Shown here: piece after piece, positions 1 to 64,000 of the stretch
How the letters are laid out: each line of letters begins with the position of its first letter
How positions within the stretch are numbered: position 1 is the stretch's first letter
Source: Acidimicrobiia bacterium
GTDB taxonomy: Bacteria; Actinomycetota; Acidimicrobiia; Acidimicrobiales; Poriferisodalaceae
Direction of reading: 5' to 3'
NCBI GenBank assembly: GCA_022827265.1
Contig: JAJDTF010000146.1
Coordinates: 1-64,000 of the forward strand
Length of the DNA: 64,000 bases
Position numbers and translations under genes: made by a program
The notes under the pieces: model-generated
The model's database searches: none
What the model saw: only the letters and a program-made list of their open reading frames with translations
What the model was told of the DNA's origin: nothing

Positions 1-1469
1 TCGGAGACCATCCGCTCGATCTCGTCAGGCGACATGGCCGACTGGCCGGTGATGGTGATCGACTGCTCCTTGCCGGTAGCGCTGTCCTTCGCGGACACGT
101 GGACGATGCCGTTCGCATCGATGTCGAATGCCACCTCGATCTGCGGGACGCCCCGCGGCGCCGGCGGCAGGCCGACCAGCTGAAACTTGCCCAGCGTCTT
201 GTTGCCAGCTGCCATTTCCCGCTCGCCCTGCAGCACGTGGATCTCCACGGAAGGCTGGCCGTCTTCAGCGGTGGTGAACATCTCCGACCGGCGTGTCGGG
301 ATCGTGGTGTTGCGATCGATGAGACGCGTCATCACGCCGCCCTTGGTCTCGATGCCCAAGCTGAGCGGTGTGACATCCAGCAGCAGCACGTCGGTGACAT
401 CGCCCTTGAGCACGCCGGCCTGGATGGCGGCGCCCACCGAGACCACCTCGTCGGCATTCACGCCCTTGTGAGGCTCACGGCCCGTGAGCTCGGTCACCAG
501 CTTCTGCACGGCGGGCATGCGGGTGGAGCCGCCCACCAGGATCACATGATCGATGTCGGATTTCGCCAGGCCCGCGTCGCTGATGGCCTGCTCGAAAGGA
601 GACCGGCAGCGCTTCAGCAGGTCGAACGTCAGCTCCTCGAACTTGGACCGGCTCAGCTCGTAGTCGAGGTGGAGCGGGCCGCTGTCGGTTGCGGTGATGA
701 ACGGCAGGTTGATCTGGGTGGTCTGCTTGGACGACAGGTCCTTCTTGGCCTGCTCGGCCGCCTCCCGCAAGCGCTGGCCGGCCATTGCATCGGTGCTCAG
801 GTCGACCCCGTGATCGCCCTTGAACGACGCTGCCAGCCACGCGACCACAGCGGCGTCCCAGTCGTCGCCGCCGAGGTGGGTGTCACCGGCGGTGGACTTC
901 ACCTCGAAGACGCCGTCGCCGATCTCGAGCACGGACACGTCGAAGGTGCCCCCGCCGAGATCGAACACCAGGATCGTCTGGTCCTCGGTCTCCTTGTCGA
1001 GGCCGTACGCCAGCGCAGCGGCCGTGGGCTCGTTGATGATGCGCAGCACGTCGAGGCCGGCGATTTTGCCCGCCTCGGTCGTAGCGGTGCGCTGTGCGTC
1101 GTCGAAGTACGCCGGCACGGTGATGACCGCTTCGGTCACCGTGTCGCCGAGGTACTGCTCGGCGTCGAGCTTCAGCTTCTGCAGCACCCGGGCCGAGATC
1201 TCCTGCGGCGTGTAGTTCTTGTCGTCGATGGACTTGCCCCAGGTGGTGCCCATGTGCCGCTTGACCGAGGCAATGGTCCGGTCGGGATTCGTGACCGCCT
1301 GCCGCTTGGCGACCTCGCCGGTCAACACCTCGCCGTTGCGGGCGAAGGCCACCACCGACGGGGTCGTGCGGTCGCCTTCGGCGTTGGCAATGACGGCGGG
1401 CTCGCCGCCCTCCATCGCAGCCACCACCGAGTTCGTGGTTCCGAGGTCAATTCCGACAGCCTTGGGCAT
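1..1469 (-). CDS. dnaK: Chaperone DnaK (Hsp70), C-terminus beyond window
   Basis: ATP-dependent chaperone that binds exposed hydrophobic segments of cytosolic proteins, working with DnaJ and GrpE. The minus-strand frame starts at the ATG at 1469 with [17 protein letters not shown], the Hsp70 phosphate-1 loop. The second ATPase signature ([10 protein letters not shown]) and the interdomain linker ([19 protein letters not shown]) follow, then the beta part of the substrate-binding domain. About 489 codons are present; the remaining lid and tail lie left of base 1. The reading frame is open to the edge with no frameshift. grpE and dnaJ would be expected next on the left but are not visible. A long opposite-strand ORF across the gene is a codon-bias shadow. 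Confidence 0.97.
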
Positions 1470-1537
1470 CGCTGCGCCTTTCCTTACGAGACATCCCGGC
1501 CCAAACCGGCCACGAATGCGAATTGGTAGTGCCAAGA

Positions 1538-1566
1538 AGCATATAAGTTGAGTGCTTTATTAGCAA
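1538..1566 (-). promoter_or_regulatory. Putative dnaK promoter
   Basis: Reading leftward, TTGCTA (1566-1561) and TATGCT (1543-1538) are separated by 17 bp, a plausible -35/-10 pair about 70 bp before the dnaK ATG. ACTCAA (1553-1548) in the spacer and GACTCAG (1578-1572) upstream resemble single half-sites of the HspR HAIR operator. They are in direct rather than inverted orientation, so HspR control is only a guess. Confidence 0.4.
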
Positions 1567-1597
1567 TTTCTCTGAGTCATGCTACCGGCCGCTGTGC

Positions 1598-1613
1598 CCA
1601 AGACGCGTCTTGG
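1598..1613. promoter_or_regulatory. Perfect 16-bp palindrome between dnaK and gpmA
   Basis: CCAAGACGCGTCTTGG is a perfect inverted repeat in the divergent dnaK/gpmA intergenic region, 51 bp before the gpmA ATG. Its position suits an operator, but no known regulator is recognised. Confidence 0.35.
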
Positions 1614-1655
1614 CAGCGGAGGCGGCAGGAGACTCTGCGACCTTCGGGCTACCGT
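1614..1655 (+). repeat. R2 hairpin-repeat family, partial copy a
   Basis: GGCGGCAGGAGACTCTGCGA within this stretch matches the left arm of the fuller copies at 17642-17720 and 53050-53126. The matching right arm is absent, so this is a half copy directly in front of gpmA. Confidence 0.55.
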
Positions 1656-1663
1656 GCACGCCC

Positions 1664-2386
1664 ATGTCACCGGCCGACGACACACACACCCTCGTGCTCC
1701 TGCGCCACGGCCAAAGCGCGTGGAATCTCGAGAACCGCTTCACCGGCTGGTGGGACGTCGGGCTGACCGACGACGGGCAGGCGGAAGCCAGTGCCGCCGG
1801 CGCCGCGCTCGGGGTGGCGGGCATCGAACCGGACGTCGTGCACACATCGCTCCTGCGGCGTGCCATCCAGACCGCCAACACGACGCTCGACGCGATGGGC
1901 CGGGGATGGCTGCCCGTGCGGCGGCACTGGCGGCTGAATGAACGGCACTACGGAGCGCTCACCGGCCTGAACAAGGCCGAGATGGCCGAACGGCACGGCG
2001 CCGACCAAGTCCATCTCTGGCGGCGCAGCTATGACGTGCCTCCCCCGCCGATGCTTCCTGATCACGAGTTCGACGTCGCGGACGATCCTCGCTACGCAGG
2101 CTTGGCCGCCGGCGAGATGCCGCGCGGTGAGTGCCTGGCCGACGTCGTGCGGCGGATGCTGCCCTACTGGGATGACGGCATTGCACCCGATCTCCGTGCA
2201 GGAGGCACCGTGCTGGTTGCAGCCCACGGCAACAGCCTGCGCGCGCTCGTCAAGCACCTCGACGGGATCAGCGACAGCGAGATTGCCCAGCTCAACATCC
2301 CCACCGGAGTACCGCTCGTCTACGAGCTCGACAGCAACCTCAATGTCGCAGCAGCGGAGTCAGTGGAGGCCCGCTACCTCCGCTGA
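1664..2386 (+). CDS. gpmA: 2,3-bisphosphoglycerate-dependent phosphoglycerate mutase
   Basis: Interconverts 3- and 2-phosphoglycerate in glycolysis and gluconeogenesis in the cytosol. The protein is 240 residues, close to the usual 230-250. The phosphohistidine loop [10 protein letters not shown] (about residues 12-21), [12 protein letters not shown] (about 91-102) and the second catalytic histidine in [16 protein letters not shown] (about 187) are all present. The ATG at 1664 is chosen because the N-terminal extension to 1610 is encoded by the R2 repeat and is not conserved in the family. The gene stands alone, divergent from dnaK. Nothing is unusual in the active site. Confidence 0.95.
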
Positions 2387-2434
2387 GGGCACTGCCGCCC
2401 TCGCCGCGGTCACACGATTCAGCGCGCCCTCCGG

Positions 2435-2788
2435 CTAAAGAGCGTCGATGCCGCGCTCGCCAGTGCGGATCCGCACCACGCTGTTGACGGCGGTGACCCA
2501 CACTTTGCCATCACCAATCCGCTCAGTACGGGTGGATTCGACAATGGCATCCACCACCCGCTCAGCCAGCTCGGTCGCCACCAGCACCTCGATGCGGACC
2601 TTCGGAATGAAGTCCACGTGGTACTCGGTGCCCCGGTACGTCTCGGTGTGGCCGCCCTGACGGCCGAATCCCCGGACCTCCGATGCGGTCAGCCCGGTGA
2701 TGTCGAGGTCCCGCAGCGCCTCGAGCACCATCTCGAGCCGGTGCGGCTTGATGACCGCTGTCACCATTGCAACCGGGGCCTCAATCAT
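2435..2788 (-). CDS. glnB: Nitrogen regulatory protein P-II
   Basis: Small trimeric signal protein that senses 2-oxoglutarate and ATP/ADP and controls nitrogen metabolism. From the ATG at 2788 it is 117 residues. The T-loop sequence GFGRQGGHTETYRGTEYHVDF carries Tyr56, equivalent to the modified Tyr51 of E. coli GlnB; in actinobacteria this residue is adenylylated. The B- and C-loop signature RTERIGDGKVWV and C-terminal RIRTGERG are intact. GGGAGG lies 6 nt before this ATG; an inner ATG at 2767 would give the shorter classical N-terminus. No amtB or glnD lies adjacent, so the usual operon is absent here. Confidence 0.95.
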   Translation of the reverse strand: MIEAPVAMVTAVIKPHRLEMVLEALRDLDITGLTASEVRGFGRQGGHTETYRGTEYHVDFIPKVRIEVLVATELAERVVDAIVESTRTERIGDGKVWVTAVNSVVRIRTGERGIDAL

Positions 2789-2859
2789 TGCGCCCTCCCG
2801 ACTCAGCGTGTCGAGAGGCGGCGCAAACTGCGGCACCGTCTCGTCGCATTGCCATCATT

Positions 2860-2940
2860 TCCCGCTCTTGTTCCCAATTGCCATTCAATACGGGCTCACG
2901 GGCCGCTCGGGCCACGGCTTCGCCAACCGGCTCAGCCTCT
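2860..2940 (+). repeat. R1 interspersed repeat, copy a
   Basis: Begins with CCCGCTCTTGTTC and continues through GCTCACGGGCCGCTCGGGCC and ACGGCTTCGCC. The same modules recur at five other loci in this window. This copy fills much of the 313-bp gap between the divergent glnB and cyclic-nucleotide-binding genes; I see no gene in the rest of that gap. Confidence 0.75.
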
Positions 2941-3101
2941 GTAGCGTCGCACGCCGCAGGGCCGATTGCACGCAACCTGCCCGATGAATAGGCGGCGGGC
3001 GCTAGTCTCTGGCGCGTCTTGGGGGCCGGGCGCATGCTACGGTCCGGCGCTTGTGGGCCAGCCAGCCCCGGCGCAAAGGCCACTGCGGCAAGGAGCGGGA
3101 T

Positions 3102-3533
3102 ATGTCGGTAGCGAATCGTGCGGAGAGTCTTCGTGAAGTTGATCTGTTCTCCGACTGCAGCAAGAAGGAACTCCAACACATCGCACGCAAGGCCGAGCAG
3201 GTCGACTTCACGGCCGGCGACAACATCGTGGAGGAGGGCAGCGGCGGCGCGATGGCCGGCTATGCCTTCGTGATCGTGCACGGCACGGCGGTCGTCCGGC
3301 GCAACGGGCGCAAGGTCGCCGAGATCGGTCCGGGCGAGTCCATCGGCGAGATGGCGCTCTTCGACGACGGCCCGCGCACCGCGTCAGTGGTGGCTGCGAC
3401 CGACATGGAGACGATCATGCTGTCGCGACGGGAGCTGAAGGGCATCATCGACAGCACCCCGTCGGTGGCCCACAAGCTGCTGTCGGAGCTGGCCGGTCGC
3501 CTGCGCAAGGCGAACCGCAAGCTCTACGGCTGA
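3102..3533 (+). CDS. Cyclic nucleotide-binding domain protein
   Basis: A 143-residue protein made almost entirely of one CAP_ED (cNMP-binding) beta-roll. The phosphate-binding cassette reads GESIGEMALFDDGPRTASV, with the conserved Gly-Glu pair and the Arg that contacts the cyclic phosphate. The C-terminal helix follows (ELAGRLRKANRKLYG) but there is no helix-turn-helix, so it is unlikely to be a CRP-type DNA-binding regulator. The ATG at 3102 is preceded by AAGGAG. It probably senses a cyclic nucleotide or acts as a small regulatory subunit; its partner is unknown. The neighbouring Fe-S protein gene begins 96 bp downstream on the same strand. Confidence 0.85.
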   Translation: MSVANRAESLREVDLFSDCSKKELQHIARKAEQVDFTAGDNIVEEGSGGAMAGYAFVIVHGTAVVRRNGRKVAEIGPGESIGEMALFDDGPRTASVVAATDMETIMLSRRELKGIIDSTPSVAHKLLSELAGRLRKANRKLYG

Positions 3534-3629
3534 ACCACGCACCGCCCCCTCACGGCATTGTGAGCCCGCGGGCACCGCTGGCGTTCGAGGCTCCCGGCCG
3601 TCGCAGGGGCGTCAGCTAACTTCGCCAGC

Positions 3630-5807
3630 GTGAGCAAGCCACCTCTGCGACCGCACCAACTCGTACTGGGCATCGGTATCGCGTTCGCAGCGATCACCGC
3701 TGCGTCGGGCATTGCCGCGGCCGCCTTCGGCTTCCACGAAGACACCGACGCCGCGCATCGCGAGGTGTTCGGCAATGTGCCGGGCGGGGTGAAGTTCGCG
3801 TTCTATGCCTTGACGTGCGTACTGATCGTCTACGGAGCATGGAACTTCGCCCAGCGCACCCGCAACTGGCAGCGGGGCGCGCCTGATCGACGCTCCACCA
3901 CTGCGTCCAACGCCGGCCGGCGGCTGCACGACTACCGCGGCGGCGTGCTCATGCAGACGCTGCTGCGCGACCCGGCCGCCGGCGTGATGCACGCGCTGCT
4001 CTATTACGGCTTCCTGGTGCTGCTGGCCGTCACGACCACGCTCGAGATCAACCACCAGCTGCCGACGGCTGCGAAGTTCCTCGTCGGGCCCACCTATCAG
4101 GGCTTCAGCTTCGTCGGCGATCTGGCCGGAGTGATCTTCCTGGCCGGAGCGATCTGGGCGATTGTGCGCCGGTATGCCGCTCGCCCGTACCGCATCCGGA
4201 TCAAATCGCGGCCCGAGCACATGGTGATCCTGATCGTGCTCGCCGCGCTGGGCGTCACCGGGTTCGTGGCCGAGGCCACGCGAATCGTGATCGACGGTCG
4301 GCCGGCATACGAGCAGTGGTCGTTCATCGGCTACCCGCTGTCGGCTGCGTTCGACGGCCTCGCCAACATCCGAGGCTGGCACCAGGTGTGGTGGATCGCC
4401 CACGTGGGCTGCTTCATGGCCTTCCTGGTGATGCTGCCCATCACCATGCTGCGGCACATGTTCACCTCGCCGCTCAACATGTACCTGCGCGATCGCGAGC
4501 GGCCCAAGGGCGCCATGCGGATGGTGCCCGATCTGATGGAGGCCGAGGACATCGAGACCATCGGCGTGTCGATGGTGAACGAGTTCACCTGGAAGCAGCT
4601 GCTCGACACCGATGCCTGCACCATGTGCGGGCGCTGCACTGCGGTGTGCCCGGCCCACGCCACGGGCAAACCGCTCGATCCCCGCGAGATTGTGCTGAAA
4701 ACCGGCGAGATCATGGCCGCGACCGGTGAGCACGGCGGGGTGACGCCGCCGATCGGCACCGATGCCGAGATCACCGTGACAGCAGACTCGGTCTTCGAGC
4801 GGATCACTCACGAAGAGCTCTGGGCGTGCACGACGTGCAGGGCGTGCGACGAGAACTGCCCGGTCAACATCGAGATCCTCGACAAGATCCTCGACATGCG
4901 TCGCTACCTGACGCTGATGGAGAGCGAATTCCCCGCCGAGCTGGGCGGTGCCTTCCGGGGCATGGAGAACAACGCCAACCCGTGGAACCTCAACAACGGC
5001 GAACGGGCAGACTGGGCTGACGGCCTCGACGTGGAGGTAGTCGACGCCGATGACCCGTTCGACCACGAATATCTCTACTGGGTCGGCTGTGCCGGGTCGT
5101 TCGACGACAAGAACCGCCGGGTGTCGGTGGCCACGGCCAAGCTGCTGCGGCGCGCCGGGGTCGACTTCGCCATCCTGGGACCAGGCGAGAACTGCACCGG
5201 CGACAGCGCGCGGCGCTCAGGCAACGAGTACTTGTTCCAGATGCTCGCTGCGGAGAACATCGCGGCGCTCAACGGCATGGGTGTGCGCAAGGTCATCACC
5301 CAGTGCCCGCACTGCTTCAACACGCTGCGCAACGAGTACCCGCAGTACGGCGGGAACTGGGAGGTCATCCACCACGCCCAGTTCCTCGAACAGCTGGTGG
5401 CCGACGGTCGTTTGGATCTGTCAGAGGCGCGGCTGGACGAGCGGGTCGTGTACCACGACTCGTGCTACCTGGGCCGCCACAACGACGTGTACCTGGCGCC
5501 GCGCAATGTCATCGGCAGCCTGGGCGGCGTGGAGATCGTGGAGGCCCCCCGCAACGGCACCAAGGGCATGTGCTGCGGGGCCGGCGGCGCGCGCATGTGG
5601 ATGGAGGAGACCATCGGCACCAAGGTGAACGACGAGCGCTCGCGTGAACTGCTCGACACCGGCGCTGACCGCATCGCCACGGCGTGCCCGTTCTGCTTCA
5701 TCATGATCGACGACGGCGTGAAGGGCCACGGCGTCGAAGACGACCAAGTCAAGGTGGCTGACATCTCCATCCACCTCATCGACGCCCTAGAAGCCGCCGA
5801 CGACTGA
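3630..5807 (+). CDS. EtfD-like membrane Fe-S oxidoreductase (heterodisulfide-reductase type)
   Basis: A 725-residue fusion of an N-terminal membrane domain (about six hydrophobic segments within residues 8-280, resembling the NarI/HdrE cytochrome b fold), two 4Fe-4S ferredoxin clusters (CTMCGRCTAVCP near 330; CTTCRACDENCP near 400) and two C-terminal CCG domains. The first CCG domain has a modified CAGSFD motif; the second keeps CCGAGG near 648. In mycobacteria a protein of this build (EtfD/FadF) passes electrons from ETF and fatty acid oxidation to menaquinone, and that role is inferred here. The start is GTG at 3630 with no clear Shine-Dalgarno. The gene is monocistronic in this window. Confidence 0.88.
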   Translation: MSKPPLRPHQLVLGIGIAFAAITAASGIAAAAFGFHEDTDAAHREVFGNVPGGVKFAFYALTCVLIVYGAWNFAQRTRNWQRGAPDRRSTTASNAGRRLHDYRGGVLMQTLLRDPAAGVMHALLYYGFLVLLAVTTTLEINHQLPTAAKFLVGPTYQGFSFVGDLAGVIFLAGAIWAIVRRYAARPYRIRIKSRPEHMVILIVLAALGVTGFVAEATRIVIDGRPAYEQWSFIGYPLSAAFDGLANIRGWHQVWWIAHVGCFMAFLVMLPITMLRHMFTSPLNMYLRDRERPKGAMRMVPDLMEAEDIETIGVSMVNEFTWKQLLDTDACTMCGRCTAVCPAHATGKPLDPREIVLKTGEIMAATGEHGGVTPPIGTDAEITVTADSVFERITHEELWACTTCRACDENCPVNIEILDKILDMRRYLTLMESEFPAELGGAFRGMENNANPWNLNNGERADWADGLDVEVVDADDPFDHEYLYWVGCAGSFDDKNRRVSVATAKLLRRAGVDFAILGPGENCTGDSARRSGNEYLFQMLAAENIAALNGMGVRKVITQCPHCFNTLRNEYPQYGGNWEVIHHAQFLEQLVADGRLDLSEARLDERVVYHDSCYLGRHNDVYLAPRNVIGSLGGVEIVEAPRNGTKGMCCGAGGARMWMEETIGTKVNDERSRELLDTGADRIATACPFCFIMIDDGVKGHGVEDDQVKVADISIHLIDALEAADD

Positions 5808-5901
5808 TCCTCGCCTTCGCGTGGGCAACACCCCGCGAAATGGCGCGAAAGGCCCAGCGACGATATGTCGCGGAGCGGCCACCGAACGACGCTCGACCGG
5901 T

Positions 5902-5930
5902 TTGGCGTAACATTTATGTCACGCTATAGT
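5902..5930 (+). promoter_or_regulatory. Promoter and operator of the XRE gene, leaderless
   Basis: TTGGCG (5902-5907) and TATAGT (5925-5930) have the ideal 17-bp spacing. The ATG at 5938 lies 8 nt past the -10, so transcription should begin at or next to the start codon. The near-palindrome GTAACATTTATGTCAC (5907-5922, one mismatch per arm) fills the spacer and would suit autorepression by the encoded HTH protein. Confidence 0.65.
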
Positions 5931-5937
5931 GGGTCTC

Positions 5938-6255
5938 ATGGCAAGGGCGCGCACCGGTGCAGAGCGGTATCTGCGAGACCGCAGGGCAGATCCAGATTAC
6001 GAACGCGCCTACGACGCTGCGCGTCAGCGCATCGACCAGATCGACGGAATAATCCGAGCGCTCGACCAGCGCCGACGCAGCTTGCAGCTCAGCAAGGCCG
6101 AACTCGCTCGCAGGGCGGACTTGCGTCCGGAGGTGATCAGACGCCTCTTCTCGGCCGAGAGCCCAAACCCGACGCTGTCAACCCTCGTCGCCCTCGCAGG
6201 AGCGCTCAACCTCGAAATGACGGCGGCGCCGCTCGAAGAGAGCCGAGCTAGCTGA
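5938..6255 (+). CDS. XRE/HigA-like helix-turn-helix antitoxin
   Basis: A 105-residue DNA-binding protein: an N-terminal helical extension (about 1-45), then an HTH_3 domain (about 46-90; SKAELARRADLRPEVIRRLFS then NPTLSTLVALAGAL). This build is common among antitoxins of HigBA-type systems, which repress their own promoter and bind the toxin. A promoter with an overlapping palindrome lies directly upstream. The 3' end overlaps the 3' end of the opposing RelE/HigB-like gene by 8 bp, an uncommon convergent arrangement. Base composition is slightly lower in GC than the flanking housekeeping genes, in line with an accessory island. Confidence 0.75.
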   Translation: MARARTGAERYLRDRRADPDYERAYDAARQRIDQIDGIIRALDQRRRSLQLSKAELARRADLRPEVIRRLFSAESPNPTLSTLVALAGALNLEMTAAPLEESRAS

Positions 6256-6676
6256 GGACCGTCCGGTTCCGCTCGAACTCGTCGCGGTACCGGCGAATAC
6301 GGCGGTACTCCCTCGGATCGGCCGGCTGCCGACGCGGCTTTGTCAGCCCTCCCAAGCAGACGATTGATGAGCCGCCGAGGTCATCGGCATCGCGCTCCAG
6401 CAGGCAGAACAGCCGGTGGTTCGAGCCACTGCCGCGGACGCGGACCTCGTAGAAGCCGGCCATCTCGCCGTGCATGGCCTCCCACTTCCCGCCACCAGAG
6501 AATGCGGGCGGAGGCGCTTCGGCGACAGCGTCCAGAACGGCGTGAATCTCGGCAGCCACCTTTTTCGAAAGCGTCTCGAAAAAGTCGAGCGCGGGGACAG
6601 CCTCCGTCGCATCGTCAATCTTGGCGCGCTGATAGAACTGGATCAGCCAAGGAACGGGGCGAGACCCAGTAGCCAT
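6248..6676 (-). CDS. RelE/HigB-like toxin family protein (Gp49/DUF891 type)
   Basis: A 142-residue protein matching phage-derived Gp49-like/HigB toxins, which are ribosome-dependent mRNA interferases. Visible marks are the N-terminal LIQFYQ strand, the AALDFFETLSKK-like helix, KWEAMHGEMAGFYEVRVRGSGSNHRLFCLLERDA (core sheet with the conserved arginine) and the basic RREYRRIRRYRDEF-like tail. It is longer than minimal RelE proteins, as usual for this subfamily. It lies 2 bp downstream of the unknown gene at 6679-7530 in an apparent operon, while the antitoxin-like gene points the opposite way. Family assignment is firm; toxicity is inference. Confidence 0.7.
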   Translation of the reverse strand: MATGSRPVPWLIQFYQRAKIDDATEAVPALDFFETLSKKVAAEIHAVLDAVAEAPPPAFSGGGKWEAMHGEMAGFYEVRVRGSGSNHRLFCLLERDADDLGGSSIVCLGGLTKPRRQPADPREYRRIRRYRDEFERNRTVLS

Positions 6677-6678
6677 GG

Positions 6679-7530
6679 TCAGGACTCGTTCTCGCCTTCA
6701 GGCGACTCAGCGCGCGCCTCAGAGCCAAGGGAGCCAGCGAGGGCCTCAAGCTTGGCGACGGCTTCGCCGATCGCGGTGAACGCTGATGCGGGCAGCGCCT
6801 TCGCCGAGCGAAGCTCGAACAGGATCTCTCCACTGTCAATCGACCACAGCTGTCGAATGGTCGGGGCAGCCGAGACGCTTTGAGCCGCAGGCCCACGAAT
6901 CGCCGACGTTTCCGCTGACGGCTGAGGTGGATAAGGCGTCTCGACTGCTGCAGCCTCTGTAGCAGCGCCGTTCTCCGAGCCCCAGAGCACGACGTCACCG
7001 TCCTCGTTCAGTTCAGCGAGTTCTGCGGCGAGTGCGCTTTCGACAAACGACTCGACGAACTTGCTTGCGCTTCCCGGTGTCACGCCTAGCTCGTGGACGG
7101 CCCGTCCACCAAGATGGTCAGGGTTGAGTGGCTGCCCTTTTGCGGACTGCTCATGCAGACGAGCGAAGACAGCGCAGTTGGCAAACGCTTCCTGCATCGC
7201 CCGCCTCTCCGCCGTCGCATCCGTAGGCACGGCGATCAACCGCGCCACCTCGGTCATCGTGAGCATGTCTCCGCGGCCGGTGATCAGCTCCCAGTCTCGA
7301 AAGGCTGACAACCGCTGCCGGAATGCGCCGCTGTTGGTCGTCGAATGCCCCATGTAGGAGGCGAATGCCGGCGCCGGATGTTCGAACCCGTACTTGCCGG
7401 CTTCCTTGAGGATCCGAGCGGCCTCCGACAGAGACATGACCGGGAACCCCGTTCCGCGCTTGCGACGTGGTCTCTTGACATCGCTGTTGTCAGCGCCCGA
7501 CTCCGTTTCGATTATACTGTCATCACTCAT
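6679..7530 (-). CDS. Unknown protein upstream of the toxin-like gene
   Basis: A 283-residue protein I do not recognise. After a charged, basic N-terminus (KRPRRKRG, about 20-27), residues 30-110 look like a winged-helix segment (FPVMSLSEAARILKEAGKYG; then GAFRQRLSAFRDWELITGRGD, LTMTEVARLIAVP). A helical middle, a Pro/Ala-rich linker (about 190-225) and a C-terminal helix follow. It sits 2 bp before the RelE/HigB-like gene and probably shares its transcript. Start chosen at the ATG at 7530; a GTG one codon earlier is possible. Its upstream region is AT-rich, unlike the rest of the window. It could be a regulator or a third partner of the toxin locus. Confidence 0.55.
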   Translation of the reverse strand: MSDDSIIETESGADNSDVKRPRRKRGTGFPVMSLSEAARILKEAGKYGFEHPAPAFASYMGHSTTNSGAFRQRLSAFRDWELITGRGDMLTMTEVARLIAVPTDATAERRAMQEAFANCAVFARLHEQSAKGQPLNPDHLGGRAVHELGVTPGSASKFVESFVESALAAELAELNEDGDVVLWGSENGAATEAAAVETPYPPQPSAETSAIRGPAAQSVSAAPTIRQLWSIDSGEILFELRSAKALPASAFTAIGEAVAKLEALAGSLGSEARAESPEGENES

Positions 7531-7924
7531 CACAGTTCCGTTTCAAACCAAGGCGGTAATCAGAGCCTTACAACTTACTGAACCAGTATAACGGTAAATA
7601 TCTTACGTTCCACCTGGCGTGCGCCGATGCGAGAGGGCCGTCCGGAACGAGGACGCGTTAACTCTGAGGCGCTGGAGGTCGGCGATGGCCCAGCACCGAA
7701 CGCAGTGGCGTGCGCGCGGGTGGTATAGCAGCGGCTAAGCCTGCACGGCTGCGTCGCCCGCGTCGGCTCAACTACCGCACGCGAGAAGCATGCACCGACT
7801 CGGTGCGCAGCGTGATGTCGCCGCGGCGCTCGGAAGAGTTCTGGCTACCTCGCTACCCACATGACGGGCCTCAAAGCTGTCGGCGCCCTGTACCGGCCCA
7901 CACGAAATTCGGTCGCCCTCGTGC
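7531..7924. other. 394-bp intergenic region of the accessory island
   Basis: The left 90 bp are unusually AT-rich and contain TTATACTGG reading leftward, a likely promoter for the gene ending at 6679, beside the small inverted repeat TACTGAACCAGTA. The rest holds no ORF with coding character; a 72-codon frame at 7710-7928 has no family features or start signal. Confidence 0.5.
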
Positions 7925-8956
7925 ATGAAGTCGTGGCTACGCGAGACCCGCGCGCAGACGTGGGGTGAGTTCTACGATGGTCGGGTGCCGTCGCTGGCAG
8001 CGCTTCTGGAGTTGACAGAGGAGCGGGCGCGCTCCGAGTGGGGGCGCATCTTGCAGCGAGAGTGGCGCGAGCGGCAAGAGCCGTACCGCACGGTCGAACT
8101 CGTCTTGTGCTGCGCGTTGTTTCGGGCGGTCGACCCGCATCGCTTCGGCGGGCAGAACATCCACCTGATCCCGGACGAAGTGACCCGTTTGGCGGACTTG
8201 TTCAAGCGATCTACGAAATCGATCAACATCAAGATGCTGAATCTCGATGGATCGTATGCTCATGGTGCCGCCTGTGACGTGCCGTTCTTCGACCAGATGG
8301 CGGAGGACCCTGTCCACCTCGCTGTGCTCTATGAGCGGGTGCTGCTCGCAGCACGGCATATGGGCATCGGCCCGGAACATCTGCCAGACTTCCTCGAAGA
8401 TGACTTGGCGGACGGTGCGGTGCTCATCGGTCAAGACGGCTTGCCGCATCGCCCCCTCATCGAAGCTGTGGAAACCCTCGCAGCGAAGCTCAGAGCGAGG
8501 CAGCTGGTTGCCGACGAAGGTCAGACATTCCGCGTTGCCGAACAGCAGATCCGGTTAGGGCAGCACCGGTTTGCCAAAGAGGTGCTCGCGAACTACGGGC
8601 ACCAGTGCGGGTTCTGCGAGTTCGCGCCGCGCTCGCTGCCGCGAAAGGGACTGCTGCTCGCCTCGCACATCAAGCCGTGGGCGGCTTGTGATGACTTCGA
8701 ACGGCTCGACGCTGCAAACGGCATAGCTGCTTGCCGTATGCACGACGCGGCGTTCGACGCGGGTCTCATCACTGTCAATGGCGGATTGCGCGTTCACCAA
8801 GCTCGTCGCCTGCAACGGAGCCGCGAGATCGACCCCGGTGTTGAACACAGCTTCGGACCTGTCCTACGGAGCACGCTGCGCATACCGGGACAGGCGGCAC
8901 CCGCCGCGCTGTACCTCCAATGGCATCAACAACATGTTTACGCCGATGACGTTTAG
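7925..8956 (+). CDS. HNH endonuclease domain protein
   Basis: A 343-residue protein with an unrecognised N-terminal region (about 1-200) and a C-terminal HNH_2-type nuclease domain (about 205-290). The metal-site cysteines CGFC, then LLASHIKPWAACDDFERLDAANGIAACRMHDAAFDAGLI, match the family pattern with the catalytic His in ASHIKPW. Such proteins are usually nucleases of restriction or defence systems, or components of mobile elements. The start ATG at 7925 has no strong Shine-Dalgarno. It lies alone in the accessory island with no methyltransferase next to it. Substrate and role are unknown; defence is inference. Confidence 0.75.
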   Translation: MKSWLRETRAQTWGEFYDGRVPSLAALLELTEERARSEWGRILQREWRERQEPYRTVELVLCCALFRAVDPHRFGGQNIHLIPDEVTRLADLFKRSTKSINIKMLNLDGSYAHGAACDVPFFDQMAEDPVHLAVLYERVLLAARHMGIGPEHLPDFLEDDLADGAVLIGQDGLPHRPLIEAVETLAAKLRARQLVADEGQTFRVAEQQIRLGQHRFAKEVLANYGHQCGFCEFAPRSLPRKGLLLASHIKPWAACDDFERLDAANGIAACRMHDAAFDAGLITVNGGLRVHQARRLQRSREIDPGVEHSFGPVLRSTLRIPGQAAPAALYLQWHQQHVYADDV

Positions 8957-8991
8957 CGCTTGATCGGCGAGCGCTCAGGGCCGCATTCGCG

Positions 8992-9549
8992 TCACCACTG
9001 CGACTCGAGGATCATCTGAGGAATCTCGGCGGGCAAGGGCAGTACCGCAGGCACCAGCAACTCGCGTGCACCCCACACGACTGCAAGATCGGGTTCCACG
9101 GGTCCGAGGCGCTGCTCAATCAAATCCTCCTCGGCCAACGTCTGGCAGACGAGGTACCAACATCGGATCCGATGCCTCGAGCGTTCGAACGCGAGAACCG
9201 CAAGTGCGCCAGCATTCTCAGGATTTCCAAGTGGCGTCTCGGCGCCAGAGAGGTCGTACATCCACAGCTGAGCCCGACTCGTAGCGCCAGGTTTAGGGCC
9301 GTGCAGGACGAGTTCACCGCCCGTCGCTAGGCCAACGGCATCCTTCAGAACGACAGGCGCCCAGCGTTCCTCCTGACGGGTATGCCACAGTTCAGGAGCG
9401 AGATCAAGGATCAGCGTGCGGGGTAGTCGAACCCCGGCGGAAATGCGAGCGTCATCCCAAGCCTCCATCCAATGCAGCCGCATTGCACAGACTGGTCGGA
9501 GGGCGCTCATTTGCTCTTCAAGCCAGGCAGCCGTGTCAAGTTGATTCAT
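8992..9549 (-). CDS. Unknown protein
   Basis: About 185 residues from MNQLDTAAWLEEQM; an upstream in-frame start at 9600 is possible. The composition is that of a soluble, Trp- and Leu-rich protein (LHWMEAWDDARI, ELWHTRQEERWAPVVLKDAVGLATGGELVLHGP). No family, signal peptide or membrane segment is recognised. It converges on the HNH gene with a 35-bp gap. The N-terminus MSALRPVCAMRLHWMEAWDDAR could be a helical domain of an immunity or restriction-linked protein, but this is not supported by a motif. Confidence 0.45.
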   Translation of the reverse strand: MNQLDTAAWLEEQMSALRPVCAMRLHWMEAWDDARISAGVRLPRTLILDLAPELWHTRQEERWAPVVLKDAVGLATGGELVLHGPKPGATSRAQLWMYDLSGAETPLGNPENAGALAVLAFERSRHRIRCWYLVCQTLAEEDLIEQRLGPVEPDLAVVWGARELLVPAVLPLPAEIPQMILESQW

Positions 9550-9781
9550 GCAGCCTGGCGTAGCACGTCGCTGTCTGCAGACGGAGGAGCACCCTGTCAT
9601 CCGTGTGAGCGCTCAGGGAATGTCGCCGTGCCGAGCCGGGCACACTTCGCGGAATGGACTCCTGTAGCTCTGCTCGGGGGGGTGACAGGGGACCTTCCCG
9701 GGCGCCCCCAAGCAGCTGGCCAGAGCATGGAGCCGAACCCTCCGTGCAGCGGGCCAAAGACGCCTACCGCCATGCGAACTG

Positions 9782-9985
9782 TTAGATGCGCCGGCGATTC
9801 GGCATCCGCAGAACCGCCGAGCGCAGTGATCGAGCGAATCTGTACGGCCTCATCACTCGCCACTCGCCCAGTGAGCTGGCTGAACGTTGCTCATCGGCCA
9901 CTGCATCGGTGCCGTTCGCGCACGCGGCCGCCAGCACGACTGCCGCGAACAGACCGAGCACTCGAGCGATGGCCCGAGAGCGCAT
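9782..9985 (-). pseudogene. Truncated lipoprotein remnant coupled to dcd
   Basis: The ATG at 9985 overlaps the dcd stop as TAATG. The first 32 codons encode a convincing lipoprotein signal, MRSRAIARVLGLFAAVVLAAAC, with an LAAAC lipobox. After ANGTDAVADEQ the frame turns into short arginine-rich sequence and stops at residue 67, too short for a functional lipoprotein. I read it as the 5' stub of a gene cut off by arrival of the 5.9-9.7 kb island. The 385 bp from 9600 to 9984 contain nothing else I can support. Confidence 0.45.
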
Positions 9986-10563
9986 TACAGCATGCGACGG
10001 GAGCGGAAGTTCTCGTGGTAGCGGCTGGGGGTGGGGCCGCGCTGGCCTCGGTACTTGGAGCCGAGCAGCTCGGTGCCGTAGGGGTGCTCGGCCGGCGTGG
10101 TCATCTCCATAAAGCTGATCTGGCAGATCTTCATGCTCGGATACAGCGTGATCGGCAGGTTGGCCACGTTGGACAGCTCGAGCGTCAAGTAGCCGTCCCA
10201 GCCGGGATCCACGAATCCGGCAGTCGTGTGAATGAGCAGGCCGAGACGCCCCAGTGACGACTTGCCTTCTATGCGTCCGACGAGGTCGTCGGGCATCGCG
10301 ACGCGTTCGAGCGTGGCGCCCAGCGCGAACTCGCCTGGGTGCAGGATGAACGCGTCGCCCGCGGCGACCTCCACCTCCTCGGTCAGGTCGGTCTGGTCTT
10401 CGACGACATCGATGACCTGCCGGGTGTGGTTGCGGAACACCCGGAAGGTGGCATCCAGCCGCAGATCCACCGATGAGGGCTGCACTGCTGCGTCGCCCAA
10501 GGGTTCGATGACGATGCGGCCCTTCTCGACCGCTTCACGGATGCTCCGGTCCGACAGGATCAC
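9985..10563 (-). CDS. dcd: dCTP deaminase, likely dUMP-forming
   Basis: Makes deoxyuridine nucleotides for dTMP synthesis. The 192-residue protein starts MILSDRSIREAVEKGRI and contains the trimeric dUTPase-fold core GRIEGKSSLGRLGLLIHTTAGFVDPGWDGYLTLELSNVANLPITLYP, with the catalytic Glu in TLELSN. The HTTAGFVDPG and SKYRGQRGPTPSR signatures are those of the actinobacterial and archaeal bifunctional enzyme, which releases dUMP directly, rather than the E. coli type. The gene is followed by the lipoprotein stub through a TAATG overlap. Confidence 0.95.
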   Translation of the reverse strand: MILSDRSIREAVEKGRIVIEPLGDAAVQPSSVDLRLDATFRVFRNHTRQVIDVVEDQTDLTEEVEVAAGDAFILHPGEFALGATLERVAMPDDLVGRIEGKSSLGRLGLLIHTTAGFVDPGWDGYLTLELSNVANLPITLYPSMKICQISFMEMTTPAEHPYGTELLGSKYRGQRGPTPSRYHENFRSRRML

Positions 10564-10603
10564 CTCGGCTCCCTTCCATATGAATAGGCTCCGGCCTCAT
10601 TCC

Positions 10604-10677
10604 GCGGGTGTAGTTCAATGGCAGAACTTCAGCTTCCCAAGCTGATAACGGGGGTTCGATTCCCCTCACCCGCTCCA
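10604..10677 (+). tRNA. tRNA-Gly (CCC)
   Basis: A complete 74-nt cloverleaf: acceptor GCGGGTG/CACCCGC, D arm GTTC/GAAC, anticodon stem TCAGC/GCTGA around loop TTCCCAA, and T arm with TTCGATT. The anticodon CCC reads GGG. The 3' CCA is encoded, unlike the two other tRNAs in the window. Confidence 0.95.
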
Positions 10678-10678
10678 C

Positions 10679-10945
10679 TCACCCCGCCAGCAGTGTCGCG
10701 AGCGCCCAGATCGCTGCGACCAGTCCTACGAGTGCGAGCGGCACCGCCCGCCGCGCCGGCGCCCGCACCGGCTCTCCCTCGCCGCCGACACGCCGCGGGC
10801 GCACCATGGCTGCCAGGTTGCCCACCAACAGCGCGCCGCCCACCGCCAGCACGAGGTACGGGATGAGGTCGTCGCCGAGGAACATCGTGCTGCCGCCGTC
10901 GGCGGCCAGCACCGGGGCGGCACCTGCGAAATAGTCCCTGACCAT
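10679..10945 (-). CDS. Small two-segment membrane protein after dnaB
   Basis: An 88-residue protein with two hydrophobic segments, DDLIPYLVLAVGGALLVGNLAA (about 25-46) and AVPLALVGLVAAIWALATLLA (about 67-87), joined by a basic loop (RPRRVGGEGEPVRAPARR). Its ATG lies 3 bp after the dnaB stop, so it is probably translated from the dnaB transcript. It ends 2 bp from the tRNA-Gly gene on the other strand. No family or function is recognised. It might be a small envelope protein that merely shares the operon. Confidence 0.55.
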   Translation of the reverse strand: MVRDYFAGAAPVLAADGGSTMFLGDDLIPYLVLAVGGALLVGNLAAMVRPRRVGGEGEPVRAPARRAVPLALVGLVAAIWALATLLAG

Positions 10946-10948
10946 CAG

Positions 10949-12310
10949 CTACTCGTGGGCCATGTCGGCGAACAGCGTGTACTGCGGCATGAACGCCAGT
11001 CGCGCGGTGCCGGTGGGCCCGTTGCGGTGCTTCGCGACGATGATCTCCGCCATGCCTCGATCAGCGGTGTCCTCGTTGTAGATCTCGTCGCGGTAGATGA
11101 ACATGACGATGTCGGCGTCCTGCTCGATCGAGCCCGATTCACGCAGGTCCGACAGCATGGGCCGCTTGTCGCTACGCGACTCCAGATTCCGGCTCAACTG
11201 CGAGAGCGCCACGATCGGCGTCTCGAGTTCGCGAGCCAGGATTTTGAGGCCGCGTGAGATCTCTGCGATCTCCACCTGGCGGTTCTCGGCGTTCGCTCGC
11301 CCGCTCATGAGCTGCAGGTAGTCGACCACGATCAGCCCCAGACCACCCAGCCGGCTGCGCAGCCGTCGGGCCTTGGCACGAATCTCGGTGACGGTCACGT
11401 TCGGGTTGTCGTCGATCCACATCGGCGCGTCACCCAAGCGACCCACGCTGCGCGTGATGTGATTCCACTCGTCGGCGCGCAGCTGCCCCGTTCGCACCCG
11501 CGTGGCATCGACCCGTGCGTCGGAGGCCAGCAGCCGGCCGGTCAGCTCGGCATGGTTCATCTCCAGCGAGAAGAGCAGCACCGGCTGCTGCAATTCCAAG
11601 GCCACGCTTGAGGCCATCGTCAGCGCCAGCGACGTCTTGCCCATTGCGGGCCGGGCACCCACGACGACCAGCGACGACGGCTGGATCCCCGCCAGGATGC
11701 GGTCGAGCGAGGAGAAGCCGGTCGCCAAGCCGGAGAACGCATCGCCCCGCTCATACAGCTCCTCCAGCCGGTCGAGGCTCTCGTCGAGCAAGTCGTGCAG
11801 GGACTGGGTGGAGTCGACAATGCGGCGCTCGGCCACGCTGAACACCAACGACTCCGCCTGATCGATGGCCGCAGCCGTGTCATCGGGGCGGCTGTGCGCC
11901 AGCTCCGAGATCTCCGACGAGACGGCGATCAAGCGGCGCAGCAGCGCGGCGTCTTCCACGATGCGCGCATAACGGTCGACGTGGGTGAGCGTGGGCGTGG
12001 CGGCTTCGAGCGCCAGCAGGCGATCGGCGCCCCCGGCCGCAGCGAGATTGCCGCTGCGCTCGAGCTGGTCGGCGACGGTCAGGCAGTCGACGGGTTCGGA
12101 GGAGACGTAGAGCGACTCGATCGCCTCGAATACGAGGCCGTTCGCGGGCACATAGAAGTGATCGACGGCGAGACGCTCGACAGCGGCGCCGATGGCATCG
12201 TTCGAGAGCAGCATCGCCCCGAGCACCGATTCCTCGGCGTCGATGTTCTGTGGCGGCACCCGGCCGCCGACTCGGCGCGCGACATCGGTCGGCAGTTCGG
12301 CGAGGCTCAC
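10949..12310 (-). CDS. dnaB: Replicative DNA helicase
   Basis: Hexameric helicase that unwinds DNA at the fork. The 453-residue protein has the N-terminal primase-binding domain (PPQNIDAEESVLGAMLLS at 19-36), the linker, and a RecA-like motor with Walker A GARPAMGKTS, Walker B IVVDYLQLM and the arginine finger region KHRNGPTGTARLAF. No intein is present. It belongs to the rpsF-ssb-rpsR-rplI-dnaB series but is separated from rplI by a 216-bp gap with its own DnaA-box-like sites, so it may be expressed independently. DciA, encoded near oriC here, is the likely loader. Confidence 0.97.
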   Translation of the reverse strand: MSLAELPTDVARRVGGRVPPQNIDAEESVLGAMLLSNDAIGAAVERLAVDHFYVPANGLVFEAIESLYVSSEPVDCLTVADQLERSGNLAAAGGADRLLALEAATPTLTHVDRYARIVEDAALLRRLIAVSSEISELAHSRPDDTAAAIDQAESLVFSVAERRIVDSTQSLHDLLDESLDRLEELYERGDAFSGLATGFSSLDRILAGIQPSSLVVVGARPAMGKTSLALTMASSVALELQQPVLLFSLEMNHAELTGRLLASDARVDATRVRTGQLRADEWNHITRSVGRLGDAPMWIDDNPNVTVTEIRAKARRLRSRLGGLGLIVVDYLQLMSGRANAENRQVEIAEISRGLKILARELETPIVALSQLSRNLESRSDKRPMLSDLRESGSIEQDADIVMFIYRDEIYNEDTADRGMAEIIVAKHRNGPTGTARLAFMPQYTLFADMAHE

Positions 12311-12391
12311 GGCTGACTACCTTGCCGCGAGACCCCTGCGGATCGCTTGGGCACAGCAGGGGGAATTCCCGTGGAATTCTCCGGCGATGAC

Positions 12392-12448
12392 TGTGCACAA
12401 ACGCCGGGTTGTCCACAGGCTTCAATCTGTGTTGGAGGCACGCCTCCA
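12392..12448. promoter_or_regulatory. DnaA-box-like pair and hairpin upstream of dnaB
   Basis: TGTGCACAA (12392-12400, TTGTGCACA on the other strand) and TTGTCCACA (12409-12417) match the actinobacterial DnaA box and lie 82-107 bp before the dnaB start. TGGAGGC-AC-GCCTCCA (12433-12448) is a perfect short inverted repeat. DnaA-dependent control of dnaB is a reasonable inference. No gene is seen in the rest of the 216-bp gap. Confidence 0.5.
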
Positions 12449-12526
12449 GTTCACAGGAGGGGTGTCACATGCGGGCGGCGAGCCTGCCGCGAACCCGCGA
12501 CAGGCCCCATCGGCACCCGCGCGTCC

Positions 12527-12976
12527 CTAGTTCAGCGCGACGACCTCGACGTTGAAGGTGAACGACACGTCAGGGTGCAGCGCTGCTGAGACCTCGTGCG
12601 AGCCGATGGTCCGGATCGGCGCCTCGATCGTCAGCTTGCGCCGATCGACGTCGGCGCCCGTCCGGGCCGTCATCGCCGCAGCGATCTCCGCGGTCGTGAC
12701 CGATCCGTAGAGATGCGTCCCCGAGCCAGCCCGGGCAGCAATGGTCACACCGTCGGCGACCAGTTCGGTGGCGACACGCTCGGCTGTCTCGCGCTCGCGC
12801 AGATCACGCGCGGACCGTGCTCGGGCCATGGCCGCCGCCTGGCTGACGGTGCCGTCGGTCGCTCGCAGGGCCAGCCCGCGCGGTATCAGGTGGTTCCGGG
12901 CGAACCCGTCGGCCACGTCGATCACCGATCCGGCAGTGCCGACCCCGTCGACATCGCTGCGCAGCACGACCTTCAT
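12527..12976 (-). CDS. rplI: 50S ribosomal protein L9
   Basis: Binds 23S rRNA and helps keep the reading frame. The 149-residue protein has the L9 N-terminal domain (MKVVLRSDVDGVGTAGSVIDVADGFARNHLIPRGLA), the long connecting helix, and a C-terminal domain ending in NVEVVALN. Length is normal. The ATG overlaps the stop of rpsR (ATGA), so the two are translationally coupled in the rpsF-ssb-rpsR-rplI operon. Confidence 0.97.
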   Translation of the reverse strand: MKVVLRSDVDGVGTAGSVIDVADGFARNHLIPRGLALRATDGTVSQAAAMARARSARDLRERETAERVATELVADGVTIAARAGSGTHLYGSVTTAEIAAAMTARTGADVDRRKLTIEAPIRTIGSHEVSAALHPDVSFTFNVEVVALN

Positions 12977-13419
12977 GCCTGCTCCCCCGCCACCGCAGCC
13001 GGTGCTGGGGAAACGACCTCGTCGAGATGCTCGTCGACCACGTCGTCGCGGTGTTCCCGCTCGTCGCCCGGCGGGCCATCTGCTCGATCAACAGGCGGGC
13101 GGCGGTCGTCGCCCGGCCGCTGGCCGCGTCGCTTGTCACCGCGACGCTGCGTCATCGGCCGGCGCGCGTACTCGATCAAAGCCATCTCCCGGGCTGTCTT
13201 GATCGCTCGCGCCACCTCGCGCTGCTGCTGGCGATTGTTCCCCGAGACGCGCTGAGCCCGGATCTTGGCTCGCTCGGAGACAAACGACCTGAGCAGTTCG
13301 ACGTCCTTGTAGTCGACGTAGGACACCCCGGCTGTGGTGAGCGGGCTGACCTTGCGCCGGCGCGGGCGGCTCCGAAGATCCTTCGCGCGGGCCCGACCGG
13401 TTCGCTTGCGTGGTGGCAT
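12973..13419 (-). CDS. rpsR: 30S ribosomal protein S18 with a long C-terminal extension
   Basis: The first 88 residues are a full S18 (RKVSPLTTAGVSYVDYKDVELLRSF; SERAKIRAQRVSGNNRQQQREVARAIKTAREMALIEY). About 60 further residues of Arg/Asp/Gly/Pro-rich, probably disordered sequence follow (RRGDKRRGQRPGDDRRPPVDRADGP onward). Usual S18 proteins are 75-90 residues. The extension is open and overlaps the rplI start by ATGA, so its length is set by the coupling. The start overlaps the ssb stop as TAATG. Role of the tail is unknown. Confidence 0.93.
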   Translation of the reverse strand: MPPRKRTGRARAKDLRSRPRRRKVSPLTTAGVSYVDYKDVELLRSFVSERAKIRAQRVSGNNRQQQREVARAIKTAREMALIEYARRPMTQRRGDKRRGQRPGDDRRPPVDRADGPPGDEREHRDDVVDEHLDEVVSPAPAAVAGEQA

Positions 13420-13883
13420 TAGAACGGTTCCTCCTCAGGTGACTGCTGTGGTGCGCTGTCGCCGGACTCCCAGCTGCCGCCGCCGCGGCGCTCGCGGGAT
13501 CCGCCCCCGTCGCCGGCCGGGCCTCGCGGGATCCGGGTGATCTCGGCAGTCGCCCAGCGCAGTGATGGCGCAATCTCGTCGGCAACGATCTCCACAACGC
13601 TGCGCTGGTCGCCGTCTGGTGTCTCCCAGCTGCGCTGCTCGAGCCGCCCGGTGACGACCACGCGGTTGCCCTTGGCCAGCGATTCGCTGACGTTCTCGGC
13701 AAGTTCGGCCCAGCAGACGACGTTGAAGAAGCTGACTTGCTCCTCCCAGTCGTTCGTCTGGCGGTTCATCCACCGCCGGTTCACGGCTACGCCGAGCACT
13801 GCCCGGGCGCGGCCGGTCTGGGTGAATCGAAGTTCAGGATCGCGGGTGAGATTGCCCACCACGGTGATGGTGTTGTCAGCCAT
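13419..13883 (-). CDS. ssb: Single-stranded DNA-binding protein
   Basis: Coats single-stranded DNA in replication and repair. The 154-residue protein has the OB-fold (MADNTITVVGNLTRDPELRFTQTG; VSFFNVVCWAELAENVSESLAKGNRVVVTGRL), a Gly/Arg-rich linker and the acidic tip EEEPF, which corresponds to the protein-docking tail DDIPF of other SSBs. Stop and rpsR start overlap as TAATG. It lies 11 bp after rpsF in the same operon. Confidence 0.97.
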   Translation of the reverse strand: MADNTITVVGNLTRDPELRFTQTGRARAVLGVAVNRRWMNRQTNDWEEQVSFFNVVCWAELAENVSESLAKGNRVVVTGRLEQRSWETPDGDQRSVVEIVADEIAPSLRWATAEITRIPRGPAGDGGGSRERRGGGSWESGDSAPQQSPEEEPF

Positions 13884-13894
13884 GACGCCTCCGC

Positions 13895-14230
13895 TTAGTG
13901 GCTGTTGGTCGACCCCTCGTCGAGCAATCCGCGCCGTTGCGCTTCATCGTCGGGGAGTCGGATGAGCTTGTGGCGGACGACGTCGTCCGCGATCCGCAGG
14001 TACCGCTCAACTGGATCCATCGCTCCGGGCTCGGCCCGCAACTCGATCACCGAGTAGTAACCGCGTGTCTTGTGGTTGATCTCGTACGCAAAATCACGCA
14101 AACCCCAGAAATCGAACGAGGCCACCTCGCCGATCTCTGAAATGCGGCCTTGGACTTCGTCCATGGCCTTGCGGGCTTCAGCGTTCTCCAGGTCACCATC
14201 GCAGATGACCATCAGCTCGTACGCGCGCAA
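13895..14230 (-). CDS. rpsF: 30S ribosomal protein S6, TTG start
   Basis: Assembles with S18 on 16S rRNA. The protein begins (M)RAYELMVICDGDLENAEARKAMDEVQ and keeps the S6 core FWGLRDFAYEINHKTRGYYSVIEL and PVERYLRIADDVVRHKLIRL; 111 residues. The start must be TTG at 14230: AGGAGGT lies 9 nt upstream and there is no ATG or GTG near the conserved N-terminus, while the longer frame would add an unconserved 36-residue leader. It is the first gene of the ribosomal/ssb operon. Confidence 0.95.
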   Translation of the reverse strand: MRAYELMVICDGDLENAEARKAMDEVQGRISEIGEVASFDFWGLRDFAYEINHKTRGYYSVIELRAEPGAMDPVERYLRIADDVVRHKLIRLPDDEAQRRGLLDEGSTNSH

Positions 14231-14457
14231 TTGGGGGCGACCTCCTGTGGACCCGCCGGGGCGGGGCCCCTTGCGGGGCAGGGATATGTTCTTGCACCCA
14301 CCCTGCGAACCCGGCCCCAATGAGCAGGCTCGCTGCAAGCGTCGCTGACGCCTGTGGCTGGACGGGCACGCAAATGCCCGTGGTGCGCTCGCAACGCTAG
14401 GCGCGAAGCTCGCCGATCACACCCTGAATTGCCGCCGCGTCGCCGGCTGCTCAGCCT

Positions 14458-16155
14458 CTAGGGCGGATGCTGCAGGGGGTCCAGCACCGCCCCGAACAGC
14501 TCGCCGGCCACCGGTGCCAGGTCGATCCCGGTTGTTGGGGGCATCGAAGTGATCCGTACCGCGGCGGTGTAGTGCGTGGTCCATCCGGCGAACCATGCGT
14601 CACCGGTGCCCGGCGAGACTGCGGCTCGGCCGAGCGCCGGTGCACCGGACGGCAGCGTGAGCGAGTCCATGCCGGCACGCAGCACAGCGATCGACGTCGA
14701 TGCGGGAACCATGGTGCGTTCCATCGGCCATCGATCCGTGTCGCGGTCGGGCAGCGACCGGCTCGGCGGGGTGTCGCTCGCTTCGAGCACGATCCGCGAA
14801 GTGCGCCTCTCCCCGCCGGTGGCGATGACGCTGAACGCCGCCGCAACCTGCGACACATCGCCAGCCAGCGAGACGGTGCCGACGGTGGTCTCGTCGTCGA
14901 CATCATCGGCGGTCCACGCCCCCACGACGCCTGCGGCCGGACCGAGCAGATCGCCGAGCGGCCGCGGCCGCAACCCGGCTTCGACGTCCACGTCGCCTGC
15001 CGTCAGGGCGCTGACGGCACTCACCAGCACACGCACATCGCCGCTGCGGTCCAGCACCGCCACTTCGGCGCCGGCCGCAGAGCTGGCCGTGCTGTCGAGC
15101 TGGGCGCGAACGGCTCGTACCGCGGCGCGCTGGGCGGGCACGTCGACGCTCGTGGTGACGTGCAGCCCGCCGGTCACCACTCGATGAATGCCGTACCGCT
15201 CGACGAGCTGGACGTACGCCTGCCCTACCGCGGCCGTCAGGCCCGCCTCAGCGACGAGCATCCGGACGAACCCGCCCGCCGCGGCGTCGAGGGCGCCGTG
15301 GTGCGGGGCGTCCGGGCCGACCGCGCCCACGCCGAGAGCGGCCGCGGGACGGACGCCGGCAGCGACCGGCTGAGATCGCCCTCTTGCCAATTCGTCGGAT
15401 GTGAGCATGCCGTGCTCGTACATGGTCACCAGCACCCGGTCGCGATCTTGCCGGGCCGACCGGTACCGATCGTCGGCAGGACCCGACGCTGCATCGATGC
15501 CCCAGGGAGCGTCGACGAGCGCCGCGATGTACGCCGCCTGGGTGACGGTGAGATCCGATGCGGGGATGCCGTACCAAGCGTTGGCCGCGGCATGAACGCC
15601 ATAGGCACCACGACCCAGGTACGCAATGTTGGCGAAGCGCTCGAGAATCTCGGGCCGGCTGAGCTGGCGACCCAGCCTGAGTTCTGCCAGCAGCAGGCGA
15701 GCCTCGCTCACAGCGCCGTCGTGAGGATCGTGGACAGTCTCGAGATACCTGCGCATGATCCCCTCACGCGCCGGATCCGGTTCCCCCCACAGTCGCCGCA
15801 GCGCCGCGGTGTACGCCCCGGCATCGACGCCGTCACGCTCCAGGAAGCTCGGGTCCAGCACTGCAATCAGGGCATCGACGAGCGCAGGCGCCATGTCCTC
15901 GAGGCCCAGCGATGCATGGGGGACGCTGGGGCCGATCTCGGCAATCGGCGTCCCGAAGCGGTCATAGAGCACGCTCGGCACCACCGACGCGTGCTGCGGT
16001 GGCGAGGGGAGACCGTCCAGCAGCCGGCTTCCGGTGCCGGCTGCAATCGCCAACGCCAGCACAAGCCACAGGAGCCATCGAGCCCAGCGCTGGCGAGCGG
16101 GCATCCGGCGCAGAATACCGCGAATTCGCTGGCTATCGAGAAGCCGCGCGGACAT
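14458..16155 (-). CDS. Class A penicillin-binding protein homologue with both active sites lost
   Basis: A 565-residue single-pass membrane protein (TM at about 23-42, WARWLLWLVLALAIAAGTG). The GT51 fold is recognisable from YLGRGAYGVHAAANAWYGIPASDLTVTQAAYIAALVDAPW, and a transpeptidase-like region follows. The glycosyltransferase motif EDxxFxxHxG reads LDPSFLERDGVD (catalytic Glu replaced by Leu), and the GxSTxxQQ motif is absent. In the transpeptidase half no SxxK is found and the KTGT region reads VSPGTGDAWFAGWTT. The location before rpsF is that of mycobacterial ponA1. I infer a structural or regulatory envelope protein. Start ATG at 16155, without a clear Shine-Dalgarno. Confidence 0.8.
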   Translation of the reverse strand: MSARLLDSQRIRGILRRMPARQRWARWLLWLVLALAIAAGTGSRLLDGLPSPPQHASVVPSVLYDRFGTPIAEIGPSVPHASLGLEDMAPALVDALIAVLDPSFLERDGVDAGAYTAALRRLWGEPDPAREGIMRRYLETVHDPHDGAVSEARLLLAELRLGRQLSRPEILERFANIAYLGRGAYGVHAAANAWYGIPASDLTVTQAAYIAALVDAPWGIDAASGPADDRYRSARQDRDRVLVTMYEHGMLTSDELARGRSQPVAAGVRPAAALGVGAVGPDAPHHGALDAAAGGFVRMLVAEAGLTAAVGQAYVQLVERYGIHRVVTGGLHVTTSVDVPAQRAAVRAVRAQLDSTASSAAGAEVAVLDRSGDVRVLVSAVSALTAGDVDVEAGLRPRPLGDLLGPAAGVVGAWTADDVDDETTVGTVSLAGDVSQVAAAFSVIATGGERRTSRIVLEASDTPPSRSLPDRDTDRWPMERTMVPASTSIAVLRAGMDSLTLPSGAPALGRAAVSPGTGDAWFAGWTTHYTAAVRITSMPPTTGIDLAPVAGELFGAVLDPLQHPP

Positions 16156-16186
16156 GTGAGACTGCTCGTTGTCGCACCTGTCGTAT

Positions 16187-16240
16187 CCCGCTCTTGTTCG
16201 CCGGCGCTCACGGGCCGCTCGGGCCACGGCTTCGCCTCTG
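16187..16240 (+). repeat. R1 interspersed repeat, copy b
   Basis: CCCGCTCTTGTTC, then GCTCACGGGCCGCTCGGGCC and ACGGCTTCGCC, in the divergent gap between the PBP homologue and cca. Spacer between modules is only 6 bp here, compared with about 21 bp in copy a. Confidence 0.75.
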
Positions 16241-16284
16241 GGTCCGGGACTCGGCGGTTGCGACCGATTTGTACGCTCGACGCG

Positions 16285-17622
16285 GTGACATCGAACCCCG
16301 CGGGATCGACCCCGGTCCGGGGGCCACAGCCGGGCGCACACGTGCTGAGTGACGACGACCGGCGAGAGCTCCTGGAGCGCATCGAACCGCTGGCGGCAGC
16401 GTTCGCCCGCGCGGGACATCGGTTCTTCCTCGTCGGCGGGCTCGTCCGCGATGCGCTGCTCGGTCACGGCCTGACCGGCGACATCGACATCACCACTGAC
16501 GCCATCCCGGATCGGATAACGGAGCTCGCGGCCGGCTGGGCAGACACCGTCTGGGATCAGGGGAAGCGCTTCGGCACGATCGGCGCACGGCGAGGCAGCA
16601 CAACCGTGGAGATCACGACCCATCGGGCCGAGTCCTACGACAGCAGCTCGCGCAAGCCGCACGTGCGCTTCTCCGACGATGTCGCTACGGATCTGAGCCG
16701 TCGCGACTTCACCGTCAACGCCATGGCGATCGAACTCCCGGGCTGGGCTCTGCTCGACCCGTTCGATGGCCTGACAGATCTGGCGGACGGTGTACTGCGC
16801 ACGCCATCGCCGCCAGAGGGCTTGTTCGCCGACGATCCGCTGCGGATGCTGCGAGCGGCCCGGTTCAGTGCGCAGCTCTCGCTCATCGCTGCGCCGGAAC
16901 TCGTCGCGGCGGTGCGCAGCTCGCGCCCGCGGCTGGCCATCGTGTCGCGCGAACGCATCGAGGCCGAGCTCACGAAGCTGCTCGCACTGCCTCAGCCCTC
17001 CGCCGGTGTCCGCTTCTTGGACGGCACGGGCCTGCTGGGAGATCTCCTGCCGCCCTGGCGGCATGCAGATGCCGCGGTGCCCGCTGCCGCGCTGGACGAC
17101 GTAGCTCAACTCGGCGATCCGGTCGCCCTGCGCTGGGCGATCCTGCTGGGACCCGTGTGCGACGAAGCCGCCGCAACCCGATGCCTGTCCTCGCTGCGCT
17201 GCGACACCACGACGCGCAAGAAGGTCACCGCGATCCTCCGGGCCTCCCGAGCAGTTGAGGCCACAGCCGCAAGCGCATCGGCCCACGACGCAGCTTGGCG
17301 AACGGCCGCACGGCGACTGATCGCTGATTACGAGCCGGAACTGAACGCCGCAACCGCCAGCTTGGCTGCGTGGGGCCACGAGCTGCGCGAGCCATTCACC
17401 GCCCGACTGGCCGAACTTCGAGCAGCCGAAGGTACGGGCCTCCGCCGCCTGCCGATCGACGGTCATCGCGTCATGGAGCTGCTCGGAACCTCAGGCCCGG
17501 CAGTCGGCGACGCCCTGGAATGGCTGCGAACCCAGCAGATCGAGCACGGCCCACTCGATGCTGAACAGGCGCGCACTCTGCTCGTGGCGTGGCACCAAGA
17601 CCAGGAGCGTTCGAAGCGCTGA
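16285..17622 (+). CDS. cca: CCA tRNA nucleotidyltransferase
   Basis: Adds or repairs the 3' CCA of tRNAs; needed here because tRNA-Ile and tRNA-Ala do not encode CCA. The 445-residue protein has the polymerase-beta head (FFLVGGLVRDALLG, GDIDITTDA with catalytic aspartates), the RRDFTVNAMA flexible motif and the RNA-binding neck (LFADDPLRMLRAARFSAQL). The start is uncertain: GTG at 16285 is chosen, GTG at 16342 would remove 19 unconserved residues. Very long open frame upstream on this strand is a shadow of the PBP gene. The synteny (cca near murJ) matches mycobacteria. Confidence 0.93.
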   Translation: MTSNPAGSTPVRGPQPGAHVLSDDDRRELLERIEPLAAAFARAGHRFFLVGGLVRDALLGHGLTGDIDITTDAIPDRITELAAGWADTVWDQGKRFGTIGARRGSTTVEITTHRAESYDSSSRKPHVRFSDDVATDLSRRDFTVNAMAIELPGWALLDPFDGLTDLADGVLRTPSPPEGLFADDPLRMLRAARFSAQLSLIAAPELVAAVRSSRPRLAIVSRERIEAELTKLLALPQPSAGVRFLDGTGLLGDLLPPWRHADAAVPAAALDDVAQLGDPVALRWAILLGPVCDEAAATRCLSSLRCDTTTRKKVTAILRASRAVEATAASASAHDAAWRTAARRLIADYEPELNAATASLAAWGHELREPFTARLAELRAAEGTGLRRLPIDGHRVMELLGTSGPAVGDALEWLRTQQIEHGPLDAEQARTLLVAWHQDQERSKR

Positions 17623-17641
17623 CCCACGGGCACAGATGCGA

Positions 17642-17720
17642 TAGCGCAGGAGGCGGCAGGAAACTCGGCGACGTTGCGACCTGCCGGATCGCTGGTCGCA
17701 GAGGGTCCTGCCGTCTCCGC
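17642..17720 (+). repeat. R2 hairpin-repeat family, copy b
   Basis: A long inverted repeat: GCGCAGGAGGCGGCAGGA on the left, and TCCTGCCGTCTCCGC on the right with two changes. The loop region (GCGACGTTGCGACCTG onward) closely matches copy c at 53050. It starts 20 bp after the cca stop and could act as its transcription terminator, though no T-tract follows. Confidence 0.65.
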
Positions 17721-17769
17721 AGCGGGCTCACGCACGAGGGGCCGAGCGCATTTGAGCCCGCGCACTAGC

Positions 17770-18174
17770 GTGAGCCGCGTGGCGCCCCAGCCTCGCATCG
17801 CACCCGACCCTGCCCCGGCTGTTCCCGGATCGGTCGACTACCGGCTCAGGCGGCGACGCCTGCTCGCAGATGTGGAAGCGGGCGTGGTGTCACGTGCCGA
17901 GGCATGCGATGCCCACCCTGACCTGCTGCGAGCCGCTCGCAACGCCGCCCCGCCGCTCGGCCGACGCTGCCCGCTGTGCCCCGACGGCGACTTGCGGATC
18001 GTCGGCTACGTCTTCGGCCCGCGCATGGGCAGCGGGGGCAAGTGCGTGCTCTCGGACGCCGAACTCCAGCGGGTCGCCCGGCGCAACGGCAACTTCATGG
18101 CCTACGAGCTCGAGGTGTGCCCGGAGTGCGGCTGGAATCACCTCATCCGGAAGTACCCGCTCGGCGCCGGCTGA
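17770..18174 (+). CDS. DUF5318 zinc-ribbon-like protein
   Basis: A 134-residue protein of the actinobacterial DUF5318 family. Marks are SVDYRLRRRRLLADVEAG, the two cysteine pairs CPLC and CPEC likely binding zinc, and the closing LEVCPECGWNHLIRKYPLG, the family signature. The start is GTG at 17770 or 17779. Family function is not established; the four cysteines and the conserved basic helix suggest a nucleic-acid or protein contact. It precedes carD on the same strand by 96 bp. Confidence 0.85.
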   Translation: MSRVAPQPRIAPDPAPAVPGSVDYRLRRRRLLADVEAGVVSRAEACDAHPDLLRAARNAAPPLGRRCPLCPDGDLRIVGYVFGPRMGSGGKCVLSDAELQRVARRNGNFMAYELEVCPECGWNHLIRKYPLGAG

Positions 18175-18270
18175 TCTGGCGCGCGGCTGCAGCTGCGGCG
18201 GCCCGGTGGCAGCAGTGAGAGTTTCTGGCATCCTCCGATGAGTCCTGATCGGCGAATTCAGTAGGTGACG

Positions 18271-18753
18271 ATGAAGTTTGAGCTTGGCGACCGCGTGATC
18301 TACCCCCACCACGGCGCAGCGGAGATCATGGCCCGCGAGGAGCGAGACGAATTCGGCGAGGCCCGCGAGTACCTGGTGCTCAAGACCGCCCACGGCGACC
18401 TGACGGTGAAGGTGCCCGCCGACATGGTCGACGAGGTCGGCATGCGGCCGCCGATCGACACCGATGACGTCGAGGATCTCTTCGAGCTGCTCGCCAAGAA
18501 GGACGTCCGCGAGCCGGCCAACTGGAGCCGGCGGTTCAAGAACCACCAGGAGAAGCTGAAGTCCGGCGACATCTATCAAGTCGCCGAAGTAGTCCGGAAC
18601 CTCGCACTGCGCGAGAACGCCAAAGGCCTCTCGGCCGGCGAGAAGTCGATGCTGGAGAAATCCCGCCAGATTCTCGTCTCAGAGCTGTCCATCAGCATGG
18701 ATGTCACCGAGGACGAGGCCCGCGAACAAGTGGAATTGCGGCTCGCCGGCTGA
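18271..18753 (+). CDS. carD: CarD-family RNA polymerase-binding regulator
   Basis: Binds the RNA polymerase beta lobe and stabilises open complexes at promoters, including rRNA promoters. The 160-residue protein has the Tudor-like RNAP interaction domain (MKFELGDRVIYPHHGAAEIM; YLVLKTAHGDLTVKVPADM) and the helical DNA-binding domain (REPANWSRRFKNHQEKLKSGDIYQVAEVVRNLALRE; LSAGEKSMLEKSRQILVSEL) with the conserved Trp that wedges the promoter fork. ATG at 18271 is preferred over GTG at 18265, because AGGTG lies just before it. It is 23 bp upstream of murJ. Confidence 0.95.
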   Translation: MKFELGDRVIYPHHGAAEIMAREERDEFGEAREYLVLKTAHGDLTVKVPADMVDEVGMRPPIDTDDVEDLFELLAKKDVREPANWSRRFKNHQEKLKSGDIYQVAEVVRNLALRENAKGLSAGEKSMLEKSRQILVSELSISMDVTEDEAREQVELRLAG

Positions 18754-18776
18754 GCGGGCAGCGATCGGGCGCGACC

Positions 18777-20558
18777 ATGCGCCGACAGCAGGGCGCCGCA
18801 GCGGCCGCAGCCGGCATCGGCATCTCACGCCTGTCAGGTCTCGCTCGCACAGCGCTCGTCACCAACGTTCTCGGGATCGGCACCATCGGCGATGCCTTCG
18901 CTGCTGCGATGCGCATCCCGAATTTCCTCCAGAACCTGCTCGGCGAAGGTGCCCTGTCGGGAGCATTCGTTCCTGCCTACAGCTCGCTGACCGAGCGCGA
19001 TGAGCGCGCAGCGGGTCGATTGGCCGGCGCCATTGCCACGTTCCTGGTCGCGGTCACCGCGACCGCTGCACTGATCAGCATCTTTGCCGCACGGCCCTTG
19101 GTGCGCCTCATCGCCTGGGGATTTGTGGGCGAACGGTTCGAGCTCACGGTCACGCTCGTGCGCATCACGGTGTGCGGCACGGCGTTGGCGGTACTCAGTG
19201 CATGGTGTCTGGGAGTGCTCAACAGCCACCGTCGCTTCTTCCTGTCCTATGTGGCACCAGTGGTGTGGAACGCGACCCAGATCGCCGTGTTGGTCGGCGT
19301 GCTCGCATGGGGGGTGGCGGGCGCCGATCGCGCGACGGCATTGGCCTGGGGCGTGAGTGCGGGCGCAGCGGCCCAAGTGCTCGTGCAGTTGCGAGGTGTC
19401 TGGCGGGCCGACCCGCGGATCTCCCTGAACTTCGGTTGGCGGGAGCCGCAAGCCGCCGGGGTCATCAAGCGATTCGGCCCTGCGGTGGCCGGTCGCGGGG
19501 TACTGCAGATCTCAGCCTTCCTGGATCTGGCGCTGGCCTCACTGCTCAGCGTGGGAGCCGCGGCAGCGATGGCCGCTGCACAGACGCTGTACCTGCTGCC
19601 GCTGAGCCTGATCGGCACCAGCATCGCCGCCGCTGAGCTGACCGAGCTGAGTCGGATCCGGGAACCGGCCACGATTGCCGAGCGCACGTCTGCCCGCCTG
19701 TGCGCGACCGCCTTCGGTGTCTCCGGCGTGATGGCGATCTACTTCGCGGCCGGCGGACCGCTCGCCGATTCAGTGTTCAATCTCGCCGGGCTGCGCACCG
19801 CGATCGCAGACGACGACATCACCTTGATCGCATTGGTACTCGGTGCCTACTCGCTTGGACTGGTGCCGCTCGTGGCGTCGAGGCTGTGCCAGAACGTCCT
19901 GTTCGCAGCGCGTGACACACGCACGGCGGCCACCATCGCAGCGATCCGGCTGGCTGTCTCGCTGGCGGTCGGCGCGGCACTGATGCTGCCGCTGGATCGG
20001 GTGCTCGTGCTCGAGGGCGGGCTCACTGGATTCGGCGACATCGACCTGTTCTCGCTGGAGTCCACATGGTCACTGCTGGATGCGGGGATCCGCTCAGATC
20101 CCGCGCTGCCCGCTCGTCTGGGCGCGGTAGGCCTGGCGCTCGGTGCGGCGGTGGGCGCCTGGGTCGAACTGGGATTGCTGCGCCGAGCAGTCATGCAGCG
20201 CCGTCCCGCGCGCGCTGGCATGCCGACGGGCGCCGACTGGCCGGCGGGGCGGCTGTTCGGGGGCGCGATTGCGCGTCACCTGGTGCCAGCAGTCGTGACA
20301 TTCGTTGTCGGTCTGGGGGTCACGCTGGTGCTGGCGCCAGTGCCCTCCGTGCTGCGGGTCGCGGTTGCCGGCGTGACCATGGCAGGGCTTCACCTTGGCT
20401 GCGGACTGGCGCTCCGGCTGCCCGCGGCCCGAGCACTAACTTCGCAACTGTCCCGCGTGGTGCCAACGCGCGCGCAGCGCACGCACGACACCACGCACGC
20501 AGATACCGGCACCGACGAATCCCCCACCGACGACAACGAAGGAAGCCCGCCGCAATGA
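18777..20558 (+). CDS. murJ: Lipid II flippase MurJ/MviN
   Basis: Flips lipid-linked peptidoglycan precursor across the cytoplasmic membrane. The 593-residue polytopic protein (about 14 segments) starts with the typical SRLSGLARTALVTNVLGIGTIGDAFAAAMRIPNFLQNLLGEGALSGAFVPAYS, which contains the conserved cavity arginines. A basic, Thr/His-rich tail follows the last segment. Unlike the mycobacterial orthologue, it is not fused to a pseudokinase; that module is a separate gene two genes downstream. The stop overlaps the degV start as ATGA. Confidence 0.95.
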   Translation: MRRQQGAAAAAAGIGISRLSGLARTALVTNVLGIGTIGDAFAAAMRIPNFLQNLLGEGALSGAFVPAYSSLTERDERAAGRLAGAIATFLVAVTATAALISIFAARPLVRLIAWGFVGERFELTVTLVRITVCGTALAVLSAWCLGVLNSHRRFFLSYVAPVVWNATQIAVLVGVLAWGVAGADRATALAWGVSAGAAAQVLVQLRGVWRADPRISLNFGWREPQAAGVIKRFGPAVAGRGVLQISAFLDLALASLLSVGAAAAMAAAQTLYLLPLSLIGTSIAAAELTELSRIREPATIAERTSARLCATAFGVSGVMAIYFAAGGPLADSVFNLAGLRTAIADDDITLIALVLGAYSLGLVPLVASRLCQNVLFAARDTRTAATIAAIRLAVSLAVGAALMLPLDRVLVLEGGLTGFGDIDLFSLESTWSLLDAGIRSDPALPARLGAVGLALGAAVGAWVELGLLRRAVMQRRPARAGMPTGADWPAGRLFGGAIARHLVPAVVTFVVGLGVTLVLAPVPSVLRVAVAGVTMAGLHLGCGLALRLPAARALTSQLSRVVPTRAQRTHDTTHADTGTDESPTDDNEGSPPQ

Positions 20559-21406
20559 CAGCGCAAGCCCCAGTGCACATCATCACCGACAGTTCCTGTG
20601 ACCTCAGCGAAGAGGTCGTCACAGACCTCGGCATCACGGTGGTTCCATTGGAGATCCGGTTCGGCATGCAGTCGTTCACCGATCGTGTCGAGCTCAGCAC
20701 GGCCGACTTCTGGGTGCGCTGCCGGACCAGCGAGGAGCTTCCATCCACCGCCGCGCCCTCCCCCGGCGCTTTCGCGCAGGCATACCAGCGCGCCGCTGAC
20801 GCCGGCGCGAGCGAAGTCGTGGTGATCACGCTGAGCGGGGATCTTTCGGCAACGATCGAAGCCGCTCAACAGGCGGCAGGTGAACCCCCGAGCGGGCTCA
20901 CCTGCCATGTGGTGGACAGCCGGACGGTCAGTGCCGGCCTCGGGCTGCTGGTCATCGCTGCCGCGGAACTTGCCGCCACCGGCGCCGATGGATCGCAGAT
21001 TGCCGACGCCGTACGGGCGTCCGCGCAGCGAGTCCGCGTTCACGCCGCTCTGGACACGTTGGAGAATCTGCGCAAGGGCGGCCGCATCGGCGCTGCGCAA
21101 TCGCTGCTGGGTTCCGTGCTGTCGATCAAGCCTCTGATCACCGTCACTGACGGCCGCGTCGAGCCAGCGGGCAAGCAACGAACACGAACACGCGCGCTCG
21201 CGCACCTGGTCGACCTGGTGGCAGCAGAGGGTCCGAACATCTCGGTGATCGCGGTGATGCATGCGGACTGCGACGACGTCGACGATTTTGTGGCGCGGAT
21301 CGCGCCGCTCACCGACACTGAGCCCAGGGTGATGCTGATCGGTCCCGTTGTCGGAGCGCACGCAGGTGTCGGCACCATCGGCGTGGTCTTCATCACGAAG
21401 GAGTGA
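20555..21406 (+). CDS. DegV-family fatty acid-binding protein
   Basis: A 283-residue member of the DegV/FakB fold, which binds a single fatty acid and in firmicutes presents it to the kinase FakA. N-terminal VHIITDSSCDLSEEVVTDLGITVVPLEIRFG, TLSGDLSATIEAAQQAA, VVDSRTVSAGLGLLV and the C-terminal GPVVGAHAGVGTIGVVF carry the family motifs. It is embedded between murJ and the pseudokinase with 4-bp overlaps on both sides (ATGA, GTGA), so all three are co-translated. No FakA homologue is seen in the window. Confidence 0.9.
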   Translation: MTAQAPVHIITDSSCDLSEEVVTDLGITVVPLEIRFGMQSFTDRVELSTADFWVRCRTSEELPSTAAPSPGAFAQAYQRAADAGASEVVVITLSGDLSATIEAAQQAAGEPPSGLTCHVVDSRTVSAGLGLLVIAAAELAATGADGSQIADAVRASAQRVRVHAALDTLENLRKGGRIGAAQSLLGSVLSIKPLITVTDGRVEPAGKQRTRTRALAHLVDLVAAEGPNISVIAVMHADCDDVDDFVARIAPLTDTEPRVMLIGPVVGAHAGVGTIGVVFITKE

Positions 21407-22893
21407 CCGACACCGGCTCGAACGAACGGTACGAGCGGCACGAACTGCTGCAGCCGGGCGCGGTCGAGACGTGGTCCGGATTGGATCGCACGCTCAATCG
21501 ACCGGTCACGATCCGCCGAGCAACCGCCGAAAGCGAGATAGGTCACCGCCTGCGCCTGCAGGCCAAGGCACTGGCGCGTGTGGAGCACCACGGCCTGCTG
21601 CACATCCTCGACACGTACGACGAAGCGGACCATTTTGCGATCGTCACCGAGCAACTGCCCACCAGGATGCTCACTGACGAGCTCGCGGCACTCAATGGAG
21701 ACACCAGGCGCCTGGCAGCGACCGAAGCAATCCGTGTTGTCATCGCGGTGACCGAGGCGCTGGCTGTTCTGCACAGCGCGGGCTTCGCCCACGGTGGCGT
21801 CGATGCCACCTACATCGGGTGGCGCGCTGAGGTGGGCTGGGTCATTCTCAACGGCCCGCCCACCGACGATGCCGTCACCATTCCCGCGACGCGGCGCGCC
21901 GATCTGGCTTCGATTGCAGTACTCGCGCACCGACTCATTGTCGGAGCCGCACCGCAGCGGCGGCCCGATGGCACCTGGGAACTCGACCCTGTCGTGCCCG
22001 ATGTCGTTGCGCCGGTGCTCGCAAGGGCTATCAGCGCGTCTGATCCGTGGCCCGATGTCCCATCGATGCTGCTCGCACTGCGTTCGGTCGTGGACGAGCT
22101 GCCGGCGGCCGGCGGCACCGGTGCCGATCGCAGGTCGGTGTGGCAGGCAGAACGGCACTGGCTGGCACCCGTCGGCGTTCTGGTGGCCGCCGCCGCCACG
22201 CTCGTCGGGGTCGCGGTGGTCATCGGGCAGCCGTCCGAACCCGCCACGGATACATCACCGCCGCCCGTGACCGCGGTCCCGGACGCTGGTACGCCGCCGG
22301 CCGTCACGGTGGTGCCGTCGGCGACTGCGACCGCTGTGACCGCCGCGCCGCAGACGGCACCGACAGCACCGACGACGACCCAAGTTCGTCACGTACCGAT
22401 ACTGCTGGAGTCCATCACCGACTTCGATCCAGCCGGCGACGACCGGATCGAACATCCTGAACGCCTCATCTTCATCAACGACGGTGATCCGAGCACCGGC
22501 TGGAGCACGGCGCGTTACAACACCCGAGATTTCGGCGGGCTCAAAGACGGCGTCGGGCTGATCGTCGTGCTGTACGGCGACGAGCCACACTCGGTCGAGC
22601 GCCTGGTGATCGATTCCCCCACCGTCGGGTGGTCCTTCGAGCTGTATGCATCGAGCGAGCGCAATCGCACGCTGATCGATTGGGGAAGCCCGGTCGCGAC
22701 AGGGCAGGACATCACGGGTTCGACGACGCTGGAGGTGCCATCTGCAGAGGCCGCTGCCCTGCTCGTATGGATCACCGATCTCGGTGACGAGTTGCCCAAC
22801 GGCGGGCATCGGGTCACCGTTTCCCGGATCGAGGCCGCCACCACGATCAGCGGGGCCGAAGCACCCTCCAGCACCGACGCCGTATCCCCCTAG
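21403..22893 (+). CDS. Transmembrane pseudokinase with discoidin-like extracellular domain
   Basis: A 496-residue protein: kinase-like cytoplasmic domain (about 8-240), one TM segment (about 247-270, APVGVLVAAAATLVGVAVVIG), a Pro/Thr/Ala-rich linker, and a C-terminal beta-sandwich (about 330-480; GDPSTGWSTARYNTRDFGGLKDGVGLIVVLYG). The HRD loop reads HGGVD, the beta-3 Lys is replaced (VTIRRA) and no DFG is present, so it is not an active kinase. The same order of domains is fused to MurJ in mycobacteria (Rv3910), where the phosphorylated pseudokinase recruits FhaA. I infer a split version that regulates MurJ. GTG start overlaps degV by 4 bp. Confidence 0.85.
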   Translation: MTDTGSNERYERHELLQPGAVETWSGLDRTLNRPVTIRRATAESEIGHRLRLQAKALARVEHHGLLHILDTYDEADHFAIVTEQLPTRMLTDELAALNGDTRRLAATEAIRVVIAVTEALAVLHSAGFAHGGVDATYIGWRAEVGWVILNGPPTDDAVTIPATRRADLASIAVLAHRLIVGAAPQRRPDGTWELDPVVPDVVAPVLARAISASDPWPDVPSMLLALRSVVDELPAAGGTGADRRSVWQAERHWLAPVGVLVAAAATLVGVAVVIGQPSEPATDTSPPPVTAVPDAGTPPAVTVVPSATATAVTAAPQTAPTAPTTTQVRHVPILLESITDFDPAGDDRIEHPERLIFINDGDPSTGWSTARYNTRDFGGLKDGVGLIVVLYGDEPHSVERLVIDSPTVGWSFELYASSERNRTLIDWGSPVATGQDITGSTTLEVPSAEAAALLVWITDLGDELPNGGHRVTVSRIEAATTISGAEAPSSTDAVSP

Positions 22894-22910
22894 CAGCGAC
22901 CGCAACACTT

Positions 22911-23014
22911 CTTTCGCTCAGCTCAGGCCACGGCTTCGCCCTGTGCCTCCCGCTCTTGTTCGCTCCGCTCACGGGCCGCTCAGGCCACGGCTTCGCCTCT
23001 GGCTCAGCCTCTAG
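22911..23014 (+). repeat. R1 interspersed repeat, tandem copies c1 and c2
   Basis: A partial copy (CGCTCAGCTCAGGCCACGGC at 22916-22935, then TTCGCC) is followed at 22948 by a full one: CCCGCTCTTGTTCGCTCCGC, then TCACGGGCCGCTCAGGCC and ACGGCTTCGCCTCTGGCTC. This is the only tandem arrangement among the copies. Confidence 0.75.
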
Positions 23015-23024
23015 GCTTCCGCCG

Positions 23025-23354
23025 ATGATCTCGAAGCGCTCGAGGGGCTCCGGCGAGACGCCCGACGACAGCATCGACGCTGCCGTCGCCCGGTTCACCG
23101 ATGCCGTCGACGCGCTGCGTGCTCGGACGAGCGGACCGCTGATCACAGCTGCGCGAGCGCTGGTGTACGGCCTGGTCATCGTCACCGCGGCGATCGGTGT
23201 CGTGGTGCTGGTGGCCATTGCGGCGATCAGGGCGCTCGATATCGCAGTGCCGGGCGACGTGTGGTCTGCGCACCTGATCGTCGGCGGCATATTCGGCGGC
23301 GCCGGAGCATGGGCGTGGTCCAAGCGGCGACCGCGTGTGGCGAGGGAAACATGA
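23025..23354 (+). CDS. Small membrane protein preceding trxB
   Basis: A 109-residue protein: charged N-terminal half (SRGSGETPDDSIDAAVARFTDAVDALRAR), then two hydrophobic segments (LITAARALVYGLVIVTAAIGVVVLVAIAAI and LIVGGIFGGAGAWAWSK). Start ATG at 23025; the longer frame would include the R1 repeat. It ends in an ATGA overlap with trxB. It occupies the place where mycobacteria have sigM and its anti-sigma gene, but shows no similarity to either. Function is unknown. Confidence 0.7.
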   Translation: MISKRSRGSGETPDDSIDAAVARFTDAVDALRARTSGPLITAARALVYGLVIVTAAIGVVVLVAIAAIRALDIAVPGDVWSAHLIVGGIFGGAGAWAWSKRRPRVARET

Positions 23355-24322
23355 GCAGCAGTGCTGGATCTCATGAGGCAGCTCCGCGCGACGTCATCAT
23401 CGTCGGGAGCGGCCCGGCTGGTCTTACCGCTGCGATCTACACCGCTCGTGCAAGCTTGCGGCCACTCGTGATCGAGGGCGAGCCGTCCTCCACCAGCGAC
23501 CAGCCGGGTGGGCAGCTCATGCTGACCACCGATGTCGAGAACTATCCCGGATTCCCCGATGGCGTCCTAGGACCTGACCTGATGGCCAGCTTTCGGGGTC
23601 AAGCAGAGCGTTTCGGTGCCGAATTCCTCACCGCGAAGGCCACCAAGGTCGACTTTAGCGAACAACCGTTCTCTATCTGGGTTGGCGATACCTGCTATCG
23701 CAGCCGAACAGTGATCGTGTCCACCGGGGCACAGAGCTTGTTGCTCGACCTTCCCAACGAGGAGCGTCTCATCGGCCACGGCGTATCCACCTGTGCCACC
23801 TGTGACGGCTTCTTCTTCCGGGGTCAGGAGATCGCAGTGGTAGGCGGCGGCGACAGCGCACTTGAAGAGGCCACCTTCCTGACGCGTTTTGCCGCAAGGG
23901 TGTACGTCGTGCATCGACGCGACGAGTTGCGCGCTTCGAAGATCATGCAGGATCGAGCATTGGCCAACGAGCGGATCGAGTTCTTGTGGAATCGGCAGGT
24001 GGTCGAGATCCTGGGCAACGAGCGCCTCGAGGGCGTCATGCTCGAGGACACGCAGACGAAGCAGCGTTCGCCGCTCGACATCTCAGGCCTGTTCATCGCG
24101 ATCGGGCATCGACCGAACACTGAGCTGTTCGCGGATTGGCTCGACCGCAAGCCAAACGGCTATCTCCTGACCGAGCCTGGCAGCGCTCGCACGAACATCG
24201 AGGGCGTTTTCGCCTGCGGCGACGTTCAAGATGACTACTACCGCCAAGCAGTGACAGCCGCCGGCTCCGGCTGCCAAGCTGCCATCGACGCCGAGCGCTG
24301 GCTCGAGGCCCAAGGTCACTGA
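23351..24322 (+). CDS. trxB: Thioredoxin reductase
   Basis: Flavoenzyme that reduces thioredoxin with NADPH. The 323-residue protein has the FAD-binding GSGPAGLTAAIYTARA, the redox pair CATC (about residues 146-149, in VSTCATCDGFFFRGQ), the NADPH-binding GGGDSALEEATFLTRFA and VHRRDELRAS, and the C-terminal ACGDVQDDYYRQAVTAAGSGC. Length is standard. trxA follows 60 bp downstream, forming a complete thioredoxin system as in the equivalent mycobacterial locus. Confidence 0.97.
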   Translation: MSSSAGSHEAAPRDVIIVGSGPAGLTAAIYTARASLRPLVIEGEPSSTSDQPGGQLMLTTDVENYPGFPDGVLGPDLMASFRGQAERFGAEFLTAKATKVDFSEQPFSIWVGDTCYRSRTVIVSTGAQSLLLDLPNEERLIGHGVSTCATCDGFFFRGQEIAVVGGGDSALEEATFLTRFAARVYVVHRRDELRASKIMQDRALANERIEFLWNRQVVEILGNERLEGVMLEDTQTKQRSPLDISGLFIAIGHRPNTELFADWLDRKPNGYLLTEPGSARTNIEGVFACGDVQDDYYRQAVTAAGSGCQAAIDAERWLEAQGH

Positions 24323-24382
24323 CCGCCGTCGGACCAGACCGCAGCGGTAGCCTCGCGACAACCGCGAGATGAGGAGCCAGCG

Positions 24383-24706
24383 ATGGCCGAAGGTATTTCC
24401 ACCTTGGACGACAGCACGTTCGACGAGACGGTCGGGAGTGCTGACAGCCCTGTGCTGGTGGATTTCTGGGCCGAATGGTGCGGACCGTGCAAGATGATCG
24501 CCCCCATTCTCGAAGAGATCGCCACCGAGCACGACAGCATCCGCGTCGCCAAGGTCAATGTCGACGAGAGTCCCGACTTGGCCATGCGCTACCAGGTGAT
24601 GAGCATTCCGACGCTCATCATGTTCCGAGACGGCGAACCGGCCAAGCGTCTCGTCGGCGCCAAGCCGAAGAGCGCCCTGCTGGCTGAGATCGGCGAGTTC
24701 CTCTGA
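24383..24706 (+). CDS. trxA: Thioredoxin
   Basis: A 107-residue classical thioredoxin with active site WCGPC (residues 32-36), cis-proline region [14 protein letters not shown] and [28 protein letters not shown] lies 9 nt before the ATG. It reduces protein disulfides using electrons from the adjacent TrxB. Its stop codon overlaps the CTG that appears to start the next gene (CTCTGATCC). Confidence 0.97.
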
Positions 24707-25668
24707 TCCGACCGTTCGGCGTCGGCGCGGCGGGTCCGCACGTTCGAGACCTCCAGCACCGTCTGACCGCGACCGGCCACTGGCGCGGTCCGATCACCGG
24801 CATCTTCGACTCTGCGACTGCCGAGTCGGTCAGGGCATTCCAGACCCAGCGTTCAATCGACGTTGACGGCATTTGCGGCCCCGAGACATGGGGACTGTTG
24901 ATCGAGGCGGGCCAGCGGCTGGGAGACCGCTTCCTGTACCTGCGCACCCCACACCTGCGGGGCGATGACGTCGCCGAGGTGCAGCGGATGCTCAGCACGC
25001 TGGGCTTCTCGGTCGGGCGCATCGACGGGATCTGGGGCCCGCTGACCGCTGCTGCTCTCGCCGATTTCCAGACGAATATGAGCCTGGGCGGCGATGGCGT
25101 CTGCGGTGGCCGAACCCTGCAGACACTGCAGCAGCTCGTCCGGCCGCTCGGCGACGCATCGGTCGTCGCCCACATCACCGAGCGACAGCGCTTGGAATCC
25201 GCCGGCGGCCAGTTGATCGGGCGGCGCATCGCCGTGGGCGAAGCCGGCGGCCTCGAGCCCGTCACCGCGTCGGTGCGGCGCGAGATCGGGCGCGACGGCG
25301 CCGAGGTGCTGACCGTTCACCATCCTGATTGGTCGACACAAGCCGCGCAGGTCAACCGATTCGGTGCAGCTGTCTACATCGGCTTCGAGGTCAAGCCGGC
25401 CGCGCCCTCGGTCAGCTATTTCCAGGGTCATCACTTCGTGAGCCGCGCCGGCCAGAAGCTCGCGGCTGACATCGCGGACAGATTGGAACCAATATTCGGT
25501 TCCGTTGAAACGAATGGCATGGGACTCCCGATGCTGCGTGAGAGTGCCATGCCCGCTGTGCTGTGCAGGTTCGAACGCATTGACGCTTTGCTCGAACGAA
25601 GCCGGGAAGTTGCCGACGTTGTTGCCCAGTCGACCCGCGATCTGCTCGCTGATCAGCCCGCGGCCTGA
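24703..25668 (+). CDS. cwlM: CwlM-like degraded amidase with two peptidoglycan-binding domains, CTG start
   Basis: A 321-residue protein: two PG_binding_1 domains ([15 protein letters not shown] at about 13-70; [19 protein letters not shown] at about 83-145) and a C-terminal Amidase_3 fold. The first binding domain is in frame only if translation starts at the CTG at 24703, overlapping the trxA stop; no ATG, GTG or TTG exists before TTG at 24898. The zinc motif DPGHGG reads VGEAGGLE and the other zinc and acid residues are not found, so it should not cleave peptidoglycan. Mycobacterial CwlM, at the same place, is also non-hydrolytic and controls MurA; a like role is inferred. Confidence 0.8.
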
Positions 25669-25690
25669 CCTCGACGCAAGCTTCTCCCCA

Positions 25691-25715
25691 TGTTGTCCAC
25701 AACTAGTGGACAACA
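25691..25715. promoter_or_regulatory. Inverted pair of DnaA-box-like sequences
   Basis: TGTTGTCCAC and GTGGACAACA form a perfect 10-bp inverted repeat around AACTA. Each arm contains a TTGTCCAC DnaA-box core. It lies between the convergent cwlM-like gene and parB, 11 kb from oriC. It may titrate DnaA; no T-tract follows, so a simple terminator is less likely. Confidence 0.5.
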
Positions 25716-25790
25716 AGTTCAGATTGAGGCTACGAATCTCGGCGCCAGCGCCTCTGTCATCCGAAGCCTGAGCCCGCCGGCAAGCACCTC

Positions 25791-26693
25791 TCAACCTTCG
25801 AGGGCCACTTGAAAGTTGCCGGTCAGCGTCTCATAAAGCCGGCCGAGATCCTCCATATCGGCGAATCTGATGACAATCTGGCCCCCCTGACGGCCGAGTT
25901 GCACCTCGACGGCAGTGGTGAGGGCGGCGGCCAGGGCGGACTCGACCTCCAACACCGCTGCCGGGCGATCCTCGGCGGCAGGGACCTGCGCAGCGGGCTC
26001 GTCGATGAACTGATCCGGCTTCGACTCGCGTTCTGACAGCGCGCCGAGGGATCGGACTTCCTCCTCCACTGTGCGCACTGACCAGCCTTCATCGACTGCC
26101 CGCTCGGCGAGCAGTTCGAGCTCGATGGGATCATCGCAGCCGAGCAGGGCTCGAGCGTGCCCAGCCGAGAGTTCTCCGTCCAGCAGGTAGCGCTGCGCAC
26201 TCACCGGCAGCGACAAGAGCCTGAGCGAATTGGTGACCGCCGCTCGGCTGCGACCCATACGACGTCCGAGCTCATCGTGTGTGACGTCAAAATCGTCGAT
26301 GAGCTGCCGGAACGCAGCTGCCTCTTCCAAGGGATTGAGATCTGCCCGGTGAACGTTCTCGATCAGAGCGTGGGTCAGGCTGGACTCGTCGTCCGCAGCG
26401 CGCACGACGACCGGAATCGTGTCCAAGCCGACGATGCCCGCCGCCCGCCAGCGGCGCTCGCCGGCGATGATCTCGAAGCGCCCGACGATGCCGGTCTCGC
26501 GCACGACGATCGGCTGCAAGACCCCGATCTGGCGAATCGAATCGGCCAGAGCCTCCAGTGCTGCACTGTCGAAATGCTGGCGGGGTTGGAGCGGATTGAC
26601 TTCGACGGCCGAGACCGGCACCTCGCGATAGACCGATTGGCCGGTGGGGATGAGCGCGCCAAGCCCTCGCCCGAGTCCTCTTTGAGCGTTCAT
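25791..26693 (-). CDS. parB: Chromosome-partitioning protein ParB
   Basis: CTP-dependent clamp that loads at parS and spreads on DNA near oriC. The 300-residue protein has the ParA-contacting N-terminus (MNAQRGLGRGLGALIP), the CTP-binding motif GERRWRAA (about 78-85), ENVHRADLNPLEEAAAF, the parS-binding HTH (VTHDELGRRMGRSRAAVTNSLRLLSLP) and the dimerising C-terminus. The ATG overlaps the parA stop by 4 bp. A perfect parS lies upstream of parA. Confidence 0.96.
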   Translation of the reverse strand: MNAQRGLGRGLGALIPTGQSVYREVPVSAVEVNPLQPRQHFDSAALEALADSIRQIGVLQPIVVRETGIVGRFEIIAGERRWRAAGIVGLDTIPVVVRAADDESSLTHALIENVHRADLNPLEEAAAFRQLIDDFDVTHDELGRRMGRSRAAVTNSLRLLSLPVSAQRYLLDGELSAGHARALLGCDDPIELELLAERAVDEGWSVRTVEEEVRSLGALSERESKPDQFIDEPAAQVPAAEDRPAAVLEVESALAAALTTAVEVQLGRQGGQIVIRFADMEDLGRLYETLTGNFQVALEG

Positions 26694-27571
26694 GTGGGGG
26701 CTCCTTCACGACTGATGGGCGAGATGCCGGCCGGCTCTGACTGCGCCTGTTCGGGGTCCTCATTCGAACCGGGATCATGAGCTAGGCGGGCGCTGTCTGC
26801 CCTCATCTGCCCGCCGCGCTCGTGAATCTCCCGGGCCAGCTCTCGGTAGGCCACGGCACCACGGCTGTTGGGCGCGTACACCGTCACCGGTTGCCCCACG
26901 CTCGGCGCCTCGGACAGCCGCACCGTCCGGGGGATCACCACCCGGCACACCCGATCACCGAAGTGCCGCCGTACGTCAGAGACCACCTCTGCCGCAAGCC
27001 GTGTCCTGGCGTCGTACATCACCATGACGATGGCACTGATGACGAGGGCGGGATTCAGGCCCTGACGCACCATCTCCACATTGTGAAGCAATTGGCCCAG
27101 TCCCTCGAGCGCGTAGTACTCGCACTGGACAGGCACGAGGATCTCGACCGCCGCGCTCAACGCATTGACGGTCAAGAGTCCAAGCGACGGCGGGCAGTCG
27201 ATGAAGATGTAGTCGTAGTCGTCAGCGACCGGGGCGAGAGCGTGCCGGAGTTTCAACTCGCGACTGAAGGCATACACCAGTTCTATCTCTGCACCAGACA
27301 TCTCTAACCGTGCTGGCGCCACGTCGAAATTCTTGATGCCAGTCGGCTGGATGCAGTCGACCATCTCTGCCGAACCGAGCACTACCTGGTACATCGAAGT
27401 GTCCATGGCACGCGGGTCGATGCCGGCACCAGTAGCGGCATTGCCTTGCGGATCCATGTCGACAAGCAGCGTCTTCTGGTCAGAGTCGGCAAGTGCCGCA
27501 CACAGATTGACGGCCGTCGTTGTCTTGCCGACGCCGCCTTTCTGGTTCGTCACCGCAATGATCCGGCCCAT
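26690..27571 (-). CDS. parA: Chromosome-partitioning ATPase ParA
   Basis: Deviant Walker ATPase that moves ParB-parS complexes over the nucleoid. Walker A KGGVGKTT is at residues 11-18, Walker B-like DYIFIDCPPSLG in the middle, and Walker A' VDMDPQGNAA. 293 residues; the C-terminal 30 are an unconserved acidic tail. ATG at 27571 is used because GGAG lies 7 nt upstream; a second ATG five codons earlier has weaker signals. It forms an operon with parB. Confidence 0.96.
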   Translation of the reverse strand: MGRIIAVTNQKGGVGKTTTAVNLCAALADSDQKTLLVDMDPQGNAATGAGIDPRAMDTSMYQVVLGSAEMVDCIQPTGIKNFDVAPARLEMSGAEIELVYAFSRELKLRHALAPVADDYDYIFIDCPPSLGLLTVNALSAAVEILVPVQCEYYALEGLGQLLHNVEMVRQGLNPALVISAIVMVMYDARTRLAAEVVSDVRRHFGDRVCRVVIPRTVRLSEAPSVGQPVTVYAPNSRGAVAYRELAREIHERGGQMRADSARLAHDPGSNEDPEQAQSEPAGISPISREGAPT

Positions 27572-27639
27572 GCAGTCTCCGTTCATTGACGCCTGAGGAT
27601 CAGCGTAGGCCAGTCGTGAACCCGCTGCGCGGGCGGCAA

Positions 27640-27655
27640 TGTTTCACGTGAAACA
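27640..27655. other. parS centromere site
   Basis: TGTTTCACGTGAAACA is a perfect match to the bacterial parS consensus, extended to an 18-bp palindrome (27639-27656). It lies 69 bp upstream of the parA start and about 9 kb left of oriC. Confidence 0.95.
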
Positions 27656-27657
27656 TG

Positions 27658-27706
27658 CCAGGGGCCCGAGCGGCCCGTGAGCGACAGCGAACAAGAGCGG
27701 GGCGCT
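27658..27706 (-). repeat. R1 interspersed repeat, copy d
   Basis: Reverse-orientation copy: GGGCCCGAGCGGCCCGTGAGC, then GAACAAGAGCGGG. It begins 2 bp after the parS palindrome and lies in the divergent parA/rsmG gap. The terminal GGCTTCGCC module is not present. Confidence 0.75.
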
Positions 27707-27766
27707 GGGGCCCGACCGGCGCGGCCTGCTGATGTGCATCGTTCGTCGGATACGGTTCCCGGCATC

Positions 27767-28387
27767 ATGACGACGGCAGACGAACGCCTCGTTGCCGTGC
27801 TGAGACGCGGCCAACAACAGGGTTTTCTGGGCCCGGGTGACCTCTTGGCCCATGTGGAGCACGCGCGAGCCCACCACACGGCGGCGCGACCGATGCCCGG
27901 CCAACGCTGGTGCGATCTCGGGAGCGGTGGGGGAGTGCCCGGACTTATGATGGCCCTGGAGCAGCCCAGCGTCGAGTTCGTGCTCTTGGATCGGTCCCAC
28001 CGACGGACCGACTTTCTCAAAACTGCTGTTCAAGACCTCACGCTCGCTGATCGTGTCACGATCGCGCTCGGTGATGCCGCCGAACTCGCTCACCTCCCCC
28101 AGCATCGCCATGTCTATGACGGCGTCGTGAGCCGGGCGTTCGGTCAGCCGGCCGCGGTCGCAGAGTGCAGTGCCGGCCTGCTGCGTGCGGGCGGCAGGCT
28201 TGTGGTCAGCGAGCCGCCCAGATGTGGTGAGGCGCGCTGGCCAAACGATGCTCTCGCTCAGCTCGGGATGCGATTCGTGCGGAGAACCGCAGGCGCGCCG
28301 ACGTTCGCGGAGCTGGAGTGCCTGACGACCACCGATCCGGCCTACCCCCGAACCTGGAAGCAGATCCGGAAGCGACCGCTTTTCTGA
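27767..28387 (+). CDS. rsmG: 16S rRNA (guanine-N7)-methyltransferase G
   Basis: Methylates G527 of 16S rRNA with SAM. The 206-residue protein has the SAM motif WCDLGSGGGVPGLMMALEQP, VEFVLLDRSHRRTDFL and VSRAFGQPAAVAECSAGLL, diagnostic for RsmG (GidB). Start ATG at 27767; the longer frame reads through the R1 repeat. In nearly all relatives rsmG is collinear with parA and jag; here it points the other way and converges on the jag fragment with 13 bp between stops. Confidence 0.94.
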   Translation: MTTADERLVAVLRRGQQQGFLGPGDLLAHVEHARAHHTAARPMPGQRWCDLGSGGGVPGLMMALEQPSVEFVLLDRSHRRTDFLKTAVQDLTLADRVTIALGDAAELAHLPQHRHVYDGVVSRAFGQPAAVAECSAGLLRAGGRLVVSEPPRCGEARWPNDALAQLGMRFVRRTAGAPTFAELECLTTTDPAYPRTWKQIRKRPLF

Positions 28388-28400
28388 TCGATCGGGCGGA

Positions 28401-28919
28401 CTACGCCTCGTCGCTCGGACTGGGAGCGTCGCTCGGGCTTGACGGTACCAGCACAACGCGCCGGCGGGGTTCGTCGCCCACCGAGATCGTGTCGACGCCG
28501 GCGATCTCGTTGACAGTGTCGTGCACAACCTTGCGGTCAGCTGCATTCATCGGCTCGAGTCCGCGTTCCGTTCCGCGTTCCACCACGGCGCCAGCGAGCT
28601 CGCGTACGTACGCCTCAAGCGCCTCGCGGCGGCGCTGCCGGTAGCCGCCCACATCAACCCGTACTCGCGCGCGGCGCACACCTGGCAGCCTGCGCTGCAG
28701 CATGGTCTTCGCGACCTCCTGGAGTGCAACGACATGACGGCCGCGCGGCCCGATCAGCAACCCCAGCGCCTCGTTCTCACCCTCGAGATTGATCTCGAAG
28801 CTGTCATCGTCTGCTGCGACTGGCAGCGCCTGCGCCTCGATACCGAACGCATGTACCAAGCCATCCAAGAACTCCTGCACCATGACTTGCTGTTCGGCTG
28901 TCGTCGTCTCTTCTGTCAT
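28401..28919 (-). CDS. jag: KhpB/Jag, KH and R3H domains only
   Basis: A 172-residue RNA-binding protein: a KH domain (INLEGENEALGLLIGPRGRHVVALQEVAKTMLQ, about 40-85) and a C-terminal R3H domain with the RxxxH motif (AADRKVVHDTVNEIAGVDTISVGDEPRRRVVL). Together with KhpA it binds many mRNAs and affects cell division and envelope synthesis. It lacks the Jag_N domain; a separate Jag_N gene is found 3.4 kb away beside yidC, so jag appears to have been split. ATG at 28919 has GAGGTG 6 nt upstream. Confidence 0.9.
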   Translation of the reverse strand: MTEETTTAEQQVMVQEFLDGLVHAFGIEAQALPVAADDDSFEINLEGENEALGLLIGPRGRHVVALQEVAKTMLQRRLPGVRRARVRVDVGGYRQRRREALEAYVRELAGAVVERGTERGLEPMNAADRKVVHDTVNEIAGVDTISVGDEPRRRVVLVPSSPSDAPSPSDEA

Positions 28920-29092
28920 CTTCATCACCTCTGGTCGGGCACGCATGCGTTGGGTCTGCTGCGCGCCGGGGGGCATCAGTCCACGGATGCTGCTCGTGGA
29001 TTGCTCGCACGACGTGGCCAGCGGTCAGCCTACGGGTCTGCCGCCGCGGAACCCATGAGATTCGTGACACCCATTGCGACCGACCGAGAAGC

Positions 29093-30142
29093 TCAGAGTC
29101 GGGACGACTCGCAATGACGCTCGCCGGGGTAGAACTGTGCGCAGTACTCCCGGTACTTCATGATCTCGCCATCAGTGCGAACGACTCGGGGGCGTGGCAC
29201 GTAGTGCTTGCGACTCCAGATGACGACATCCTGTTGAACGTCCCGGATCTGCAGGTCCGCAATGAACTTGTTCACGATCGGCGCTCGCATCCGTGTCGGC
29301 AAGAACTTCAGGCCGGCGATCGGTCGCTTGGGTTTGTGCAGTGCGCGCATCCTCGACACGATGGACAGGTCAATGAGCGTGCCGTCGACTGGTGCCGCCA
29401 ATACCCACAGCCGGGCATCGATGCCGATGGAGTGCTCCTGGAATTCGACGAATGAGTAACCCAGCCCGATGACGTGAGCGATAGCCGACACGTCCATGGT
29501 CAGCTTGCCGAACTTGGCAATCTTCCGGGTCGTCGAGAAACCGAACCGGCTCTCAAGTCGTGGTCCGTCGATCAACACCGGCGTTTCGTTGGTGACATTG
29601 TGGTAGCCGTGGATATAGCTCAGGTGCGCAATGTCCACCGAATTCTCGCTGGTTTCCTGCGGATGGCCGGCGAAGCGAATGGTCCGGATCTGCAAGTCAG
29701 TCCAGTCGTCGCCGGATCGAGGAACGTCGGGCAACTGCCACTGCGAGGGTCGCCCACCGAGGCCCCACCAACCGAAGATGAGACCTTCGACCTCACGGGT
29801 TTCGAAAAGGTCCAGCTTCGCGGATCGGGCGGGCGCCCCGGACGGGGTGGCCGCGCACTGCCCGCTCGTGTCGAATTCGAATCCATGAAACGGGCACACG
29901 AGTCTCCCGCCCACGACCCTTGCCCCAGCCTCAGGTCCCAGATCGGAGCCCAGATGGGGACATACCGATTTCGCCATGCAGATTTCGCCGGCCGGATCAG
30001 ACCAGATGACGATCTTCTCGCCCATCCAGGTGCGTTGAATCAATCCCGCCTTCTGGACGGCGTCGCGCGTCGCGATGAAAAACCAGCCTTCCGGAAATGG
30101 CGGAAGCGAACTAACGTTTGCTGCCTGCTGGGGTCTGGCCAT
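29093..30142 (-). CDS. Rieske non-heme iron oxygenase, steroid-type
   Basis: A 349-residue oxygenase component. The Rieske cluster ligands are C61-x-H63 and C83-x-x-H86 (CPHLGSDLGP ... LVCPFHGFEF). The mononuclear iron motif is N167-x2-D170-x2-H173-x4-H178 (ENSVDIAHLSYIHGYHN). The layout and PFHGFEF/ENSVDIAH wording resemble KshA and the cholesterol 7-desaturases (Neverland/DAF-36), so a steroid or related lipid is a plausible substrate. Electrons would need a reductase not seen here. It is divergent from the GPP34-P450 gene, sharing a 166-bp control region, and both lie inside the split jag locus. Confidence 0.85.
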   Translation of the reverse strand: MARPQQAANVSSLPPFPEGWFFIATRDAVQKAGLIQRTWMGEKIVIWSDPAGEICMAKSVCPHLGSDLGPEAGARVVGGRLVCPFHGFEFDTSGQCAATPSGAPARSAKLDLFETREVEGLIFGWWGLGGRPSQWQLPDVPRSGDDWTDLQIRTIRFAGHPQETSENSVDIAHLSYIHGYHNVTNETPVLIDGPRLESRFGFSTTRKIAKFGKLTMDVSAIAHVIGLGYSFVEFQEHSIGIDARLWVLAAPVDGTLIDLSIVSRMRALHKPKRPIAGLKFLPTRMRAPIVNKFIADLQIRDVQQDVVIWSRKHYVPRPRVVRTDGEIMKYREYCAQFYPGERHCESSRL

Positions 30143-30308
30143 CCCGCCGCGCTCTCCATCCGAAGCGATTCCGGCAGGCTAGACCGGATGATCGGCGCCT
30201 CCGGGAAGTGCCGGTGCTGCACTCCGCACCAGCAACTATCCGTACACTTGAAGTGATCTTCCCGAACGCTGGGCTGACCACCGTGCCCCGTGTGATCAGG
30301 AGTGTTAC

Positions 30309-32351
30309 TTGACTATTGCATCGACAGCGTCGACGAAGGTCACCGCTGCGCAGCCGCTCGACCTGACTGAGGAACTCCTCTTGGTGCTGCTCAGCGAAGA
30401 GAGCGGGTACTTCCACCAGGTTCCCGGTTGGCACTTGAATTGCGCCATGGCCGGTGCGGCGCTGGCCGAACTCTCGCTGCAGGCGCGCATTGACACCGAC
30501 ATGGAGTCGCTGATCCTGCTGGACCCCACGTCGACCGGCAAGCCGATCTTGGACCTCGCCCTCCAGCAGATCGCGAGCGAGCCCGATCAACACAACGCCC
30601 AGTACTGGGTGGAGCGCCTCGCGCCTCGCGCGGAGATGATGCTCGACTTGGCACTGGAGCAACTGGTCAGACTTGGGATCCTCGAGCATCACGACGGCGA
30701 ATTCTGGAGCTTGACGGCAGCGGCCCGACACAGCGATTTCTTTGCCAGCGAGGAAGACGACTCGGCTGCCCAATTCATCAAGACGCGCATTGGCAGATCG
30801 ATCTTGCTCGGCGAGATTCCCAGCCCGAGAGATGTCATCATCATCGGTCTCGCCCACACCTGCGATGTTCTGCGCTTCATTTTCGAGCTCGACGACGAAG
30901 CGGAGGAGCGGGTCCAGCTCATCTGCCAGATGGACCTGATCGGCAGGGCCATCGCGGACGCCGTCGCGCACAACTTGGTGGCCTCACTCTTCAGAAGCTC
31001 TGCGCTGACGAAATCGGTACCCAAGCTGCCGCTCAACAAACTGCTGCTCAATCGTCATTTCCTTCGCGGGAACATCCCGGCTGTCTATGCACAATTGACT
31101 GAAGAATTTGGTTCAGTATTCAGGCTCAGCCCCCTGTTCTCCGGGCAGGAGATCACGTTCCTATCAGGCCATCGCGTCAATCGCTGGGTTCATCGGCACG
31201 GTCGTATGCACCTCAGGTCGAGCGATTATCTCCGAGGTCTCGAAACTGCGTATCACGCCTCCGGATTGCTGCCTGCGCTGGATGGTACAGATCATTTCCG
31301 CATGCGCAAGTCGCTGCGCGCTGGCTACGGCCGCGCGCGGTTCGAACAGCAGCTCGAATCGGTATATCAGCACGCTCGAACGTACGTCAGCAAGTGGAGT
31401 GTCGGGGACACATTTGGAGCCGTATCGATGTGTCGCGGCTTCTCCGGTGCTCAGATCACTCCGTTCCTCGCGAGCATCGAGGCAGATGATGTCATCGATG
31501 ACCTCATCGCCTATAAGTCCCGGGTGCTCATGACCCAAGTCGTCAACGTCTTACCCAACTTCATGCTCCATACGCCACGCATGAAGCGCAAGAAGAAGGT
31601 TGTCGACATTCTGTACGAGCGCGTGCTGGAATCTCACACTGCCGCGCAGAGGGCTGGTTGCCCTCGCGATCTCGCCGACGACGTACTCAGCCTGCACACC
31701 AGCGATCCGATTTTCGTACCCGAGTCGAATCTCAGCTTTACTTTCTCGGCACCAGTACTCGCTGGGATGTACGCGGGAGATGAGCTCAGCTTCATCTTGC
31801 ATGCGATGGTCTCTCAACCGCATTTGTACGAGCAGATCCAAGCAGAGGCTGATGCTCTGTTCGGCAACGGAGATCCATCACCAGATGATTTGAGTTCGCC
31901 CGCTATCGATGTCACTCGACGTTTCATCATGGAGTGCTTGCGATTGTGGCCCACGGTGCCGATGTCGATTCGGACAGTAATGAACGCATGCGTCGTTGAA
32001 GACTACGAATTGCCGGTCGGCTCCAAGGTGTTCATTGCTACGACGGCACCGCACTACATGAGCGAGGTTTTTCCGGATCCGTTCACATTCGACATCGATC
32101 GCTACCTGCCTTCACGCGGCGAGCATCGAACGCCAGGGTATGCACCGTTCGGTCTCGGCACCCATAGCTGCCTTGGCTCTCATATGGTGGAGTTGCAGAT
32201 GCTGCTGAGCCTGTTGATGCTCGCGCACTACTTCACCTTCGAGGTCTCGCCGTCGAACTACAAGCTGAAGATCAGCCCGTTTCCATCAATGTCGCCGAAC
32301 AAGCGGTTCAAACTCAAAGTCGTGGAGCAGCGGCACTCGTTGACGAGTTGA
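30309..32351 (+). CDS. GPP34-domain / cytochrome P450 fusion protein
   Basis: A 680-residue protein with an N-terminal GPP34 (GOLPH3/Vps74-like) domain, about 15-235 (LDLTEELLLVLLSEESGYFH, AGAALAELSLQARID, WVERLAPRAEMMLDLALEQLVRLGILE), joined to a cytochrome P450, about 240-675. P450 marks are ExxR at E542 (ECLRLWP), the FDIDRYLP segment, and the heme loop FGLGTHSCLGSHM with Cys621. The I-helix reads AGMYAGDELS, without the usual Thr after the acid. GPP34 domains bind phospholipid headgroups at membranes, so the fusion may hold the P450 at a membrane. Start is TTG at 30309 with AGGAG 6 nt upstream. I know of no described fusion of this kind. Confidence 0.88.
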   Translation: MTIASTASTKVTAAQPLDLTEELLLVLLSEESGYFHQVPGWHLNCAMAGAALAELSLQARIDTDMESLILLDPTSTGKPILDLALQQIASEPDQHNAQYWVERLAPRAEMMLDLALEQLVRLGILEHHDGEFWSLTAAARHSDFFASEEDDSAAQFIKTRIGRSILLGEIPSPRDVIIIGLAHTCDVLRFIFELDDEAEERVQLICQMDLIGRAIADAVAHNLVASLFRSSALTKSVPKLPLNKLLLNRHFLRGNIPAVYAQLTEEFGSVFRLSPLFSGQEITFLSGHRVNRWVHRHGRMHLRSSDYLRGLETAYHASGLLPALDGTDHFRMRKSLRAGYGRARFEQQLESVYQHARTYVSKWSVGDTFGAVSMCRGFSGAQITPFLASIEADDVIDDLIAYKSRVLMTQVVNVLPNFMLHTPRMKRKKKVVDILYERVLESHTAAQRAGCPRDLADDVLSLHTSDPIFVPESNLSFTFSAPVLAGMYAGDELSFILHAMVSQPHLYEQIQAEADALFGNGDPSPDDLSSPAIDVTRRFIMECLRLWPTVPMSIRTVMNACVVEDYELPVGSKVFIATTAPHYMSEVFPDPFTFDIDRYLPSRGEHRTPGYAPFGLGTHSCLGSHMVELQMLLSLLMLAHYFTFEVSPSNYKLKISPFPSMSPNKRFKLKVVEQRHSLTS

Positions 32352-32362
32352 GCGGTTCTGGG

Positions 32363-32698
32363 CTATCGACGACCTGAACGGGAACGACGGCGCGGAGATC
32401 TGCCGCCACTGTGCTGACCTTGTCCGGAACCCTGCCGGCGGTGAGCACCGCTCTTGCCACCACCGGAGCGTCGGCGGGATCTGCGGCGGTCTCGACGTTG
32501 GTCGCCCACTCGCGGCGGCGGCTCGGTCGGACGCACTCGCATGCGAACGCGAGCGGGCTGGCGTCGAAACCCCCAGTGCGAGCGGCCCGGCTCAGCCACG
32601 ATCTCGATGTCTGCATCCTCGGCGGCGATGGAGAGCGCATCGAGGCCACGATCACGCGCCTCCGCAACGGTGTCGCCGGTCACCACGATCCACTCCAC
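32363..32698 (-). CDS. Detached Jag_N domain protein
   Basis: A 111-residue frame starting at GTG 32698 and lying 39 bp after the yidC stop. Residues 1-57 match the Jag N-terminal domain (EWIVVTGDTVAEARDRGLDALSIA, then SHWGFRRQPARVRMRVRPTEPP); the rest is the Arg/Gly/Ser-rich linker that joins Jag_N to the KH domain in full-length Jag. The frame ends 11 bp from the stop of the inserted P450 gene. It is best explained as the 5' half of jag cut from its KH-R3H half at 28401-28919. Whether it is still made as a free domain is not known. Confidence 0.7.
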   Translation of the reverse strand: MEWIVVTGDTVAEARDRGLDALSIAAEDADIEIVAEPGRSHWGFRRQPARVRMRVRPTEPPPRVGDQRRDRRRSRRRSGGGKSGAHRRQGSGQGQHSGGRSPRRRSRSGRR

Positions 32699-32737
32699 GA
32701 CGCAGCGCCTAACTCTCCACAACAGTTGCCGGCGCGT

Positions 32738-33940
32738 TCATCGCTTGCGGCGATTGCGGGTCTTGCCGTCGCCTGAAGTACGACGACTCTGGATGGGCTT
32801 CGATTGTGGTTCTGGTTCGGCACGCCCCCGCCGGCGGCCGCGCTCGCGAGTCTGATGCCGGTCCTCATTCCGACTCGAGGAGCCAGCGCTGCGACGTGCT
32901 CGCTTGCGCGCATCGACAACTCGTTCTTCCGATGAGCGAGTCCGGCGGATGGTGGGAGACTCAGAAGGTTCCGGTGGCGCAGACGCCGGTGGACCTTCGC
33001 CCGACGAATTCTGTGAGCTCTCGCGGCGTTCTGCGCGGCGACGCTCACGCTCTGCGCGGCGCTCCGCGTCAGCGTCAAGCGCCTTGCGTGAGCGCTGATT
33101 CGGCACTTGGCGTGGCGGCTCTGGTTCCGGGACCTCCTCGGCCTCGATGAGGTCGTCGGCGGAATCGGCACTCACGAGCGGCTGCGGCGGTTTCATCGTG
33201 GCATGAATGAAGGCCTGGGTCAGCATCCGGTACATGCTGGACACGATGAAGTAGGGCACCAGCGCCGCCGGCACGAAGAAGCTGAAGACCGGCAGCATGA
33301 ACGGCAGGTACTTCATCATGATTTCCATCTGGCGATTCGGCATCGCCGCGTTGCCGCGCCGCCTTGCCATTTGGCGCTGCTGAAGCCACGCCAGCAAGAA
33401 GGTGACCGCTATGAGCCCTAAGTACGGCAGTCCGTCGACGAAGTTGGCCTGAACCACGTCCTTCGCCACCTTCGACAGATCCATGCCCAAGGACCGCATC
33501 TCGCCGCCAGCCGCGACGATGTCCTCGTACATCCGCGAATCAGTACTCAGATTCCGGGGGAATGGATTGTCGACGGGATTGTCGTCGGGTATGCGCAGGT
33601 TCCAGATGACCCGGTAGAGCACGATGAAGATCGGTATCTGCACCAAGTTCGGCAAGCACCCGCCCAGGGGGCTCACCCCGTGAGACTGGTACAGCTTCAT
33701 CATTTCTTCATTGAGCTTCTGGCGGTCGCTGCCATGCCGCTTGCGCAGCGCCGTCATCTCCGGCTGCAGTGCCTGCATCTTGGTCATCGAGCGAGCGCCC
33801 CGCAGGGTCAGCGGGGTGAACAGCAGCATGATCGCCAGGGTCAGCATGCAGATGGCGAAGGTGTAGTCGGGCACCAACGAGTAGAACCACGCCATTACGG
33901 CGGCGATGCCGTCGAATATCGGATCAGCCCAGTCGAACAT
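32738..33940 (-). CDS. yidC: Membrane protein insertase YidC
   Basis: Inserts and folds inner membrane proteins alone or with SecYEG. The 400-residue protein has the single N-terminal and four further TM segments of the Oxa1 type (FAICMLTLAIMLLFTPLTLRG; GCLPNLVQIPIFIVLYRVIWNL; YLGLIAVTFLLAWLQQRQMA; FMLPVFSFFVPAALVPYFIVSS) and the conserved hydrophilic-groove Arg in LTLRGARSM. About 130 C-terminal residues are very rich in Arg, Glu and Ser, suited to contact ribosomes. The ATG at 33940 overlaps the yidD stop (TGATG). Confidence 0.95.
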   Translation of the reverse strand: MFDWADPIFDGIAAVMAWFYSLVPDYTFAICMLTLAIMLLFTPLTLRGARSMTKMQALQPEMTALRKRHGSDRQKLNEEMMKLYQSHGVSPLGGCLPNLVQIPIFIVLYRVIWNLRIPDDNPVDNPFPRNLSTDSRMYEDIVAAGGEMRSLGMDLSKVAKDVVQANFVDGLPYLGLIAVTFLLAWLQQRQMARRRGNAAMPNRQMEIMMKYLPFMLPVFSFFVPAALVPYFIVSSMYRMLTQAFIHATMKPPQPLVSADSADDLIEAEEVPEPEPPRQVPNQRSRKALDADAERRAERERRRAERRESSQNSSGEGPPASAPPEPSESPTIRRTRSSEERVVDARKRARRSAGSSSRNEDRHQTRERGRRRGRAEPEPQSKPIQSRRTSGDGKTRNRRKR

Positions 33941-34224
33941 CAGCGCTCCAAGCGTCCCGTCGCCCCAACCGCACGGTGATCTCGACGGAATTGATGACCG
34001 GTCTCCGGCACCGGGTCGTAGCCCCAGCCGCCCCAGGGATGGCAGCGGCAGATGCGACGGAGTGCCAGCCAGCCGCCGCGTGCCGCTCCCCATGTGCGCA
34101 GGGCGTCCAGCGCATACTGCGAGCACGTCGGATCGAAGCGGCACGAAGGCAGCCGTGAGCGGGGGAGTGCTCGATAGAGCTTGACCGCGGCGATCATCGG
34201 CCGAGCGAGCGGCCCCGAAGTCAT
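33940..34224 (-). CDS. yidD: Membrane protein insertion efficiency factor YidD
   Basis: A 94-residue amphipathic protein that assists YidC. The family signature is complete: [31 protein letters not shown] followed by [21 protein letters not shown], including all three conserved cysteines. The ATG at 34224 overlaps the rnpA stop by 4 bp and the stop overlaps yidC, so rpmH-rnpA-yidD-yidC are tightly coupled. Confidence 0.95.
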
Positions 34225-34568
34225 AGCCGGTTGTTCCCCTGGTTGCTCATGGCTTCCGCGGCCAGCAGCAACCGCATCAGCTCGGCTCGAGCGCGCTGGT
34301 AGGTCACCGCCGACGCTGCCGCTCGCGTACCGACGAGGTAGCGGCCAGGCGCCAGGTCGGTTGCGAACTCGCGAAAGACCGCTCTCAAACGACGTCGAAC
34401 TCGATTGCGCTGCACTGCCGTTCCCCGGTGGCGGCTGAGCGCGAACGCCACGCGCGGCCTTCCCAGATGGCGGTCGGCCGCGAACGTCATCCACAGCAGC
34501 TCGCTGTCGAATCGACGACCGCGGCGCAGTGCTGCGAAGTCGGCCCTGCTGCGGCACGAATCGATCAG
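34221..34568 (-). CDS. rnpA: Ribonuclease P protein component, apparent CTG start
   Basis: Protein subunit of RNase P, which matures tRNA 5' ends. The conserved core [20 protein letters not shown] and [31 protein letters not shown] (RNR motif) is in frame from 34568. The first ATG (34490) would delete 26 conserved residues. Between the upstream in-frame stop and this core there is no ATG, GTG or TTG; the only NUG codon is CTG at 34568, which overlaps the rpmH stop (CTGA). I therefore place the start there: 115 residues, a normal RnpA length. It overlaps yidD at its 3' end. Confidence 0.9.
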
Positions 34569-34699
34569 GCGCTCAGCCGTTGCCGACCCTTGCGTCGCCG
34601 AGCGTTCACAATCGCCCGGCCCGCACGGGTGGACATGCGATGGCGGAAGCCATGGCGGCGGGCCCGTCTGCGGTTATGGGGTTGATACGTGCGCTTCAC
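34565..34699 (-). CDS. rpmH: 50S ribosomal protein L34
   Basis: A 44-residue basic ribosomal protein: [21 protein letters not shown], then [21 protein letters not shown], a full-length L34. Start is GTG at 34699 with GGAGG 8 nt upstream. It is the first gene of the leftward rpmH-rnpA-yidD-yidC cluster and divergent from dnaA, as in most bacteria. Confidence 0.97.
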
Positions 34700-35163
34700 G
34701 CTGCAGCCTCCTGGAGGTTCAGGCCGCGGGCAGGTCCGCGAGATGCGGTGCCGCGGCCGGAGCGTGCCCGGGTGTCGACCCGAGAGCATGGACAGCCTAC
34801 GGGTGCCGATCCCTTCCGATGCGCGCAGAGGCGAGCTCGCAGGCGAGGCTGCGCACGGGCGGCGCGCGCGCGAAGACGCGCGCCGCCCGTGCACAGAGCC
34901 GTACCGCAGGTGCCTGATTCCGACCACGACGCTCGTCGCCAAGACAGCAGATTTCCCTGTCATCCGCGTGTTTTGCGGGCGTTATGAGTCTGTCGCTGAA
35001 CTGTTGCGTCCCCGTCAACTCCTGCACCGCGCAGGCACGCAAAGACGCGCTTGCAGCAGCGACAGCGCAGCCATAGGTTCCGACCACCGGGTACCGCTTG
35101 GTGGCTCGCAGGCGAACGACAGGTTCCGCGGGCGCACGACGGACAGAGGCGAACGAGGTTGTT
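34700..35163. other. rpmH-dnaA divergent intergenic region with a strong GC hairpin
   Basis: 464 bp without a gene. The main structure is a perfect 16-bp inverted repeat, 34853-34868 with 34877-34892 (GCACGGGCGGCGCGCG on the left), with loop CGCGAAGA. It has no T-tract. The rest should hold the rpmH and dnaA promoters, but I find no convincing -35/-10 pair and no clear DnaA box. Confidence 0.5.
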
Positions 35164-36771
35164 GTGGTGAGTTCTCCGCAGGCAGGTGCCGCAGCACACG
35201 AACCTGAGGATCATCACCACACCTCCCCATCGCCAGAATCCCAATCGCCGGCGTTGGCCCAGGTGACTCCAGACATGGCGCGTCGACTGCCCGAGGGCGC
35301 CCGCGCGAACACCGATGAGCTGTGGTCGCAGTGCCGTGACATCCTGCGGGCCACGGTGTCCGACGCGCTCTGGCTGGGCTACTTCCGTCACCTGCAGGCA
35401 CTGCACATCGACGGCGAGCTGGCCGTATTGATCGCACCAAGCAACATGATCCGCGATCGCATCCAGCGTCGGTACATCCCGATGCTCCACGCCGCCTTCG
35501 AGCAACTGCCTGTTCGCCCTCAAACCTACGAGATCGAAACCCGACCTGAGCTGGGCGATCTGGACAGCGCCAACGGCGCAGATGCAGATCCGCACGACGT
35601 GGATGCAACGTCCGACGGTGACGCTTCGAGCCCGGGCGATGACGAGGCTTGGCACCCCGCGACCGGTTCCGCCAACGCGCCGGCCCCTGCCGACAGTGCA
35701 TTCACAGCGGCACCGGCGTCCGATGCCAGCGCAACGCAGCGCCGAGTGCCGGGCGTCGACATCACCAATCCCCGCTACACCTTCGAGAGCTTTGTCACCG
35801 GCAGCAGCAACCGGTTTGCACAGGCCGCAGCGCTCGCGGTCGCCGAGACCCCCGGCATTGCCTACAACCCCCTGTTCATTCACGGCGGCACCGGCCTCGG
35901 CAAGACCCATCTGCTGCAGGCCATCGTGAACTTCCTCGGTGCCACCCTGCCCGAGCATCGTGTCCGGTACGTCTCTACGGAGACCTTCCTCTCCGAGTTC
36001 ATCGAAGCGATCCGCACCAACACGACGCCGGCGTTCAAGCGGCGCTATCGCGAGCTCGACGTGCTGCTGCTCGACGACATCCAGTTCATGGAGGGCAAGG
36101 AAGGCCTGCAGGAGGAGCTGTTCCACACGTTCAACTCGCTGCATGTCGCCGGCCGCCAGATCGTGATCTCATCTGACCGCCCACCACGCAGCATCTCCAC
36201 GCTGTCGGATCGGCTGCGCAGCCGCTTCGAATGGGGCCTCATCACCGATATCCAGCCGCCTGATCTCGAAACCCGCGTGGCCATCCTGCGGAAGAAGACC
36301 GAGCACGGCCATGTGCCCGATGAAGTGCTGGAACACATCGCGCACCTCATCACCAACAACATCCGCGAGCTCGAGGGCGCACTGGTGCGCGTCACCGCGT
36401 ATGCCAGCCTCACCCGGAGTCATGTCACGTTGGAGATGGCACAGCAGATTCTCAGCGATGTTCGTGAACCGCAGGAGGCACCCATCACGACCGACCGGAT
36501 TCTGAACATGACTGCGGACATGTTCGGCTACGACGTGAGCGAGCTCACCAGCCAGCGCCGGCAGCAAGGCTTGGTCAACGCCCGCCAGATCAGCATGTAC
36601 GTGATGCGGGAACTCACTGATCTGAGCTACCCAGCGATTGCCAGCGTCTTCGGCGGGCGCGACCACACGACCGTCATGCATGCCGTCAAGAAGATCAACA
36701 GCCTGCTGCCCGCTGAGCGCAAGGTGTACGACCAGGTTGCCCAGCTGATAGCACGCGTCCGGGCTGCTTGA
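35164..36771 (+). CDS. dnaA: Chromosomal replication initiator DnaA
   Basis: Binds DnaA boxes and melts oriC. The 535-residue protein has domain I ([22 protein letters not shown], about 35-110), a long acidic variable linker (about 115-200), the AAA+ domain with Walker [10 protein letters not shown] (about 240) and Walker [15 protein letters not shown], and domain IV with the box-binding signature [11 protein letters not shown] (about 497). Start is GTG at 35164 or 35167, with GAGG 5-8 nt upstream. It faces right and is followed by the origin. Confidence 0.96.
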
Positions 36772-37094
36772 CGCTGATCCGCCGAGTGCTGTCCCTTGTA
36801 CGGCTGGTGACTGGATCTATGGTGTCTCCACACGCTGTGGACAATGAGTGGAAAAGCTCTCGACAGACCTCGGGAAAAGTCGCGCTTTTCCACGCTCATA
36901 CCGACTACGCAGAAAAGGGAAGGTGAAGCTGTGGACGCGCAGGCAAGACTGTTGACAGGCTGCGTTGCGCTGATCTGCGACAACGGTCAGTCATCCACAA
37001 TTCACAGCCCCTACTACCACTACCGAATAAGTCTCAACCTTCTCATGGAGGATGGCCTGTCTTATCGGTCTTGGACGGCCAAGGAGAACTGCCC
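36772..37094. other. oriC: Origin of replication oriC
   Basis: The dnaA-dnaN gap holds five DnaA-box-like 9-mers: TGTGGACAA (36836-36844), AGTGGAAAA (36847-36855), TTTTCCACG (36886-36894), TGTGGACGC (36930-36938) and TCATCCACA (36991-36999). GGAAAAG-TCGCG-CTTTTCC (36873-36891) is a perfect inverted repeat. The right end is relatively AT-rich (CTACTACCACTACCGAATAA), suited to unwinding. Position and box density match actinobacterial origins. Confidence 0.88.
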
Positions 37095-38204
37095 GTGAAA
37101 CTGCGCATTGAACGAGATGCACTCGTCGACCAGCTGACGTTGGCGAGTCGAGGCGTCAATGTGCGCGGAGGCGGCTTGTTCGTGCTGACCGGGCTGCACC
37201 TGCGCGCCGACAGCGAGGGGCTCACGGTCACGGGCACCGATCTCGATCTCACTGTGCGTACGCATCTGCGCACGCCAGTGGAAACTGAGGGTGAGACCGT
37301 GGTGCCGGCGCGGCTGCTGACTGACATTGCCCGAGCGTTGCCGCCGGGCGAAGTGGACCTTCAGATTGATGACGACGAGGTGCAGATCACCAGCGCACGA
37401 GCGCAATTCTCCGTACGGACGCTGCCGACCGCCGATTTCCCCACCTTGCCGCAGCCGACCGGGGATGATGTCACCGTGCCGGCCGGCGACTTGGCACAGG
37501 CCTTTCGCCAAGTGGTCCGCGCAGCAAGCTCTGACGATGCTCGGCCGATCCTGACCGGAGTCCTCATGGCGGCGCGCGGCGACGGCTTGCGGCTGGTGGC
37601 CACCGACTCGTACCGACTTGCCCTACGGGACCTGCCCGAGGCGCAGGTGCTCGGCCCGGGGCAGCAAGTGCTCGTGCCGTCTCGGGCCCTTGACGAGCTT
37701 GGCCGGATCCTCGATGCCAGCAAAGACGTGACCATGCGGCTCGGCGAGCGGGAAGTCGCATTCGAAGTCAGCGACGATGTCCAGTCGGCTCAGGTGACCT
37801 GCCGTCTCATCGCGGGAGACTTCCCCAGCTATGAGCCGCTGATTCCTGATTCTCATGACAATCGGCTGGAGGTGGACCGTGCCGCGTTGCTTGACGGAGC
37901 ACGCCGGCTCCGCTTGCTGGCCCGCGACACCAACGCGCCGCTGCGGATGGAATTGCGTCCTGACAGCATCGAGCTGACGGTCATCAGCCAAGACGTCGGC
38001 AGCGCGAGCGAGGAAGTCGACGCTACCTATGAGGGGGAGCAGACTACGGTCGCCTTCAATCCCGACTACCTCATCGAGGGACTCGACGCGGCCGGCGGCG
38101 ACACTGTCGAGCTGGTGCGCCTCGATGCACTGAAGCCCGCTGTGCTGCGGACGCCCGGACAGGGAGAATTCCTGTATCTGCTGATGCCCGTTCGGGTGTC
38201 GTGA
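37095..38204 (+). CDS. dnaN: DNA polymerase III sliding clamp (beta)
   Basis: Ring-shaped processivity factor. The 369-residue protein has three repeated clamp domains; visible marks are RGGGLFVLTGLHLRA, the hydrophobic pocket segments VATDSYRLALRDLP, and the C-terminal LIPDS and FLYLLMPVRVS (canonical end Y-MPVR). Start is GTG at 37095 with AAGGAG 8 nt upstream. Its stop overlaps the recF start (GTGA). Confidence 0.96.
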   Translation: MKLRIERDALVDQLTLASRGVNVRGGGLFVLTGLHLRADSEGLTVTGTDLDLTVRTHLRTPVETEGETVVPARLLTDIARALPPGEVDLQIDDDEVQITSARAQFSVRTLPTADFPTLPQPTGDDVTVPAGDLAQAFRQVVRAASSDDARPILTGVLMAARGDGLRLVATDSYRLALRDLPEAQVLGPGQQVLVPSRALDELGRILDASKDVTMRLGEREVAFEVSDDVQSAQVTCRLIAGDFPSYEPLIPDSHDNRLEVDRAALLDGARRLRLLARDTNAPLRMELRPDSIELTVISQDVGSASEEVDATYEGEQTTVAFNPDYLIEGLDAAGGDTVELVRLDALKPAVLRTPGQGEFLYLLMPVRVS

Positions 38205-39280
38205 TCATTGCTTGGCTGAGCATCGAGAACTTCCGGAATCACCGGTCCACGAGACTGTCGCTTGATGCAGAGCGCACGCTCGTAGTCGGGCCCAACGGGC
38301 ACGGCAAGACCAACCTGCTGGAAGCCGTCGCGTTGCTGGATGGCTCGGGTTCGTTCCGCGGGGCGAGCGTGGAGACACTGGTGCGCAGTGGCTGCGACCG
38401 GGCCTTCGTGCGTGCCGAGATCCGGCGAGCGCGCCGGACGCACCTGGTGGAGATGGAGATCGCGGCCGGCAGATCCCGGGCGCAGGTGAACGGCCAGCGA
38501 GTCCGGTCTCTGCGCGATCTCGCTGAGGTGGTCAGCACCGTGGTGTTCTGCCCGGCCGACCTGTCGATCGCGGCGGGTGGGCCGTCGGTGCGTCGCGAGC
38601 TGCTCGACAACGTGCTGACCAACACTGGCCGTGAGTACCGGGCAATGCGGCTCGATTTCGAGCGAGTGCTGCGACAGCGCAACAACCTTCTGAAACAGGC
38701 CGGTCACCGCCCCGACGACGAGGCTCTCGCGACGCTCGATGTCTGGGACACGCAGCTGGCGGAGATCGGCGAAGCCATCGCACAGCAGCGCGACGCCCTG
38801 TGCATGGCGCTGGTGTCTCCGGCTCAAGGCGCGTATTGCCAGCTCGCCGGATGCGATGCGAGTCTGAGCCTGTCCTATGCCGCCGAGTGGCGTGAGAACG
38901 GCCTTGCGATCGCACTGGCGCAGGCACGGCCGGACGACCTGCGACGCGGTACCACCACCATGGGCCCGCACCGGGACGACATGGTGATCTGCCTGGACGG
39001 CCTGCCGGCGCGCACTCATGCGTCACAAGGGGAACAGCGCAGCATTGCCTTGGCGCTGCGACTGGCCCAGCACCGGTACACGGCGCAGACCATCGGGATC
39101 GAGCCGATGGTGCTGCTCGACGATGTGTTCTCTGAACTCGACGAAGGCCGGGCCCAACGTCTGGTGGGCTGTCTGCCCACCGCGCAGACCGTGATCACCT
39201 CGGCTACCGGTCACGTGCCACCCGGCATCGAAGCCCACAGCCAAGTTCACATCCACGACGGCGAGGTGGTCTCGAGATGA
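38201..39280 (+). CDS. recF: DNA replication and repair protein RecF
   Basis: SMC-like ATPase that loads RecA on gapped DNA with RecO and RecR. Walker A GPNGHGKT is at residues 30-37, the ABC signature region SQGEQRSIALALRLAQ near 265, and Walker B MVLLDDVFSELDEGR near 305. 359 residues, normal. GTG start overlaps dnaN; stop overlaps the next gene by 4 bp. Confidence 0.95.
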   Translation: MIIAWLSIENFRNHRSTRLSLDAERTLVVGPNGHGKTNLLEAVALLDGSGSFRGASVETLVRSGCDRAFVRAEIRRARRTHLVEMEIAAGRSRAQVNGQRVRSLRDLAEVVSTVVFCPADLSIAAGGPSVRRELLDNVLTNTGREYRAMRLDFERVLRQRNNLLKQAGHRPDDEALATLDVWDTQLAEIGEAIAQQRDALCMALVSPAQGAYCQLAGCDASLSLSYAAEWRENGLAIALAQARPDDLRRGTTTMGPHRDDMVICLDGLPARTHASQGEQRSIALALRLAQHRYTAQTIGIEPMVLLDDVFSELDEGRAQRLVGCLPTAQTVITSATGHVPPGIEAHSQVHIHDGEVVSR

Positions 39281-39615
39281 CCAGACGCCGCCGCGCATCA
39301 GGTGGCCGCGAGCCGCGGTCGATCGGCGACTCGCTCAAGGCAGTCACTGCGGGCTTCGGTTCGCGGGGCCGTGCGATCGACCTCAACGAGCGCTGGGCTG
39401 AGGCCGTCGGCGGGGCCATCGCGGCCCACGCGCAGCCCGAGAGGCTCGAGGCCGGCCGGCTGACAGTCGTCGTGGATGATCCTGCCTGGGCCACCGAATT
39501 GCGCTACCACTCCAGCCGGATTCTGGCCGCGCTGAGCGCCGATTCGGGTGCGGTCACCATCTCTGAGTTGCACCTCCGCGTCCATCCTGACGCTGGACAC
39601 AAAAAACGTCTCTGA
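39277..39615 (+). CDS. dciA: DciA-type helicase loader (DUF721)
   Basis: A 112-residue DUF721 protein, the family now known as DciA, which interacts with DnaB and acts as helicase loader in bacteria without DnaC. The core (IDLNERWAEAVGGAIAAHAQPERLEAGRLTVVVDDPAWATELRYHSSRILAAL) is preceded by a basic N-terminus. It overlaps recF by 4 bp and is followed by gyrB after 75 bp, the standard actinobacterial order. dnaB in the same window is its likely partner. Confidence 0.9.
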   Translation: MTRRRRASGGREPRSIGDSLKAVTAGFGSRGRAIDLNERWAEAVGGAIAAHAQPERLEAGRLTVVVDDPAWATELRYHSSRILAALSADSGAVTISELHLRVHPDAGHKKRL

Positions 39616-39678
39616 CCTGCGGTTTTGCTGGTACCGAAACGGCTGCTGCTACACCGAGAATCGGTCGCCGTCCGGTAG

Positions 39679-41697
<2,019 letters not shown>

Positions 41698-41731
41698 TCG
41701 TGGCAGGCAGACGGATCCGGCTGGAAGCGCC

Positions 41732-44338
41732 ATGAGCGACGGCGAACCCGAACCCGACACCGGCCCTGGCTCGCCTGACGAGAGCGGCGCCAGCGATGCC
41801 TCGCTTGCAGGCGACGCCATTGGCGTAGTGGATGTCGAGATCCAGACTGAGATGGAGCAGTCCTTCCTCGATTACGCCATGTCGGTCATCACCTCGCGGG
41901 CGCTGCCCGACGCGCGTGACGGCTTGAAGCCGGTGCACCGCCGGATCTTGTGGTCGATGTTCGACACCGGCCTGCGCCCGGACCGTCCTCACAAGAAATG
42001 CGCCACGGTGGTCGGCGATGTGATCGCCAACTACCACCCTCACGGCGACGGATCCATCTACGACGCGCTCGTGCGGATGGGCCAGTCGTTCAGCTTGGCC
42101 AACACCTTGATCGATCCGCATGGCAACTTCGGCTCGCCGTCGGACCCGCCGGCTGCCTACCGCTATACCGAGTGCCGCCTGACCGACCTGGCCATGACGA
42201 TGGCCGAGAGCATCGATGAGCAGACGGTCGACTTCGCTGCGAACTTCGACGGCTCCCGCACCGAACCGATGGTGATGCCGTCGCGGTTCCCGAACCTGCT
42301 CGTCAATGGCAGCCAAGGCATCGCGGTGGGCATGGCCACCAACATCCCCACGCACAACCTCGGCGAGATCATCGACGCCACGATTCACCTCATCGGGAAT
42401 CCTGACGCCACTGTCGAGGATTTGATGGAGTTCGTGCACGGGCCCGACTTCCCGACCGGAGGGCGGATGCTCGGCCGGGCTGGCGCCCGTGACGCCATGG
42501 CAACCGGACGCGGCTCAGTGAAGCTGCGGGCCCGAGCCGAGATCATCGAGACCGGCAAGCGGCCGAGCATCGTGGTCACCGAGATCCCGTACCAGACCTC
42601 CATCGAGAACATCGAGCGCAAGATCGCCGATGCGGTGAACCGCAAGGTCATCGAGGGCATCACCACGCTGCGCAACGAGTCTGCACGGGGTGAGATGCGG
42701 TTCGTCATCGAGCTGCGACCGTCGGCGCCGGCGAACGTGGTGCTCAACAACCTGTGGAAGCACACGCCGCTGCAGTCCAGCTTTGCGGTGAACATGGTGG
42801 CGCTGGTCGACGGGGTGCCCCGCACGCTCAATCTCAGAGATGCCTTGGTCGCGTATGTCGACCACCAGATCGAGGTGGTGACGCGGCGCAGCCAGCACCG
42901 ACTGGACGAAGCCCGGGCGAGAGCGCACATCGTGGAAGGCCTGCTGCGCGCGCTCGACCTGATCGACGAGATCATCGCCCTGATCCGCGCCAGCGACGAC
43001 CGCGCCGCGGCACTGGTGCGGCTCTGCGACGAGCCGATGTCGTTCAGCGCGGAGCAGGCCAATCACATTCTCGACATGCAACTCAGCCGCCTGACCCGGC
43101 TGGGGCGCACACGGCTGAGCGACGAGCTGGCCGAGCTGACGCAGACGATCGCCGAACTGGAGGCCATCCTGGGCGACGACGGCCGGCTGCGGCAGGTCAT
43201 CATCGACGAGCTGAGCGCATTGCGTGACGAGCATCAGACGCCGCGTCGCACGGAGATCGTCACCGACCCCGGCGAGATGGACGCCGAAGACCTCATCGAG
43301 GACGAGCCATTGGTGGTGACGCTGACACGTGAGGGCTACGTGAAGGCAACGTCGCCCGATATGTTCCGGACGCAGGGGCGGGGCGGCCGGGGCGTACTGG
43401 GTGCGCGGCTCAAGGACGACGATGCGGTGGTGCGGGTGCTGCTGACGACGGCACACGCCTGGCTGCTGTGCTTCACCAACCGGGGCCGGGTGCACCGGCT
43501 GAAGGCGTACCAAGTGCCGCTCACCAACCGCACGGCCCGCGGTACGGCACTGGTGAACCTGCTGCAGCTCGCGGCCGATGAACGAGTCGAGGCCGTTGTG
43601 GAAGCCCGTGAATTCCCCTCGGATCGGTACCTGATGTTCGTGACCCGCAACGGGCTCGCGAAGAAGACACCGCTGAGCGCATACGAGAACATCCGCGCCA
43701 ACGGTCTGATCGCACTGAGCCTGCGGGACGGCGATGAGCTCGTGCGCGTGCTCGAGACGTCCGGCGACGACGACGTGCTGGTGGTGTCGCGGGCCGGCCA
43801 AGCCATGCGGTTCACCGAGGATGACGTGCGATCGATGGGCCGCAACGCGGCCGGCGTTCGCGCCATGCGTTTGCGCGAGGGCGATGTGGTGGCGTCAGCC
43901 GATGCGCTGTCAGCCGACGACGATCGGTACTTGCTCGTGGTGACCAGCGCCGGCGCCGCAAAGCGCACGTCCGCTGCGAGATTCCCGCGCAAGAAGCGAG
44001 GGGGTCTTGGCGTGATCGCCGTCAAGCTGCCTGAGGCCGAAGCCCATGTGGTGGGAGCTCGTCTGGTTGAGGCAGAAGATGAGGTGCTGTTGGTCTCCTC
44101 CAGCGGTGTGCTCATTCGCACGCCCGTCGGGGAGATATCCGAGCAGGATCGCCCCGCGGGCGGCGTGCGAGGAATGGCGCTCGACGACGGCGAGCAGGTC
44201 GTGGCGATCGCACTGGTCGAACTGCCGGAGATTCCCGACGCCGACCATGACCCCGAAGCGGAGGTTGGTGCTGCCGGCGAAGTTGACGGTGGACCTCGAG
44301 AAGGGGATTATGTAGGAAAGTTGCGTAGGCGGCGGTAA
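41732..44338 (+). CDS. gyrA: DNA gyrase subunit A, last codons replaced by a transposon end
   Basis: DNA-cleaving subunit of gyrase. The 868-residue protein has the catalytic Tyr in AYRYTECRL, the quinolone region [15 protein letters not shown], and the C-terminal pinwheel with the GyrA box QGRGGRG. The quinolone-contact position (Ser83 in E. coli) is Gly. The final residues [11 protein letters not shown] are encoded by the terminal repeat of the IS1595-family element inserted at 44303. The original frame continues past the element and would have ended PLGETSTAT at a TAG (47494-47496). Only about ten variable residues were exchanged, so function should be kept. Confidence 0.95.
44303..44328 (+). 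repeat. Left terminal inverted repeat of the IS1595-family element
   Basis: Identical in reverse complement to 47430-47455 over 26 bp. It also encodes the new C-terminus of GyrA. Confidence 0.95.
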
Positions 44339-44348
44339 CCTCCAACGC

Positions 44349-44678
44349 GTGAAATGGGAACTGTCAGCCACTAGGCGCGCTTTCAAACTCGCCGTCGATC
44401 TGCTCGACGACGACCAAGCCGAACGTCTTGAAGCGAGCTTGCTGCAAGAGACGATGACAGCGCTACAGGTCGCGCCGGGAGACTCACCCGAGTTGGGCAA
44501 GACGTTGCAACGCTGCGCGCTCATGGTCCGGCATCGCCACGATTTCCGAGAGCCGCGCCCAGCCGCCGAGAATGACTGGCACCCATTCTGCTTGAACTGC
44601 GAAACGTTTGTCTCTGCCAGCGACGGCATCTGCCCCGTCTGCGGCGACGGGTTCTTCGTGGACATCAAACCGATCTGA
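44349..44678 (+). CDS. Passenger gene: zinc-ribbon protein
   Basis: A 109-residue protein starting at GTG 44349, 20 bp inside the left repeat. The N-terminal two thirds are helical (TRRAFKLAVDLLDDDQAERLEASLLQE); the C-terminus has four cysteines as a zinc ribbon (FCLNCETFVSASDGICPVCGDGFF). No family is recognised. It points toward the transposase-methyltransferase operon, so the passenger genes and the operon converge. It might regulate the element or bind DNA, but this is inference. Confidence 0.55.
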   Translation: MKWELSATRRAFKLAVDLLDDDQAERLEASLLQETMTALQVAPGDSPELGKTLQRCALMVRHRHDFREPRPAAENDWHPFCLNCETFVSASDGICPVCGDGFFVDIKPI

Positions 44679-44699
44679 ACCGTCGTTCACGGTCGGAAT

Positions 44700-44740
44700 G
44701 GTAGCCGAACGAACGCGCGCCTAGCGTGCGCGCCTAACGT
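44700..44740 (+). repeat. Direct repeat in the transposon, copy 1
   Basis: GGTAGCCGAACGAACGCGCG followed by CCTAGCGTGCGCG. Nearly the same sequence recurs at 45040-45074; the two flank the gene at 44749-45024. Confidence 0.7.
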
Positions 44741-44748
44741 CCCCACGC

Positions 44749-45024
44749 GTGAACGACAACATCGAGTTCGGCGGGGTTTCCCTAGCCGAGTTCGCTATGA
44801 CCACGCTGCGGCGAATGCTCATCACTCAAGCAGTGCTGCAACAAGTCGCGAAAACGATCCCGCCCGATCTCGTCCGCGAAATCGTCCGCGAGGTTGCGCA
44901 GGACATCCAAGAAGCTCTCGGCAGCGATCTCACGGGGTTGGGGTTCACTCCCGGCAACATTCGCAGCGAACTGGACCGGATCGCGCTGCTGATGCTTGAC
45001 AAATCCGAAGAAGCGCAACAGTGA
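44749..45024 (+). CDS. Passenger gene: small helical protein
   Basis: A 91-residue, probably all-helical protein (SLAEFAMTTLRRMLITQAVLQQVAKTIPPDLVREIVREVAQDIQEAL) with GTG start at 44749. No motif is recognised. It is bracketed by two copies of a 35-40 bp direct repeat, as if it were a cassette that entered the element separately. No clear Shine-Dalgarno. Confidence 0.5.
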   Translation: MNDNIEFGGVSLAEFAMTTLRRMLITQAVLQQVAKTIPPDLVREIVREVAQDIQEALGSDLTGLGFTPGNIRSELDRIALLMLDKSEEAQQ

Positions 45025-45039
45025 CCGCATGGCAGCCAC

Positions 45040-45074
45040 GGTAGCGGAACGAACGCGCGCCTAACGTGCGCGGG
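45040..45074 (+). repeat. Direct repeat in the transposon, copy 2
   Basis: GGTAGCGGAACGAACGCGCG followed by CCTAACGTGCGCG; overlaps the end of the 45-codon gene on the minus strand. Confidence 0.7.
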
Positions 45075-45198
45075 CGCGTGGGGTCTTGCGCAGCAACGCC
45101 CTAGCTACCTGCTCAGGTGTCGCGTCAGGATCAATCTGCCGCACCGGAGGCGGCAACCACGGATGCTTCGTGCGCCGCTTGTCACGCTTCTTGGTCAT
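45061..45198 (-). CDS. Passenger gene: 45-residue basic protein
   Basis: MTKKRDKRRTKHPWLPPPVRQ, then IDPDATPEQVARALLRKTPRARAR. Highly basic at both ends. Its ATG overlaps the stop of the methyltransferase-HNH gene as ATGA, which supports real translation as the third gene of the leftward operon. The DATPEQVARALLRK segment looks like a short helix. Function unknown. Confidence 0.5.
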   Translation of the reverse strand: MTKKRDKRRTKHPWLPPPVRQIDPDATPEQVARALLRKTPRARAR

Positions 45199-46404
45199 GC
45201 TGACAGCTCCAGCTTCGTGCGCAGATATTCCATGCCACGATCCCCTTTCACGCTGTTGCAATGGCCGCACAGCAGTTGCAGATTCCCGATGTGATCGGTG
45301 CCGCCCTTCGAACGGGCGATGATGTGATCCACCGTGAGGTTCTGGGGGAGGAAGTGCTCACGGCATCCCGCGCAATGTCCGCCTTGCGCGCCGTACAGGG
45401 CTTCGCGGTTCTCGCGGCAGTTGTGGGCGGGCAGCTTCCCGAGGTCGGTGCGCTGCGGTATGTCGGTGCGGGCGATGATGTCGCGGAACATTCCCTGTCG
45501 CCCTTCGATGCGCTGCACGACAAGCTGCGCTGCCTTCGGTGACAAGTCGATGCCGACCCACTTGCGGCCGAGGTCTTCGGCGGCGACCATCGCGGTCGCG
45601 CAGCCGCAGAACGGATCGAACACAACGCCGCGGGGGGGGGGTAGCGGCTTTGATGATGCGCGACAGCAGCTTGAGCGGCTTCTGCGTCGGATAGCCGACC
45701 CGCTCGGAGGCGATGCGGCCAACGGGCGAGAAGTCAGTCCACCACGTCTCAGGCACCTTGCCCCTGGCGAGATACTCGGCCCGTGCCTCAGGAGTGAGCG
45801 CTTCGGCTATCGCCGCGCCCTGCTTGTTCGTGTTCAGTTGCTTGTGCGGGACTCGCACGTCGTCGCGGTTGAACGTCCATTCGTCGCCTTTGGCGAACCA
45901 GAAGATCGTGTCGTGCTTGCGGTTGAACTGGCGCATCTTCGGGCTGCCGGGGCCGGTGTAGCACCAGACGATCTCATTGCGGCACCGGCCGCGGCCGAAG
46001 ATCGCGTCCAAGAGCAGCTTGAGGTAGTGGCTCATGGTGGGATCGCAGTGCAGGAACAGCGACCCAGCCGCGCCGAGCACACGATGGGCTTCGAGCAGCC
46101 GCGCAGCCATATAGGCGAGGTAGGACTTGTCGCTGTCCGTCATTGCCGCCAGCAGCACCCGATGCAGAGCGGGGTGCTTGTCCTCTATGAGGTTGATCCA
46201 CTCGGCGTCCACGTCTCGCAGCGTCCACGTATCCGAGAACTCAGCACCGGCGGCCTGCGAACCGATAGGCGCGGCGTAGTCACGCTTCGAGTTGAACGGC
46301 GGATCGAGGTAGATCAGATCGACGGTGCCCGAGTTCATGCCGCGCATGATGTGCAGGTTGTCGCCGGTGAACACGGTCTTGTTCGCCCAGTTCGGGGCTA
46401 CCAC
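45195..46404 (-). CDS. DNA methyltransferase-HNH nuclease fusion, frameshifted at a G10 tract
   Basis: N-terminal part (GTG 46404 onward) is a beta-class amino-methyltransferase: motif IV DPPFNSKRDY near residue 35, LFLHCDPTMSHYLKLLLDAIFG, then TQKPLKLLSRIIKAAT. Motif I (FDPFCGCATAMVAAEDLGRKWVGIDLS) comes last and is one base out of frame, because of a run of ten G (45632-45641); nine would restore a single 402-codon frame. The restored C-terminus is an HNH domain (HCAGCREHFLPQNLTVDHIIARSKGG, LLCGHCNSVKG). The gene starts 7 bp inside the transposase end. Phase variation, decay or a sequencing error are all possible. Confidence 0.85.
45632..45641. repeat. Homopolymer of ten G inside the methyltransferase gene
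   Basis: The run lies between methyltransferase motifs IV and I and is the exact point where the reading frame is lost. Long G runs slip readily in replication and in sequencing. Confidence 0.9.
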
Positions 46405-47402
46405 GGCTCGCCGTCCGGCACGCTCACAGTGCCAGCGGGGAAGCTGGCTACGAGGTCCACATAGCGGATGCGCTGCCCGATCAAACCGCGGGCCACCATC
46501 CCCATCTGATCCACAGTGTCGAGTTCGCGCAGGTTGTGACGGCCCGCGAACTCGTCGATATAGCGCTGCAAATGCTTCGCGGAGAAGTGGTGATAGACGC
46601 CTTGGTAGCCGCGCTTCAGCATCGCCCAGAAGCTCTCGATGCCGTTCGTGTGGGCTTGCCCGCGTACGAACTCCCCGACCGAATGGGCGACCGTCTCATG
46701 CTCCCGAGCCATCCCGCGGTAGGCCGGTTCGCCGTCCGTGTAGACCGTCGCTGTCTCGGCAGTGTGATCTTCGACGAACGGGCGCAACGTGGCAGCGTTC
46801 ACGCTGTCAATCACTACAGCGGCGACGCGGTTGCTGTCGCGATCCTTCACCCCGACAACCGCCGTCTTATCGACGCCGCCCCTGCCGCTGATCCGACGCT
46901 CGCGGTCCACCGCGTGCATGTTCTTCGCTTTGCCGCCCACGAACGTCTCATCGGCCTCTACGGGGCCGCTGAACTGCTCAGCACGGTCGGGAGCGAACGC
47001 CGTGCGGATGCGGTGCAGCATGAACCACGCCGTCTTCTGAGTCACCTTCAGGTCACGATGCAGCTTCATGCTCGACACGCCTTTCAGCGATGACAGTTCG
47101 AGATAGATCGCGATGGCCCACTTGCGCAGCGGCACCTTCGACGACGCCAACGCGGTGCCGGTCTTGACGGAGAAGTACTGCTTGCAGTCACGGCACCGGT
47201 ACGGCATCGACTTGTGAGTGACCTCGGAGGTCTGCTTGGAGCCGCAGTGCCCGCACACGCGACCGTTCGGCCATATCTCGGCTTCCAGCCACACACGTGC
47301 AGCCGCTTCGTCGGGGAACATCTCGAACAGTTCGATCAGCGAGATTCCCTGCCGGTAGTGCTTGCCGGGTGCCTTAGCGGGGTTGACAGCGGTTGTGCTC
47401 AT
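46398..47402 (-). CDS. IS1595-family (ISXO2-like) transposase
   Basis: A 334-residue DDE-type transposase. The N-terminal zinc ribbon (CGHCGS ... CRDCKQYFSVKTGTAL, about 48-85) binds DNA. The catalytic core has VEADETFVGG, TVYTDGEPAYRGM and the closing NGIESFWAMLKRGYQGVYHHFSAKHLQRY with HNLR, all typical of ISXO2. It is intact and starts 53 bp inside the right end. It is likely active or recently so, given the perfect terminal repeats and target duplication. Confidence 0.95.
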   Translation of the reverse strand: MSTTAVNPAKAPGKHYRQGISLIELFEMFPDEAAARVWLEAEIWPNGRVCGHCGSKQTSEVTHKSMPYRCRDCKQYFSVKTGTALASSKVPLRKWAIAIYLELSSLKGVSSMKLHRDLKVTQKTAWFMLHRIRTAFAPDRAEQFSGPVEADETFVGGKAKNMHAVDRERRISGRGGVDKTAVVGVKDRDSNRVAAVVIDSVNAATLRPFVEDHTAETATVYTDGEPAYRGMAREHETVAHSVGEFVRGQAHTNGIESFWAMLKRGYQGVYHHFSAKHLQRYIDEFAGRHNLRELDTVDQMGMVARGLIGQRIRYVDLVASFPAGTVSVPDGEPW

Positions 47403-47429
47403 GCCGTCATTATATCGAACGGTAGACCG

Positions 47430-47455
47430 CTACGCAACTTTCCTACATAATCCCC
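47430..47455 (-). repeat. Right terminal inverted repeat of the IS1595-family element
   Basis: Perfect reverse complement of 44303-44328; followed by the target duplication CTCGAGAA (47456-47463). Confidence 0.95.
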
Positions 47456-47463
47456 CTCGAGAA

Positions 47464-47496
47464 AGTCCTTTGGGCGAGACAAGTACCGCGACGTAG
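47464..47496 (+). pseudogene. gyrA: Displaced original 3' end of gyrA
   Basis: Joining the sequence before 44303 to that after the second target copy keeps the gyrA frame: codons for SPLGETSTAT then TAG at 47494-47496. This stretch is the ancestral GyrA tail, now cut off from the gene by the 3.15 kb element. Confidence 0.85.
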
Positions 47497-47520
47497 TTTC
47501 AGCGACGGCTTGGGACATGA

Positions 47521-47554
47521 CAGAGCCCCGGCTTCCGAAGAGGCCGAGGCTCTG
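47521..47554 (+). terminator. Hairpin after the original gyrA stop
   Basis: CAGAGCC (47521-47527) pairs with GGCTCTG (47548-47554), with further pairs inside (CGGC/GCCG) around CCGAAG. It begins 24 bp after the ancestral gyrA stop and is followed by a short T-containing stretch (GAGTTTCTGT). It probably terminated the gyrase operon. Confidence 0.55.
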
Positions 47555-47566
47555 CCGAGTTTCTGT

Positions 47567-47638
47567 GGGGCCGCTGGCAGGTGCCAGGGCGTCCGGGCTT
47601 GTCATCCTACGTCGAGGGTTCGAGTCCCTCCGGCTCCA
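47567..47638 (+). other. tRNA-like sequence with no valid anticodon arm
   Basis: The ends pair like an acceptor stem (GGGGCCG/CGGCTCC, including a G3-U70 type pair) and the T arm is perfect (GAGGG-TTCGAGT-CCCTC). The middle does not fold: the D region is a tight CTGGCA/TGCCAG palindrome and no 5-bp anticodon stem with a 7-nt loop exists. It may be a tRNA remnant, an integration scar or a tRNA-mimic. CCA is not encoded. Confidence 0.45.
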
Positions 47639-47712
47639 CAACCGCAAGTTATCACCTTGCATCGCGCGAAAATCCTTCGGGTTTGGAGGGCTCGGCGTCA
47701 TAGTTTCGGCTG

Positions 47713-48108
47713 ATGCCGATGTGTGCGGGGCGAACGATCTGGGCTCGGACCCAGCGCGGGCAGGCAGCCCTGCCGGTGGCGTTGCTGGCGCTGGCGTTGA
47801 TCGTGGGCTTGGGCCTCGTGGCTCGGTGGGGTCAGGCCGCAGTGGCGAGTTCACGCGCGCAAGCTGCCGCCGACTCGGCTGCGCTCGCGACGCTGGCATC
47901 CGCTGACGTCGAAGCGATCCGGCACGGCGTGCTGCCCGACGATGCCGCCGCACGCAACGCTGTCAGCGATGCCGGTGGGACGCTGGTGGGCTTCGAGGTG
48001 CGCGTCGACGATGCAGCGGCACACGTCGAGGTGATCGTGGAACTCGACGGCCAGCGGGCCTCGGCTGCTGCTGCGGCACCGTTGTCGCTGGTCGATGCCG
48101 GAGCTTGA
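47713..48108 (+). CDS. TadE/TadG-like pilin-family protein
   Basis: A 131-residue protein with the N-terminal hallmark of TadE-like pseudopilins and Flp secretion proteins: QRGQAALPVALLALALIVGLGLVARWGQAAVASSRAQAAADSAALA (TM about 19-37 followed by the ASSRAQAAADSAALA helix). The rest is a small extracytoplasmic beta domain. In actinobacteria such proteins accompany tad loci; no other tad gene lies here, so it is an orphan. ATG at 47713; GTG alternatives exist. Confidence 0.65.
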   Translation: MPMCAGRTIWARTQRGQAALPVALLALALIVGLGLVARWGQAAVASSRAQAAADSAALATLASADVEAIRHGVLPDDAAARNAVSDAGGTLVGFEVRVDDAAAHVEVIVELDGQRASAAAAAPLSLVDAGA

Positions 48109-48193
48109 GCCAAGCAGCGAAGCCATGGCTCGATGTCTTGGGCATCTTCGCGGCAACCGGGGGTCCTGCGGGCTGACTCCTACACTGCGGAGC

Positions 48194-48925
48194 GTGGCCG
48201 ATGCGACATCGGGCGGGGAGCCGCCGTCGCCGGAGCCGGGCGGGCCGACTCCTACCGACGAACTCTTCGCCGAGGCGCTGGGCATTACCCCAGCGAGCAG
48301 CACCCGTCGGCGCCGTGACCGCACGCCGGCCGCACAGAACCCGTCGCCCGGGGCATCCATGCCGCCCCCCATACCCCCGTCGCAGCATCAGGCTCCGCCG
48401 CCGGGGCAGATGGTGCCGCCCCATGCGGCGTCGGGCCAGGCTCCGGCGCCTCCTGGCGCGGTCGGCCAGCCAGCGATGGCCCCACCCCCCTCGACCTTGG
48501 CACCTTCCGAGGAAGCCCCAGCGGTGCGCTGGGCGTGGTTGAGCCAGCGTCGGGCCCGGGTACGGCGAACTCACCGGATCCTGCGTCACATCGATCCCTG
48601 GTCGGTGTTCAAAGTGTCGGTGCTGCTGTACGCCTGCCTGTATGTCGCGGTGCTGGCGGCGGGCGTGCTGCTGTGGAACGCGGCTCAGCGCTCAGGTCTC
48701 GTCGACAAGGTGGAATCGTTCATCACCGAAGTCGGCTCCTATGAGAGCTGGACCATCGATGGCATGGTGATCTTCGGGCGTGCCCGGATCATCGGTCTCA
48801 TCGTCGCCACAGTCGGCGTGGCCTTCAACGTGGTGATGGCGATCATGTTCAACCTGATCAGCGATCTGACCGGGGGCGTCCGGGTCACGGTGCTCGAAGA
48901 CGAGCGCCGCCCGCCCGCCCGCTAG
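48194..48925 (+). CDS. DUF3566 transmembrane protein
   Basis: A 243-residue membrane protein found after gyrA in most actinobacteria (Rv0007-like). The N-terminal 130 residues are Pro/Ala-rich and probably disordered; the DUF3566 domain follows: RRTHRILRHIDPWSVFKVSVLLYACLYVAVLAAGVLLWNAA, a periplasmic part, and the second TM IIGLIVATVGVAFNVVMAIMFNLISDLTGGVRVTVLED. GTG at 48194 is chosen because the longer frame is not conserved. It is thought to act in the envelope or division; precise function is unknown. Confidence 0.88.
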   Translation: MADATSGGEPPSPEPGGPTPTDELFAEALGITPASSTRRRRDRTPAAQNPSPGASMPPPIPPSQHQAPPPGQMVPPHAASGQAPAPPGAVGQPAMAPPPSTLAPSEEAPAVRWAWLSQRRARVRRTHRILRHIDPWSVFKVSVLLYACLYVAVLAAGVLLWNAAQRSGLVDKVESFITEVGSYESWTIDGMVIFGRARIIGLIVATVGVAFNVVMAIMFNLISDLTGGVRVTVLEDERRPPAR

Positions 48926-49014
48926 TCCTGCGTCGACATGCGCTGATGTCACATCAGCCGCCTCCGCAGCGGGCGCACACATTGACGACTGGGCTGTAGT
49001 GTGTGCGGCTCCGC

Positions 49015-49088
<74 letters not shown>

Positions 49089-49110
49089 CAAGCACGCTGC
49101 ATGCTTCCAG

Positions 49111-49178
49111 CGGCCAAGCCCGGGACCCGAGCGGCCCGTGAGCCCGTATTGCGTGAGGACGGGGAACAAGATCGGGAA
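49111..49178 (-). repeat. R1 interspersed repeat, copy e
   Basis: Reverse-orientation copy: CCCGAGCGGCCCGTGAGCCC, then about 20 bp and GGGGAACAAGATCGGGA. It starts 23 bp after tRNA-Ile and ends just before a small membrane-protein gene. Confidence 0.7.
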
Positions 49179-49183
49179 GCTCA

Positions 49184-49321
49184 GTGAGCTTTCTTCGCCG
49201 AGCGTTGCTCGCCGTCGTCGTGGGTGGGCTGGTCACGGTCGTTCTGCGGCTGCGTTCGTCGCAGGACATCCCTCGCCGTGAAGGCAGTTGGCGTGAGCTG
49301 GCCGGACCTGACCTGCGGTGA
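49184..49321 (+). CDS. 45-residue single-span membrane protein
   Basis: A short frame from GTG 49184 (GGAAG 5 nt upstream) to TGA 49321: MSFLRRALLAVVVGGLVTVV then LRLRSSQDIPRREGSWRELAGPDLR. One clear TM helix (about 7-22) with positive residues on the cytosolic side and a soluble tail. It fills the gap between tRNA-Ile and the next gene. No family is recognised. Confidence 0.55.
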   Translation: MSFLRRALLAVVVGGLVTVVLRLRSSQDIPRREGSWRELAGPDLR

Positions 49322-49346
49322 TCGCTGAACACATGAGTCCGATCTC

Positions 49347-50333
49347 GTGAGCACCGTCGCGGTCATCGGTGCAGGCGCGGTGGGGCAGCGAATCGCCCGA
49401 CAGCTGGCCTCACGGCCCGACGTCGATCGTCTCGTGCTCGGATCGCGCCACACTGCTCGCCTGCGCGGCCTCGCTGCCCAGCTGCTCGATGTCGACGTGG
49501 AGGTGCTCGAACCCGGCGCTTTGCCTGAAGCGGACGTGGTGGTGCTCAGCCTGCCGAGCGGCGGCCACGCCGCGCTGGCCACTAAGGCCCTCGAGCGTCA
49601 CTCACACGTGGTGTCGCTGTCGGGTGCTGTGACCGACGTCGAACAATTGCTCGAAATGAACAAGCGAGCCATGAACGCCAAGCGGTCCGTCGTGGTCGGT
49701 GCGGGTTTCTCGCCGGGGTACAGCTGCCTCTTGGCGCGCCACGGCGCGGCTCGATTCGATGTGGTCACCGAGGTGCACATCGCCCGGGTCGGCACCGGAG
49801 GTCCGGCATGCCAGCGCCAGCTGCACCGTGCCAGAACCGGCACCTCGGTGGATTGGCGCGATGGGCAATGGCGCCGCCGGCGCGGCGGATCGGGCCGGGA
49901 GCTCGTGTGGTTCCCTGACCCGCTCGGCGCCCACGACTGTTACCGGGCGGCACTGGCGGATGCGCTGTTGCTGGTGCCGGCGTTCAGTGATGTCGAACGG
50001 GTGACCGCCCGGGTGGCGGGCACGCGGCGCGATCGCCTCACGGCCATGCTGCCGATGCTGCGGCCGCCCCACCCCGAAGGCGGGCCGGGCGGGGTGCGAG
50101 TGGAGCTGCGCGGCGTGCGAGACGGCCGCCATTGCACCGATGTGCTCGGCGTGATCGACCATCCGAGCGCGGCTGCTGCCGCGGTGGCAGCGACCGCTGC
50201 CGGCTGGGCGCTAGCCGACGAATTGCCCACCGGAGCGTGGGGGCTGGGAATGCTCGACGACCCGTTGCCGTGGCTTGCCGAGCTGGCCGAGCGAGGCGTC
50301 CGCGCCGCCGCCTACGAGGGCGCGCGCCTGTAG
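49347..50333 (+). CDS. Saccharopine dehydrogenase-like NAD(P)-binding protein
   Basis: A 328-residue protein with an N-terminal Rossmann domain (STVAVIGAGAVGQRIARQLASRPDVDRLVLGSR; LPEADVVVLSLPSGGHAALATKALERHSHVVSLSG), typical of the Sacchrp_dh_NADP family, then a substrate-binding half (GAGFSPGYSCLLARHG ... VGTGGPACQRQLH). Such proteins include trans-acting enoyl reductases and amino-acid dehydrogenases; the substrate here cannot be told. GTG start at 49347. It is alone on its strand. Confidence 0.75.
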   Translation: MSTVAVIGAGAVGQRIARQLASRPDVDRLVLGSRHTARLRGLAAQLLDVDVEVLEPGALPEADVVVLSLPSGGHAALATKALERHSHVVSLSGAVTDVEQLLEMNKRAMNAKRSVVVGAGFSPGYSCLLARHGAARFDVVTEVHIARVGTGGPACQRQLHRARTGTSVDWRDGQWRRRRGGSGRELVWFPDPLGAHDCYRAALADALLLVPAFSDVERVTARVAGTRRDRLTAMLPMLRPPHPEGGPGGVRVELRGVRDGRHCTDVLGVIDHPSAAAAAVAATAAGWALADELPTGAWGLGMLDDPLPWLAELAERGVRAAAYEGARL

Positions 50334-50377
50334 CGCTGGGAGCGGAGGCGCTTGCCGCCTCCGCTGCAGGCACTCGG

Positions 50378-51115
50378 TCAGAAGCGCACGTCCCGCTGCC
50401 ATTCGTGGAGCAGGTCTGTTCGGCCGAACGTCTCGAGCTGTTCGGGGCCGATGCGGCCCCACACGAACAGCAGGAGGTCCTGCGCCGGGCCTCGTGCGGC
50501 TACGTCGGACTTTGCATGCGCACGCTCGACCTGCATCCCGTCGGGTGTGCGGGTGACGACCCACTCTCCGTGCGCATCGGTGGCGTGCAGGTGCACGGTC
50601 TCGCCGTTGCCGGCGAACGCGTCGGGTCGTCTCAGGCGCACGTAGACGTCGAAGAGCTCGTCGACACCGTCGACCGCGAGGTCGGGTGCTATCGGCGCCG
50701 GCGTGATGCCCAGGGCAGCTTCGGCGTCCCACCGGTGCATCGTGCATTCGTGTGCCATGCGTCGCCACCAGAAGCTCATGGACTGTTGTTCGGGGTCCCA
50801 CGTCCAGGCGGCGGCGTCCGGCGGGCGCCCGGTCATGAGACCGGTGAGTGCATCGAATGCGTCCGCGTGCCACTGCGACACGGAGCCGGGAGGCTTGGCG
50901 ATGGCGGATGGCTCGACGCGCGCTCCTGCGGTGATGCTGCCGCGCACGAATGTCCAGACCGTGGCGCAGTGCTCGATGAGCGCTTCGAGGGTCCAGTCGC
51001 TGCAGCTGGGGACACGTCTGGCCCACATGTCCGGCGAGCATTCGGCATCTGCGGCGATTTCGTTGAGTCGCGCGCCCTCTGCGGCTCGGAACTCTGCGTA
51101 CCCTGTGGCATCCAT
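50378..51115 (-). CDS. Maleylpyruvate isomerase/mycothiol-dependent (DinB-like) family protein
   Basis: A 245-residue protein with the MDMPI_N helical-bundle domain (about 1-140; CSDWTLEALIEHCATVWTFV, WWRRMAHECTMHRWDAEAALG with the family metal-binding His residues) and an MDMPI_C domain (about 150-240; ETVHLHATDAHGEWVVTRTPDG). In actinobacteria these enzymes use mycothiol as thiol cofactor for isomerisation or detoxification. ATG at 51115. It is divergent from lgt. Substrate unknown. Confidence 0.82.
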   Translation of the reverse strand: MDATGYAEFRAAEGARLNEIAADAECSPDMWARRVPSCSDWTLEALIEHCATVWTFVRGSITAGARVEPSAIAKPPGSVSQWHADAFDALTGLMTGRPPDAAAWTWDPEQQSMSFWWRRMAHECTMHRWDAEAALGITPAPIAPDLAVDGVDELFDVYVRLRRPDAFAGNGETVHLHATDAHGEWVVTRTPDGMQVERAHAKSDVAARGPAQDLLLFVWGRIGPEQLETFGRTDLLHEWQRDVRF

Positions 51116-51166
51116 GGCGTGTGATCTCCTGCTCCTGCCGGTCGAGCCAATGGCCGCAGCCATGAC

Positions 51167-52063
51167 GTGAGCGGGCTCCTGGCGTCGATTCCCAGCCCGT
51201 CGCGGAGCTACATCTCGCTCGGTCCGCTCGACATTCGAGCCTATGGCGTTGCCATCGGCGTGTCGGTGCTGGTGGCACTGTGGATCACCTCCCGCCGCTG
51301 GCGTCGGGCCATTGCAGACCGAGACGACGCGTACAGAGCTAGCGCCAACGACTTGGTTGGGACGATCGCGATCTGGGCGGTACCCGCCGGCTTGATCGGT
51401 GCCCGGCTGTATCACGTCATCACCGACTTCGATCGGTATCAAGACAATCTCGGCGACGTGCTGAAGATCTGGCAGGGCGGCCTGGGCATCTGGGGCGGCA
51501 TCTCGGCCGGCGTGCTGGTGGCGGTGTGGATGCTGCGCCGTGGCGGGCACAGCACCGGAGCGATGCTCGACGCGCTGGCGCCCGCGCTCGCGGTGGCCCA
51601 GGCCATCGGCCGCTTGGGGAACTGGTTCAACCAGGAGCTGTACGGCCGGCCCACGAACTTGGCGTGGGGGCTCGAGATCGACGAGGTGCATCGGGCCGCC
51701 GGCTACGGGCTCGAAGACACTTTTCACCCGACGTTCGCGTACGAAGCCCTGTGGAATCTGTGCCTGGCGGCCACGCTCGTGTGGATCGTCCCCAAGGCGC
51801 TCCCGCGCCTGCGCACGGGCTACCTGTTTGCGGTGTATGTGCTCGGCTACACCGTCGGGCGGCTGTGGATCGAGCTGCTGCGCATCGACACGGCCAACGA
51901 GCTGTGGGGCGTGCGGATCAACGTGTGGACCAGCATCGTGGTCGGCCTCGCAGCACTGATTGCCGTGCTGGTGGGCCTGCGTCGCGGCCTCGATGCCGCT
52001 GAAGGTCGCGTTGAACCCGAGCCTGCTGACGCAGATGCGGAGATCGCTGAGACCGGCTGCTGA
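51167..52063 (+). CDS. lgt: Prolipoprotein diacylglyceryl transferase
   Basis: Attaches diacylglycerol to the lipobox cysteine of prolipoproteins. The 298-residue protein has about seven TM segments and the Lgt signature GRLGNWFNQELYGRPTNLAWGLEI, plus the IRAYGVAIGVSVL N-terminal region, GARLYHVITDFD and the HPTFAYEALWNL and GYTVGRLWIELLRID conserved segments. GTG start. In many actinobacteria lgt lies with trp genes; here it is alone. Confidence 0.94.
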   Translation: MSGLLASIPSPSRSYISLGPLDIRAYGVAIGVSVLVALWITSRRWRRAIADRDDAYRASANDLVGTIAIWAVPAGLIGARLYHVITDFDRYQDNLGDVLKIWQGGLGIWGGISAGVLVAVWMLRRGGHSTGAMLDALAPALAVAQAIGRLGNWFNQELYGRPTNLAWGLEIDEVHRAAGYGLEDTFHPTFAYEALWNLCLAATLVWIVPKALPRLRTGYLFAVYVLGYTVGRLWIELLRIDTANELWGVRINVWTSIVVGLAALIAVLVGLRRGLDAAEGRVEPEPADADAEIAETGC

Positions 52064-52087
52064 TCGCCGATCACTCCCGCCAGGCCG

Positions 52088-52984
52088 TCAGCTGAGCAAG
52101 CCGATCAGGGTCTCGCGGGTAGCGGCCTGCTCGTCAAGCGTCCCGAACGCCATGGCGGCGCATGACGTGACGCCGTGATCGGCCAGGGCACCGATACGGT
52201 CGCTGACTTCGGCAGCGCTGCCGATGATGGCGATGTCCTCGGGACCGTCGTATCCCTCACGGTCCAGCATCGCCCGGTAGCTCGGCAGGGTGCCGTACAC
52301 CACGAGATCCTTGGCAGCCCGTTCCCTCGCCGTCGCCACATCATCAGTCACGCAGACCGGAAAGCCCGCCACGACCTGTGGCGCAGGCCGCCCGGCTTCG
52401 GTCGCTGCCTCGTTGATCGTCGGAGCGGTGTGGGTGCCGAGCGTCACCGGCCCGGTCATCCACGTGAAGGTGCCGTCGGCCATCCGTCCGGTGAGTCGCA
52501 GCATCTGGCTGCCGAGGGCCGCAACGAATACCGGCGGAGCTTCGGCGGGTGGGGGAGTGATCTCGCCGCGCCCGGTCACCGCATCGCCGCCGTGCGACAC
52601 TCGCCGGTCGGCGAGCAGTGTGGTGAGGATCGTGAGGTAGTCGCGCATGTGGGCAATCGGGCGTTCGAACGAGTAGCCCCACATGCCCTCGACGACCGGC
52701 TTGTGTGACGGTCCGATGCCCAGGTCGAGGCGGTTGCCGATGATCGCTTGGACTGTGAGCGCCTGCTGTGCCAGCATCATCGGGTGTCGCGGGTAGGTCG
52801 GCACCACGGCAGTCCCCACGCGGATGTCGGGCACATTCTGGGTGGCCACCGCGATGGTGGTCAGCGCATCGTGGCCGAAGATCTGCGGGGTCCAGTAGCG
52901 GCCGAAACCTTGCGCTGTGGCATCGCGCAGGCTGGCCTCGAAACGCTCAGGCGTGGTGTCGAATCCGAACAGCTCGATTTGCAT
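52088..52984 (-). CDS. LLM-class F420-dependent oxidoreductase
   Basis: A 298-residue bacterial-luciferase-like TIM barrel. Marks include IFGHDALTTIAVATQNVPDIRVGTAVVPTYPRHPMMLAQQALTVQAIIGNRLDLGIGPSHKP and PVFVAALGSQMLRLTGRMADGTFTWMTGP. This wording (ALGSQMLRL.G..ADG) is typical of actinobacterial F420-dependent members. Substrate is unknown. It is collinear with the next LLM gene but separated from it by an R2 hairpin. Confidence 0.85.
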   Translation of the reverse strand: MQIELFGFDTTPERFEASLRDATAQGFGRYWTPQIFGHDALTTIAVATQNVPDIRVGTAVVPTYPRHPMMLAQQALTVQAIIGNRLDLGIGPSHKPVVEGMWGYSFERPIAHMRDYLTILTTLLADRRVSHGGDAVTGRGEITPPPAEAPPVFVAALGSQMLRLTGRMADGTFTWMTGPVTLGTHTAPTINEAATEAGRPAPQVVAGFPVCVTDDVATARERAAKDLVVYGTLPSYRAMLDREGYDGPEDIAIIGSAAEVSDRIGALADHGVTSCAAMAFGTLDEQAATRETLIGLLS

Positions 52985-53049
52985 GCCCGGAGCGTAACGG
53001 CGCGCCGCTTGACGTTCCCGAGGATCAACGGAGAGACACAGATGCCATG

Positions 53050-53126
53050 GCGCAGGGGCGGCAGGAGACTCTGCGACGTTGCGACCTGTTGGATCGCGGG
53101 AGCAGAGGATCCTGCCGCCCCTGCGC
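53050..53126. repeat. R2 hairpin-repeat family, best copy (c)
   Basis: A perfect 17-bp inverted repeat (GCGCAGGGGCGGCAGGA at 53050-53066; TCCTGCCGCCCCTGCGC at 53110-53126), then GA opposite GA, then 6 more pairs (CTCTGC/GCAGAG). It starts 2 bp after the stop of the LLM gene at 53129 (read leftward) and could terminate its transcript. Confidence 0.75.
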
Positions 53127-53128
53127 CT

Positions 53129-54031
53129 CTAGGCGAACGTGTCGAAGAGTTCCTCGAGCGCCTTGAGCTGACCACCGCTGGTGCTCGACGGCACCAGGAT
53201 CGGCGTCTTGCAGCCGGAATCGAACCACGCCTCGACACCGTCGCGGACCTCGCTGGCCGAGCCGTACAGCGTTGCATTCGACAGCCAGTCATCGGTCATC
53301 GCCCGGTTCAACGCCTCGGAGTCGCCCGCGGCGATCGCCGTCTCAGCCGCTTCCATCTCGTCGACCCAGCCGGCTTGCTTCCAGTAGTTCCGGTAATTCG
53401 GCAGCGACACGTAGCCGGCCAGCGTCTTGCGGTTCCGCGCTGCTCCGGCGGCGCGGTCGTCATCGATGACCGTCGGGATCATGTTCCCCACGAAGAAGTC
53501 GTCACGGCTCGCCGCCTCGCCGAGGTGCGCCACGGAGTTCTGGAAGTCGTTGCAGCTCGCATTGGCCCACACCGCTCCTGAGCTGATCTCGGCCGACAGC
53601 TCGGCCATGCGCTGGCGCAGCGTGGCCAGCACGATCGGCGGGAGATCGCCGTGCTGTGCCGAAGCGGCCTCCATGGCAGCGATGTACTCGCGGATGTCGG
53701 CGAGCGGCTTGCCGGGTGTGAGGCCGAGGCGTTCGTGCACCGGGCCGTGCGTCACGCCGATGCCCAGCCAGAACCGGCCGCCGGAGATCTCGTGGATGAA
53801 GGCCGCGGTGGAGGCCATGTCGACCGGGTTGCGGAAGTAGATCGGCTGCACCGAGGTGCCGAAGTGGATCTCGTTGGTGACATGGGCAATCGCCTGGCAC
53901 AGCGCCACCGGATCGCCCATGGAGGGGCAGTAGATGCCGCTGAAGCCGCGCTGTTCTATCTCCGCGGCGATTTCGAGGGTGCGTTCACGGCGACCGCGCA
54001 CGGCCGCCAGCGAGATAGCAGGCATGTTCAT
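53129..54031 (-). CDS. Second LLM-class oxidoreductase
   Basis: A 300-residue luciferase-like monooxygenase-fold protein: IEQRGFSGIYCPSMGDPVALCQAIAHVTNEIHFGTSVQPIYFRNPVDMASTAAFIHEISGGRFWLGIGVTHGPVHERLGL. It is only distantly similar to the neighbouring LLM protein, so they are not a recent duplication. Probably F420- or FMN-dependent; substrate unknown. The Erg6-like methyltransferase gene lies 57 bp upstream in the same direction. Confidence 0.83.
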   Translation of the reverse strand: MNMPAISLAAVRGRRERTLEIAAEIEQRGFSGIYCPSMGDPVALCQAIAHVTNEIHFGTSVQPIYFRNPVDMASTAAFIHEISGGRFWLGIGVTHGPVHERLGLTPGKPLADIREYIAAMEAASAQHGDLPPIVLATLRQRMAELSAEISSGAVWANASCNDFQNSVAHLGEAASRDDFFVGNMIPTVIDDDRAAGAARNRKTLAGYVSLPNYRNYWKQAGWVDEMEAAETAIAAGDSEALNRAMTDDWLSNATLYGSASEVRDGVEAWFDSGCKTPILVPSSTSGGQLKALEELFDTFA

Positions 54032-54087
54032 GCGGGGTTTCCTAGCAGACGTACCCGAGTGCCGCCGTTGGCTTGACGGTGAGGCTC

Positions 54088-55122
54088 TCAGGGCCGCTTG
54101 CGGGCTACGAAGCAGTACAGCGGCGTGTAGATGCCGGTCTTGCCGCCTGCGACGTAGGCGTGAGCGGTGCGATCCAGCAGCTTGGCGATCAGAGAGGTGC
54201 CTCTGGGCAGAATCCTCAGCGTTTCAGCGAAGCGTGCCGCCCCGATCGCGAGCCGCCGGCCCAGAGGTGTCCCCCGCGGGGTGTTGCGGCCTGTACCGCT
54301 GCGCGCCTCCATCGGCTGATACCACGGGGTTGTGGAGCCGGCTTCTGCGGTTCCGAGGTCCGCACCTTCGATGACTTCGAATCCCGCTGAATCGAGCGCC
54401 AGGTTGACCTCTGCGAATGTCGCGATCTGCTTGAGCGCGATCCCGCGCATGAGTTCTCGCTTGATCTGTTGGTGTATTGCATTGTCAGCGTCGAACGTGT
54501 CGGTCAGGCACATTTCCTGGCCCCACAGCAGGGCGCCCGGCTTCAGCACGCGCGCGATCTCGGTGAAGGCGCCCACCTTTTCCGGCGCATGGCAGGTCGA
54601 CTCGATCGCGTACGCCCGGTCATACGTGCCGTCTTCGATGGCACCCATGTCCATGAAGCTGGTCTCCACGTAATCGATCATGTCGCTGAGGCCTGCTTGG
54701 GCGGTCAGCTCCCTCGCCCTGGCGAGTTGGACTTCGCTGCTGTTGATGCCCGTGACCGTGACTCCTGCTTCACGCACCACGGTTCGCATCGGCCCGCCGA
54801 TCCCGCACCCCACATCGATGACCGACATGCCCTCGCGCAAGTCCAGCTTGTCGATCATCAGGCGCTGATGCTTGAGCTGGGAGTCCTGCAAGCTCTCCTG
54901 GGGAGTCAGCGGTGCGAAATGGAGCGATTCACTCCAGCCGTAGATCATGAGGTGGCTGCAGATGTCGTAGTACTCCGTCGCTGTCTCGGCGTGGTGGCTC
55001 GGGCCGTCGCTCGGCGCATGCGTCTCGTCGAGCCGCCCATTCAGCTGGTCCACCCGGTGTCGAAGATCCGAGTCGCGGTACGACGCCTTCAGTCCGCGCG
55101 CGACCTGCCAGATGCTGCTCAC
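54088..55122 (-). CDS. SAM-dependent methyltransferase, Erg6/sterol C-24 type
   Basis: A 344-residue protein with all main sterol C-24 methyltransferase regions: YGWSESLHF (61-69), SAM motif VIDVGCGIGGP (101-111), GINSSEVQLARAREL, and the highly diagnostic YAIESTCHAPEKVGAFTEIARVLKPGALL (from 171; fungal and plant enzymes read YAIEATCHAP). The C-terminal LKQIATFAEVNLALDSAGFEVIEGADLG and PWYQP also match. A sterol or related isoprenoid is a likely acceptor; other C-methylating homologues (for squalene-type or quinone substrates) are possible. No sterol synthesis genes lie in the window. Confidence 0.85.
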   Translation of the reverse strand: MSSIWQVARGLKASYRDSDLRHRVDQLNGRLDETHAPSDGPSHHAETATEYYDICSHLMIYGWSESLHFAPLTPQESLQDSQLKHQRLMIDKLDLREGMSVIDVGCGIGGPMRTVVREAGVTVTGINSSEVQLARARELTAQAGLSDMIDYVETSFMDMGAIEDGTYDRAYAIESTCHAPEKVGAFTEIARVLKPGALLWGQEMCLTDTFDADNAIHQQIKRELMRGIALKQIATFAEVNLALDSAGFEVIEGADLGTAEAGSTTPWYQPMEARSGTGRNTPRGTPLGRRLAIGAARFAETLRILPRGTSLIAKLLDRTAHAYVAGGKTGIYTPLYCFVARKRP

Positions 55123-55135
55123 CCGGTGGAGCCTA

Positions 55136-55172
55136 TGAGCCTGAGCCCGGGGCCGAGCGGCCCGTGAGCCCG
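55136..55172 (-). repeat. R1 interspersed repeat, copy f (short)
   Basis: CCCGGGGCCGAGCGGCCCGTGAGCC core in reverse orientation, without the CCCGCTCTTGTTC module. It lies between the Erg6-like and MFS genes. Confidence 0.65.
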
Positions 55173-55235
55173 ATCACATGGGACTGGGGAGCCAGAGCGG
55201 AACGCCGGAACGCGGCGGCCCACTCCGCGCCCGCC

Positions 55236-56444
55236 CTACGGCGATCCTGCGTCGACCGTATCGCGCATCGGCAGCATCAACAGGCCGAGCGCCGCCAAGC
55301 TGGTGAGTGTTACCAGCGCAATCGCTGGCCCGAATCCGGCAGCGTCGACGATGAAGCCGCAGACTGCCGGACCGGCGAGCGCGCCGACGCCGAGACCCGT
55401 GTAGTGGATGCCGATCACGCCGCCCAGGTTCTCCACTCCGTACCAGTCGGCCAGCACCGACGGTGTGGCGGTCACCCACACCGCCCAGCCGACGCCGTGC
55501 GCAACGGCACTGGCGATCAGCACTGCGGGGTTCCCGTCGGAAATCCACCAGATCGCCAGAGCTGCGGTCATAGCTGCGAACGCCGCCCGGCACAGCCACA
55601 TCGGGTCGGCGCGGTGGCCCAGTGCGCCGCAGGCGAGGCGGGCCAGGACGCTCGTCGCGCCCGAGATGCCGATCAGTGCCGCGGCCAATGCCGGCGCGAC
55701 ACCACGGTCGACCGCGTAGTCGTTGTAGAACGCGACCGGCGCGTAGAAGCCCGGCCCGATTGCCACGACTGCTGCAAAGAACAGCAGGAATCGGCGCGAG
55801 CGCACCAGCCGGGTGACACGAACGAGGCCTGCCGTGGGCAAGCTCACCCGGTCGCCGCGCGTGGCAGCCCAGCCGATGGCGATGAGGGCCACAGCAGCCA
55901 GGACGGCGTAGGTCTGGCGCCAGCCCAGCCTCGAGATCATCACATGACTCGCCAGCGGCATGACCAGCGTCCCGGCTCCCACGCCGGCCAGCAGGAAGCC
56001 CATCGCCGCGGGGCGCCGTCGCTCGCTGAAGCTGCGACCGATCAGGCCGATCATCGACGGGTAGCAGAAACCCGTGGCGAGCCCGACCAAAACCCCGAAC
56101 GCGGCGTAGGTCTGCCACAGCGCATTCGACCAGGCAGTCAGCAGAAGACCCGCCGACATCGCCACCGCTGCGACCCCTACCAGCAGTCGGGCGCCGTAGC
56201 GGTCCCCTATGCGACCGCCGATGGCGCCGCCGGCGTAGTAGGTGCAGACGGCGGTCGAGAACAGGGCGGCCACGGGCCCGGTCGTCGTGCCGAGGTCATC
56301 CGCGATGGGTGTCAGGAACACCCCGAACGAGAAGAGGATCCCGAAGGTCACGAAGTTGGCGGCAAACGCCGCAGCCGCAATCGACCACGGGGCCGACGCG
56401 TCCTCCGGTTCACCCGGAGGTCTCAGATTCGATGTGACGGCCAC
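55236..56444 (-). CDS. MFS transporter, monocarboxylate-carrier type
   Basis: A 402-residue protein with 12 TM segments. The N-terminal SIAAAAFAANFVTFGILFSFGVFLTPIADDLG and YYAGGAIGGRIGDRYGARLLVGVAAVAMSAGLLLTA, and the second-half WAVWVTATPSVLADWYGVENLGGVIGIHYTGLGVGALAGP resemble monocarboxylate and oxalate/formate carriers. Start GTG at 56444 is preferred; TTG three codons upstream is possible. Substrate unknown. It converges with tRNA-Ala. Confidence 0.85.
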   Translation of the reverse strand: MAVTSNLRPPGEPEDASAPWSIAAAAFAANFVTFGILFSFGVFLTPIADDLGTTTGPVAALFSTAVCTYYAGGAIGGRIGDRYGARLLVGVAAVAMSAGLLLTAWSNALWQTYAAFGVLVGLATGFCYPSMIGLIGRSFSERRRPAAMGFLLAGVGAGTLVMPLASHVMISRLGWRQTYAVLAAVALIAIGWAATRGDRVSLPTAGLVRVTRLVRSRRFLLFFAAVVAIGPGFYAPVAFYNDYAVDRGVAPALAAALIGISGATSVLARLACGALGHRADPMWLCRAAFAAMTAALAIWWISDGNPAVLIASAVAHGVGWAVWVTATPSVLADWYGVENLGGVIGIHYTGLGVGALAGPAVCGFIVDAAGFGPAIALVTLTSLAALGLLMLPMRDTVDAGSP

Positions 56445-56547
56445 CAGCCCCAAGCCTGCCTTGCGCCAGCTTGCCCCGCCCGTCCCGCTGACCTTGCCCG
56501 GATTCGCGCAGCGCGCTGGCCGGTACCCTCGGTGACCCTCGCTTCTT

Positions 56548-56621
56548 GGGGCTGTAGCTCAGATGGCAAGAGCACCTGCTTTGCAAGCAGGGGGTCACGG
56601 GTTCGAGTCCCGTCAGCTCCA
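56548..56621 (+). tRNA. tRNA-Ala (TGC)
   Basis: Complete cloverleaf: acceptor GGGGCTG/CAGCTCC with the G3-U70 alanine identity pair, D arm GCTC/GAGC, anticodon loop TTTGCAA, T arm CGGG-TTCGAGT-CCCG. CCA not encoded. In relatives it directly follows tRNA-Ile; here 7.5 kb separate them. Confidence 0.95.
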
Positions 56622-56623
56622 CG

Positions 56624-57040
56624 ATGGCTAGCTCGCAGCAGCCGAAGTTGCTCGCAGGCGGCAACCCGCAGATTCCCAAGGGCGACGGCGATTCCCCGGT
56701 GCAGGCCTTTGTCGAGGCGATGCCGGGCTGGAAGGGTGACATCGCTCGCCAGCTGGATGAACTGATCGAGCATGTCGTGCCCGACGTTCGCAAGGCGGTG
56801 CGGTGGAACTCGCCGTTCTACGGCGTCGAGGGGAGCGGGTGGTTCGCGAGCTGCCATGCATTCACCCGGTATGTCAAGGTGACGTTCCTCAATGGCGCGT
56901 TGCTTGTTCCTGAGCCGCCCGGCTCGGGCAAGGATCCCGATTCGCGCTGGGTGGACATTCCCGAGGGCCAGTTCGACGCCGCGAAGATGTCAGTGTGGAT
57001 TGATCAATCGGCAGCACTCGACGGCTGGCACGGGTTCTGA
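56624..57040 (+). CDS. DUF1801-family protein
   Basis: A 138-residue protein of the DUF1801 (YdhG-like) family: LDELIEHVVPDVRKAVRWNSPFYGVEGSGWFASCHAFTRYVKVTFLNGALL and the closing IDQSAALDGW. Members are small soluble proteins of uncertain role. The ATG lies only 2 nt after tRNA-Ala, so it must be expressed by read-through of the tRNA transcript or from a promoter inside the tRNA gene. Confidence 0.8.
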   Translation: MASSQQPKLLAGGNPQIPKGDGDSPVQAFVEAMPGWKGDIARQLDELIEHVVPDVRKAVRWNSPFYGVEGSGWFASCHAFTRYVKVTFLNGALLVPEPPGSGKDPDSRWVDIPEGQFDAAKMSVWIDQSAALDGWHGF

Positions 57041-57072
57041 TTGGCGGCGAGCGGCGAGCTCACCGTCGTTGA

Positions 57073-58368
57073 TCAGCACAATTCGAAACCAGCTACTGGG
57101 CGCGTGGGTCGGCGGTCGACGACCTGTGCACAGAATGCTCGTGCCTCGTCAATGCGGCCGGCTTTGACATAGGCCGCAAGCAATGTGTTGGTCATCAGGT
57201 CGCGCTGGGCCCGGCTGCCGCCGATGCGGACGACCTGGGGGATCAGCGGCTCGAGGACATCGATGACTGTCGACCACTTCTCATCGACGAAGGCGCCGTA
57301 GGCGTGAGCCAGGGTCGCTCCGGTGGTTCCCGCCGACAGGCGGCCCGCCTCGCCGAGCTCCTGCAGCTGGGTGATGCACGCCTGGAGCTGTTCGGTCTCT
57401 CCGAGGACGGCGTAGCTGAGCCCGGCATGGGCATCGACGAACACGATGGGCTGCGGGAACCGCTCCTCGTAGAACTCTCGAACCTGCTGCCAGACGGCGC
57501 GATCACGAGGTTGCCCTGCCAGCTCCGAGCGCCACATGAACGACGACGAGTCGGAGAACACGGTGATCGGCGGGCTGGTCGTGGTGCCAGGCAGGCAGTT
57601 GTGACGGAAGGCCTGCCAGGCATCGTCATGGCGGCTGACTGCCATGAGCACCAGCGCGTAGTGCCACCAGATGTGGCAGTGCAGCACGCTCGCCCGATCA
57701 GATGCGGGGAGCCACCCGTCGAGGAAATCGACCGCTTCGTCGTCAGCGCCCGCTTCGAAGAGCGCGTGCACCAGCGTGTGGGCACCGTGGGGAGTGCTCG
57801 GGCGCTGTTCGAGCGCACGCTCGGCGAGCTGCCGGCCCTGGTCCCACCGGCCGGTCTCGATGAGGGCGAAGGCGTGCACGGTGGCAAACCACCAGTCGTC
57901 GCCGTAGTGCGGGGCGAGCGGCTCGAGGAAGGCGAGCAGCTCGGCTTCGCGGCCGATGCGTCCGCTGAAGCCGATCGCACCGAACACGCCGCAGGCGGGT
58001 GCCAGGGCGAACGCATCCCGCGGGTAGTCGATGACGTGCTGGCGGATGAGCTCGAGGCCTTGGGGCACATTGCCGCCAACCAGCAGTCTGACGATCTCGA
58101 CGTGCTGCTGTTCCCTCGCGGTGGCCGCGTGGCCCAGCTCGACAGCAACTTCCACTGAGGCACGAGCTTCGGCAGGCCGCACGTAGAGCTGGTGCTGACG
58201 AGCCAGCGCAGCATGAGGAAGGGCGAAGCCCGGGTCTGCCGCAATCGCCGCCGACAGGCACTCTTCGACCCCAGCCTCGGCCGACAGCATCCGATCGATG
58301 CCCTCGACATAGGCATCACGGGCCTCGGCGGAGGCAGTGCTGAGTTCGAGTCCGTAGCGGTCTTGCAT
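57073..58368 (-). CDS. TPR-repeat protein (TTC38-like)
   Basis: A 431-residue soluble protein of helical repeats resembling the TTC38 family: STASAEARDAYVEGIDRMLSAEAG, CLSAAIAADPGFALPHAALARQHQLY, FALIETGRWDQGRQLAERALEQRPSTPHGAHTLVHALFEAG, and SDRASVLHCHIWWHYALVLMAV. Function of this family is not well defined. It is the last gene of a collinear minus-strand series that contains the UGSC selenoprotein. Start ATG at 58368 is chosen by the family-like N-terminus; the longer frame is not conserved. Confidence 0.78.
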   Translation of the reverse strand: MQDRYGLELSTASAEARDAYVEGIDRMLSAEAGVEECLSAAIAADPGFALPHAALARQHQLYVRPAEARASVEVAVELGHAATAREQQHVEIVRLLVGGNVPQGLELIRQHVIDYPRDAFALAPACGVFGAIGFSGRIGREAELLAFLEPLAPHYGDDWWFATVHAFALIETGRWDQGRQLAERALEQRPSTPHGAHTLVHALFEAGADDEAVDFLDGWLPASDRASVLHCHIWWHYALVLMAVSRHDDAWQAFRHNCLPGTTTSPPITVFSDSSSFMWRSELAGQPRDRAVWQQVREFYEERFPQPIVFVDAHAGLSYAVLGETEQLQACITQLQELGEAGRLSAGTTGATLAHAYGAFVDEKWSTVIDVLEPLIPQVVRIGGSRAQRDLMTNTLLAAYVKAGRIDEARAFCAQVVDRRPTRPVAGFELC

Positions 58369-58423
58369 GCGCTCCGTCTCCGGCGTCGCTGACGTCGGCC
58401 TGCTCGTGGCCTCCTGGGTCGCG

Positions 58424-59422
58424 TCAGACCACCGCCAGCGACCAGACGAGCGGGAGGCCGGACCCGAGCTCGGTCCACTGGGCATCGTCGGACACCTGCC
58501 ATACCTTGCCGGCGTCGGTGCCGACCAGCACCCTGCCCACGTTGTCCGGGTCGGGCACGAGGCCGTGGAAATTGACCGGCGACGGCGAGTGCGCGTCGTC
58601 GCAGAGCGACCGCCACGACTGGCCGTGGTCGTCAGACCTGTAGAGGGCCGCGTGGGCGCCGCCCTCGTCCTTGTAATGCGAGAAGGCCGTGGGGACACTG
58701 GCGACGGTGACGCTGTAGGGATCGCGGCGGTCGATGCACAGCGGGCGCGAGTAGCGCGGCACGACGCCGTTCCAAGCGTACTCCCATGTCTCGCCGTAGT
58801 CGCGGGAGCGGAACACCCCGGCGTTGCCTTCGAGCTCTTCGGCGACACCGTCAAAGCGGCCGTAGCCGGTGCTGATGAACAGCACCCCGGGCTCGGCGGG
58901 GTGGGCGAACATCATGTGGATGTCTGGATTGTCGCCGGGCAGGTCGACCGTCCAGCTCTCGCCCCCGTCGGTAGAGCGGGCCACGCCGCCGACCTCGACG
59001 CCGACCCAGATGCGGGCGGGATCGTGCTCGTCGATGACAAGCGCACGTGCCCGTCCTGGCAGGGGAGGCTCGACCGGCACGCACCAGCGTTCCGCTTCGG
59101 GGAGCGCGGCGAATGCCGTGATCTCGTCCCACGTTGCCCCGCCGTCGTCGCTGCGGAACAGGCCGGCCGGCTCGGTGCTGGCAAACAGCCGGCCGTCGCT
59201 GGCGGCTCGGATCTGCCACACCTCGCGCCCGGCGAGCTGCGGCCCGGCCCAAGTCATGCCCCCGTCGGGGCTGGTGAACAGGCCGCCGGCCGACCCGGCG
59301 AACACGCGGCCGTCGATATCGACGAGGTCGCGGACGTGACGTGCTTCGAGCGTCTGTGTGGCTCCCTCGCCGTCGATGACGAAGACGCCCTTGGTGGTTC
59401 CAGCAAGCAGCTGACCGTTCAT
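58424..59422 (-). CDS. BNR/Asp-box beta-propeller protein
   Basis: A 332-residue protein with five Asp-box repeats: SPDGGMTW, SDDGGATW, STDGGESW, SRDYGETW and SDDHGQSW, which mark sialidase/sortilin-like propellers. No signal peptide is visible (start MNGQLLAGTTKGVFVI), so it is probably cytosolic and not a secreted sialidase. Similar proteins are annotated as exo-alpha-sialidase without proof. Role within this operon is unknown. Confidence 0.82.
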   Translation of the reverse strand: MNGQLLAGTTKGVFVIDGEGATQTLEARHVRDLVDIDGRVFAGSAGGLFTSPDGGMTWAGPQLAGREVWQIRAASDGRLFASTEPAGLFRSDDGGATWDEITAFAALPEAERWCVPVEPPLPGRARALVIDEHDPARIWVGVEVGGVARSTDGGESWTVDLPGDNPDIHMMFAHPAEPGVLFISTGYGRFDGVAEELEGNAGVFRSRDYGETWEYAWNGVVPRYSRPLCIDRRDPYSVTVASVPTAFSHYKDEGGAHAALYRSDDHGQSWRSLCDDAHSPSPVNFHGLVPDPDNVGRVLVGTDAGKVWQVSDDAQWTELGSGLPLVWSLAVV

Positions 59423-59498
59423 GGACTCACCCTAGATCGGACGCGGAAATGGCGGGTTCGGGCGCGTCAGACGTTTACGGATTGCTGTGCTCAGGCTC

Positions 59499-60353
59499 TC
59501 AAGGGTCGTCGAGCGTGATCGTCCAGCCGGGACCGAGTTCGGCGTCGAAGCGGTGCTGGAACATGGGCACGAGCATCGTGGCGGGCAGGACACATTCGGC
59601 GCAGGCTTCGTCGGGAATGTGGAGGCCGAGTGTGATGTGGCGTCCGGCGACCGACGCAGTGAGGTCGGCACGGTCGGCGCGCAGGACAGCGGCCAACTCC
59701 TCTACGACGCCGGCGACCGCGGAGTCGGTTGCCGGCGCTCTCGACGCGTCGGCGCTGACCTGTTCACCAGCGCGCGCCAGTTGGACATCGGTGCCGATTC
59801 GTCCGTCGTTGCGGGTCGGTTTGGTGCCGCCGGCAGTGAGCAGGGCTAGCACGGTGGGGGTCACCTCATCGGCGACAGCCATTGCCTCAGCCGAAGTCAG
59901 GCTGCCGATGGGGTGGGGCACGGTGGCGAACGGGTAGCCGGCGAAGCCCCGCAGTTCGGCGATTGCCTCGCCGGTGGCGGCGAACGGCTCGGTCAGGATG
60001 GCCGCGGCGGGCACACCCAGCTCCTCGGAGTGCACGGCGTCGAGCACACTGCTCGACGAGCAGCTGCCTCAATCGCCGATGGCGGCGATGATCGCCGTCA
60101 CGTCGGCGGCCAGCGCCTCGACTTCCTCGGGAGCGGCTGGCAGGTTGGCGGTGGGCTTGAGCATCAGCACGGTGTCGCTCGCCCCGTGGGCCTCGATGAG
60201 GTTCTGGGCAACCCGTTGGAGGATCGCGGGGGCGTGTGTCTTGCCGTTGCTCACCAAACCGATGACGGCACCGTCCAGCGAGTCGGCCCGCGGCGCGAGG
60301 GTGGCCCCCGCGTTGGCCACTCGCAGCGTCGGGTCCACCAGGGTGACGGTCAT
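59499..60353 (-). CDS. UGSC-family selenoprotein, Sec at in-frame TGA
   Basis: Read conventionally this is two frames (60353-60069 and 60047-59499). They are one 284-residue protein: the TGA at 60071-60069 is followed by GGC AGC TGC, giving U95-G-S-C, the motif that names the UGSC family. Upstream is DGAVIGLVSNGKTHAPAILQRVAQNLIE; downstream SSSSVLDAVHSEELGVPAAAILTEPFA, continuing in the same frame without another stop for 189 codons. A SECIS-like hairpin lies directly after the TGA. ATG overlaps the stop of its partner (ATGA). A redox function is inferred from the Sec/Cys pair. selA/selB/selC are not in the window. Confidence 0.9.
60038..60071 (-). promoter_or_regulatory. Sec TGA codon and bacterial SECIS-like hairpin
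   Basis: Reading leftward: TGA (60071-60069), 10 nt, then CGTCGAGCA (60058-60050), loop GTG, TGCTCGACG (60046-60038), a perfect 9-bp stem. The loop begins with G and lies about 20 nt past the TGA, within the range accepted for bacterial SECIS elements. Confidence 0.85.
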
Positions 60354-61429
60354 GGCGTGAGTATCTCCTGGGTGATGAGCGGGACGCTGCGATCGCGGCT
60401 CCAGGTGGGGAAGAACGAGGAGTGGCCGCCGGCATCGCCGCCGCCGACCATGAGCGCGATGTCGTCAGGGCACGTCCCGCGGGGAACTGAGATGTCCTCA
60501 TCGCCGGGCTGAACCTGCGGGTCGGTCTCCATCCATTGCGTCGGGTGGAAGCCGGTGACATTGCCGGCCGCTTCGACCTTGCCGCCGCGCTTCACCTCGG
60601 CGTACGTGCGAGTGGCGTGAGCGAACAGGTACTCCTGCACCTGCGCCCGGCTCCAGCCGGCCGCCCCGAGCTTGCGGGCGTGCTCGGGCGCAAACACCAC
60701 CAGCGACCGACCAGAGCTAAGTGAGCCGAACGCTGACATCGTGTCGGCAAACGTGCCCAACAGACCCTCGGGATCGGGCGATGCGTGGTTCAGCACGTTG
60801 TGGCCCGACTCGGCAGCCATGACGGTGACCGTGCTCTGGCCGGGCGAGTAACCCAGCGACACGTGGTAGGGCTCCCACGGGCTGGTCGCCTCGTCCTCTC
60901 CGAAGCACATCGCGTACTTGCCGGCCCAGCCCTGGGTGCTCTTGTCGAGCTTGCCGGGAATGGCCGCGAGGCAGTTGCGCAGCACGAGGCGCACCGCGCG
61001 GCCGACCGTGGCGTTGGCCCGGAAGCCTGGGCCGAACAGGTTCTCCTTGTAGTGGATGCCGATCTCGTTACGGATCGGACCGTTGACCACGATGAGGATG
61101 GCTGCGCCGCCGGTGCTGGCCGACACGGCATGCAGCTCGAAGGCCGGGTCGCCGATGGCGGCGAGAGCCGCACCCACAACCGGGAAGTACTCGGGCAGGC
61201 ACCCGGCCATCACGGCGTTGGCAGCAGCCTTGCGTGCAGTGACCTCCAGGCCGCGTGCGGGTTCGCGCAACAGGACGTGGTCTGCGTCCCACGCACCGCC
61301 GGCCACCATGGCGTCCACCAGCGCCTCAGTGGGCGGCACCACCGGCAGGCCGTCGGTCCAGCCGGCGTCGTAGCAGGCCTCGATGGCCTGCCACGGGTCG
61401 GTCAGTTCGAGATCGCCGTTCGATGTCAT
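60350..61429 (-). CDS. UGSC-associated protein of unknown function
   Basis: A 359-residue soluble protein, translationally coupled to the UGSC gene by ATGA. N-terminal AIEACYDAGWTDGLPVVPPTEALVDAMV, then AANAVMAGCLPEYFPVVGAALAAIGD, VVNGPIRNEIGIHYKENLFGPGFRANATVGRAVRLVLRNCLAAIPG, and the C-terminal CPDDIALMVGGGDAGGHSSFFPTW. No known catalytic motif is recognised. Conserved Cys in AGCLPEY and RNCLA might be partners of the selenocysteine. The tight coupling suggests a two-component enzyme. Confidence 0.75.
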   Translation of the reverse strand: MTSNGDLELTDPWQAIEACYDAGWTDGLPVVPPTEALVDAMVAGGAWDADHVLLREPARGLEVTARKAAANAVMAGCLPEYFPVVGAALAAIGDPAFELHAVSASTGGAAILIVVNGPIRNEIGIHYKENLFGPGFRANATVGRAVRLVLRNCLAAIPGKLDKSTQGWAGKYAMCFGEDEATSPWEPYHVSLGYSPGQSTVTVMAAESGHNVLNHASPDPEGLLGTFADTMSAFGSLSSGRSLVVFAPEHARKLGAAGWSRAQVQEYLFAHATRTYAEVKRGGKVEAAGNVTGFHPTQWMETDPQVQPGDEDISVPRGTCPDDIALMVGGGDAGGHSSFFPTWSRDRSVPLITQEILTP

Positions 61430-61496
61430 GGTCTGCAGTGGCCGCGGCTGAGCGCACCCGCGGCCATCGAACCGGTCTGCCCCAATCCGGTCGCGG

Positions 61497-62492
61497 TCAA
61501 GGGCGGTGCCGGCGTCGGCGAGGACGCCGCCGGACGAGTCGCTCATCGAGCGTCTCGCGAGGGTTTGGCTCTGCGGCGACGATGGGGGCGGGTTCCTCGC
61601 CGGCCAGCACGGCCACGATCTTGGCGGTGTGCTCGGGAGTGCTGCCGCAGCAGGTGCCGATCACGCTCACGCCGGCGGCGTGAACCCGGTGCGAGTGAGC
61701 GGCAAGCAGTTCTGGGGTGCCGTCGTAGGCGAGCGAGTGACCGTGCCACACCGGCACACCTGCGTTCGGCTTGGAGATGACCGGAGTGTCGGGAGCGACT
61801 TGGGCAATGGCGAGCACCGCTGCTTCGGTGTCGGGCACGTTGTTGCCGCAGTTGGCACCGATGGCGGCGACTTCCAGGGGCCCCAGCCGGTCGGCCAACT
61901 CGTTGCCGGTGACGCCCATCATCGTGCAGCCGGCGGTGTCGAAGCTCATGGTGACCGCGACCGGCAGATCGCTCACCCGATGTGCTGCGCGCACGGCAGC
62001 CTCGACTTCGCCGAGCGCGCTCATCGTCTCGATCCACAGCAGATCGACCCCGCCAGCATCGAGCGCAGCAGCCTGCTCGGCGAAGGCGTCTTCGCAGGCT
62101 TCGACGCTCATGTCGCCGAGCGGCGCGAGCAGCTCGCCCGTCGGGCCCATCGAGCCGGCGACCAGCACCGGCCGGTCCGACTGCTGCGTCTCAGCGTCGG
62201 CTTCGGCCCGACCGATCTGCGCAGCGGCAATGTTGAGCTCGCGCACCTGCCGCTCGAAGCCGTGCAGTGACTGCCGGAAACAGTTGCCGCCGAAGCTGTT
62301 CGTCACGATCAAATCGGCGCCAGCCTGCAGGTAGCCCCGGTGGACGGCCCGGATCTCCTCGGGGTGGCTGAGATTCCATTCCTCAGGCGACCAACCCGCT
62401 GACAATCCGGCGGCGAACAGCTGCGTGCCCATCGCGCCGTCGGCCACCACGTACCCCTTGGATTTCACGATGTCATGCAGTGTGACGGTCAT
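61497..62492 (-). CDS. Homocysteine S-methyltransferase family protein
   Basis: A 331-residue zinc-dependent barrel: VVADGAMGTQLFAAGLSAGWSPEEWNLSHPEEIRAVHRGYLQAGADLIVTNSFGGN, with zinc ligands in GANCGNN and GTCCGS. It moves a methyl group to homocysteine or a related (seleno)thiol. It lacks the folate and cobalamin domains of full MetH, so it is a stand-alone Hcy domain such as BHMT or MmuM. The final 15 residues are Arg-rich. It is the first gene of the minus-strand series with UGSC, 67 bp upstream of the partner gene. Confidence 0.85.
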   Translation of the reverse strand: MTVTLHDIVKSKGYVVADGAMGTQLFAAGLSAGWSPEEWNLSHPEEIRAVHRGYLQAGADLIVTNSFGGNCFRQSLHGFERQVRELNIAAAQIGRAEADAETQQSDRPVLVAGSMGPTGELLAPLGDMSVEACEDAFAEQAAALDAGGVDLLWIETMSALGEVEAAVRAAHRVSDLPVAVTMSFDTAGCTMMGVTGNELADRLGPLEVAAIGANCGNNVPDTEAAVLAIAQVAPDTPVISKPNAGVPVWHGHSLAYDGTPELLAAHSHRVHAAGVSVIGTCCGSTPEHTAKIVAVLAGEEPAPIVAAEPNPRETLDERLVRRRPRRRRHRP

Positions 62493-62679
62493 CGGTTGGC
62501 TCAGGTCCTTGGCCGGCTCGCAGTCGCGAAGCCGTCTGGCGGGTCATGTCTCGCAGCGCAACGTATCGCCGTATTCGCTCGCCGCACCACTGGCGTTGTT
62601 GCAGGTGTTCAGGAATCCGTGGGCACCCGCTCGCTCGTCGTGCAAGCATTTCGCAACCAGAGGGTGAAAGGGGCTGGCC

Positions 62680-63432
62680 ATGGACGAAGTGACCTACGAA
62701 GTTGACGGGCACGTGGCGACGATCACGCTGAACCGACCCGACAAGCTCAACGCGATGACCGACGAGATGTACCACGGCATCGGCGAAGCACTGCTCGCGT
62801 CCGACGCTGACCCTGCGGTGCGCTGCACGATCGTGACCGGGACCGGCCGGGCGTTCACGTCCGGGCACGATCTCGGCGAGTTCGCGGATCGAGCCGCATG
62901 GATGCCGTGGCGGCCAGACCGGTTCGACATCGGGCTCGAAACCGCCAAGCCCACGATCGCCGCGATCCAGGGCTATTGCCTGGCGGGCGGCCTCGAGCTG
63001 GCGCTGTTCTGCGACATCCGGGTCTGCGACGAGACCGCTCAGTTCGGCTGTCCGGAAGTGCGCTGGGCGATCCTGCACGGCTACGGCGCGCTGCGGCTGC
63101 CCGGCCTGATCGGCTCGTCGGATGCGATGCGGCTGCTGCTGACCGGATCGTTCATCGACGCTGCCGAGGCGCTGCGCATCGGGCTGGTCAGCGAGATGAC
63201 TGCTCCCGAAGACCTGCGGGCAACTGCCCGCGGCATCGCCGACCAGATCGCCGCCAACGGCCCTGCCGCGATTCGCATGACCAAGGAGATGGCGCTGCGC
63301 GGCCGGGAGATGTCGCTGGCCGACGGCCTGCGGCTCTACCAGGAATACACCCGCTCAGCCTTCGCCTCTCCCGACGCGAAAGAGGGCCTGCGGGCCTTCG
63401 CCGAACGCCGCGACCCCGACTACGGCGCCTAG
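62680..63432 (+). CDS. Enoyl-CoA hydratase/isomerase family protein
   Basis: A 250-residue crotonase-fold enzyme acting on a CoA thioester. VATITLNRPDKLNAMTDEMYHGI, oxyanion-hole segments GRAFTSGHDLGEF and GYCLAGGLELALFCDIRV, and FGCPEVRWAILHGYGALRLPGLIG are present. The first catalytic Glu of true hydratases is not obvious, but the Glu in CPEVRW is. Substrate unknown; fatty acid or steroid degradation are common settings. It is divergent from the homocysteine methyltransferase gene. Confidence 0.87.
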   Translation: MDEVTYEVDGHVATITLNRPDKLNAMTDEMYHGIGEALLASDADPAVRCTIVTGTGRAFTSGHDLGEFADRAAWMPWRPDRFDIGLETAKPTIAAIQGYCLAGGLELALFCDIRVCDETAQFGCPEVRWAILHGYGALRLPGLIGSSDAMRLLLTGSFIDAAEALRIGLVSEMTAPEDLRATARGIADQIAANGPAAIRMTKEMALRGREMSLADGLRLYQEYTRSAFASPDAKEGLRAFAERRDPDYGA

Positions 63433-63442
63433 CCCGGATCCA

Positions 63443-63597
63443 CCGGTGGGGTGGGTTGGCGGGTGTTGTGTTGGTTGGTGCTGGGGTTGTGGGGTTCGGT
63501 GGCGGGGTTTGGTGTGCTGGGGGGCGTGCGGGGGTGGGGCGGTGCTCGGCTGGGGCTGGGTTGTGTGCTGCGCCGGGTTGGGTGGGTGCGGGGTGTG
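63443..63597 (+). other. 155-bp tract without any adenine
   Basis: Every base from 63443 to 63597 is G, T or C, with many runs of three to six G. It separates the enoyl-CoA hydratase gene from the IS3-type element. It is not a simple tandem repeat. Confidence 0.85.
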
Positions 63598-63640
63598 ATT
63601 CACCCTGGGTTTTGCGCAGGCTCCAGAGATTGGAGCAAGC

Positions 63641-63964
63641 ATGGGATCCATGGATGCAGAGATTCGTCCGGCGGCGACGTCGAGGCGGTATTCGCCTGAG
63701 CAGAAGGACCAAGCGGTGCGCATGGTGCTGGCCTTGCGTGCGGAGCTGGGCACCACGGCGGGGACGGTGTCGCGTGTGGCGCGTCAGCTGGGCTATGGGG
63801 TGGAGTCGGTGCGCCGCTGGGTGGCCCAGGCCGAGATCGACGCCGGGACGCGTGCTGGGGTGACTTCGGCGGAGAGCGAGGAGCTTCGGCGGCTGGGTCA
63901 GGAGAACCGTGAGCTGCGGCGGGCGAATGAGATCCTCCAGCGGGCGGCGGTTTTTTTCGGGTAA
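63641..63964 (+). CDS. IS3-family transposase OrfA
   Basis: A 107-residue HTH protein: RRYSPEQKDQAVRMVLALRAELGTTAGTVSRVARQLGYGVESVRRWVAQAE (HTH), then the leucine-zipper-like ESEELRRLGQENRELRRANEILQRAAVFFG. This is the usual IS3 OrfA build. ATG at 63641 has GGAG 6 nt upstream. Its last codons run through GTTTTTTTCGGG, a slippery sequence suited to frameshifting into OrfB, which would begin at the window edge. The left end of the element is probably near 63595 (TGATTCACCC). The right part lies outside. Confidence 0.85.
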   Translation: MGSMDAEIRPAATSRRYSPEQKDQAVRMVLALRAELGTTAGTVSRVARQLGYGVESVRRWVAQAEIDAGTRAGVTSAESEELRRLGQENRELRRANEILQRAAVFFG

Positions 63965-64000
63965 GGGGCTCGACCGCCGACAGCGATGATCGTGGGGTTC

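Follow-up and report, generated by a model that had tools for sequence, protein, structure and literature searches.

A UGSC-family selenoprotein gene and its conserved partner gene in an Acidimicrobiia genome, most likely encoding a two-protein reductase

This analysis identified a selenoprotein gene of the UGSC family, a family itself known since 2008, in a window of 64,000 nucleotides from an Acidimicrobiia bacterium (the whole stretch of DNA analysed; contig JAJDTF010000146.1). A domain match across an in-frame TGA (PF24696), homologues reading CGSC at the same place, a SECIS-like stem, and genes for tRNA-Sec, selA, selB and selD in the genome all support this identity, which a sequence-only reading of the window had proposed. 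The UGSC protein is most likely the selenocysteine (Sec) subunit of a two-protein reductase. It is highly probable that codon 95 is decoded as Sec and, jointly, that the product works as an enzyme with the protein encoded directly upstream, referred to here as the partner. The near-constant partner gene and the kinship with the Sec domain of GrdB/PrdB go beyond the sequence-only reading, which mentions neither the partner nor a CxxC domain at the C-terminus of the UGSC protein; a UGSC fusion with a domain called Unknown_1, noted in 2008, may represent the partner. With these two additions, what had been an unknown redox protein becomes a candidate two-subunit enzyme open to co-expression and assay.

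The interrupted UGSC gene and its family

The gene lies on the reverse strand at 59499..60353. When the in-frame TGA at 60069..60071 is read as Sec, it encodes 284 residues, with Sec at position 95, 189 residues beyond it and a stop codon (TGA) at 59501-59499. The codons directly 3′ of the TGA (60071-60069, reverse strand) are GGC AGC TGC, encoding G-S-C. Under the standard code the same stretch is two ORFs, at 60069-60353 (94 aa) and 59499-60047 (182 aa). The TGA thus interrupts one UGSC-family protein, and standard software would cut the gene in two, as the sequence-only reading had anticipated; its coordinates for the TGA and the G-S-C codons were exact, as was its count of 189 further open codons with family sequence, and the PF24696 match spans the TGA. 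The UGSC ATG overlaps the stop codon of the partner gene, as ATGA. Annotation may not only cut the UGSC gene but also leave the partner nameless.

The description of the UGSC family is credited to Zhang and Gladyshev. That 2008 paper counts 255 Sec-containing UGSC sequences, among the commonest selenoprotein families of the ocean metagenome (PMC2398784). A 2026 review places UGSC among proteins of largely uncharacterised function (PMC13188914), and a literature search for selenocysteine in Acidimicrobiia found no paper. The window protein shares with the family its domain, the UGSC motif, the TGA column and the SECIS-like hairpin. The PF24696 (UGSC) match covers residues 5-173, spanning the TGA, at 165.2 bits (E 2.1e-48; Pfam cut-off 25), and TGA-GGC-AGC-TGC lies at the family position of the U/C-G-S-C motif, in register with CGSC homologues. 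The window copy differs from the family in an additional C-terminal domain containing C-A-E-C and in its score against the NCBIfam model NF041046 (UGSC_fam), which matches at positions 2-147 of 147 with 122.4 bits, 2.6 under the naming cut-off of 125. The protein is therefore filed under PF24696, the NCBIfam equivalog name is not claimed for it, and automatic naming may fail.

If the TGA were a true stop, the gene would be either a broken pseudogene or two separate proteins. This reading would accommodate the two standard ORFs, the second of which has a GTG start 21 nt past the TGA, yet it is scarcely credible in view of the conservation of the codon. Hits that reach the Sec column number 120; removal of those identical over the 60 nt starting with this codon left 79 loci, and hits lacking the column were excluded. 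The codon is TGA in 73 of these distinct loci, TGC in three, TGT in two and ATG in one, a weak homologue, so that 78 of the 79 carry either TGA or a cysteine codon, and the Cys forms read CGSC in register with UGSC. A second in-frame TGA is absent from the matched segments of all 79 loci. Most hits in the bacterium's own order, where PF24696 was found in 33 of 41 genomes, have the one TGA and no other stop; one hit (G001:C126) has a TAG besides the TGA. The close homologues examined run past the position; an end there is what the sequence-only reading had named as evidence that would count against it. The nearest relatives are from Acidimicrobiia metagenome genomes, in agreement with the actinobacterial origin that the reading assumed. 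On a tree of 77 of the loci (two divergent ones were left out, and several long branches are unsure), the Cys label needs three changes, two of them forced by well-supported branches.

Selection also continues beyond the TGA, arguing further against a true stop. Between the window and nine relatives, the per-site rate of change at third codon positions is approximately two to six times that at first and second positions, and this excess is seen on both sides of the TGA; the codons 3′ of it are therefore under selection.

The genome of the bacterium itself has five UGSC genes, on contigs C113, C56, C74, C61/C46 and C43, each with the TGA and each in a different motif context (VGD, IGD, YGH, LAD and MGC). 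The hits number six, but two of them are pieces of one gene: C61 ends in exactly the 141 nt with which C46 begins.

The SECIS-like hairpin and the selenocysteine machinery

A SECIS-like hairpin with the sequence CGTCGAGCA-GTG-TGCTCGACG is present at 60038..60058 (reverse strand), its loop, GTG, at 60049-60047. It was described in the sequence-only reading as a perfect 9-bp hairpin with a G-first loop, 10 nt after the TGA, and this is exact; in addition, the stem is conserved in the family, at offsets 13 to 33 from the TGA and with a GTN loop. At least eight of the nine stem pairs form in 56 of the 73 TGA loci and at least seven in 61, and the loop starts with GT in 60 of those 61. Across 67 distinct sequences the mean is 7.60 of nine pairs, compared with 4.87 when synonymous codons were redrawn (500 draws, maximum 5.43); the conservation of the stem is therefore not explained by the protein sequence alone. 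The five Cys forms have two, four, five, five and five of the nine pairs. Paired cells make up 84 % in the stem, against at most 53 % in stems slid by 1 to 4 nt, and two-sided changes number 31 cells against 11 to 21 in the slid controls, a modest excess.

Fewer than seven pairs are found in 12 of the 73 TGA loci: six of the seven YGHUGSC loci, all three MGCUGSC loci, and L092, L095 and L142. Some of these fold another hairpin; the MGCUGSC loci, for example, fold an alternative with a 6-bp stem and a 6-nt loop. Taken alone, the window hairpin is weaker evidence than the family stem. The 50 nt from the TGA onward fold no better than shuffles (z -0.29), the excised 22 nt give z -4.1 but were picked for their hairpin, and when the window sequence was recoded synonymously 20000 times, all nine pairs formed in 234 cases.

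The sequence-only reading held that the organism uses Sec and proposed a search of the genome for selA, selB, selC and selD, with the absence of selB and tRNA-Sec as a contrary result. All are present in the assembly (3.80 Mb, 163 contigs, 93 % complete): tRNA-Sec with anticodon TCA (67 bits), selB (273 bits), selA (380 bits), which adjoins selB on the same contig, and selD (355 bits), which itself has an in-frame TGA in HGAGUACK with a hairpin folding behind it. The presence of this machinery is a further point against a true stop. It is proposed that SelB and tRNA-Sec would decode the UGA at codon 95 as Sec under the direction of the hairpin 10 nt behind it, and that the product would be one 284-residue UGSC-family selenoprotein, for which the sequence evidence is strong.

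Across the phylum, 296 sampled genomes were surveyed, mostly drafts in which presence or absence depends on the search thresholds. PF24696 is over the Pfam cut-off in 22 of these and matches at E 0.001 in 24. All 18 sampled genomes with a TGA-form UGSC gene have tRNA-Sec with anticodon TCA, and 17 of them have a SelA match. The exception, G075, has a TGA-form gene and tRNA-Sec, and either an assembly gap or a SelA missed by the search would account for it. In G141 and G189 neither tRNA-Sec nor SelA was matched; the UGSC genes that were read there encode Cys, and no hit in either genome, including a second one in G141, has an internal stop. G332 has a Cys-form gene together with tRNA-Sec and SelA. 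The weak homologue with Met is in G175, which has neither, its tRNA hit being a tRNA-Leu. The view in the sequence-only reading that selenoproteins are uncommon in most actinobacterial classes did not hold for the phylum as sampled; selA was found in 189 of the 296 genomes (classes pooled), and the Sec trait is therefore not rare.

The partner gene and its neighbours

The partner gene lies at 60350..61546 on the reverse strand and encodes 398 aa if the longest start is used. Translation more likely begins at 61429, because conservation sets in near there. No Pfam or NCBIfam model matches the partner at E 0.001, 15 members scanned at E 10 gave nothing better than E 0.1, and comparison with the PDB gave one chance-level match (E 2.1).

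The large loci analysed number 61, of which 60 are UGSC loci, and in 58 of these 60 the partner profile was found beside UGSC, in either order and within 1.3 kb. The two loci without it, L025 and L029, sit at contig ends, and L029 carries the other part of the L027 gene. The sixty-first locus, L075, has only partner pieces and a UGSC tail: L075:5588-6117 lacks most of UGSC and the central portion of the partner, and the partner pieces abut the last 39 UGSC residues. The loci partly overlap (L032 is the window, and L125 is apparently the same contig as L067) and were chosen by UGSC, and therefore the genome survey serves as the independent test of the partner. In the 296 genomes, UGSC was found in 24 (E 0.001), the partner in 23 and both in 22. 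The partner occurs where UGSC was not matched in G222, with four matches on one contig (G222:C272), a genome that has tRNA-Sec and SelA; UGSC occurs where the partner was not matched in G235 and G310, both with UGSC scores below the Pfam cut-off.

The two proteins are also fused. UGSC and partner share one open frame in L076, from a Firmicutes genome, and in L028 (C43 of the bacterium's own genome), L114, L121, L123 and L126, where fusion was judged from a frame that stays open between the TGA or CGSC codon and the partner. A fusion of UGSC with a domain named Unknown_1 was reported in 2008 (PMC2398784), and this may be the same domain as the partner. From the near-constant adjacency, the fusions and the co-occurrence it is inferred that UGSC would be the Sec-bearing subunit of a two-protein enzyme with the upstream-encoded partner as the other subunit. 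A model of a fused UGSC-partner protein is poor (pLDDT 55.6), and therefore no interface is visible in it.

In all 15 LADUGSC loci that have the partner, it carries an N-terminal extension with CxxC. A profile of nine of these 15 extensions matched 105 PDB sequences at E 0.1 (best E 1.1e-6), and the best 60 of the 105 are all thioredoxins, which identifies the extension, at the level of profile similarity, as a thioredoxin domain. Pfam gave nothing at E 1 for two of the extended LADUGSC partner proteins.

Genes further away differ between subgroups and were rejected as a clue to the substrate. Upstream of the partner, at 61497..62492 (reverse strand), is a gene of the homocysteine S-methyltransferase family (NF005718, betaine-homocysteine S-methyltransferase, 338.5 bits; cut-off 338), the ORF of which overlaps the longest start of the partner. 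Downstream of UGSC, at 58424..59422 (reverse strand), is a gene with BNR/Asp-box (sortilin-like) repeats, identified through Pfam. Relatives of each were found in nine loci of the window subgroup, counting the window and one contig seen twice, and the methyltransferase only within that subgroup. Flavin reductase and MauE genes are present in some LADUGSC loci. In L104 (G189, which has no tRNA-Sec or SelA match), genes for CoA-transferase III and acyl-CoA dehydrogenase come after a CGSC form and its partner. Transposase-like ORFs, which by their look we take to be of the IS3 type, lie at 63641-63964 of the window and onward on contig C56, downstream of an enoyl-CoA hydratase gene.

Kinship of the UGSC domain and the proposed chemistry

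An AlphaFold2 model of the window protein has a mean pLDDT of 76.8 and a pTM of 0.60, with pLDDT of about 79-94 over residues 21-170. It shows alternating strands and helices, with five strands and Sec95 directly after strand 3. The best 50 of 1365 Foldseek matches are mostly FtsZ, with EngA, a flavodoxin and others; none of these 50 is a thioredoxin, and their TM-scores are all ≤0.33 by query length.

A remote relationship was found by profile comparison. For this, 57 GrdB/PrdB-like segments were taken from 60 PF07355 loci of the phylum, all 57 with TGA, and were compared by HHalign with 77 UGSC sequences (62 after its filter; Sec written as C). The probability is 93.5 % (P 2.3e-7, score 50.3), and the Sec columns of the two alignments fall together; an initial set of only 30 had given 48 %. 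For GrdB by itself the probability is 70 % over 131 columns, and for the PrdB-like segments by themselves 75.8 %. With the CGSC columns masked, the score is 41.4 (84.3 %). In comparison, 200 column-shuffled controls scored at most 19.8 (probability at most 1.8 %), the reversed alignment 17.2, the thioredoxin domain of the partner 18.2 (1.4 %) and the partner itself 12.3 (0.1 %). The alignment keeps Sec, the Cys that comes after it in the PrdB-like proteins, and positions downstream in register. Given this signal against its controls, the UGSC domain is considered to be remotely related to the Sec domain of GrdB/PrdB, a kinship at the level of profile similarity. Part of the similarity could be general to Rossmann-like folds, though the Sec positions coincide. 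PF07355 gave no match at E 10 in 15 UGSC members (the Pfam filters drop most matches above 0.1), and the protein is not filed as a member of that family; a search for solved relatives of the GrdB/PrdB-like pieces gave nothing better than E 0.18. In the partial literature covered, consulted in part, no statement of kinship between UGSC and GrdB was found (PMC2398784, PMC13188914, PMC9312934 and PMC5029168).

This placement differs from that in print, where the UGSC fold is called likely thioredoxin-like (PMC2398784), and where UGSC is named in a list ending with proteins of thioredoxin-like fold, the scope of the label being ambiguous (PMC13188914). UGSC would in that case be a thioredoxin-like thiol oxidoreductase, with the partner as its protein substrate or regulator. 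The UxxC motif, which UGSC has in common with thioredoxin-like selenoproteins, and the thioredoxin domains fused to the partner in one subgroup are in keeping with this. It is nonetheless improbable, as neither the predicted fold nor the profile comparison fits: the alternating five-strand topology with Sec after strand 3 is unlike thioredoxin, no thioredoxin is among the best 50 of the 1365 Foldseek matches, and the 1.4 % against the partner's own thioredoxin domain contrasts with 93.5 % against the GrdB/PrdB-like segments. A thioredoxin fold was therefore rejected for the UGSC domain, and a remote relationship to the Sec domain of GrdB/PrdB is preferred.

The likeness to GrdB has limits. GrdB works with a second subunit as its partner, but the UGSC protein is without the N-terminal half of GrdB, and its relatives nearest the window are Acidimicrobiia metagenome genomes, as opposed to the amino-acid-fermenting clostridia of GrdB/PrdB. 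The ORF adjoining actinobacterial grdB is presumably GrdE, a pyruvoyl partner subunit of the GrdE/PrdA type. HHalign found no detectable similarity between the partner and this GrdE-like ORF (0.1 %), and the partner profile matched none of the ORFs of the PF07355 loci at E 10 with HMMER. On these comparisons the partner does not appear to be a GrdE relative, and the analogy with GrdB stops at the Sec subunit.

In glycine reductase, the substrate on which the Sec of GrdB acts is bound via a second subunit, and the system relies on thioredoxin. The kinship of the Sec domains suggests, by analogy, chemistry of the GrdB/PrdB kind for UGSC, a proposal rated just short of an even chance. The partner would hold a substrate, one of whose carbons or hetero-atoms Sec95 would attack, with reductive cleavage of a C-N or C-X bond. 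The oxidised Sec95 would then be resolved by Cys98 through a selenenylsulfide, which a dithiol module would reduce to reset the enzyme. In the LADUGSC subgroup that module would be the thioredoxin domain fused to the partner. In the window subgroup it might be the C-A-E-C domain fused to UGSC, which occupies approximately residues 205-284 (59502..59740, reverse strand) and is seen in that subgroup. Its model runs helix-strand-strand-CxxC-helix-strand (pLDDT about 63-81). This topology suggests a NifU-C-like identity, for which profile searches gave little: one match to PF01106 (NifU) at E 0.077 among 12 members in Pfam, and no match at E 10 for the domain profile against the PDB.

There is also a considerable possibility, somewhat below an even chance, that fold and Sec position are as in GrdB/PrdB and the reaction is another, for example peroxide or metalloid reduction, or selenide or sulfide transfer. 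That the similarity is remote and at profile level only, and that the partner is unlike the GrdE-like ORF, would agree with this, as would the acyl-CoA dehydrogenase, flavin reductase and MauE genes near some loci, which make an aerobic setting plausible. Chemistry of the GrdB/PrdB kind is favoured by the alignment in register of Sec, the Cys following it in PrdB-like proteins and the downstream positions, and by a signal that survives masking of the motif.

More broadly, and tentatively, since it is thought rather less probable than not, UGSC and the partner may form a third branch of the glycine/proline reductase-type selenoenzymes, in actinobacteria outside amino-acid fermentation. The substrate-binding subunit of such a branch would be new and unrelated (the 'DGLPVVPPT' family), and fused thioredoxin or CxxC domains would feed it. 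Several paralogous pairs per genome, corresponding to the five UGSC genes here, would presumably act on different substrates.

GrdB/PrdB-like sequences are also present in the bacterium's own genome, with three PF07355 matches (G000:C119, C26 and C127), one of them below the cut-off. One of the three, L164, encodes a UPVC selenoprotein, and its TGA is followed by an 8-bp hairpin.
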